Shown here in pieces: positions 1-38,302 of a stretch of 38,302 bases of DNA (the first letter of the stretch is position 1; each line of letters begins with the position of its first letter). Under the pieces are notes generated by a model, which was given only the letters and a program-made list of their open reading frames with translations, made no database searches and was not told where the DNA came from. This stretch comes from an uncultured Actinomycetes bacterium (lineage in GTDB: Bacteria; Actinomycetota; Actinomycetes; Nanopelagicales; Nanopelagicaceae), in the NCBI GenBank assembly GCA_903846075.1, contig CAIMZW010000138.1, positions 1 to 38,302 on the forward strand. Reading direction: 5' to 3'. The translations under genes and the position numbers were made by a program.

Positions 1-411
1 ATTGCCAGGATCTTGAATTTCCCAGAAATAGGCGAGTCGCTTTGGCTGTAGCTGGGCCAACTTATACAAAGTGAATTCGGTGTACGAGCAGAGCGCCAAG
101 ATTCCTTGAGGGTTCTCTGTCTCCGCCATCGCATTCATCACCGCATCGGTCACGGAAAATATCTCAACCTTTTCCAGAATTGAAGGAGCAACTTCAGCGG
201 TCAATTTTGCCAAACCAGATTCGGTTACATATAACTTTTCCATCTTTGGCGCTTGAACAAATTTAGGATCCAATGCCTCGCGAACCGATTGCAATCCATC
301 AGCCACGAAGGTCTTACTCGCTTGGCGGTACTTCTTCCCTCTACTACCCAAAAGAGCCTTCACTGCCTCTATATGAGGCGAATGAAGGCTCGTAATTTGA
401 GAATTTGTCAT
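1..411 (-). CDS. TrmH/SpoU-family RNA methyltransferase, 5' part only
   Basis: The first 137 codons of a gene that runs off the left edge, read on the minus strand from ATG at 411. The visible part is the N-terminal substrate-binding domain of SpoU/TrmH rRNA 2'-O-methyltransferases: an ITSLHSPHIEAVKALL start, a KTFVADGLQSVREAL segment (the family's F-hx-EG-hhxV-eAL pattern, with D for the usual E) and the NAMAETENPQGILALC segment found before the SPOUT methyltransferase domain. The knotted SAM-binding domain is outside the window. It lies 21 nt downstream of rplT with no clear Shine-Dalgarno of its own, so it is probably co-transcribed. The infC-rpmI-rplT-methyltransferase order is common in Actinobacteria, usually followed by pheST. 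Family confident; the exact target nucleotide is not decidable. Confidence 0.87.
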   Translation of the reverse strand, partial: MTNSQITSLHSPHIEAVKALLGSRGKKYRQASKTFVADGLQSVREALDPKFVQAPKMEKLYVTESGLAKLTAEVAPSILEKVEIFSVTDAVMNAMAETENPQGILALCSYTEFTLYKLAQLQPKRLAYFWEIQDPGN

Positions 412-432
412 GCCGAAGTTGGGCACAAAAAA

Positions 433-795
433 TTAAGCATTGACGAGATGCTGGCGCGCAATCTCAACAAGGGCTGCAAATGCTGCTGGATCGTTGGTTG
501 CGAGTTCTGAAAGAACGCGACGATCTACTTCGATTCCAGCGCCTTTGAGGCCTTGGATAAATCGATTGTAGGTAAGTCCATTTGCCCGGGCACCAGCGTT
601 AATGCGCTGAATCCACAGTTGACGGAAATCGCCTTTTCGATCTTTTCGATCATTGAAAGCATAAACAAGTGAGTGGGTAACTTGTTCTTTAGCTTTGGAA
701 AAGAGGCGGGAACGTTGTCCGCGATAGCCAGATGCTCGCTCTAAAGTTGTGCGACGCTTCTTGGCGGCATGTACGCCACGTTTTACTCTTGCCAT
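433..795 (-). CDS. rplT: 50S ribosomal protein bL20
   Basis: Ribosomal protein bL20, 120 residues, the normal length. It binds 23S rRNA and is needed for early assembly of the large subunit. The start [15 protein letters not shown], the [13 protein letters not shown] segment and the [17 protein letters not shown] motif are diagnostic. The start is ATG at 795, preceded by a strong GGGGAGGA Shine-Dalgarno 6 nt upstream. It is the third gene of infC-rpmI-rplT, 20 nt after rpmI. In other bacteria L20 represses its own operon by binding the leader or inter-gene RNA; nothing here proves that for this gene. Confidence 0.98.
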
Positions 796-815
796 GGTCT
801 ATTCCTCCCCTATCC

Positions 816-1013
816 TTATTTCAAACCGAGCATACGTTTTGCGGTGAATGATGAAGGTGCCTTGGCAACGCCATCTTTGCTCAAGCGACGAGTTACTCGA
901 GAAGACTTGTGCTCCAAGAGGTGGCGCTTTCCAGCGCGCTCGTGCATGACTTTGCCAGTGCCAGTAAGACGGAATGTCTTTTTAGCACCACTGTGTGTCT
1001 TCATCTTTGGCAT
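816..1013 (-). CDS. rpmI: 50S ribosomal protein bL35
   Basis: Ribosomal protein bL35, 65 residues, a highly basic small protein of the large subunit. The start [20 protein letters not shown] and the [14 protein letters not shown] segment match the family closely. ATG at 1013 has a GGGAG Shine-Dalgarno 7 nt upstream. It sits between infC (34 nt away) and rplT (20 nt away) in the conserved translation operon. Confidence 0.97.
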
Positions 1014-1047
1014 TTTTATGCTCCCTAACTTTGATTACGTGTAAAAA

Positions 1048-1662
1048 CTATTCTTGAACTGCAGCTTCCACCGGTACAGCAGATGCCTTCTCAGATGCAC
1101 CAGTAGCCTCGGCGCTTTTCTTGGCGCGCTGGCCTGCAATGGAGTGACTCTTTTTAACCAGAGGTGCAAAGACCATGGTCATATTTCGTCCCTCTTTTTT
1201 AGGTGCAAACTCGACGAATGCGAACTCGGCAAGTTCCTCAGCTAACTTCTGCAACAAGCGATAGCCCATCTCTGGACGAGCTTGTTCACGACCTCGGAAT
1301 TGAACGGTTACCTTGACCTTGTCGCCGCCTTTGAGAAAGCGCTCGATATGAGATTTCTTCGTCTCATAATCATGAGGCTCAATCTTGAGTCCCAAACGCA
1401 TTTCCTTGACCACAATATGGGTCTGGTTCTGTCTGGCTTCTCTAGCTTTCTGGGCGATCTCGTACTTGTACTTTCCGAAATCCATTACCTTGCATACTGG
1501 CGGTTTCGCGTCAGGTGCAATTTCAACGAGGTCAAGACCTACCTCTTCGGCAATGCGAAGCGCGGTATCGATGTCGACAACGCCTATTTGTTCTCCAGTA
1601 AAACCAATCAGACGAACTTCCGGTGTGCGGATGCGATCGTTGATGCGTGGCTCGGTGCTGAT
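1048..1662 (-). CDS. infC: Translation initiation factor IF-3 (probable ATC start)
   Basis: IF-3 binds the 30S subunit, prevents subunit joining and checks start-codon pairing. The N domain begins [19 protein letters not shown]; the C domain carries the [17 protein letters not shown] motif. An acidic/alanine-rich tail follows, as in actinobacterial IF-3. The open frame reaches a GTG at 1686, but that codon has no Shine-Dalgarno and would add eight unconserved residues. An AAGGAAGGGG purine run ends 5 nt before the ATC at 1662-1660, which begins the conserved ISTEPRIN block. infC uses rare AUU/AUC/AUA starts in many bacteria, where IF-3 discriminates against its own mRNA, so I prefer the ATC start (204 residues). 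Identity is certain; the start is inferred, with GTG at 1686 the alternative. Confidence 0.93.
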
Positions 1663-1686
1663 AACTGCCCCTTCCTTGTTTAACAC

Positions 1687-1857
1687 CTGCGATAAGAGTT
1701 CTTATGCAGGGCAAAAGGAGGCAGCCGCAAATGTTCAAGGTTCAATTACATGAACCGAACGAAAACCTGTTCGCCGGAAGCGAGAAAGGTGGGAGCGGCA
1801 AGCTCCTCTTGGTTGGGTAAGAGTACCTGACTTCAAGCAAACTAGGAAAACGAGGAT
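1687..1857 (-). promoter_or_regulatory. infC operon leader with three inverted repeats
   Basis: The gap between fabI and infC is the longest non-coding stretch in the window. On the minus strand it holds GGAGC-TTGCC-GCTCC (1792-1806), GGTTCA-TGTAAT-TGAACC (1739-1756) and ATAAGA-AC-TCTTAT (1692-1705), in that order toward the gene. None is followed by a U-run, so none looks like an intrinsic terminator. A structured leader would fit autoregulation of the IF3-L35-L20 operon, but that is inference. I found no convincing -35/-10 pair; a TAGTTT hexamer shortly after the fabI stop is only a weak candidate. Confidence 0.4.
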
Positions 1858-2631
1858 TTAGCCGCCGATTGCGTGAACTCCGCCATCGACATGAATGATC
1901 TCTCCTGTGGTCTTGGGAAACCACGGTGAGAGAAGAGCGATCGTAGCTTGGGCCGTTGGGACCGGATCAGTGACATCCCAGCCGAGGGGGGCTCTGGAGT
2001 CCCAGATGTGCTCAAACTCTTCAAAACCTGGGATTGATTTGGCGGCCATGGTCTTAATTGGACCTGCCGCGATGAGGTTGGTTCGGATGTTCTCCTTGCC
2101 CAAATCTCGAGCCAGGTAGCGCGATGTCGATTCCAGAGCAGCCTTGGCTACCCCCATCCAGTCATATTTTGGCCAGGCAACGGTCGCATCAAAGGTCAAT
2201 CCGACGACGCTGGCGCCCGTTGATTGCGTGAAAAGAGGTCTGGCGGCCATTGTCAGCGCCTTGAGTGAGTAGGCCGAAACATGGACAGCCGTGGCGACAT
2301 CAGCCCATTCGGTGTTGAGGAAATTGCCCCCAAGAGCTGACTCCGGAGCGAAGCCAATGGAGTGGACTACGCCATCGAGATGAGGCAAATGTTTCCGCAC
2401 TCGCTCGGCGAGAGCTGCTAAATCCGTCTCTGAAGTGACATCTAGTTCGATAACGGGTACCTGTATCGGTAGACGTGCCGAGATGCGAGTCGTCAGGCTA
2501 AATGCTCGACCGAACGAGGTGAGAACGACATTAGCCCCCTCTTCCTGTGCCAATCTGGCAATATGGAAGGCAATCGAGGACTCAATGAGCACGCCAGTAA
2601 CAAGAATATTCTTTCCTTCAAGCAGGCCCAT
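1858..2631 (-). CDS. fabI: Enoyl-[acyl-carrier-protein] reductase, InhA-like FabI
   Basis: NADH-dependent enoyl-ACP reductase, the last step of each type II fatty-acid elongation cycle, cytosolic. Protein of 257 residues from ATG at 2631, beginning MGLLEGKNILVTGVLIESSI. The IESSIAFHIA nucleotide-binding segment, LDGVVHSIGF, and the active-site pair Tyr156 (in PKYDWMGVAKAAL) and Lys163 place it with mycobacterial InhA-type FabI. C-terminal TGEIIHVDGGVHAIGG is typical. A longer open frame extends into fabG, but the ATG at 2631, 2 nt after the fabG stop, is the natural start. fabG-fabI adjacency mirrors the mabA-inhA operon of mycobacteria, so the two are almost certainly co-transcribed. Confidence 0.95.
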   Translation of the reverse strand: MGLLEGKNILVTGVLIESSIAFHIARLAQEEGANVVLTSFGRAFSLTTRISARLPIQVPVIELDVTSETDLAALAERVRKHLPHLDGVVHSIGFAPESALGGNFLNTEWADVATAVHVSAYSLKALTMAARPLFTQSTGASVVGLTFDATVAWPKYDWMGVAKAALESTSRYLARDLGKENIRTNLIAAGPIKTMAAKSIPGFEEFEHIWDSRAPLGWDVTDPVPTAQATIALLSPWFPKTTGEIIHVDGGVHAIGG

Positions 2632-2633
2632 TT

Positions 2634-3365
2634 TCAATGTCCCATCCCTAATCCACCATCTACTGGAATAACTGCCCCCGTAATGTAACTTGCTGCGGGT
2701 GAAGCGAGGAAGGTGACCACGCCAGCAACTTCCTCTGGGGTACAAAAACGTGCAAGGGGAACCGAGCCAATAATTTCACTTCGCCGTTCTGGGGCTAGCA
2801 CCGCCGTCATATCGGTCTCAACAAAGCCGGGCGCCACCACGTTCGCCGTTATCCCCCGAGAGCCCAATTCGCGAGCAAACGATCGAGCCATTCCGATCAA
2901 ACCTGATTTGGTGGCGGCGTAATTAACCTGCCCAGCAGATCCCAACATTCCAACAACTGAACCTACAAAGATAATCCGGCCGGAACGCTTTTTCATCATA
3001 GAACGTGTCACGGCCCTAGCCACTCGAAATGCACCCGTCAGATTAGTACCCAAAACACTTTCAAAGTCTTCATCACTCATCCGCATAACAAGTCCATCAC
3101 GAGTAATTCCGGCATTTGCGACCAGAACGTCAATTGTGCCAAACGTGGATTCAATTTCGGCAAAAGCGGCGTTCACACTTGTCGAGTCAGAGACATCCAT
3201 CTGAATTCCAATTAGTCCATCGGGTGCCCCTCCAGATCTATAGGTAACGATCACCTGATCCCCGGCATCGACGAATGCCCTGGCAATCGCCAATCCAATT
3301 CCTCGGTTGCCTCCGGTAACGAGTATGCGCCGAACTTCGGGTTTTTCTAGATTTGCCTCTGTCAT
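2634..3365 (-). CDS. fabG: 3-oxoacyl-[acyl-carrier-protein] reductase FabG (MabA-like)
   Basis: Short-chain dehydrogenase of 243 residues that reduces 3-ketoacyl-ACP with NADPH in fatty-acid elongation. The Rossmann motif TGGNRGIG is at residues 17-24, LVANAG at about 81-86, and the catalytic Ser136, Tyr149 and Lys153 lie in GSVVGMLGSAGQVNYAATKSG. The C-terminal ITGAVIPVDGGLGMGH is typical of FabG. Start ATG at 3365. A TAAGTT -10-like box 8 nt upstream with TTTAAG 17 nt before it suggests a transcript with almost no leader. First gene of the fabG-fabI pair. It is transcribed away from the DUF3099 gene. Confidence 0.94.
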   Translation of the reverse strand: MTEANLEKPEVRRILVTGGNRGIGLAIARAFVDAGDQVIVTYRSGGAPDGLIGIQMDVSDSTSVNAAFAEIESTFGTIDVLVANAGITRDGLVMRMSDEDFESVLGTNLTGAFRVARAVTRSMMKKRSGRIIFVGSVVGMLGSAGQVNYAATKSGLIGMARSFARELGSRGITANVVAPGFVETDMTAVLAPERRSEIIGSVPLARFCTPEEVAGVVTFLASPAASYITGAVIPVDGGLGMGH

Positions 3366-3373
3366 AGCGCAAG

Positions 3374-3402
3374 AACTTACCCGTTACTGATGCGTACTTA
3401 AA
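3374..3402 (-). promoter_or_regulatory. Candidate fabG-fabI promoter
   Basis: Read on the minus strand: TTTAAG, a 17-nt spacer, then TAAGTT, followed by 8 nt to the fabG ATG at 3365. The -10 fits the actinobacterial TANNNT pattern and the spacer is ideal, but the -35 shares only three of six bases with TTGACA. If correct, the fabG mRNA has a leader of only 1-2 nt. Confidence 0.4.
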
Positions 3403-3433
3403 CTCTGACAGGGCGGTTCCTCTCCATATTCAA

Positions 3434-3445
3434 TAGAGTTCACAC
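3434..3445 (+). promoter_or_regulatory. Leaderless-type -10 box of the DUF3099-SURF1 pair
   Basis: TAGAGT at 3434-3439, then exactly 6 nt, then the ATG at 3446. That spacing puts the expected transcription start on the A of the ATG, giving a leaderless mRNA. There is no Shine-Dalgarno upstream and no TTGACA-like -35 at the right distance. The same layout recurs at coaE, polA and the thioesterase. Confidence 0.5.
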
Positions 3446-3721
3446 ATGAGAGGTGCACCCGAACATCGAATAACTTCGGCTGGGCTCGCTCTGTCTGAGG
3501 AACAGGTTTCGCGCCAACGCAAATATTTCATTTCGATGATGATTCGCACAGCCTGCTTTATATTAACTATCGTTTTACCCAGCCCTTATCGCTGGGTCGC
3601 GCTCTTTGGAGCAGTGACTCTTCCTTATATCGCGGTTGTCATTGCCAATGCAGGTCGCGAGAATGTCACTGGAAATCCTTCTGTGTATACGGAAGAAGTG
3701 AAGTCGATCGAAGGCTCTTGA
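3446..3721 (+). CDS. DUF3099 family membrane protein
   Basis: Small protein of 91 residues resembling the actinobacterial DUF3099 family: ITSAGLALSEEQVSRQRKY, then IRTACFILTIVLP, RWVALFGAVTLPYIAVVIAN and the AGRE motif. Two hydrophobic segments (about residues 33-46 and 50-67) predict a two-pass membrane protein with a charged C-terminal tail. Its function is unknown. It lies 3 nt upstream of the SURF1 gene and the two are surely one transcript. That suggests, without proving, a link to the respiratory membrane. Start ATG at 3446 is supported by the -10 box 6 nt upstream. Confidence 0.83.
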   Translation: MRGAPEHRITSAGLALSEEQVSRQRKYFISMMIRTACFILTIVLPSPYRWVALFGAVTLPYIAVVIANAGRENVTGNPSVYTEEVKSIEGS

Positions 3722-3724
3722 TCG

Positions 3725-4444
3725 GTGAAACGGTTTTTCTCCTTTCGCGAATTGACCCAAACCGGAATTGCACTGATTTTAATCCTCCTGTGTCTAGTTG
3801 CTGGCCAGTGGCAATGGAACAAAGGCCGTACCAGATCACATCAAAATTCGATTATCAAAGTCAATCAAGCGTTGCCTTCGCTCCCGGAAATTGATTTGGC
3901 CACCGCGGACCCGATCAAAATTCAATGGCGAACCGTGACGATGATCGGAAAATTCGATAACACACATCAACTTCTGCTGCGCAATCGCTACTACCAAGGC
4001 CAATATGGATTTGAAGTGCTCACGTTATTTCGCGCCAATTCCCATTCGAATTACTGGCTAGATAGAGGGTGGGTCAAAGCTGGTGCCAATGCCCAAACTC
4101 CCCCGCAAGTTTCGGCGCCGAGCACTGAAGTTGTGACCGTTCTGGCTCGAGTGCGCTCAGATGACATTAGCCGTCAAATCGAAGGAACTCTCTTCGCCCT
4201 GCCTGGTACTCACCGTCCAGCAACAGACCTCTCCCGCGTCCAGGGAATTAGCGCAGCCCCGTTCTATTTAGATTTACTCTCCGGAAGTGATGCAAAAGCA
4301 GAGCCCATCAATCAAATTACCTTGCCGGAACTCAGTAATGGACCGCACTTCGCCTATGCAATTCAATGGTTGGCGTTTGCATTACTGATTGTTGTTGGGC
4401 GCGTCTTGCTATTCCGCGAAACCCAAAGATTGCCGTTGGTATAA
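3725..4444 (+). CDS. SURF1 family cytochrome oxidase biogenesis protein
   Basis: SURF1-like protein of 239 residues, involved in maturation of heme-copper oxidase (heme A delivery to subunit I). It has the family's two-helix topology: an N-terminal membrane segment (about residues 15-31, ending GQWQWNKGR), a soluble middle containing NRYYQGQYGFEVLTLFR and YWLDRGWVKAG, and a C-terminal membrane segment FAYAIQWLAFALLIVVGRVLLF. Start is GTG at 3725, 3 nt after the DUF3099 stop. The last 36 nt overlap the 3' end of the convergent ABC transporter gene, so no terminator fits between them. ctaA, also in the heme A pathway, lies about 8 kb away. Confidence 0.88.
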   Translation: MKRFFSFRELTQTGIALILILLCLVAGQWQWNKGRTRSHQNSIIKVNQALPSLPEIDLATADPIKIQWRTVTMIGKFDNTHQLLLRNRYYQGQYGFEVLTLFRANSHSNYWLDRGWVKAGANAQTPPQVSAPSTEVVTVLARVRSDDISRQIEGTLFALPGTHRPATDLSRVQGISAAPFYLDLLSGSDAKAEPINQITLPELSNGPHFAYAIQWLAFALLIVVGRVLLFRETQRLPLV

Positions 4445-6277
4445 ATCAAAGTACAACCCTTTTGCGGCAACCAATTGCTCGTGAGTTCCTCGCTCTGCAA
4501 TCAGACCATTTTCCAGAACCAATATCTGATCAGCAGATTGAATAGTCGAAAGACGGTGAGCAATGACAATGCTCGTTCGATTGACCAGAGCGCTCTTCAG
4601 CGCTTCTTGAACCAGCGCTTCATTTTCGGAATCTAAATGTGCGGTTGCTTCATCCAAAATAACGATGCTGGGAGCTTTTAATAGAAGTCGCGCAATGGCT
4701 AATCTCTGCTTCTCGCCGCCAGAAAGTCGATGTCCACGTTCGCCTACAACAGTATCGAACCCATTCGGCAGGGCTTTAATAAACTCCCATATTTGGGCTG
4801 CTTCACATGCATGCTGCATTTCTTCTTCAGTTGCATCTGACTTGGCATATCGCAAATTCGCTGCAATCGAATCATGAAACATGTGGGAATCTTGAGTAAC
4901 TACACCAATATGTGCTCTGAGCGATTTGATCGAAAAGTCCCGAATGTCGATCCCGTCTATCGCGATCGTCCCTGAGGTGACGTCATAGAGTCTTGGAATC
5001 AAACCGGAAATAGTGCTCTTGCCGGCACCAGAAGGGCCAACAATCGCAGTTAAAGTTCCAGCAGCCACTTCAAAGGAGACGCCTTTTAGGATGGTTCCGG
5101 TTTCAACAATTTCGGGCTTGGCCACTGCTTCTAGCGAAGCTAACGAGATATCCGTGGCTTTTGGATAGGAAAAAAATACGTTGTCAAAATTGATTTTAGG
5201 GCGATGAGCCGTGAGTGAAGTGGCACTATTTTTATCTTTGACCATGGGTTCTAAATCAAGAACTTCAAAAACTCGTTCAAAGGAGACGAGAGCGCTCAAG
5301 ATGTCCACGCGAACATTCGATAGCGCCGTCAAGGGTCCATATAACCGGGCCAGTAGTGCAGTAATAGCAAGAAGCGTTCCCACTGTGATCCCGCCAGTTA
5401 TTGCAAGATGACCTCCGACTCCATACGCCACCGCGGTCGCAATCGCGGCGACGGAAGTCAGTGAGAGAAAGAAGATGCGATTGAGCATTGCCATCGAAAT
5501 TCCCATATCAGCGACTCGTCTTGCCTTCTTAGCGAAATTCTGATGTTCGACTTGTGAGTCACCATAGAGAGCTACGAGTAGGGCACCTGAAACATTGAAT
5601 CTCTCAGTCATCGTGGAAGACATATCGGCATTGAGATTGAAGGATTCCCTCGTATAACTTTGAATCTTTTTTCCTACCCATTTCGTTGGGAAGAGGAAGA
5701 GCGGTAATAGAGCCAAAGATATGACTGTGATTTGCCAAGAGAGGGTGATCATTGTTCCGGCAACGAGAATAAGGCTGAGCACATTGCTGACAACGCTGGA
5801 AAGAGTTGCAGTAAACGCTTGTTGGGCACCAATGACGTCCGAGTTAAGTCGGGAGATGAGGGCACCGGTTTGAGTCCGGGTAAAGAAGGCGATCGATTGT
5901 TTCTGAACGTGTTCGAAGACCTTGGAACGCAGATCATAAATTAAGCCCTCGCCAATTCGACTCGAGTACCAGCGACCGGCCAACTGAAAGAGTGCATCCG
6001 CAATTGCTAAGACCCCAACCAAAATTGCCAATCGAGTAACAAGAGCCCCGTTGTGCGGGATCACGCCTTTATCGATCAAAGTACGCAGAAGCAGCGGTGT
6101 CGCAACCACTAACCCAGCATCTATGACAACCGTGAAGAGGAATGCACCCAGCCAAAGTTTGTATGGTTTGGCGAATTCAACGATTCGAGCAAAGGTCCCG
6201 GATTTAAGTTTTTGATGCTTAATCGATTGATCTTGGGCAAATGACCTCATGACCATTCGATTTCCGTGTACTGACAT
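4409..6277 (-). CDS. ABC transporter, fused permease and ATPase (exporter type)
   Basis: ABCB/MsbA-type half transporter of 622 residues. A six-helix membrane domain spans about residues 38-330 (ABC_membrane type, with TGALISRLNSDV). The nucleotide-binding domain follows, with Walker A GPSGAGKS at 414-421, Q-loop in VVTQDSHMF, signature LSGGEKQR from 518, Walker B IVILDEA near 538-544 and H-loop His574 in IAHRLSTI. All ATPase residues are intact; it should act as a homodimer or with a partner. Substrate unknown. It begins 27 nt after sufT and may be the last gene of the SUF operon. A TAGGTT hexamer only 4 nt before ATG 6277 hints at its own promoter; an inner ATG (MVMRSF) is an alternative start. 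Its 3' end overlaps the SURF1 gene by 36 nt. Confidence 0.9.
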   Translation of the reverse strand: MSVHGNRMVMRSFAQDQSIKHQKLKSGTFARIVEFAKPYKLWLGAFLFTVVIDAGLVVATPLLLRTLIDKGVIPHNGALVTRLAILVGVLAIADALFQLAGRWYSSRIGEGLIYDLRSKVFEHVQKQSIAFFTRTQTGALISRLNSDVIGAQQAFTATLSSVVSNVLSLILVAGTMITLSWQITVISLALLPLFLFPTKWVGKKIQSYTRESFNLNADMSSTMTERFNVSGALLVALYGDSQVEHQNFAKKARRVADMGISMAMLNRIFFLSLTSVAAIATAVAYGVGGHLAITGGITVGTLLAITALLARLYGPLTALSNVRVDILSALVSFERVFEVLDLEPMVKDKNSATSLTAHRPKINFDNVFFSYPKATDISLASLEAVAKPEIVETGTILKGVSFEVAAGTLTAIVGPSGAGKSTISGLIPRLYDVTSGTIAIDGIDIRDFSIKSLRAHIGVVTQDSHMFHDSIAANLRYAKSDATEEEMQHACEAAQIWEFIKALPNGFDTVVGERGHRLSGGEKQRLAIARLLLKAPSIVILDEATAHLDSENEALVQEALKSALVNRTSIVIAHRLSTIQSADQILVLENGLIAERGTHEQLVAAKGLYFDLYQRQSLGFAE

Positions 6278-6304
6278 CTACAACCTAGTTTCCGTGGGAG
6301 GGAA

Positions 6305-6625
6305 TTAAACAGTAAAACCTATGGCTCTTAATTGCTCTCGGCCATCATCGGTAATCTTGTTTGGACCCCATGGTGGCATCCAAACCCAATTGATCTTTAC
6401 ATCGCTAGTGATGTCCTGGAGGACCTGGCGAGTTTGATCTTCAATGACATCTTGAAGTGGGCAAGCCGCTGATGTCAGGGTCATGTCCAAGATGGCGACA
6501 TTTGATTCATCAACTCTTAAGTCATAGACCAATCCCAAGTCAATGACATTTATGCCAAGTTCGGGATCGATGACGTCTTTCATTGCTTCGGTGATGTCTT
6601 CTAGCGCGGCTTGATTAGTACTCAT
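6305..6625 (-). CDS. sufT: SufT-like Fe-S cluster assembly factor (DUF59/MIP18 family)
   Basis: MIP18/DUF59 protein of 106 residues, an auxiliary factor for Fe-S cluster assembly or delivery. It has the DPELGINVIDLGLVYDL motif, the conserved cysteine in TLTSAACPLQD and the C-terminal WVWMPPWGPNKITDDGR, all typical of the SUF-linked subgroup (related to PaaD). A longer frame exists, but ATG at 6625 is right: it has a GGAG Shine-Dalgarno and overlaps the sufU stop by four bases (ATGA), implying translational coupling. Confidence 0.92.
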   Translation of the reverse strand: MSTNQAALEDITEAMKDVIDPELGINVIDLGLVYDLRVDESNVAILDMTLTSAACPLQDVIEDQTRQVLQDITSDVKINWVWMPPWGPNKITDDGREQLRAIGFTV

Positions 6626-7080
6626 TTTTCTCCCTTTACTTGCTGGCTTAATCCTTGTGATGCTGCATCCTTGAAGGCCATCCAACCTAAAAGAGCGCAC
6701 TTGATTCGAGCAGGAAATTTGGAGACCCCGGCAAAGGCCACCGCATCTTCCAAAACTTCTTCATTACCTAAAATTGAACCTTTTGACTGCATTAGTTCAG
6801 TAAATTCTTCCACCACCTTAAAGGCATCATCTACGCTTTTGCCTATCAACAACTCCGACATAATTGAGACACTCGCTTGGGAAATTGAGCAGCCAACGCC
6901 ATCCCAATTCACATCCCGAATGAGATCGCCATCAAGTTCAATGTTCAACGTAATTTCGTCACCACAACTTGGATTGACATGATGTACCTGTTTTGTTGGT
7001 GTCCCACTAAGTCCTTTATGAAAAGGGCGTTTGTAGTGATCCAAGATTACTTCTTGGTAGAGGGAGTCGAGTTCCATCAT
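6622..7080 (-). CDS. sufU: SufU, sulfur-transfer partner of SufS / Fe-S assembly protein
   Basis: SufU-type NifU N-terminal homologue of 152 residues. In Gram-positive bacteria SufU is a zinc protein that accepts persulfide from SufS. The ligand residues are present: Cys39 and Asp41 in NPSCGDEI, Cys64 in GVGCSIS and Cys128 in RIKCALLGW. The gene starts inside the end of sufS. Candidate starts are GTG 7083, ATG 7080 and ATG 7077; AAGG in the sufS tail is best spaced for the two ATGs. Its stop overlaps the sufT start. Confidence 0.95.
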   Translation of the reverse strand: MMELDSLYQEVILDHYKRPFHKGLSGTPTKQVHHVNPSCGDEITLNIELDGDLIRDVNWDGVGCSISQASVSIMSELLIGKSVDDAFKVVEEFTELMQSKGSILGNEEVLEDAVAFAGVSKFPARIKCALLGWMAFKDAASQGLSQQVKGEK

Positions 7081-8336
7081 CACACCTTAAAATAACTTTG
7101 AACTGACTTAACACCATCGACTAGAGATTCCACATCCTCCGGGGTGTTGTAAAGATAGAACGAAGCACGAGTGGTTCCAACAACTCCGAGTTTGCGCATA
7201 AGTGGCCAGGCACAATGGTGGCCAGTTCGCACTGCTATTCCATGCTGATCTAGAACTTGTCCCACATCATGAGGATGAACGCCGTCGATAGTGAAGGAAA
7301 CAACTCCCCCGCGATCCAGTAAGTCAGTGGGGCCGACTATCGAAACTCCTGGAATTTCACTTAAGAAACCGAGAGCTAGTCGTGTCAATTCCAATTCATG
7401 CTGGTGAATTCTTTCCAATCCCACTGCATCTAGATACTTTAAGGCTGCAGAGAGTCCGACGGCTTGCGCCATGTTCGGAACTCCGGCCTCGAATCTTCGA
7501 GGTAGAGGCGCCCATGTCGAATCTGTCATAGTGACTGTTTCAATCATGGAACCGCCGACTAAAAATGGCTCCATGATCTCCAGTAAGGCTTCGCGTCCCC
7601 AGAGCACTCCAATCCCAGTTGGACCAAGTGCCTTATGCCCAGAGAAAGCAAGAAAATCTATGTCTAGTTCCTTCACATCAATATCAAAGTGAGGCACGGA
7701 TTGGCAGGCATCGAGAACAAACACCGCTCCGACTTCATGAGTTCGAGCTATCAATTCGGAAAGGGGGTTAATCGTCCCTAAAACATTAGATTGATGAGTG
7801 ATGGCAACAATCTTGGTCCGGTCATTGATCAAAGTATTAATCTCCGACTGATCAAGCCGGCCTTCACTTGTTATCGGAAACCAGGCTAACTCGGCGCCGG
7901 TTCGCTTTGCCAGTTGTTGCCATGGGATTAAATTCGCATGGTGTTCCATTTCGGAAACCACGATTCGATCTCCAGGTTGAAGAAAGAAACGATCTCCGTG
8001 AGGAGAATTTCCGAAAGAGTAGGCCAGCAAATTCAGGGCTTCGGTCGCACTTTTAGTAAATATCGTCTCTTCAAATTTACCGCCTAAGAAAGTAGCAACC
8101 ACCTGGCGAGCATTGTCGTAACTCTCGTTAGCCTCTTCAGCCAGCAAATACGATCCACGATGAACGGCCGCATTGTGCTGGGTGTAGAACTGCCGTTCGG
8201 CATCCAAGACAGTTAAAGGTTTTTGGCTGGTCGCTCCACTATCTAGGTAAACCAATTGATTTCCACCACGCATCACCCGATCAAATATAGGAAAGTCCTT
8301 TTTGATCAGGTGCGCATCTAGGAGAGGAAATGTCAT
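7080..8336 (-). CDS. sufS: Cysteine desulfurase SufS
   Basis: Group II PLP-dependent cysteine desulfurase, 418 residues, that takes sulfur from cysteine as a protein persulfide for cluster assembly. The PLP lysine is Lys235 in FSGHKALGPTGIGVLWG, and the active-site cysteine is Cys375 in RTGHHCAWPLM. The TKSATEALNLLAYS, EMEHHANLIPW and LDACQSVPH segments are typical. Start ATG at 8336, one base after the sufC stop; a GGAGAGGAAA run supplies the ribosome-binding site. sufU downstream is its sulfur acceptor. Confidence 0.97.
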   Translation of the reverse strand: MTFPLLDAHLIKKDFPIFDRVMRGGNQLVYLDSGATSQKPLTVLDAERQFYTQHNAAVHRGSYLLAEEANESYDNARQVVATFLGGKFEETIFTKSATEALNLLAYSFGNSPHGDRFFLQPGDRIVVSEMEHHANLIPWQQLAKRTGAELAWFPITSEGRLDQSEINTLINDRTKIVAITHQSNVLGTINPLSELIARTHEVGAVFVLDACQSVPHFDIDVKELDIDFLAFSGHKALGPTGIGVLWGREALLEIMEPFLVGGSMIETVTMTDSTWAPLPRRFEAGVPNMAQAVGLSAALKYLDAVGLERIHQHELELTRLALGFLSEIPGVSIVGPTDLLDRGGVVSFTIDGVHPHDVGQVLDQHGIAVRTGHHCAWPLMRKLGVVGTTRASFYLYNTPEDVESLVDGVKSVQSYFKV

Positions 8337-8337
8337 A

Positions 8338-9090
8338 TTAGGCCGTTACGTATTCCGCATATCCATTCTCTTCCAACTTATCAGCGAGTTCTGGACCGCC
8401 TTCTTCGACGATTCGCCCTTGAGCGAAAACGTGTACAAAATCAGGTTTGATGTAGCGAAGAATTCGGGTGTAGTGGGTGATCAACATGATTCCCAGATCA
8501 CTATTTTCTTTAACCCGATTGACGCCTTCGGAGACGATACGCAGGGCATCAACATCAAGTCCTGAATCGGTCTCATCTAAGATTGCGATTTTTGGCTTGA
8601 GAAGTTCCAACTGCAAAATTTCATGGCGCTTCTTTTCCCCGCCGGAGAAACCCTCATTGACATTGCGCTCGGCGAAAGCGGCATCCATATTCAAAGCCTT
8701 CATAGCTTCTCGTACTTCGCCTACCCAGGTTCGAACCTTAGGGGCTTCCCCACGAACAGCGGTTACCGCGGTTCTGAGAAAGTTAGTAACTGAAACGCCA
8801 GGAACTTCGACCGGATATTGCATGGCGAGGAAAAGCCCAGCGCGGGCACGTTCATCGACCGTCATTGCCAAGACATCTACACCATCCAGTGTGACTGAAC
8901 CACCAGTAACTGTGTATTTTGGATGGCCGGCAACAGAGTAGGCCAAGGTGGACTTTCCAGATCCATTGGGTCCCATGATGGCGTGAGTCTCGCCAGAGCG
9001 GATAGTTAAATCCACGCCCTTGAGAATCTCGGTGAACCCACCTTCTACGGCGACGGACACTTGCAGGTTCTTGATTTCTAAGGTGCTCAT
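8338..9090 (-). CDS. sufC: SufC, ATPase of the SufBCD scaffold
   Basis: ABC-type ATPase of 250 residues, soluble, driving cluster formation on SufBD. Walker A is GPNGSGKSTLAY near residues 40-50. The SufC-type signature FSGGEKKRHEILQ and Walker B AILDETDSGLDVDAL follow, then LITHYTRILRYIKPDFVHV. Both signature variants distinguish SufC from transport ATPases. It overlaps the Rieske gene by four bases (ATGA) and ends one base before sufS. Confidence 0.97.
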   Translation of the reverse strand: MSTLEIKNLQVSVAVEGGFTEILKGVDLTIRSGETHAIMGPNGSGKSTLAYSVAGHPKYTVTGGSVTLDGVDVLAMTVDERARAGLFLAMQYPVEVPGVSVTNFLRTAVTAVRGEAPKVRTWVGEVREAMKALNMDAAFAERNVNEGFSGGEKKRHEILQLELLKPKIAILDETDSGLDVDALRIVSEGVNRVKENSDLGIMLITHYTRILRYIKPDFVHVFAQGRIVEEGGPELADKLEENGYAEYVTA

Positions 9091-9401
9091 TTTCTCTCCT
9101 CGACTCGGCTCTTAATAGTTATCTGGTCGCCTGATTCGACGATTTCATATCGGGGCACGCTGGCTGATGCAGGTGGCGTTACGGCTTCGCCAGTTCTGAG
9201 ATCAAACTCTGCGCCATGCAACCAACATTCAATTTTGTATCCGGATACTTCACCTTCAGAGAGCGATGCATCAGAATGGGAACAGGTATCACCCAAAGCA
9301 AAATACTCGTCTTTGATCTGCACAACGCAAACCGGGTGTCCATCAACTATGACTTTCTTTGGTTTTCCATCTTGAAGGGAGGAACGGTCCAGCGTCGCCA
9401 A
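9087..9401 (-). CDS. Rieske [2Fe-2S] ferredoxin of the SUF operon
   Basis: Non-heme Rieske-type ferredoxin of 104 residues. The cluster ligands are intact: Cys40-x-His42 (DTCSHSD) and Cys59-x2-His62 (CWLHGAEF). It resembles small electron-transfer ferredoxins of dioxygenase systems rather than the bc1 subunit, and has no signal peptide or membrane segment. Start is TTG at 9401, directly after the sufD TAA, with GGTGAG 3 nt upstream. It overlaps sufC by four bases. A Rieske gene in this slot is recurrent in actinobacterial SUF operons. A role supplying electrons for cluster assembly or sulfur reduction is plausible but inferred. Confidence 0.93.
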   Translation of the reverse strand: MATLDRSSLQDGKPKKVIVDGHPVCVVQIKDEYFALGDTCSHSDASLSEGEVSGYKIECWLHGAEFDLRTGEAVTPPASASVPRYEIVESGDQITIKSRVEERK

Positions 9402-10490
9402 TTACTCACCAACCTTTTCAAGTTCCGTATCTATGCGATCCATTAGGCGTTCAGAAATTGAAGGAATTCCGATGAGATTGAGGATCTCGGAAAAATATCC
9501 TCGAATCACCAGTTTTCGGGCAATATCGGCAGGCACGCCTCTCGACTGTAAATAGAAAAGTTGTTCATCATCGAAGCGACCAGTCGTGCTTGCGTGTCCG
9601 GCCCCGACAATCTCCCCGGTTTCAATCTCTAAATTTGGCACTGAGTCAGCACGTGCGCCATCTGAGAGAAGTAGATTTCGATTTAGTTCGTAGGTATCTG
9701 TTCCCTCTGCGGCAGCACGAATATAAACATCACCAATCCAGACTGAACGAGCATTTTCGCCAGCGAGTGCGCCTTTGTAATTTACTCGTGATTTTGCAAG
9801 AGGCACGTTGTGATCTACATGAATGCGATTTTCCAGGTGTTGACCATTCGTTGCGAAATAAAGACCATTTAACTGGGCCGAAGATCCTGGTCCGGAGTAC
9901 TCCACGGTCGGAAGTAACCGAACCAGAGAGCCACCTACGCTGATTTCGAAGGAGGTCAATGCGGCATCTTTTCCGATGATCGCATGATGACCTGCCATAT
10001 GAATGGCATCCCGCTCCCACTCTTGCAGGGAAATGAAGGTGAGATTTGAGCCTGCAGAAAGGCGAATCTCAATCTCTTCGCCTAAAGTCACGCTTCCTTG
10101 ATTTTCTATGACAACAGTCGCTCGGGAATGAGGTTCGAGGGAGATCACTAATCGCGAGAAGGAAGGCGAGTTTTCGCCACCTTGACGTTGCAAGAAGATC
10201 GGGTCACTGACTTCAATTTCTTTTCCAACTTTGAGAAGTGAAATCTGCGAAACCACTTCTCGTCCGCGTATGACTGCTGCATCACTGGGTTGATATTCAG
10301 ACTCAAATCCATCTGCCGCTATAGCGGAAAAGGTAACTCCTGCGGGCAAAGAGTTAGTTGGCGCGAGTGACTGACCTTCGATAACCGCAACGTCGAAATC
10401 GAGCAAACCACCTAAGCGATGAAGTGGAGTAAATCTCCAGGCCTCTTCGCGACCGGTGGGAGTTAGATAATTGGTAGTTAAGGTTGACAT
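9402..10490 (-). CDS. sufD: SufD, Fe-S cluster assembly scaffold subunit
   Basis: SufD of 362 residues, partner of SufB and SufC in the SufBC2D complex. The right-handed beta-helix core is followed by the diagnostic C-terminal region: VGAGHASTTGRFDDEQLFYLQSRGVP, then IARKLVIRGYFSEIL. The N-terminal segment (REEAWRFTPLHRL) is also typical. ATG at 10490 overlaps the sufB stop by one base (TAATG), so translation is probably coupled. Confidence 0.95.
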   Translation of the reverse strand: MSTLTTNYLTPTGREEAWRFTPLHRLGGLLDFDVAVIEGQSLAPTNSLPAGVTFSAIAADGFESEYQPSDAAVIRGREVVSQISLLKVGKEIEVSDPIFLQRQGGENSPSFSRLVISLEPHSRATVVIENQGSVTLGEEIEIRLSAGSNLTFISLQEWERDAIHMAGHHAIIGKDAALTSFEISVGGSLVRLLPTVEYSGPGSSAQLNGLYFATNGQHLENRIHVDHNVPLAKSRVNYKGALAGENARSVWIGDVYIRAAAEGTDTYELNRNLLLSDGARADSVPNLEIETGEIVGAGHASTTGRFDDEQLFYLQSRGVPADIARKLVIRGYFSEILNLIGIPSISERLMDRIDTELEKVGE

Positions 10491-11917
10491 TACCCAACAG
10501 CGCCTTCCATTTGGAGTTCAATAAGTCGGTTGAGCTCTAGGGCATATTCCATAGGCAATTCCCGCGCGATTGGTTCAATGAATCCACGAACAATCATTGC
10601 CATGGCTTCATCCTCGGTCAATCCGCGAGACATCAGGTAGAAGAGTTGATCATCACTAATCTTCGAGACCGTTGCTTCATGACCCATCGAAACATCGTCT
10701 TCACGAATGTCTACATAGGGATAAGTATCGGAACGCGAAATTGTGTCTACGAGAAGTGCATCACATTTAACGGTGGACTTTGAATGATGAGCGCCTTCTT
10801 GAATTTGCACCAAACCACGGTAAGAGGTTCGACCACCACCACGAGCAACTGATTTGGAGATAATCGTCGAAGATGTATATGGCGCAGCGTGGACCATCTT
10901 GGCTCCAGCATCTTGATGCTGTCCCTCTCCGGCGAATGCAATCGAAAGAGTCTCACCCTTGGCGTGTGGACCCATCAGGAAGACGGCTGGGTATTTCATG
11001 GTCACCTTCGAACCGATATTTCCATCGATCCACTCCATGGTTGCACCCTCGGCGCAAGTGGCGCGCTTGGTGACTAAGTTGTAAACATTGTTCGACCAAT
11101 TTTGAATTGTGGTATATCGAACGCGTGCATTCTTCTTCACAATGATCTCGACAACTGCGGAATGAAGAGAGTCTGAACTGTAAATCGGGGCGGTGCAACC
11201 TTCTACATAGTGCACATATGAATCTTCGTCTGCGATTATCAGAGTTCGTTCGAACTGACCCATATTTTCCGTGTTAATTCGGAAATATGCCTGCAGTGGA
11301 ATGTCGACGTGGACGCCTTTAGGAACATATATAAATGAGCCACCCGACCAGACTGAGGTGTTGAGTGCGGCGAATTTATTATCTCCGACAGGGATTACTG
11401 TTCCAAAATATTCTCTAAACAATTCTTCATGCTGACGAAGCCCTGAATCGGTATCTACGAAGATAACGCCCAGCTTTTCGAGGTCTTCGCGGATTGAATG
11501 GTAGACAACTTCGGATTCATATTGAGCAGCGACTCCTGCAACCAATCGGTTTTTTTCAGCATCTGGAATGCCCAAGCGGTCATAGGTATTTCTGATGTCC
11601 TCAGGTAGGTCTTCCCATGAAGTAGCTTGCTTTTCGGTAGAACGAACAAAATACTTAATGGTGTCGAAGAAAATTCCCGTCAAATCCGATCCCCATGTAG
11701 GCATTGGCTTCTTCTCAAAGAGACTAAGTCCTTTTAGCCGTAAATTCAGCATCCATTCTGGCTCACTCTTTTTAGAAGAGATGTCTCGAACAACTTCTTC
11801 ATTGAGGCCGCGACGAACTCCAGTTCCCGCGACATCGCTATCAGACCAACCATATTCATAAGTGCCGATGCCGGCTAGTTCAGGATGGGTGTCAGGTGTG
11901 AGAGTGGTATCGCTCAT
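10490..11917 (-). CDS. sufB: SufB, Fe-S cluster assembly scaffold subunit
   Basis: SufB of 475 residues, the main scaffold of the SufBC2D complex. Hallmarks include [39 protein letters not shown], the [15 protein letters not shown] segment with a conserved cysteine, [17 protein letters not shown], and the C-terminal [20 protein letters not shown]. Start ATG at 11917 overlaps the sufR stop by four bases (ATGA). First structural gene of the SUF operon; no isc-type genes are in the window. Confidence 0.97.
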
Positions 11918-12663
11918 TGAGTTATTCCGCTTTCCATTTTAGTTGTGGCTTTTTTAGTTGTGGCATCGTGAAGAGTGGGTTGACGAGAAATGTGCACCGA
12001 GGAGTTAATGCGCTCGGAGAGCGCGGGGATGAAAGTTGTGCAAACGCCATCTCCATGGGCAATCGTGGCAAGACGTTGCACGTGTGTTCCAAGCACTTGA
12101 GCAAATGCTGCTGTTTCCGCCTCGCAAAGTTCGGGGAATTCTGCTGCTACATGTGCAATCGGGCAATGGTTTTGGCAAATCTCCTCACCCATTCCCTGCG
12201 AGTGCGCATTAGATGCAAAACCTTCGTCAGTAAGAAAATCCGCCAGCGCAATCGACTTTTGCTGGAGCGTCATATCCGAGGAAATAAATTGTGAACTTCG
12301 ACGAACTATGTCTGCCGAACGCATCGCAGCAAATTCAGCAACCAAGTCAGAACCTGATTTTGTAGCCATAAACTTCAGCGCCGAAACCGCAAGATCGTCA
12401 TAAGAATGTTCGAACCGTTCCCGACCAAGATCGGTCATGACAAAGACTTTGGAAGGTCGTCCGCGACCACGCAGATTTGGTGAGGTTTGATAGGGATCTC
12501 GAGCGGTCAATACCCCTTCGCCAAGCAGGGAATCCAGATGGCGTCGGATACCCGCCGGCGTAATATTGAGCTTCTCCGACAGTTCAACTGCAGTGGCAGG
12601 ACCAGATTCAAGAATCATCCGAGCAACTTGATCACGGGTGCGATCTGGCTCGTTGTTTTTCAC
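11914..12663 (-). CDS. sufR: SufR-type Fe-S-sensing transcriptional regulator
   Basis: Helix-turn-helix regulator of 249 residues heading the SUF operon. The N-terminal winged helix (about residues 15-50, [20 protein letters not shown]) reads DNA, followed by [16 protein letters not shown]. The C-terminal part carries four cysteines (163, 167, 180, 208) in CQNHC, FPELC and GDGVC, the likely cluster-binding site. The family represses suf genes when clusters are plentiful. The open frame continues upstream past the ctaA start, so the true start is uncertain. I favour GTG at 12663, which precedes the conserved [14 protein letters not shown] block; ATG at 12618 would cut into the first helix. There is no Shine-Dalgarno, consistent with a leaderless transcript. 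A CAAC-N6-GTTG palindrome covers the start. Confidence 0.9.
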
Positions 12664-12676
12664 AACATAAGTGTTG
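12663..12676 (-). promoter_or_regulatory. Probable SufR operator (CAAC-N6-GTTG)
   Basis: Minus-strand reading CAACACTTATGTTG, a palindrome with 5-bp arms (CAACA/TGTTG) and a 4-nt centre. From memory, CAAC-N6-GTTG is the operator reported for SufR of Streptomyces avermitilis. The last G is the first base of the favoured sufR GTG. A TTGGCA -35-like box lies 18 nt before AACACT; this would place the transcription start on the GTG, with the operator over -10 and +1. The -10 match is poor; TATGTT inside the palindrome is an alternative. Confidence 0.6.
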
Positions 12677-12744
12677 CGTAATTCGCCAAAAGTTGCCAAT
12701 CGAGCGCACGGCTGAGCGTGGCGGTGGAATGGTAGAGAACCGAA

Positions 12745-12757
12745 TAGGCTTGCCTCC
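12745..12757 (+). promoter_or_regulatory. Possible leaderless -10 box of ctaA
   Basis: TAGGCT at 12745-12750 followed by 7 nt and the ctaA ATG at 12758. The spacing would put the transcription start on the ATG. No good -35 is seen. A weaker example of the layout seen at DUF3099, coaE and polA. Confidence 0.35.
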
Positions 12758-13651
12758 ATGAGCCTTATAGGCGTGATTTTCTCAGCTTTGGTAGTACTCC
12801 AGGCCGGAATTATTGTCACCGGTGGCGCCGTCCGTCTCACTGGCTCAGGTCTTGGGTGTCCTACCTGGCCGCAGTGCACAAAGGGCTCCTTCACCCCAGT
12901 CCCCCACCAAGCGCAAGGCAAACTTCACTCCTGGATCGAATTTAGCAATCGCCTCCTCACCTTTCTGCTCATCGTTATCGCGATTGCGGCGTTGATTGCG
13001 GCAGTGAAGTACTCAAAAGGCAGATTGGATCGCCGGCGGGTAATTTGGCTAGCCATTTGGCAGGTCCTAGGCATCTTCGGTCAGGGCATTTTGGGTGGGA
13101 TTACCGTCTTAACCCACCTCAATCCCTTGCCAGTTTCCGGACATTTTCTCCTCTCCATCCCGCTGATTGCTGGTGCGCTCTCCTTGCGTCAGATAATGCT
13201 CAATAAAGAGCAAGTCGCCATTTCCGCCACAACTCGAAGTTTGAGTCAGGTAATTCTCGCGTTAACCATTTTGGTCATTACTTTGGGAACCGTAGTTACC
13301 GGCAGCGGTCCTCACGCCGGAGATATTCAGGCTAAGCGCTACGGGATTGATCCTCGCACTATCTCGTGGATTCATGCCGATTCAGTTATTGCCCTGATTT
13401 CCCTCGCAATAGGTCTTTTCTTCGTGGTCAAGGTTGCCGATTCACAAGAGGCCAAGGAGTTATTCGGCAGAAAGCTCAATATTTTCCTGCTTGTAGCACT
13501 ATCTCAAGGAGTGATTGGTTACATCCAATACTTCACACATCTTCCAGAGTTAATCGTGGGTATTCACCTGATCGGCGCATGCCTCGTCTGGATATCCATG
13601 TGGAACTTATGTTTGACAGGTAATGTTGCAAAGAGATTATCCCGCCTTTAA
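12758..13651 (+). CDS. ctaA: Heme A synthase (CtaA/COX15)
   Basis: Membrane monooxygenase of 297 residues that converts heme O to heme A for cytochrome c oxidase. About eight membrane helices are apparent. The first extracytoplasmic loop carries TGSGLGCPTWPQC, with the paired Cys34 and Cys40 of the actinobacterial/bacillary type. Four histidines suited to heme binding are seen in KLHSWIEFSNRL, LNPLPVSGHFLL, SWIHADSVIALI and VGIHLIGACLVW. Divergent from sufR across 94 bp. tkt follows 37 nt after its stop. ctaB (heme O synthase), often found at this junction in Actinobacteria, is absent here. Confidence 0.94.
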   Translation: MSLIGVIFSALVVLQAGIIVTGGAVRLTGSGLGCPTWPQCTKGSFTPVPHQAQGKLHSWIEFSNRLLTFLLIVIAIAALIAAVKYSKGRLDRRRVIWLAIWQVLGIFGQGILGGITVLTHLNPLPVSGHFLLSIPLIAGALSLRQIMLNKEQVAISATTRSLSQVILALTILVITLGTVVTGSGPHAGDIQAKRYGIDPRTISWIHADSVIALISLAIGLFFVVKVADSQEAKELFGRKLNIFLLVALSQGVIGYIQYFTHLPELIVGIHLIGACLVWISMWNLCLTGNVAKRLSRL

Positions 13652-13688
13652 TTTTCACGTATATCGGACCGAAAGAATGGAATAGAGA

Positions 13689-15746
13689 ATGCGCGCTCCG
13701 TGGACCTCACTCGATGATCAAGCCGTTGTGGTTAGTAGAACCTTGGCTATGGACGCAGTTCAGAAGGTAGGAAATGGTCACCCAGGTACCGCGATGGCGT
13801 TGGCGCCTGTTGCCTATACCTTGTTTCAACGGTTTTTGCGGCACGACCCCAATGATGCAAGTTGGTTGGGTCGAGATCGCTTCGTTCTCTCATGTGGGCA
13901 CTCATCGCTCACTCTCTATATTCAGCTCTTTCTTTCGGGATATGGACTTGAACTTTCCGATCTGGAGAAATTCCGAACTCATGGTTCGTTGACTCCAGGG
14001 CATCCGGAATACGGTCACACCTTAGGAGTAGAGACCACAACTGGACCATTAGGCGCTGGTATATCCAATGCCGTAGGGATGGCGATGGCTGCGCGTTACG
14101 AGAAGGGATTACTGGATCCAAAGAATGAGACAGATCTCTTCGACCACAACATTTGGGTCATTTGTTCAGACGGTGATCTCCAAGAAGGAGTGAGCGCAGA
14201 GGCATCCTCCATTGCTGGAACTCAAGCGCTAGGAAATCTCAAAGTAATTTACGATGACAATCGGATCTCAATTGAAGGAGATACTCATGTCTCGTTCACA
14301 GAAGATGTTGGAGCAAGGTATCGGGCATACGGCTGGCACGTCATTGACGTTGCAACTCTGCCTGATGGAAATGTTGATCGCGAGCACTTGGAAAGCGCGA
14401 TGATCGAGGCGCAGGATCAAACCGATAAACCAACCTTGATTCGTTTAAAGAGTGTTATCGCTTGGCCTGCCCCACATGCCAAAGGCACATCCAAATCACA
14501 TGGCTCAGCGTTAGGGGCCGATGAGGTAGCAGCAACCAAGGAATTCCTAGGGCTAGATCCGCAAGCATCTTTCGTGGTTCCCGCTGATGTTCTAGCACAC
14601 GCACGTAACGTTGCCGATCGCGGTGCGCAGTTACACGAGAAATGGCTCGCCGATTTTCAAGCTTGGTCAATCCAAAACCCAGATGGAGCGAACCTACTTT
14701 CCAGGCTCCGATCTCACGAATTGCCAGAAAATTGGGAGCACGTTATTCCCGTTTTTCCAACAGGAAAAGATGTAGCAACCCGTGCTGCCTCCGGCAAGAT
14801 CATCAACGAGATCGCCAAAGTTCTGCCCGAGTTCTGGGGCGGGTCGGCAGACCTTGCCGATAGCAATAACACCACCATCGAAGGCGGCGAATCCTTTCTA
14901 CCTCTCACCAGCGAAATGGCAGGGGCAAATCCGTTTGGGCGAATCATCCACTTTGGAATTCGCGAGCATGCGATGGGTGGGATTCTTAACGGAATCGCTC
15001 TCCATGGTTTATCAAAGCCATTTGGCGGAACATTTCTTGTCTTCAGCGATTACATGCGCGGGGCGGTTAGGTTGGCAGCTTTAATGAATCTTCCGGTCAC
15101 TTTTGTCTGGAGCCATGATTCCATCGGATTAGGTGAAGATGGGCCTACCCATCAGCCAGTAGAACATCTAGCAGCCCTTCGAGCCATTCCCAATCTCGCC
15201 GTCATACGTCCCGCGGATGCCAATGAAACCGCTATCGCTTGGCGCGAAGTTATCAAGCGAGCCAAACCCGCCGGTTTCGCACTCTCCCGGCAAAATCTTC
15301 CCACCCTTGATCGAACCCTCTTCGCAAGCGCTGAAGGGGTTTCCAGCGGGGCCTACATTCTTGCTGAGCCCGCCACCTCTCCGGATGTCATCCTGATCGC
15401 AACAGGATCTGAAGTATCGGTCGCGCTCGCAGCAGCAGAGTTATTGGCGCAAGAGTCCATCTCTGCCAGAGTAGTTAGTGCACCTTGCTTGGAATGGTTT
15501 AACGAGCAACCGGAAAGCTATCGCGAAAGCGTTCTCCCTTCCGACATCAAAGCCAGAGTTAGCATTGAGGCTGGTGTTGCTCAAGGTTGGCGAGAATATG
15601 TCGGTGATTACGGATCCATAGTTTCATTGGATCATTTCGGCGCCTCTGCCAGTGCAGCAACGCTCTTCACTGAATTTGGCTTTACTGCCTCTAATGTTGT
15701 CGCCGCAGCAAAGGGATCTTTGGCCAAGTCGAAGCAGAGGAAGTAA
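13689..15746 (+). CDS. tkt: Transketolase
   Basis: Thiamine-diphosphate enzyme of 685 residues that transfers two-carbon units in the non-oxidative pentose phosphate pathway. The substrate/ThDP segment GNGHPGTAMALAP is near residue 30, the ThDP-Mg motif CSDGDLQEGVSAEASSIAG near 158-177, and the pyrimidine-domain motif DSIGLGEDGPTHQPVEHL is in the second half. Start ATG at 13689 with a weak AGAGA upstream. It lies 37 nt after ctaA and 2 nt before the transaldolase start. Length is normal. Confidence 0.97.
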   Translation: MRAPWTSLDDQAVVVSRTLAMDAVQKVGNGHPGTAMALAPVAYTLFQRFLRHDPNDASWLGRDRFVLSCGHSSLTLYIQLFLSGYGLELSDLEKFRTHGSLTPGHPEYGHTLGVETTTGPLGAGISNAVGMAMAARYEKGLLDPKNETDLFDHNIWVICSDGDLQEGVSAEASSIAGTQALGNLKVIYDDNRISIEGDTHVSFTEDVGARYRAYGWHVIDVATLPDGNVDREHLESAMIEAQDQTDKPTLIRLKSVIAWPAPHAKGTSKSHGSALGADEVAATKEFLGLDPQASFVVPADVLAHARNVADRGAQLHEKWLADFQAWSIQNPDGANLLSRLRSHELPENWEHVIPVFPTGKDVATRAASGKIINEIAKVLPEFWGGSADLADSNNTTIEGGESFLPLTSEMAGANPFGRIIHFGIREHAMGGILNGIALHGLSKPFGGTFLVFSDYMRGAVRLAALMNLPVTFVWSHDSIGLGEDGPTHQPVEHLAALRAIPNLAVIRPADANETAIAWREVIKRAKPAGFALSRQNLPTLDRTLFASAEGVSSGAYILAEPATSPDVILIATGSEVSVALAAAELLAQESISARVVSAPCLEWFNEQPESYRESVLPSDIKARVSIEAGVAQGWREYVGDYGSIVSLDHFGASASAATLFTEFGFTASNVVAAAKGSLAKSKQRK

Positions 15747-15748
15747 AT

Positions 15749-16858
15749 ATGAAAACCATTCTTCAGGAAGTCTCCGATGCCGGAGTTTCCATTTGGCTCG
15801 ATGACCTATCGCGAGACCGGTTAGAGAATGGTTCTCTCCTCGATCTCATCGCCAAAAGTTCTGTCGTAGGAGTAACTACTAATCCCAGCATTTTTTCGGC
15901 AGCGATAGCGAATTCAAACCGGTATCAAGAAGATATTTCGGCGATGGCACAACAAGGCGCAACAATTCAAGAGATCGTCACCCAACTTACGACTGATGAT
16001 GTACGCACCGCTTGCGATCTCTTTTTGCCAACTTATCTGGAAACTTTTGGCGTCGATGGTCGAGTGAGTATTGAAGTGGATCCCCGATTAGCCCATGAAA
16101 CATCAGCCACTGTGGAACAAGCCAAAACTCTTCACGCCATTGTTAATCGTCCGAATGTCTTGATTAAAGTTCCCGCGACCTTAGAGGGTTTGCCGGCAAT
16201 TGAAGAGTTAACCGCACAAGGAATCAGCGTCAATGTCACTCTCATCTTTTCGGTTGATCGCTATGAGAAGGTGGTGGATGCATACCTGAGAGGGTTGGAG
16301 CGACGGGTCGCTAATGAATTGGGCCTCTCCGAGATCCACTCAGTCGCTTCCTTCTTCGTTAGCAGAATCGACACTGAAATTGATAAGCGCTTGGTTGAGA
16401 GCAATGCCGACCTTTCTTTGAAAGGTAAGGCGGCAATCGCCAACGCTCATTTAGCTTACGAAAGTTTTGTGAAAATAATCGCCTCACCTCGCTGGCAGAA
16501 GTTAGAGAGTCATAGAGCTAATCTGCAACGTCCGCTTTGGGCTTCAACTGGCGTTAAAGATAAAAGTTATGACAGCACGCGTTATGTCATCGAACTCATT
16601 GCTCCCCATTGTGTAAATACGATGCCAGAGGCAACTATGAACGAGGTGCGCGAACATGGTCTGGTGCGAGGTAACACGATCTCGGATAATTTTATGAAGG
16701 CCAGAGAAATCTTCAAAGATCTCGAGAATGCCGGAATTGATTTTGCAGATGTCATTCGCTTTTTAGAAGATGATGGTGTTGCGAAATTTGAAAAAGCCTG
16801 GATGGAACTCTTGGATAATCTGGCGAATGCTGCCCAACGTGGAAAGGTAAGTGAATGA
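15749..16858 (+). CDS. tal: Transaldolase
   Basis: Class I aldolase-type transaldolase of 369 residues, the length usual for actinobacterial Tal. It moves a dihydroxyacetone unit between sugar phosphates. The Schiff-base lysine is Lys140 in VLIKVPATLEGLPAI. The GVTTNPSIF segment (41-49) and SVASFFVSRIDTEID are typical. Start ATG at 15749 has GAGGAAG upstream inside the tkt tail. The last bases overlap pgi by four (ATGA). Operon tkt-tal-pgi. Confidence 0.97.
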   Translation: MKTILQEVSDAGVSIWLDDLSRDRLENGSLLDLIAKSSVVGVTTNPSIFSAAIANSNRYQEDISAMAQQGATIQEIVTQLTTDDVRTACDLFLPTYLETFGVDGRVSIEVDPRLAHETSATVEQAKTLHAIVNRPNVLIKVPATLEGLPAIEELTAQGISVNVTLIFSVDRYEKVVDAYLRGLERRVANELGLSEIHSVASFFVSRIDTEIDKRLVESNADLSLKGKAAIANAHLAYESFVKIIASPRWQKLESHRANLQRPLWASTGVKDKSYDSTRYVIELIAPHCVNTMPEATMNEVREHGLVRGNTISDNFMKAREIFKDLENAGIDFADVIRFLEDDGVAKFEKAWMELLDNLANAAQRGKVSE

Positions 16859-18408
16859 CCATTCGAATCTCAGGAGTCGCATTAAGTAAAGTGGAGAAAG
16901 AATCTCAGAGCTATCGCGACTTAATAGACATTGCACCACGTTTGGCTTCGAAGGATGCAACTCTGTGGGGCGAAGAGGCGATTGCCGAAGCGAAAGTTCG
17001 GTTAAATTGGATTAACTTGCCACGTACTTCGCGCGAACTTCTTCCTGAACTCGATGCCCTCAGCGCTTGGGCAAGATCACAGGGCTTGAACAATATTGTC
17101 CTTTGTGGCATGGGTGGATCCTCACTGGCGCCAGAAGTTATCGCTAAGACGTATGGCAAGAAATTATCAGTTCTGGACTCGACAGATCCTGCCCAAATTC
17201 TGGCTGCCGTTCCTGCTGATTTAACTGCGACAGTAGTTGTTGTAGGTTCAAAGTCCGGCTCCACCATTGAGACTGCCTCTCAGCGCGCACTTTTCACCTC
17301 ACTCTTTTTAGATGCCGGTCTTGCCCCTGCCGACCACATTGTCATTGTTACCGATCCTGGTTCGCCACTAGATATAGATGCAAGAAGTGCTGGATTGCGC
17401 ACAATTAATGCCGATCCAAATGTTGGCGGACGCTACAGCGCATTGAGTGCTTTCGGATTGGTGCCAGCAGCTCTCATGGGAGTGGATGTCTCACTTCTGT
17501 TGGATGACGCCTTTGCGGCCAGCGAAACTTTTCCACTGCCGAACTCCCCTGCAATTGAGATTGCAGAAATTCTCTTTGCCCAAAGTGAACAGTCTGTCTC
17601 GTTCTTTGACGCTGGATCTTCGTTGCCAGGAATCTCTGACTGGATCGAGCAACTCGTTGCCGAGTCCACAGGTAAGAATCAGACTGGACGATTGCCTGTT
17701 GTCATTGAAAGCGCTTCGGCTCCAACTGCTGGAAAATCACTAACTGTTGGATTTTCGACAACAGAAAGCGCTGATTTAATTGTGGAAGGAACTCTGGGCG
17801 AGCAATTCATTCTTTGGGAGTGGGTTACCGCTCTTTTAGGACGAGCTCTAGGTGTTGATCCATTTAATCAGCCAAATGTGACCGAAGCAAAAGAGCGCAC
17901 TGGTGCGCTGCTTGCGCAGTGGAGTGATGGCGAGGTTCATGCTCCGCAACCAGCTTGGGAGAACGAGGTATTAGCCGTTTATTCCAGTTCCTCTGGCAAG
18001 AGCTTGGCTGAACAACTTGCTGATTTTTTTCGCGCACCATCTCACTACCTCGCGATTATGGCTTATTTGTCACGAGGAATTGATGACGAGATCACCCAGT
18101 TACGGTCGCTACTAGCGAATCACTTTCAACGGGCGACAACATTTGGCTGGGGACCACGTTTTCTCCACTCGACCGGGCAATTCCACAAAGGCGGTCAACA
18201 TAATGGAGCATTCATTCAAATTACTGGAGAGAGCGCAATTGATCTCGGAATTCCAGGGCGAGAGTTCGGATTTCATACCTTGCTTATGGCGCAAGCTCTC
18301 GGTGACGCGCAAGCGCTAGCTAGCCGAGAATTCCCAGTAATCCGCATTCATCTTAAAGATCGCCAAGCAGGCATTGCCACGCTCTTGGCGGCAATAAAAG
18401 AGTTATGA
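16855..18408 (+). CDS. pgi: Glucose-6-phosphate isomerase
   Basis: Phosphoglucose isomerase of 517 residues interconverting glucose-6-phosphate and fructose-6-phosphate. It has the two SIS folds: CGMGGSSLAPEVIAKTYG near residue 83, VGSKSGSTIETAS near 130, NVGGRYSALSAFGLV near 190, and the C-terminal LHSTGQFHKGGQHNGAFIQ. It resembles the PGI part of transaldolase-isomerase fusions known in some bacteria rather than E. coli Pgi, and here it is a separate gene overlapping tal by four bases. zwf, opcA and pgl, which commonly follow in Actinobacteria, are absent. It ends 5 nt from the convergent rbpA stop. Confidence 0.93.
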   Translation: MTIRISGVALSKVEKESQSYRDLIDIAPRLASKDATLWGEEAIAEAKVRLNWINLPRTSRELLPELDALSAWARSQGLNNIVLCGMGGSSLAPEVIAKTYGKKLSVLDSTDPAQILAAVPADLTATVVVVGSKSGSTIETASQRALFTSLFLDAGLAPADHIVIVTDPGSPLDIDARSAGLRTINADPNVGGRYSALSAFGLVPAALMGVDVSLLLDDAFAASETFPLPNSPAIEIAEILFAQSEQSVSFFDAGSSLPGISDWIEQLVAESTGKNQTGRLPVVIESASAPTAGKSLTVGFSTTESADLIVEGTLGEQFILWEWVTALLGRALGVDPFNQPNVTEAKERTGALLAQWSDGEVHAPQPAWENEVLAVYSSSSGKSLAEQLADFFRAPSHYLAIMAYLSRGIDDEITQLRSLLANHFQRATTFGWGPRFLHSTGQFHKGGQHNGAFIQITGESAIDLGIPGREFGFHTLLMAQALGDAQALASREFPVIRIHLKDRQAGIATLLAAIKEL

Positions 18409-18413
18409 GAGAT

Positions 18414-18749
18414 CTACTCTTCACCACGAAGTCGATTTAAAGCATCCGAAAGAATCTTCTCCGCTTCGGCTTCCGTTCGGCGTTCCTTCACGTATGCCAA
18501 GTGAGTTTTATATGGCTCGTTCTTGATTGGCATCGGTGGATTTTCTTTATCCAGACCTGCAGGAAAACCACAACGTGGACAATCCCACTCTTCTGGAACT
18601 ACAACTGTGCCATCTTCGGCAAATGAGGGACGAGTTTCGTGGCCATTGGCACACCAATAGGAAACACGAAAACGTGGAATCGCTTCGCCACGTTCGGCCT
18701 CGCCCATTGGTCCAGCGCCAACTCTACTTCCGCGGATTGCGCTACCCAT
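18414..18749 (-). CDS. rbpA: RNA polymerase-binding protein RbpA
   Basis: Actinobacteria-specific transcription factor of 111 residues that binds RNA polymerase and the principal sigma factor and stabilises the open complex. The N-terminal tail MGSAIRGSRVGAGPMGE, the core with CANGHETRPSF and CPRCGFPAG (Cys33, Cys57, Cys60), and the sigma-interaction end HLAYVKERRTEAEAEKIL are clear. ATG at 18749 has a strong GAGGAG Shine-Dalgarno 7 nt upstream. It lies 56 nt after secG and is the last gene of the glycolytic run. It ends 5 nt from the pgi stop, head-to-head at the 3' ends. Confidence 0.97.
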   Translation of the reverse strand: MGSAIRGSRVGAGPMGEAERGEAIPRFRVSYWCANGHETRPSFAEDGTVVVPEEWDCPRCGFPAGLDKENPPMPIKNEPYKTHLAYVKERRTEAEAEKILSDALNRLRGEE

Positions 18750-18805
18750 AGTTGAACTCCTCTAAATCTAGTTAACGTGCATTTCCCATCTGGTTAAACT
18801 AAAAC

Positions 18806-19036
18806 TTACTTCTTTAACACCAAACTTAGGGCAATTACTCCCGCGAACCAGAGTCCACCGACCACGATGGTGATTCGGTCCAAGTTCCGCTCGACGACCG
18901 AAGAGCCGCCATAATTTGATGAAATTCCACCACCAAAGAGGTCAGATAGGCCGCTGCCCTTGCCCTTGTGGAGTAGAACCAACAAAATCATCAACACACT
19001 TGTCACTACGAGCAAAATTGAAAGCCCAATAATCAC
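18806..19036 (-). CDS. secG: Preprotein translocase subunit SecG
   Basis: Small membrane protein of 76 residues, a non-essential subunit of SecYEG. Two hydrophobic helices (about residues 3-22 and 54-73) flank the conserved cytoplasmic GKGSGLSDLFGGG loop. Start is GTG at 19036 with GGGAG 5 nt upstream. It follows tpiA, as in many bacteria, and precedes rbpA. Confidence 0.94.
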   Translation of the reverse strand: MIIGLSILLVVTSVLMILLVLLHKGKGSGLSDLFGGGISSNYGGSSVVERNLDRITIVVGGLWFAGVIALSLVLKK

Positions 19037-19057
19037 TTTATCTCCCAGTCAAATCTG

Positions 19058-19092
19058 CCACATGTTCGCTACTAGATAGTAGGCGCAAGTGG
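19058..19092 (-). other. Imperfect stem-loop between tpiA and secG
   Basis: Minus-strand RNA can fold with an outer CCAC/GTGG pairing, a TT(G)CG/CGAA section with a bulged G, and an inner CTACT-ATCT-AGTAG hairpin. No U-run follows, so it is unlikely to be an intrinsic terminator. A processing or attenuation structure that adjusts secG-rbpA expression relative to tpiA is possible. Confidence 0.3.
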
Positions 19093-19132
19093 TTAAGGAT
19101 ACACGTCCAGCGATGAGAAGTTTGAACCTTAG

Positions 19133-19912
19133 TTATGCGCGGACCTTGTGAAACTGCACAATCTTGGCAAATTCCTCAGGATCTAGGCTGGCTCCCCCTA
19201 CCAACGCTCCATCGACATCTTCTTCTCGCATAATTTCGACGATATTTGAGGATTTTACCGACCCGCCGTAAAGAATTCGGGCCGCCTCAGCGATTTCAGG
19301 AGTAGCAAGTTGTGCCAGTTCCATTCGGATGGCCGCACACACTTCCTGGGCATTCTCAGGTGTGGCAGTCTTTCCGGTGCCGATGGCCCAAACCGGCTCG
19401 TAGGCCAGAACAACTTTCTTAATTTCGGCCGAGGTGAATCCCTTTAAACCATTTCTCACTTGCTCGAGAACATAGTTCACATGATTTCCGGATTCGCGAA
19501 TTTCGAGCTCTTCACCGATACAAAAAATCGGGGTAATTTCATTGGCAAGTGCCGCTTTGATCTTCTGATTTACCAGTTCATCACTTTCGTGGTGGATTGC
19601 GCGGCGCTCAGAGTGACCTAAGACGACGTAAGTGCACCCTAACTTGGCAAGCATTGAACCTGAGATATCTCCAGTGTAAGCACCGGATACGGCAGGCGAA
19701 AGATCTTGGGCCCCATATGTCAATCGCAATCTGTCACCATCGATAAGAGTTTGAACTGAACGTAAATCTGTAAATGGTGGAATGACTGCCACATCCACGG
19801 CATCGTAATCAGAGTCATCTAAGGAGTAGGAGAGCTTTTGCGTAACTGCGATCGCCTCAAGGTGATTGAGGTTCATTTTCCAGTTTCCGGTAATTAATGG
19901 CTTGCGCATCAT
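19133..19912 (-). CDS. tpiA: Triose-phosphate isomerase
   Basis: TIM-barrel enzyme of 259 residues interconverting dihydroxyacetone phosphate and glyceraldehyde-3-phosphate. Active-site Lys12 (GNWKMN), His100 (VVLGHSERR) and Glu172 ([14 protein letters not shown]) are present, as is the phosphate-binding YGGSVKSSN. Two consecutive ATGs begin the frame; AGGAGA lies 3 nt before the first and 6 nt before the second, so the second (19909) may be the true start. Third gene of gap-pgk-tpiA, 52 nt after pgk. Confidence 0.97.
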
Positions 19913-19964
19913 GCTCTCCTAAATATCCTTGTGACGTAAATGAACGAGATTCAACGTGATTGAG

Positions 19965-21157
19965 TTAGTTTTGCAAGGCAATCAGTCCTGGAAGTTCTTT
20001 ACCCTCCAAGTATTCAAGCGATGCTCCGCCACCCGTAGAGATATAACCGAAATCGGAATCATTGAATCCGAGCTTTCGAACTGCAGCGGCGGAATCACCA
20101 CCGCCAACCACTGAAATTCCAGGAACCTCAGTCAAGGCTTGCGCCACGGTCTTAGTCCCCGCAGCGAAAGCGGCAAACTCAAATACTCCCATCGGTCCAT
20201 TCCAGAACACGGTTTGGCAAGACTTGATAGCGCTAGCAAAAGCGGCTGCACTTTCTGGTCCGATGTCTAAGCCCATTTGATCGTGTGGAATCGCATCAGC
20301 GGAAACAAGTGTCGCGGGAGATTCGGCAGAAAATGCTGGTGCCACCACGATGTCAGTTGGCAACAAAATATCTACGCCCAACTCTTTTGCTCGACCCAGT
20401 AGTTCTAACACGGTTGGGATCGATTCCACCTCAACGAGGGAGGTACCGATCTCTTTGCCCTGAGCTGCGAGAAAGGTAAAGAGCATTCCGCCACCAATAG
20501 CGAGAACGTTGACCTTGTCCAAAAGGTTGGAGATAACCCCTATTTTGTCCGAGACTTTTGCCCCGCCAAGAACAACCCCGTAGGGTCTTTCAGGATTATC
20601 GGTCAACTTCTTTAATACCTCTACCTCTGCAGCAACAAGATATCCCGCCGCGTGGGGCAATAATTTGGCAACATCATAAACCGAAGCATGTTTGCGGTGA
20701 ACGGCGCCAAAACCATCGCTGACGAAAACATCAGCGTAGCTAGCGAGTGCAGTGGCAAGTACTAAACGCTCAGACTCATCTTTGCTTGTCTCGGCGGCTT
20801 CGTAGCGAATGTTCTCAAGTAGGAGCACTTCCCCAGCGGTTAGAGCTTGAGCCTGGGCTAGAACCGATTCGCCAACAATCTCAGGTGAAAATTTAACGGA
20901 TTGGCCTAGTAGTTCGGAAAGACGAATAGCGATCGGCGCCAACGAGAGTTCTGGCTTTCGTTCACCCTTAGGCCGGCCAAGGTGCGCGGTGATTACAACA
21001 CTGGCACCTTGTTCGACTAAATATGAAATCGTGGGAAGAGAAGCGCGAATTCGCCCATCATCAGTAATGACACCATCTTTCAGTGGCACATTGAGATCGC
21101 AGCGAAGAAGTACTTGCTTCCCACGAACGTCAAGAGATTCAAGGGTAGGAATGTTCA

Positions 21158-21158
<1 letters not shown>
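19965..21158 (-). CDS. pgk: Phosphoglycerate kinase
   Basis: Phosphoglycerate kinase of 397 residues, the first ATP-yielding step of lower glycolysis. Substrate site residues are in [11 protein letters not shown], then [24 protein letters not shown] and the nucleotide site [10 protein letters not shown] with GGGDSAAAV near the C terminus. The frame is open further upstream into gap, but ATG at 21158 overlaps the gap stop by one base (TAATG) and begins the conserved [14 protein letters not shown]. The position between gap and tpiA is the classical order. Confidence 0.97.
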
Positions 21159-22219
<1,061 letters not shown>

Positions 22220-22255
22220 CTACATCATTGTGTCTAGATGAGTCTATCAGGAGTA

Positions 22256-23233
22256 CTAATTGAGTAAATCGGGGCTGAGACCAGCCTCGGTATCAGGAAT
22301 TCCCAAGTCGTGCGCCCGCTTATCGGCCATCGCAAGTAAGCGGCGAATTCGTCCGGCAATTGCATCCTTGGTCATGGGAGGTGAGGCAAGCGAGCCGAGT
22401 TCTTCCAGGCTTGCTTGACCGTGATTTATCCGCAGCTCCCCCGCCTCTTTGAGATGATCGGGGATTTCCTGACCCAAAATCTCCATCGCACGTTGAACTC
22501 GAGCAGAAGCGGCAACCGCCGCCCGAGCAGAGCGCCGTAAATTCGCATCATCAAAATTAGCCAGCCGATTTGCGGTGGCTCGAACCTCGCGACGCATCCG
22601 ACGCTCTTCCCACGCCAAAACGCTCTCATGAGCTCCGAGGCGAGTAAGTAGCGCACCAATGGCATCGCCATCTCGAATGACTATCCGATCGACATTTCGG
22701 ACCTCTCGAGCTTTGGCAGAGATTCCTAAACGACGGGCAGCCCCCACCAAGGCCAATGCTGCTTCAGGTCCAGGGCAGGTAATTTCCAGAGCGGATGAAC
22801 GTCCCGGCTCGGTCAGTGAGCCATGCGCCAAAAACGCACCCCGCCAGGCGGCTTCAGCATCGCAAATTCCAGCCGAAACAACCTGCGGTGGCAATCCTCG
22901 GATAGGGCGATTATTAGAATCTATGAGTCCGGTTTGACGTGCCAGAGCATCTCCATCGGAGGTAACGCGGATTACGTATCGACTTCCCTTTCGCAGTCCG
23001 CTTGGTGAAAGCACTGCTAACTCGCTTTCATGGCCAAAAACTTCTGCAATATCTTTTCGAAGTCTGCGAGCAGTCTGAGCCGTATCCAACTCCACTTCAA
23101 TGACAATCTTTCCGGCAGAAATATGCAATCCGCCTGCGAAGCGAAGAAGCGAAGAGACTTCCGCTTTTCGACAGCATGGTTTAGTGACTGAAAGACGGCT
23201 CAACTCATCTTTAACGGAGGCGGTCATCGCCAT
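22256..23233 (-). CDS. whiA: WhiA family DNA-binding regulator
   Basis: WhiA homologue of 325 residues: a degenerate LAGLIDADG homing-endonuclease-like N-terminal domain (VKDELSRL, then [34 protein letters not shown]) and a C-terminal helix-turn-helix ([25 protein letters not shown] in part). In Streptomyces WhiA works with WhiB in sporulation; in non-sporulating Gram-positives it affects division and chromosome organisation. In a streamlined actinobacterium a division-related role is the safer guess. ATG at 23233 follows GGGG 6 nt upstream. The rapZ-yvcK-whiA order is conserved in Gram-positives. Confidence 0.95.
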
Positions 23234-23303
23234 GAGGAACCCCTTTCCTAAGTAATTTCGCTACGAACTTCGATACTGAAAATTGCTGTTGCGCTAAGGC
23301 TAT

Positions 23304-24257
23304 CTAAGCCAGTGAAAAAATGTGCCGAAAAACTGTGGTCAATTTTTCTGGATCGTGGTGCAAACTTCCGGGTGACGTTGTCAAATTTTCGATAATGAGT
23401 TCTCCACCACATTTTTGAATTAAGTTTTCAAGTTCGGTGAGTTTACCTCGCGAATTTTCGGCAGAAATCACTGCCGGATCTGCTACGGCATAATCAATAG
23501 TTAATGCGGGAAGGTGCGCAAGCACTAATTCCAAATGCTCGGTTGCACTTGCTCCAGCAAATTCATTTCCAGAACTTGATTCAGCTAAATTGAGAATAAA
23601 AATTTTCTTTGCCGAAGTCATTTCAATCGCACGAGCCTGTTCGCGCAATAAAAAGTGGGGCATGACACTGGAAAACCACGAACCAGGTCCAAAGGTTAAG
23701 AAATCAGCCGAAAAAATTGTTTCTAGCGCCTCCGGCGTTGATCGAGGTTGCTCGGGAATAAGTCGCAACATCTGTAGTTCACCTAGCGCGGTAGCAACCT
23801 CTACCTGACCTTGAACTATTTCCATTCCAGATGGAGTTAGGAATGTTCCTTCAATATCCAGTGGTTCAAGGGCCATTGGTAAAACTCGTCCAACTACTTT
23901 GAGCAGTTCACCCACTTTATCCAAACCTCGAACTGGGTCTTCGCCTTTATCCCAGAGTGCGGCTAGGAGAAGATTTCCCAAGGCATGACCACCCATAGTT
24001 CCGGCGCCAGAGAATCGATATTGCATGATCTCTGCCCAACCACGTCCCCAAGCATCATCGCCACAGAGCGCTGCAAGTGCCATTCGAAGATCTCCTGGTG
24101 GCAGAGAATTAAATTCACTCCGCAACCGACCGCTCGAACCGCCATTGTCTGCGACGGTTACTATCGCGGTAATCTCATCGGTGAGTGGACGAAGTGATGA
24201 CAAGGTGACCGCAAGCCCATGTCCACCACCCATGGAGACAACTCTTGGTGAAATCAC
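23304..24257 (-). CDS. yvcK: YvcK/CofD-like protein (gluconeogenesis factor family)
   Basis: YvcK-family protein of 317 residues. The N terminus has SMGGGHGLAVTLSSL, then VTVADNGGSSGRLR, PPGDLRMALAAL and GNLLLAAL, the CofD/YvcK fold that binds UDP-sugars. Family members influence cell shape, peptidoglycan synthesis and growth on gluconeogenic carbon sources. Start GTG at 24257 overlaps the rapZ stop by four bases (GTGA). whiA follows 70 nt downstream. Confidence 0.93.
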   Translation of the reverse strand: MISPRVVSMGGGHGLAVTLSSLRPLTDEITAIVTVADNGGSSGRLRSEFNSLPPGDLRMALAALCGDDAWGRGWAEIMQYRFSGAGTMGGHALGNLLLAALWDKGEDPVRGLDKVGELLKVVGRVLPMALEPLDIEGTFLTPSGMEIVQGQVEVATALGELQMLRLIPEQPRSTPEALETIFSADFLTFGPGSWFSSVMPHFLLREQARAIEMTSAKKIFILNLAESSSGNEFAGASATEHLELVLAHLPALTIDYAVADPAVISAENSRGKLTELENLIQKCGGELIIENLTTSPGSLHHDPEKLTTVFRHIFSLA

Positions 24258-25126
24258 AACTCCCGGCCTAAATCCCGGTGGATTGCTTGGGCAGAAATAC
24301 TTTTCCCTGAGGGGTGTGCGGTGCCATTGAGACGCTGACTCAATTCTTCCGCGATGGCAACGCTACGGTGTTTACCCCCGGTACATCCGACTGCAAGAGT
24401 TAAATACTTTCTCCCCTCCGTTATAAATCCAGTCGACATGGTTTCAAAAAGTGATTGATAGCGGGTCAAAAACTCTTGAACATTTTGAGAACCCAGGACA
24501 TTGGCTTTCACCGCTGGATCTAGACCGGTTAATGGACGTAGTTCTGATATCCAATGCGGATTTGCAATGAAGCGACAGTCCATGACCAAATCGGCATCAA
24601 CGGGAATTCCGTACTTATATCCAAAACTCAATATATTGACTCGAAGATCGGCGTCCTCTTCCTTGTCAAAAATATCGGCGATCTTCTGTTCCAATTGATG
24701 GATATTCAAAGCTGACGAATCAATAACGAGGTCGGCGACAGAACGAACCGCCTGTAACCTCTCCCTCTCCTTTGCAATCCCGTCAACTATCCGATCATTT
24801 CCTTGGAGTGGATGGGGCCGACGCGTCGATTCGAATCGACGCACGAGAACATCATCCGCAGCATCAACGAAAAGAACCTGACGACTGATGCCGCGATCGG
24901 AAAGTTCGGCAAGGGCGCGATTTAAATCATCGAAAAATTGTCGCCCTCGAACATCGATAACTACCGCAATCGAGGAAACGGTCGTAGCCGCCATATCGCA
25001 AAGATTGGCCAGCAAGGATGGTGGCAAATTATCGACGACATACCAACCCAAATCCTCCATGGCATGAGCCACCGTTGAACGGCCAGCTCCACTCATCCCT
25101 GTTACAACTACGACTTCGCTCGACAT
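24254..25126 (-). CDS. rapZ: RapZ/YvcJ family nucleotide-binding protein
   Basis: P-loop protein of 290 residues with Walker A GMSGAGRSTVAHAMEDLG near residues 9-17, YVVDNLPPSLL, and the C-terminal NVLSFGYKYGIP plus AVGCTGGKHRSVAI motifs of RapZ. In E. coli RapZ is an RNase E adaptor controlling glmS through small RNAs. In Gram-positives the homologue hydrolyses nucleotides and its targets are less clear. ATG at 25126 has GCAGGA 7 nt upstream. It follows uvrC by 21 nt. Confidence 0.95.
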   Translation of the reverse strand: MSSEVVVVTGMSGAGRSTVAHAMEDLGWYVVDNLPPSLLANLCDMAATTVSSIAVVIDVRGRQFFDDLNRALAELSDRGISRQVLFVDAADDVLVRRFESTRRPHPLQGNDRIVDGIAKERERLQAVRSVADLVIDSSALNIHQLEQKIADIFDKEEDADLRVNILSFGYKYGIPVDADLVMDCRFIANPHWISELRPLTGLDPAVKANVLGSQNVQEFLTRYQSLFETMSTGFITEGRKYLTLAVGCTGGKHRSVAIAEELSQRLNGTAHPSGKSISAQAIHRDLGREL

Positions 25127-25147
25127 GTTGCCATCCTGCCGTATCTG

Positions 25148-27055
25148 TCAAGAATCTAAAATTTCACCGGTAGTGAGATTGACCTGAGGAACTGGCGCGG
25201 GCAAATGTTCCAGAACAAGCAAAGCTATCTTTTCACCAATACCGGGAACTGCCGATATCTCTTCAAGAGTTGCTTTGCGCAGGGCTGATATGGAACCGAA
25301 ATGTTCCATAATCGCCGTTCGTCGGCTTTGACCAAGTTGCGGGATTTCATCAAGGAGTGATTCAAGCATCATCTTTGATCGTTTGCTTCGATGGAAAGTG
25401 ATGGCGAATCGATGCGCCTCATCTCTTACTCGTTGCAAGAGATAGAGGCCTTCGCTATGACGAGGAAAAATCACCGGATCTTGATTTCCCGGCAACCAAA
25501 CTTCCTCTAACCGTTTAGCCAATCCACAAAGAGCGATATCCGTTATCCCTAATTCGTCCAACGCCCTGGCGGCGGCGGCCACTTGTGGCGCACCACCATC
25601 CACAACGATGAGATGAGGACGATAAGCGAACTTAGGCCGGACGCCACCAGCCATCGCCACTTCCTCTAAATCAATATCTCGCTCACTTAAATAGCGCTTT
25701 AATCGTCGCGTCAAGACATGGTGCATCGCTCGGGTATCGTCAAACTCTTGCGTTTCAGAGATCGCAAAACGTCGATATTCATTTTTTTTCGGTTGGCCAT
25801 CTTCAAAGACGACCATTGAGGCGACCATATTGGTTCCTTGAATATTGGAAATATCGAAACATTCAATGCGTAGTGGAACCTCAACTAAATCGAGAGCATC
25901 AGCGATCTCGGCTAACGCCTTTCCAGTCACCGCTGTGTCATTCGAACGTTTGCTTAAATACTGAATCAAGGATTGATAAGCATTTCGCTTTACCGTTCGT
26001 ATGAGATCCACTTTCTCGCCACGTTGTGGCGAGGTAAGTAGTACTCGATGGCCAGCGACTTGCGAGAGCCATTCGGCAAGAGGTTCGGAAAACTCCGGAA
26101 GTGATTCAACAATTACTTCCCCTGGCGGGGACGAATCGGAATAAATCTTTGGCAGAGCGGATTCGATAATGCTCTCTTCTTCTAAAACTTGGGATCGGTC
26201 AATGATCCATGACCGAGACCCAACGACCCGACCATGTCGAACGGAAAACATGGAAACTGCCGCATGAGTTATCTCCTCATGAGTGGCTAAAACATCTGCA
26301 TTGAGATTCTCATTAAGTGCAGTTTCGGTTGATTCACTTGCTTTGAGAAGTGCGGTGAGTTGGTCACGTAACTTTGCTGCGCGCTCAAACTCTTCAGCCT
26401 CGGCTGCCAGAAGCATCTGACTCTCAATTTGGCTAGCAACATCAGTGGGATTGGTCTCAAGAAATCGCACCAAATTCGTGGCAAGTTCTCGATGTGCTTT
26501 TTCGTCTACCCAGCCAACACAGGGGGCTGCACATTTGCCGATATCTCCGAGCAGACATTGTCTACCTGTCCTTTGAGCACGTTGAAAATTACTATCACTG
26601 CAGCTTCGAATGGGATAAAGCGAGAGGAGCAATTCAAAGGTGCTTCGTAAAGCCCAGGTGTGGGCGAACGGACCAAAATATTTAACGCCTGGACGCTTTT
26701 TTGCTCGAGAAATAAATATCCGAGGAAATTCCTCCTTTAGTGAGACTGCCAAGAAAGGGTAGGACTTATCATCTCGAAATTGAATATTGAATCTAGGGTT
26801 CTCACTTTTTATCCACGTGAATTCCAGTTGCAGGGCTTCAACTTCGGTATTAACAATGGTCCAATCAACGCGAACTGCAGTGTGGACCATCCGGTAGGTC
26901 TTCTCCGCGAGATTGCTTTGAAAATAACTGCTCAAGCGAGAGCGAAGATTTCGGGCTTTTCCGACATAGATGACTGTTCCCGTCTCATCGTAAAACCGAT
27001 AGACCCCAGGGTCGGTCGGGATCGACTGAGGTCGGTAACTTGCCGGATCGCTCAT
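25148..27055 (-). CDS. uvrC: UvrABC system protein C
   Basis: Excision nuclease subunit of 635 residues that makes both incisions after UvrB loads at a lesion. The GIY-YIG domain is at the N terminus (PGVYRFYDETGTVIYVGKARNLRSR in part). A UVR motif lies near residues 205-235 (AEEFERAAKLRDQL). The RNase H-like endonuclease half has ECFDISNIQGTNMVAS and RDEAHRFAITFHR. Tandem helix-hairpin-helix elements close the protein (GSISALRKATLEEISAVPGIG in part). ATG at 27055, 2 nt after uvrA. Confidence 0.97.
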   Translation of the reverse strand: MSDPASYRPQSIPTDPGVYRFYDETGTVIYVGKARNLRSRLSSYFQSNLAEKTYRMVHTAVRVDWTIVNTEVEALQLEFTWIKSENPRFNIQFRDDKSYPFLAVSLKEEFPRIFISRAKKRPGVKYFGPFAHTWALRSTFELLLSLYPIRSCSDSNFQRAQRTGRQCLLGDIGKCAAPCVGWVDEKAHRELATNLVRFLETNPTDVASQIESQMLLAAEAEEFERAAKLRDQLTALLKASESTETALNENLNADVLATHEEITHAAVSMFSVRHGRVVGSRSWIIDRSQVLEEESIIESALPKIYSDSSPPGEVIVESLPEFSEPLAEWLSQVAGHRVLLTSPQRGEKVDLIRTVKRNAYQSLIQYLSKRSNDTAVTGKALAEIADALDLVEVPLRIECFDISNIQGTNMVASMVVFEDGQPKKNEYRRFAISETQEFDDTRAMHHVLTRRLKRYLSERDIDLEEVAMAGGVRPKFAYRPHLIVVDGGAPQVAAAARALDELGITDIALCGLAKRLEEVWLPGNQDPVIFPRHSEGLYLLQRVRDEAHRFAITFHRSKRSKMMLESLLDEIPQLGQSRRTAIMEHFGSISALRKATLEEISAVPGIGEKIALLVLEHLPAPVPQVNLTTGEILDS

Positions 27056-27057
27056 GG

Positions 27058-29901
27058 TTAAGAGCGTAGAACCTCGGCGAGGAAAGAACCTGTGTAACTT
27101 GCGCTATTGCGAGCAACCTCTTCTGGAGTTCCCTCAGCAACGACGACTCCCCCGCGAGCTCCACCTTCCGGGCCGAGATCAATAACCCAGTCAGCAGACT
27201 TGATTACATCCAGATTGTGTTCGATAACCACAACCGTGTTACCAGTATCAACAAGACGATTGAGAACCAAAAGTAGTTTACGAACATCCTCGAAATGAAG
27301 ACCAGTTGTAGGTTCATCTAATACGTAGATTGTTCGACCTGTGGACCTTCGTTGCAATTCAGTCGCCAGTTTGACTCGTTGGGCTTCTCCGCCGGAGAGA
27401 GTGGGTGCAGATTGGCCAAGTCGCACATAACCCAAACCAACATCGTTGAGAGTCTTGAGATAGCGAGCAATGGCGGGAACGGATTCGAAGAAGTGGCTCG
27501 CCTCTTCGATTGGCATATTGAGAACTTCCGCAATCGTTTTACCTTTGTAATGAACTTCCAGCGTCTCGCGGTTATATCGAGCGCCATGGCAGACCTCACA
27601 GGGGACATAGACATCGGGCAAGAAGTTCATCTCAATCGTGATGGTTCCATCGCCCGAACAGTTCTCGCAGCGACCGCCTTTGACGTTGAAGGAGAACCGT
27701 CCTTGTAAATAACCGCGGATCTTTGCCTCAGTCGTTTCAGCAAAGAGGGCACGAATTTTGTCGAATACTCCGGTGTATGTTGCCGGGTTAGAACGAGGGG
27801 TCCGCCCGATCGGAGATTGATCTACGTGAACAACTTTGTCGAGCAATTCCAATCCAGTAACAGTTCGATGGCGACCCGGTACCAAAGGTGCCCCGTTGAG
27901 TTTGTTAGCCAATGTCGTATAAAGAATGTCGTTGACCAAGGTTGACTTACCGGAACCACTGACACCGGTGACGGCAACGAAGGCTCCTAACGGAAAACTC
28001 ACATCAATGTTGTGAAGATTATTCTCTTTCGCACCTTTAACATGAAGCGCACGTGATTTGTCCAGAGGTCTACGAACCTCAGGAACCGCTATTGAACTTC
28101 TCCCGGAGAGGTAGGCACCAGTTATTGAATCTTTAGCTTTAATTAAATCTTCATAGCTTCCCGAAGAGACAACATGACCGCCGTGCTCACCAGCACCTGG
28201 ACCAATATCTACAATCCAGTCTGCAGTTCGGATTGTGTCCTCATCGTGCTCGACAACGATCAAGGTATTTCCCAAATCGCGCAATCTGGTCAAAGTCTCG
28301 ATAAGTCGCCGATTATCTCGTTGGTGCAGTCCGATGCTCGGTTCGTCAAGGACATAGAGCACTCCAACCAGTCCAGAACCGATTTGGGTTGCAAGGCGAA
28401 TGCGTTGCGCTTCGCCGCCAGAGAGAGTCGCAGCAGGTCTTTCCAATGAAAGATAATCCAAACCTACATCGAGTAGGAATCCCATTCGGGCATGAACCTC
28501 TTTAAGAACGCGTTCGGCAATTTTCCGCTCTCGGGCGTTGAGCGAGATTTTCTTGAGAAATTCTGCACAATCAGAAATCGAGAGTTCGCAGATTTGGGCA
28601 ATATTTTTTCCACCAAGAGTTACGGCTAGAACTTCTGGTTTAAGCCGGGCACCTTTACAGGCAGGACAGGGAACTTCCCGCATATACGACTCGTACTTTT
28701 CCCGACTGAAGTCGCTATCTGTTTCGGCATGCTTACGATGAATGAAAGGAATAACCCCTTCGAATCCGGTGGAGTAGTTGCGCTGGCGACCATAACGGTT
28801 TTTGTACTTCACATGGACTTCGTAATCCCAGCCGTGGAGAATCGCTTCTTTCGATTTCGCCGAAAGCTTCTTCCATGGATTATCCAGCGAAAACTTTAAC
28901 TCTTCCCCGAGACCAGCCAAGAGACGAGTGAAATATTCTGAAAAATGGCCAGATGACCAAGGCGCAATTGCACCTTCATGGATCGAGAGATTGTCATCAG
29001 GAATAATTAATTCTTCATCAACTTCGAGTTGGGTGCCTATTCCGGAACATTCTGAGCAGGCGCCAAATGGCGAATTAAAAGAGAATGAGCGAGGTTCCAT
29101 CTCTTCGAAGGAGAGACCGCAATCATGGCAAGCCATGTGTTCGCTATAAGTTCGCTCTTTATCTTCAGAGCCTTCGGGCAAATCGACAAAATCTAAAATA
29201 ACCAAGCCACTAGCGAGCTTAAGAGCAGTTTCAATTGAATCAGTTAACCGGGTCTTGGAATCTGCCTTGGCAGTCAGTCGATCCACGACCACTTCTATGG
29301 TGTGTTTCTCCTGCTTTTTCAATTTTGGTACCTCTGCCAAGGCATAGACAGTTCCATCGACTTTTACCCGCGAAAAGCCTTGAATGGTGAACTCTTTAAA
29401 GAGATCAACAAACTCACCCTTGCGGGCTCTTACAACGGGAGCAAGAACCTGAAACCTAGTGGAGGCAGGCATCTCCAAGATTTGGTCCACAATATTTTGC
29501 GGAGTCTGCTTCGCAATGGCTTTTCCGCAATTAGGACAGTGAGGCCTACCTGCCCGGGCGAAGAGAAGGCGAAGGTAGTCGTAAACCTCAGTAATTGTTC
29601 CGACAGTTGAACGTGGATTACGGTTAGTTGATTTTTGGTCAATCGAAACCGCTGGTGAGAGACCTTCAATGAAATCAACATCTGGCTTATCCATTTGACC
29701 AAGAAATTGGCGAGCATAGGCTGAGAGAGACTCCACATATCTGCGTTGACCTTCGGCGAAGATAGTGTCGAATGCCAATGAGGACTTGCCCGATCCCGAG
29801 AGACCAGTGAAGACGATCAAAGAATTTCTCGGTAGATCCAGATTTATATTCTTGAGGTTATGCTCGCGGGCACCTCTAATAATCAACCGATCTGAATTCA
29901 C
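27058..29901 (-). CDS. uvrA: UvrABC system protein A
   Basis: Damage-sensing ATPase of 947 residues with two ABC modules. Walker A motifs [15 protein letters not shown] (N half) and [15 protein letters not shown] (C half) and the two LSGGEAQR signatures are intact. Zinc ligands appear in CPNCGKAI, the CHDCG/CSECSG pair, and CENCSGDG with CEVCHGARY. Start GTG at 29901 overlaps the uvrB stop by four bases. Middle of the coaE-uvrB-uvrA-uvrC run. Confidence 0.98.
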
Positions 29902-31982
29902 GTACCAGCCTCTTCCATTCCTCGTAACTCCCGCTTTAACTCCCGGATTTCATCTCGAAGTCGGGCAGCAAGTTCAAAATGAAGTTCGGCGGCTGCAGAT
30001 TTCATTTGATCAGTAAGCGATTCTATAAGAGCCAGTAATTCTTGGCGCGGCAAGGAAGCCAATTCCTTGGCGTGGACTCCGATTGCCACCGTTTTGGCAG
30101 AACGCGAATTTCTTCCGGCACTTCCAGAGAGAGTTTCGGTATCCTCAACTTCACGCGTGATCAGATCTGTTATGTCAGCAATCTTCTTTCGAAGCGGTTG
30201 TGGGTCAATTCCGTTCGCAAGATTGTAGGCAATTTGCTTATCTCGCCGGCGATTTGTCTCATCAATCGCTTGCGCCATCGACTTTGTCAGATTATCGGCA
30301 TACATATGGACTTCACCAGAAACATTTCGGGCTGCACGGCCAATAGTCTGAATGAGCGAGGTTGCCGAGCGAAGGAAACCCTCTTTGTCTGCATCGAGAA
30401 TAGCAACTAACGAAACCTCAGGAAGGTCTAACCCTTCCCGCAAAAGGTTGATTCCAATTAATACGTCATACTCCCCTGAACGAAGTTCTCGTAGTAACTC
30501 AACTCGACGCAGAGTATCGACTTCGGAGTGCAGGTATCGAACTCGAATTCCTAACCCCAATAAATAATCGGTGAGATCTTCGGACATCTTTTTGGTAAGG
30601 GTGGTGACGAGAACTCTTTCATTTTTCTCCGCCCGAATCCGAATCTCTTTCACCAAATCATCAATCTGACCTTTTATCGGCTTGAGGACAATCTGTGGGT
30701 CGATCAATCCAGTTGGCCGAATCACTTGTTCGACAACATCGCCATCTACCTTCGCCATTTCATATTTACCCGGAGTTGCGGAGAGATAGACGGTTTGGCC
30801 TTTTCGTTCAAGAAATTCATCAAATCTCAATGGTCGGTTGTCCATAGCGCTGGGCAGACGAAAACCATGTTCCACCAGCGTACGTTTTCGCGAAGCATCG
30901 CCTTCATGCATTGCGCCAATTTGTGGAACGGTCACGTGGGATTCATCGATAACGACGAGGAAGTCCTCTGGGAAATAGTCGAGAAGGCAATTTGGCGCAG
31001 AGCCTGCGCTGCGACCATCAATATGGCGAGAGTAATTTTCAATTCCAGAACAGAACCCAAGTTGGCGCATCATTTCGATATCAAAGGTGGTGCGCATGCG
31101 AAGTCTCTGCGCTTCCAGCAATTTATTTTGCCGTTCGAATTCCGCGACCTTTACCTCCATCTCCGCCTCGATAGCAGAGATAGCTCGTTCCATCGTCGCA
31201 GGGCCTGCCGAATAATGGCTGGCAGGGAAGATATACATCTCCGTCTCTTCCCGGACTATCTCCCCGGTCAAGGGATGTAAGGTCATAATTCGTTCAATCT
31301 CGTCGCCAAACATTTCAATTCGAAGAGCGAGCTCTTCATACATCGGAATAATCTCGATGGTGTCGCCACGTACTCGAAAAGTCCCACGTTCGAAAGCCAT
31401 ATCGTTGCGTTTATATTGAATATCGACGAACTTTCGAAGGAGTTGATTTCGTTCGATCGAATCGCCAACTTTTAAGCGAATCATTCGATCGACATATTCC
31501 TGGGGAGTTCCCAATCCATAGATACAAGAGACAGTCGCCACAACCACGACGTCTCTACGGGTTAACAAAGAGTTAGTCGCCGAGTGACGCAGCCGTTCAA
31601 CCTCACTATTTACAGAACTATCTTTTTCAATAAAAGTGTCTGTTTGAGGAACGTAGGCTTCAGGTTGGTAGTAGTCGTAATAAGAAACAAAATACTCGAC
31701 CGCATTATTAGGCAAAAGTTCTTTAAATTCATTGGCAAGTTGGGCCGCTAAAGTTTTATTCGGTGCAAGAACCAAAGTTGGTCGTTGTAGCCGCTCGATG
31801 AGCCATGCGGTAGTCGCCGACTTTCCAGTTCCGGTGGCACCGAGGAGAACTACATCCGGCTCACCTGCATTAATTCGGTTAGCTAGCTCTTCGATCGCAG
31901 TCGGCTGGTCGCCGGAAGGAATGTAATCGCTGATGACTTGAAAGGGGTTGACCTTTCGTTCGAGATCGGTGACTGGTCTCAT
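29898..31982 (-). CDS. uvrB: UvrABC system protein B
   Basis: Helicase-like damage-verification subunit of 694 residues. Walker [14 protein letters not shown] is near residue 48, followed by the beta-hairpin [12 protein letters not shown], the DEAD-like [23 protein letters not shown], and motif [11 protein letters not shown]. The C-terminal UVR motif ([16 protein letters not shown]) contacts UvrC. Start ATG at 31982 overlaps the coaE stop by four bases. Confidence 0.98.
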
Positions 31983-32575
31983 TCGCCGCCGCGAATCTCG
32001 AGCAACTTCTCCCAGAGATTTTCCACTTGGCGCAACAAGTGGTCGGTATCCCCATCGTTGGTGATGGCGTAATCGGCTATCGCAAGTCGATCTTCATCGC
32101 TGGCCTGAGCAGAGATACGTTTCTCAATCTCATAACTTTTCATACCACGATCAAGTAAGCGAGTTCGGCGCAACCCATTAGGCGCGGTAATCACAATGAC
32201 CGCATCAAATCTATCTTTCCCGGAAGTTTCTAGAAGCAGCGGTATCAGATTGATGATGACGGATTCTTCCGGCGCGGTGTCTACGATTTCTTGAAAGGCA
32301 GAACGAATTCGAGGGTGAGTGATCGCCTCAAGATCCAATCGTGCTTGGGGATCGGCAAATACAACTTCTCCTAACGCCTTTCGATTGATTGCCCCGTCAC
32401 GCAAAATGGAATCGCCAAATCGGCGCACAATCTCATCAAAACCTGGTGTGCCTCGTTCAACAACATCGCGAGCGAGCTGATCTGAGTCGACGACGATGGC
32501 GCCAAGATCAGAGAAGTACTGACCTGCTAGAGACTTACCAGATCCGATTCCTCCGGTGAGAGCGACTAAAAGCAC
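31979..32575 (-). CDS. coaE: Dephospho-CoA kinase
   Basis: P-loop kinase of 198 residues catalysing the last step of coenzyme A synthesis. Walker [15 protein letters not shown] is at residues 8-21, with [14 protein letters not shown] and the [15 protein letters not shown] segment as in the family. No fused UPF0157-type domain is present, unlike mycobacterial CoaE. GTG at 32575 lies exactly 6 nt after a TAGAGT box and has no convincing ribosome-binding site, suggesting a leaderless mRNA. First gene of a long run that ends at least at yvcK. Confidence 0.95.
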
Positions 32576-32587
32576 CTCGCCACTCTA
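32576..32587 (-). promoter_or_regulatory. Leaderless-type -10 box of coaE-uvrBAC
   Basis: Minus-strand TAGAGT (32587-32582), then 6 nt, then the coaE GTG at 32575. Same hexamer and spacing as upstream of the DUF3099 gene. It lies about 40 nt after the rpsA terminator, where a new promoter is expected. No TTGACA-like -35 at 17-18 nt. Confidence 0.5.
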
Positions 32588-32626
32588 GCGAACCTCACTG
32601 ACAACTGAGAGCCGGTCCCGCGAAAC

Positions 32627-32657
32627 GTAAAAAGGCCCCGACCGAAGTCGGGACCTT
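32627..32657 (-). terminator. Intrinsic terminator after rpsA
   Basis: Minus-strand AAGGTCCCGAC-TTCG-GTCGGGGCCTT followed by more T residues: an 11-bp stem with one G-T wobble, capped by a C(UUCG)G tetraloop. The T-run follows at once. It begins 32 nt downstream of the rpsA stop and is the only clear Rho-independent terminator in the window. Confidence 0.9.
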
Positions 32658-32688
32658 ATGAACGAGTAGTTCGAGCAGAACTGGGGGC

Positions 32689-34056
32689 TTAGGCCTCGAC
32701 TTCAACCTCAGGAGTTGAAGAAGTGTGCATGACCTCGGCTGCTGCATCGGCGGCCTTCGCTTCTTCCTTCTGCTTCTTGTGAGCCAAGAAACGAGCCTGG
32801 GCTTCTGCGTACTGACGCTCCCATGCTTCGCGCTGGGCTTCAAAGCCTGGCTTCCACTCTTGGGAATCAGCATCAAAGCCTTCTGGGTAAATGAAGTTGC
32901 CTTCAGCATCGTAGCGAGCTGGCATTCCATACTGGGTTGGATCGAAAGCTTCGATCTCCACTTCATGGCCTTCATTTGCTTGCTTGAGAGAAAGTGAGAT
33001 CCGGCGACGCTCGAGGTCGATGTCGATGATCTTTACGAAGAGCTCATCGCCCACCTGGACAACTTGCTCCGGAATCTCGACATGGCGTTCAGCCAATTCC
33101 GAGATGTGAACGAGGCCTTCGATACCTTCGAAGACGCGAACGAATGCACCGAACGGAACCAACTTGGTAACTTCGCCAGGAACAACCTGGTTAATGGTGT
33201 GGGTTCGGGCAAATGCTTGCCAAGGATCTTCTTGAGTTGCCTTGAGGGAGAGGGAAACGCGCTCGCGCTCGAAATCTACTTCGAGGACTTCAACCGTTAC
33301 CTCATCGCCAACTTCAACAACTTCACTTGGGTGATCAATATGCTTCCAAGAAAGTTCGGAAACGTGAACCAAGCCATCAACGCCACCTAGGTCTACGAAA
33401 GCACCAAAGTTAACGATGGAGGAGACAACACCAGTGCGAACTTGACCTTTTTGAAGTTGATTCAAGAAGGTGGTTCGTGATTCAGATTGGGTCTGCTCGA
33501 GGTATGCGCGACGAGAGAGAACAACATTGTTGCGGTTCTTGTCGAGTTCGATAATGCGAGCTTCAACAGTCTTGCCAATATAAGGGGTGAGGTCGCGAAC
33601 GCGGCGCATCTCAACGAGGGATGCAGGAAGGAAGCCGCGAAGTCCGATATCAACGATCAGACCACCCTTAACAACTTCGATGACTACACCAGTAACAACT
33701 TCATCGCGCTCTTTTTTGCCTTCAATTTCGCCCCAGGCACGCTCGTACTGAGCACGCTTCTTGGAGAGAATGAGACGACCTTCTTTATCTTCCTTCTGGA
33801 GAACGAGTGCCTCAACGCGATCGCCAACTTTGACGATCTCAGATGGATCAATGTCGTGACGAATGGAAAGTTCACGGGAAGGGATAACACCTTCAGTTTT
33901 GTAGCCGATATCGAGAAGGACTTCTTCGCGGTCTACTTGTACGACGATTCCGGAAACTAAATCTCCGTCATTAAAATTCTTGATTGTGCCTTCAATTGCT
34001 GCAAGAAAATCTTCTGCTGATCCAATATCGTTTACTGCGATTTGTGAGTTACTCAA
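32689..34056 (-). CDS. rpsA: 30S ribosomal protein bS1
   Basis: Ribosomal protein S1 of 455 residues with four S1 RNA-binding domains at about 29-101, 116-183, 203-272 and 289-358. Domains 3 and 4 have the full FGAFVDLGGVDGLVHVSEL and FGAFVRVFEGIEGLVHISEL signatures. An acidic, alanine-rich C-terminal tail follows. The frame stays open to 34152 only because the leader repeat lacks stops. The conserved N terminus (SNSQIAVNDIGS) points to TTG at 34056, with GGAG 4 nt upstream. Its own promoter and terminator make it a single-gene unit. Confidence 0.95.
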   Translation of the reverse strand: MSNSQIAVNDIGSAEDFLAAIEGTIKNFNDGDLVSGIVVQVDREEVLLDIGYKTEGVIPSRELSIRHDIDPSEIVKVGDRVEALVLQKEDKEGRLILSKKRAQYERAWGEIEGKKERDEVVTGVVIEVVKGGLIVDIGLRGFLPASLVEMRRVRDLTPYIGKTVEARIIELDKNRNNVVLSRRAYLEQTQSESRTTFLNQLQKGQVRTGVVSSIVNFGAFVDLGGVDGLVHVSELSWKHIDHPSEVVEVGDEVTVEVLEVDFERERVSLSLKATQEDPWQAFARTHTINQVVPGEVTKLVPFGAFVRVFEGIEGLVHISELAERHVEIPEQVVQVGDELFVKIIDIDLERRRISLSLKQANEGHEVEIEAFDPTQYGMPARYDAEGNFIYPEGFDADSQEWKPGFEAQREAWERQYAEAQARFLAHKKQKEEAKAADAAAEVMHTSSTPEVEVEA

Positions 34057-34065
34057 GATGCTCCA

Positions 34066-34110
34066 GTTGGGATAGAAGTAGTTGGGATAGAAGTAGTAGG
34101 GATAGGACAG
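34066..34110. repeat. 15-bp tandem repeat in the rpsA leader
   Basis: Two identical 15-bp units, plus-strand GTTGGGATAGAAGTA at 34066-34080 and 34081-34095, followed by a third copy at 34096-34110 matching at 10 of 15 positions. The array fills most of the predicted rpsA 5' untranslated region, ending 10 nt before the TTG start. Confidence 0.85.
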
Positions 34111-34113
34111 ATA

Positions 34114-34143
34114 AGGGTACCTTCGCGCGGAAATAATGGTCAA
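34114..34143 (-). promoter_or_regulatory. rpsA promoter
   Basis: Minus-strand TTGACC (34143-34138), an 18-nt spacer, then TACCCT (34119-34114). The -35 matches TTGACA at five of six positions and the -10 fits TANNNT. This is the best-formed promoter seen here. The transcript would start near 34107, giving a leader of about 50 nt. The -35 overlaps the start codon of the divergent MFS gene. Confidence 0.65.
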
Positions 34144-35425
34144 ACCAGCCATTTCTGCAAACCTATATGATTTGCGAATGCGTGCTTATTTCGAGGTTTT
34201 ACGGTTGAGATCGGCGCAAATGTTGATGCTGAGCGCTTTTCCAGCCCGATTGGCCTACTCGATGATTGGTCTGGGCATCTATTTCAAAGTTCAACATTCA
34301 ACACATTCCATCTCGGCTGCAGGGGTCGCTGTCGGACTCAATGGCTTGGCTGGCGCCCTAACGGCCGGTGTCCGAGGCACGATTATGGACACCTGGGGTC
34401 TGAAATGGCCGCTTCGACTCTTTGTTCCCGCCTACGGCTCCTTGATTCTTCTCTTTAACCACGGGCATAGCCGAAATTCCCTCGTCCTTACCGCCTTCAT
34501 TTTGGGTTTCACTGCTCCCCCAATAAATCTTTCGGTCCGCCCTATGTGGAAAATTACTGTGGCACCGGAGCAAATTAGAACTGCCTACGCCATTGATACC
34601 GCAGTCATGAACTTCGTTGGAGTCGTTGGGCCGGTACTCGCAACATATGTCGCGCTATCGAGCCACCCGGAACGAACCTTGCAAATATGTGCCGGAGCGA
34701 TGTTTTTGGGCGGCGGAGCACTTGCGCTCTTGCCGGCAACCAAGAAGTGGAAGCCTGAATCGAAAGATAAAGATGAACTTCCGATTTGGCGGGTCCCAGC
34801 GCTTCGTCTTCTCATGTTGGAAGGTGCCTTTATTGGTTTGGGTTGGGGAGCATTTGCCATCGGAGTCCCAGCATTTGCGACGATCGCAAAAGTGCCACAC
34901 CGGACCGGAACTATCTTGGCGATCATGGCGGGCTTTACCGTTATCGGCAGTTTGCTAGCCGGACTCATCTCCAGAAAGACCTCCTCCCTCCAAGCATTTC
35001 GACGCCTCTATTTGGGATGGTTTATTGCCAGCTTGCCCTTGGCATTTTCCTTTCCTGATTGGCGGTTGATGATTCTCTGCGCCTTCCTTGGATTAATGAA
35101 TGGTGGGATGCAAACTTTCTATTGGGAGATTACCGATGCGGTTCGACCTCGTGGTTCCGCTGTTGCTGCCCTTGGTTGGCTCTGGACTGTCGAGGGAACT
35201 TGTGCCTCTATTGGAACTTCGTTGGGTGGAGTCATCTCCGATAAATTTTCGCCACGTTGGTGTTTGGCCAGCACCACAATTGCTGTTGGTGCTGGACTGT
35301 TAATTATCACTTTGGGAAAGAATGTGCTGAGCGCCGCCGATCGAATACCAACTGATGAAGAGGATACCGAAGCACTTGGAGATGTCATTGCTTCTGGTGA
35401 CAGACTTTTCGTCGACAATCAGTGA
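34136..35425 (+). CDS. MFS transporter
   Basis: Major facilitator superfamily protein of 429 residues with about twelve hydrophobic segments and a long charged linker near the middle (KKWKPESKDKDELP). The N half has LGIYFKVQHSTHS and GVAVGLNGLAGALTAGVRG; the C half has LIVIGS-like FTVIGSLLAGLIS and GLMNGGMQTFYWEI. It resembles the large group of uncharacterised actinobacterial drug/solute exporters. Substrate not predictable. ATG at 34136 has no Shine-Dalgarno; a later ATG (MRAYFEVLRLRSAQ) is possible. Its start codon lies in the -35 box of rpsA and its last 7 nt overlap polA. Confidence 0.85.
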   Translation: MVKPAISANLYDLRMRAYFEVLRLRSAQMLMLSAFPARLAYSMIGLGIYFKVQHSTHSISAAGVAVGLNGLAGALTAGVRGTIMDTWGLKWPLRLFVPAYGSLILLFNHGHSRNSLVLTAFILGFTAPPINLSVRPMWKITVAPEQIRTAYAIDTAVMNFVGVVGPVLATYVALSSHPERTLQICAGAMFLGGGALALLPATKKWKPESKDKDELPIWRVPALRLLMLEGAFIGLGWGAFAIGVPAFATIAKVPHRTGTILAIMAGFTVIGSLLAGLISRKTSSLQAFRRLYLGWFIASLPLAFSFPDWRLMILCAFLGLMNGGMQTFYWEITDAVRPRGSAVAALGWLWTVEGTCASIGTSLGGVISDKFSPRWCLASTTIAVGAGLLIITLGKNVLSAADRIPTDEEDTEALGDVIASGDRLFVDNQ

Positions 35426-38004
35426 GCCGCTAAATCCCAACTCTTTCCAATTCCAATATTGACTGCCAACGGAACTGAAAGGGAAAAGGCGCTACCCATT
35501 TCTCGGCGAACAAGTTCCGTCAGTACTTCTTCTTCGCCAGGTGCAATTTCAAATATCAGTTCATCATGTACTTGCAAAAGTAATCTCGACTTCAACCCCT
35601 GATTCCTCATGGCACTTCTGCAGTTGATCATCGCAACTTTGATGACATCGGCCGCAGAGCCTTGGATCGGAGCGTTCAAAGCCATTCGTTCTGCAATTTC
35701 TCGTCGTTGTCGATTTTCGGCGTTCAGATCGGGAAGATATCGTCGGCGCCCGAGAATGGTCTCGGTGTAACCCACTTTTCGAGCAGCCTCAACAACAGTT
35801 TGCAAATAATCGCGAATTCCGCCGAAACGTTGGAAATAGCGCTCCATCAGCGAAGACGCCTCCGGAGGGGTGAGGTTGAGTTGCGCCGCTAAACCATAAG
35901 CCGAGAGACCATAGGCCAATCCATAGGACATGGCTTTGATCTGCCTGCGCATTTCAGGCGTAACTTCGGAGGCTGGAACTCCAAATACCTCTGACGCGAC
36001 AGTTGAATGCAAATCCTCACCTGATGCGAATGCTTTTGTAAGAAGCTCATCGTGAGAGAGATGAGCCATTATTCGCATTTCAATTTGACTGTAATCAGCA
36101 GTCAGAAGGTTTTCGAATTCTGAGCCAGCGATAAAGCAATCTCGAATTCTTCGACCCTCCTCAGTACGAACTGGGATATTTTGTAAATTCGGATCAGTAG
36201 ATGAGAGTCGACCAGTGGCCGCAACCGTCTGTTGAAAGTTAGTATGAATCCGGCCATCTCGGGCGACTGCAGTTAGTAATCCTTCAATCGTCGTCAGCAA
36301 TTTGCTGGTCTCGCGGATGCGAAGCAAATGTTTGAGAAGGGGATGTTCGGTCTTCTCGAAGAGCCAAGCTAAGGCATCAGCATCCGTTGTGTATCCTGTT
36401 TTAATCTTCTTCGTTTTCGGTAATTTTAAATCATCAAAGAGAATCGCTTGTAATTGTTTCGGAGAACCAACATTAAAAGGCTTGCCCGCGCTGGCGTGAG
36501 CTGCCTGCGTCTCTCGATCAACTTCTCCTCGGAAAAAACTTGCCAGGCCGACAAGTTTCTCCTGATCTACTTCGACGCCAGTTGATTCCATTTCGGCCAA
36601 ATCAATCATCACTGGAATCTCTAGATCTCCCAGCAAGGAGTTCATTGAGTGGCGCGACAACTCTTGAGAAAGAATGTTGGCCAATGCATAGATAGCTGGA
36701 GCGCCAGAACCCGTAAAAGAGGAAAATAAATCTTCCGGTTGTTCAGCATTAACAATGCCTAGATATTTCTCAGTCAAATCCGTTAAAGTTAAATTCCGAC
36801 TTCCAGGGTTGAGCAAATAGGCCGCAAGCTCAGTATCAAAGACAATACCTTTGCACGGAAAAGATCGGAGAAGTTCTTTTCCAGCATGAACGATTTTTGG
36901 AATAGATGGTTCATAAAACCAATTTCCCACTCGAGAGTCGCGAACGATGAAATTTGAATTCTCATCAAGGGCAATGGCATATTCGACTATCTTGCCATCG
37001 GAAATAATAATTTCGAGGGCGATAGGCTCGGTGCGCCCGACTAGAAGTGAATCGATATCCGAGGCACTTCGCTCAAAGGATGCGGTAGGTGTGGCCGCCG
37101 GTGCCTGCCCACTGCTCTCCTGACTCTCCTGGTTCAATAACGGTTTCACCCGCTCCTTAAGTGCTTTAATCTCCAGCAAATCAAGCAACTGATTTACATG
37201 TGCTGAGTCGGCGCCATTCCATTGCAAATCTGATATCTGAACGTCCATCGTCAAACCTCGTTCAAGTTGAGTAAGTTCGCGATTAAGCAGTACTTCAGCA
37301 ACATGAGACCGAACGGACTCTCCCGCCTTTCCAGGTATCTCATCGATCCTGGCTACCAAATTTTTCAAACTTCCAAAATCTTGAATCCACTTAGTTGCGG
37401 TCTTTTCGCCAACTCCGGGTACTGATGGAAGGTTGTCGCTCGGATCACCGCGCAAGGCTGCAAAGTCCGGATATTGAGCCGGCGTCAAACCATATTTTGA
37501 TTCCACTTCATCGGGAGTCATTCGAGCCAAGTCAGTCACTCCACGTTTGGGATAAAGCACCGTCGTAGATTTAGAGACCAATTGAAAAGAATCCCGATCG
37601 CCAGTGCAGATCAGTACATCAAAACCTTCTGCCTCCGCTCGAGTGGTGAGGGTTGCAATGATGTCATCGGCTTCAAATCCTTCGAGTGCAAAATGCTGGA
37701 TCCCCATTGCAGTGACCATCTCCACGAGATAGCCCATCTGAGAGCGAAAAGTATCGGGAGTGGCACTTCTATTTGCCTTGTATTCTGGAAACTTCTCCCT
37801 TCGAAAAGTCTTTCGGGAAACATCAAAAGCTGTGGCAATGTGCGTCGGTTTTTCATCTCGAATTAAGTTGATAAGCATTGAGGTAAAACCATAGATAGCG
37901 TTGGTCGGTTGCCCAGTAACGGTCGCAAAATTCTCGACCGGAAGGGCGTAGAAAGCTCGGTATGCCAAAGAGTGTCCGTCAATGAGAAGCAATCGTTTGG
38001 TCAT
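35419..38004 (-). CDS. polA: DNA polymerase I
   Basis: Family A polymerase of 861 residues for repair and Okazaki-fragment processing. The 5'-3' exonuclease domain (about 1-290) has LLIDGHSLAYRAFYALP and the helix-hairpin-helix region LPSVPGVGEKTATKWI. The 3'-5' exonuclease domain (about 310-465) appears dead: the DTE motif is replaced by ALEII and the later acidic ligands are also missing, as usual in Actinobacteria. The polymerase domain has motif A TADYSQIEMRIMAHLS, motif B RRQIKAMSYGLAYGLS and motif C QVHDELIFE. ATG at 38004 lies 6 nt after a TAGAAT box. Confidence 0.97.
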   Translation of the reverse strand: MTKRLLLIDGHSLAYRAFYALPVENFATVTGQPTNAIYGFTSMLINLIRDEKPTHIATAFDVSRKTFRREKFPEYKANRSATPDTFRSQMGYLVEMVTAMGIQHFALEGFEADDIIATLTTRAEAEGFDVLICTGDRDSFQLVSKSTTVLYPKRGVTDLARMTPDEVESKYGLTPAQYPDFAALRGDPSDNLPSVPGVGEKTATKWIQDFGSLKNLVARIDEIPGKAGESVRSHVAEVLLNRELTQLERGLTMDVQISDLQWNGADSAHVNQLLDLLEIKALKERVKPLLNQESQESSGQAPAATPTASFERSASDIDSLLVGRTEPIALEIIISDGKIVEYAIALDENSNFIVRDSRVGNWFYEPSIPKIVHAGKELLRSFPCKGIVFDTELAAYLLNPGSRNLTLTDLTEKYLGIVNAEQPEDLFSSFTGSGAPAIYALANILSQELSRHSMNSLLGDLEIPVMIDLAEMESTGVEVDQEKLVGLASFFRGEVDRETQAAHASAGKPFNVGSPKQLQAILFDDLKLPKTKKIKTGYTTDADALAWLFEKTEHPLLKHLLRIRETSKLLTTIEGLLTAVARDGRIHTNFQQTVAATGRLSSTDPNLQNIPVRTEEGRRIRDCFIAGSEFENLLTADYSQIEMRIMAHLSHDELLTKAFASGEDLHSTVASEVFGVPASEVTPEMRRQIKAMSYGLAYGLSAYGLAAQLNLTPPEASSLMERYFQRFGGIRDYLQTVVEAARKVGYTETILGRRRYLPDLNAENRQRREIAERMALNAPIQGSAADVIKVAMINCRSAMRNQGLKSRLLLQVHDELIFEIAPGEEEVLTELVRREMGSAFSLSVPLAVNIGIGKSWDLAAH

Positions 38005-38016
38005 TTACGGATTCTA
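38005..38016 (-). promoter_or_regulatory. Leaderless-type -10 box of polA
   Basis: Minus-strand TAGAAT (38016-38011), then CCGTAA, then the polA ATG at 38004. The 6-nt spacing puts transcription start on the ATG. No Shine-Dalgarno precedes the ATG. It mirrors the box of the divergent thioesterase gene. Confidence 0.55.
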
Positions 38017-38042
38017 AGGGTCATGGCCGGTCTCGCCTGGCT

Positions 38043-38054
38043 TAGAATTAAGGT
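38043..38054 (+). promoter_or_regulatory. Leaderless-type -10 box of the thioesterase gene
   Basis: TAGAAT at 38043-38048, then TAAGGT, then ATG at 38055: same hexamer and spacing as polA on the other strand. AAGG is only 1 nt from the ATG, too close to serve as a normal ribosome-binding site. Confidence 0.5.
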
Positions 38055-38302
38055 ATGGATGAATTTCTCGAGCAACTTCGGGTTCGCGGTAGCGGCGCCC
38101 TAGATACCAAAATGGGCATTGTTATCACAGAGGCAAGCCCCGCACGAATGGTCGGGACCATGCCGGTTGAGGGAAATACCCAACCTCTTGGACTCCTTCA
38201 TGGCGGTGCGAATGTAGTCTTGGCTGAGAGTCTAGGTTCCATCGGCACTCAACTCCATGCTGGCGCAGATCGTCGAATCGTCGGCGTCGATATCAATGCC
38301 AC
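38055..38302 (+). CDS. PaaI-family hotdog-fold acyl-CoA thioesterase, 5' part
   Basis: The first 82 codons of a gene that runs off the right edge. The protein begins MDEFLEQLRVRGSGALD and contains the hotdog thioesterase motif NTQPLGLLHGGANVVLAES (the family's G-hx-HGG, with the helix that follows) and GSIGTQL, then VGVDINA. This matches PaaI/MenI-type hydrolases acting on phenylacetyl-CoA-like or DHNA-CoA substrates. The catalytic acidic residue appears to be the Glu in LAES. A thioesterase next to polA is a recurrent actinobacterial arrangement. The physiological substrate is unknown. Confidence 0.85.
   Translation, partial: MDEFLEQLRVRGSGALDTKMGIVITEASPARMVGTMPVEGNTQPLGLLHGGANVVLAESLGSIGTQLHAGADRRIVGVDINA

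Follow-up and report, generated by a model that had tools for sequence, protein, structure and literature searches.

The window analysed here, a 38,302-nt stretch of contig CAIMZW010000138.1 from an uncultured actinobacterium of the Nanopelagicaceae (class Actinomycetes), carries on its minus strand the gene for ribosomal protein S1, rpsA. The gene is identified by a match to PRK07899 (30S ribosomal protein S1; E 3.9e-261, obtained on the longer open reading frame from 34152) and by four stretches of PF00575 in its product, so that the short tandem repeats just upstream of its start codon do lie in the rpsA leader, where the sequence-only reading had placed them. The features of the locus are:

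34138–34143, minus strand: −35 hexamer TTGACC, by direct reading; the pattern is conserved in Nanopelagicales
34114–34119, minus strand: −10 hexamer TACCCT, 18 nt from the −35 hexamer; conserved as TA[ACG]N[CT]T in those 60 of 87 Nanopelagicales leaders that carry the promoter pattern given below
34091–34105, minus strand: unit 1, CTATCCCTACTACTT, the ancestral upstream unit, with the same letters in both congeners
34076–34090, minus strand: unit 2, CTATCCCAACTACTT, the extra unit, seen in this species only and absent in both congeners
34061–34075, minus strand: unit 3, CTATCCCAACTGGAG, the ancestral unit proximal to the Shine-Dalgarno sequence (SD), its 3′ end being GGAG (34064–34061)
34054–34056, minus strand: TTG start codon of rpsA, 4 nt past GGAG
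32689–34056, minus strand: rpsA, ribosomal protein S1, 455 aa, four S1 domains (PRK07899 and PF00575)

As a strict sigma-70 consensus scan gave no promoter match upstream of rpsA, the promoter is called on its conservation in Nanopelagicales: 60 of 87 leaders (a set that follows our own grouping by kinship and sequence) contain TTGAC-N16..20-TANN[C/T]T, and without exception their spacers are 18 nt (42 leaders) or 17 nt (18 leaders) long. What had been read as a good promoter, TTGACC-18-TACCCT, thus stands as a conserved pattern and not as a strict sigma-70 match. The start codon is TTG in 71 of the 87 leaders. All of the 87 Nanopelagicales leaders counted, and 76 of 97 others, have a GGAG within range; its spacing to the start is 4 nt in 66 of the 87 and, in other Actinomycetes, 10–12 nt in 68 of the 76 leaders having GGAG, while the SD spacing of rpsB leaders is commonest at 7 nt. 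Divergent to rpsA, an MFS-type gene lies on the plus strand (34136–35425). The two gene starts are about 80 nt apart, so that the region upstream of the MFS-type gene overlaps with the promoter and repeats of rpsA; both congeners align across that stretch.

On the minus strand, three 15-nt units (34105–34091, 34090–34076 and 34075–34061) take up the predicted leader of rpsA, which is roughly 50 nt long. The 5′ edge of unit 1 lies approximately at the predicted 5′ end of the transcript, and unit 3 merges into the SD GGAG, which is followed by CATC and then by the TTG start at 34056. TRF places the array at 34065–34105 (period 15, 2.7 copies, 96% matches, score 75), the top-scoring array of the window. 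No other site of the window has a self-match run as long as 14 at periods 8–40 (here the run is 18, with period 15, at 34065), and such a run appeared in 0 of 20 mononucleotide shuffles of the window; the 15-bp tandem repeat of the sequence-only reading is therefore real. TACTTCTATCCCAAC occurs exactly twice in the organism's own genome, both times in the rpsA leader array, and none of five further own-genome sites within two mismatches of the 15-mer lies inside an Rfam RNA. In L003, a tRNA at 1552–1625 adjoins a 15-mer-like match at 1501–1515 without overlapping it. The array had no match in the phage collection, and Rfam 15 gave no family match at E ≤ 1 in window positions 33800–34350 and, in the leaders of seven relatives, two matches, both far below gathering. 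Within the rpsA coding sequence there is also a weak 24-bp tandem duplication (33654–33702; 2 copies, 76%).

The three units are not equally represented among relatives. In both congeners (two genomes), CTATCCCTACTACTT is followed by CTATCCCAACTGGAG, giving two units at period 15, and the rest of the leader is very similar; the sequence common to the congeners' leaders is CTACTACTTCTATCCCAACTGGAGCA..TTGAG. Across 123 distinct family leaders, a period-15 run of 18, that is, three units, is found in a single one, the window's own. The two-unit state appears as a run of 10 in 24 leaders and a run of 11 in one, and the usual states in the family are two units at period 15–17 or one recognisable unit. 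On these comparisons the three-unit array is private to the window's species, whose repeat number comes from a single assembly, which gives no evidence of variation by slippage. A 15-nt slip between two ancestral units would have produced the three units seen there, and the third unit is probably a minor local change, neutral or of little effect. Of the initial description of two identical copies plus a decayed third, the array itself holds up; the supposedly decayed copy is the conserved ancestral upstream unit, and the middle unit is the extra one. With three units in one family leader and two or one as the usual state, the proposal that copy number tunes S1 synthesis is unsupported. A class-wide repeat of the unit, which had seemed visible in Cellulomonas, was dropped, as only 7 of 75 leaders outside Nanopelagicales pass a self-repeat test at p < 0.05, with about 4 expected.

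The old part of the locus is the sequence underlying the array, CCTACTACTTTCTATCCCTACGGAG, which is pyrimidine-rich and predicted to be unfolded. The family consensus before the SD is TCCTATCCCTACTACTTTCTATCCCTACGGAG; a CTACTA core is present in 109 of the 123 distinct family leaders, and T[A/G]T[C/T]C stands directly before [C/T]GGAG in 94 of them. In the 67 of 105 leaders that have the core at −20, mean pairwise identity over the 24 nt before GGAG is 0.75, compared with 0.62 for the third positions of the 21 codons that follow and 0.30 at −75 to −38. Absence of a pyrimidine-rich tract from the leaders of close relatives had been named as an outcome that would speak against the initial proposal; both congeners and the family keep the tract.

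At the level of the class, the box T[A/G]TCC-N0..8-[C/T]GGAG is present in 91 of 184 distinct Actinomycetes leaders; 300 shuffles, which ignore common descent, gave 2.6 on average and 8 at most. This sample, comprising named records and further class genomes besides the family, was reduced from 212 loci by dropping nine without a recognised S1 start (L072, L073, L133, L134, L135, L137, L195, L227 and L229) and five without an SD-like sequence, and by collapsing duplicates. Family leaders have the box in 37 of 65 cases, named records in 38 of 74 and the other class leaders in 16 of 45. CTGTCC or ATGTCC stands right before the SD in, for example, Cellulomonas, Cryobacterium and Promicromonospora, and GTGTCC in Serinicoccus. 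The element is not universal, as 93 of the 184 class leaders lack the box: in genus g8 it is replaced by ACCC, and in Nocardioides and Microbacterium records it is missing or altered. No clear element was seen in 23 loci outside the class Actinomycetes, where L322 and L323 have CTGTCC near AGGAG. Two records, L041 (CAMCXX010000008.1) and L056 (CAMBGL010000036.1), bear "Bifidobacterium breve" MAG titles, yet have an rpsA and leader like those of freshwater Nanopelagicales and are probably mistitled.

The repeat unit had also been described as pyrimidine-rich in RNA, which fits the comparative data. Over the 25 nt before the SD, the mean pyrimidine fraction is 0.75 in family, 0.68 in named and 0.63 in class rpsA leaders, against 0.43 in rpsB leaders. 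RNAalifold found 0 consensus pairs in the leaders. The folding z of rpsA leaders averages +0.38 in the family (64 leaders) and +0.75 elsewhere (119 leaders), as opposed to −0.99 for 26 rpsB leaders, so the rpsA leader is predicted to be unfolded. A hairpin sequestering the SD by UCC/GGA pairing, attractive in Cellulomonas-like leaders, was rejected, because folding is weaker than in shuffles and the fourth pair mostly fails to match: among 105 leaders whose loop is long enough, it is complementary in only 23 (20 G-C, 3 A-U), C/C alone accounting for 51. The rpsB leaders of the class (L241–L266) have a different, structured, G+C-rich pattern, GGCGTCAGG...AACCGAG, which folds below its shuffles.

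The position of the element points to the messenger. The core lies 13–23 nt before the SD (sd 2.2; 20 nt in 48 leaders), whereas its distance from the −10 hexamer ranges over 14–85 nt (sd 17.9) because hairpin-like inserts occur in some genera. These inserts, e.g. TCGCACGCCGTGCGA, are unrelated to one another and stand between the rpsA promoter and the element in different genera (L031–L037, L146–L151). A nearly fixed distance to the SD combined with a variable one to the promoter probably reflects a role in mRNA at translation initiation.

By sequence comparison, the element is specific to rpsA within the family. From 51 leaders a sequence-only model, R1, was made and searched across 31 genomes, and all 13 matches at E ≤ 0.01 are rpsA leaders (identified by coordinates or, in three cases, by reading the gene), partly by construction, as some come from genomes used in building R1. 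Weaker matches start at E 0.059; seven of these were read, and a single one proved to be an rpsA leader, unlike the other six. R1 gave zero matches in twelve genomes outside the family and in one inside it, and is therefore to be taken as a family model. No regulon of further genes emerged from R1 at E ≤ 0.01 in the 31 genomes. A degenerate class pattern, CTGTCCGNATCGGAG, proved useless as a regulon probe, with many matches in large genomes. The class box is present in 0 of 26 rpsB leaders of the class; rpsB is the single control gene examined closely, and of its 30 loci 26 yielded a start and 24 the complete 25 nt. These alignments and searches show the element itself, its restriction to rpsA in the family, its tie to the SD instead of the promoter, and the absence of predicted structure; we consider it very probable that rpsA carries a conserved element acting at the RNA level.

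We favour the reading that this leader is a cis-acting element of rpsA translation initiation, with S1 as its likely ligand and with feedback, and put the probability of this statement as a whole at about 0.5. S1 is the putative ligand because the site is pyrimidine-rich, unfolded, restricted to a single target and placed right before the SD of the S1 mRNA. A pyrimidine-rich RNA of the type CCUACUACUUUCUAUCCCUACGGAG, predicted to be unfolded, is kept directly upstream of the SD and merges with it; S1 carried by the 30S subunit would load the ribosome via this tract, and excess free S1 would cover both tract and SD, shutting off its own synthesis. For feedback taken separately, we see roughly even odds. 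In E. coli, according to the cited part of PMC10931766, free and ribosome-bound S1 compete for the initiation region and S1 thereby represses its own mRNA. The same source reports that substituting a canonical SD abolishes S1 autorepression. The strong conservation of GGAG in the actinobacterial leaders argues against a plain copy of that control, as does their predicted lack of folding, the E. coli leader being folded; the off-optimum placement of the SD (4 nt, or 10–12 nt) could possibly reconcile a strong SD with feedback. Nor would S1 alone explain why exact sequences like CUACUAC and UAUCCC are kept, since it is described as a protein without strict sequence preferences (PMC10931766, cited part). 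A more far-reaching version, in which an undescribed, sequence-specific and unstructured rpsA operator extends through much of the class, S1 represses itself despite a strong SD and repeat number shifts the set point in some species, seems to us rather unlikely.

A serious rival, though in our judgement an unlikely one, is a constitutive enhancer, in which ribosome-bound S1 would dock on the tract and so keep translation of rpsA high, without feedback. An unfolded pyrimidine-rich tract right before the SD and a conserved GGAG are what such an enhancer would have, and an SD at 4 or 10–12 nt, instead of the 7 nt commonest in rpsB, could make extra help necessary. A generic enhancer, however, should also precede other genes with high expression, and the box is missing from all the rpsB leaders, just as no other gene was found at E ≤ 0.01 in the 31 genomes, with one control gene examined closely. 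Improbable in our estimate is a site for another trans-acting factor, such as a small RNA or an RNA-binding protein other than S1. Conservation of the exact letters goes beyond what a loose ligand such as S1 would lead one to expect, but rpsA as the sole strong target points to a self-referential ligand, and 0 of the 5 near-match sites in the window's own genome falls in an Rfam RNA. We give very little weight to control of transcription, whether by an operator in the DNA or by the initially transcribed sequence. The units of short leaders do start near the predicted +1, but the element tracks the SD and not the promoter: its distance from the latter varies over 14–85 nt, and several genera have hairpin-like inserts in between. 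A coding repeat, i.e. an N-terminal extension from ATG 34152 with tandem YFYPN, can be set aside, for although the frame is open from 34152, that ATG lies upstream of the −35 hexamer of the conserved promoter, S1 homology starts past the TTG, and the frame has a stop within 100 nt in 67 of 87 Nanopelagicales leaders (between the −10 hexamer and the start in 14 of 60, a weak test, as leaders are short).

The preferred reading, an initiation element with S1 as likely ligand and feedback, has several partial precedents, which we compare through the cited parts of the respective sources. The autogenous leader of gammaproteobacterial rpsA (E. coli; Boni and co-workers; PMC10931766) belongs to the same gene, with S1 as proposed ligand and competition with ribosome-bound S1 as proposed mechanism. 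Leaders of that type fold in a specific way and lack a canonical SD, whereas the leader described here is predicted to be unfolded and has a conserved GGAG; it shares the location in the rpsA leader, and not the folded hairpins or the absence of an SD (GGAG at 34064–34061). The nearest parallel in form is provided by the TAACTGA direct repeats of Beggiatoaceae (PMC4679880), which likewise include short repeats just before the S1 gene (5, 3 and 2 copies in three species) and for which S1 has been named as candidate binder. Those 7-nt repeats precede many genes per genome, apparently in place of an SD; here, the unit is CTATCCCWACTACTT and not TAACTGA, a single gene is concerned, the spacing is 15–17 nt and the unit is merged with the SD. 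In the same class of bacteria, mycobacterial rpsO (S15; PMC8470358) is a ribosomal protein gene that controls its own translation via its leader, but S15 uses a pseudoknot there, whereas the rpsA leader is predicted to be unstructured. That 2021 paper, in its cited part, describes post-transcriptional control as "poorly investigated" in Actinobacteria and mentions RpsA solely as a future problem. Our literature search, with most subscription papers outside it, found no description of an actinobacterial rpsA leader element or autoregulation. Control of ribosomal protein genes through their leaders is a known principle, and the actinobacterial rpsA element is apparently undescribed.

As S1 helps ribosomes to pick messages, the element bears on how actinobacteria set their S1 level, and a leader that is short, unstructured and conserved offers a concrete and easily mutated target. 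If the proposed feedback is true, self-control by S1 would reach beyond the folded, SD-less type known from E. coli.
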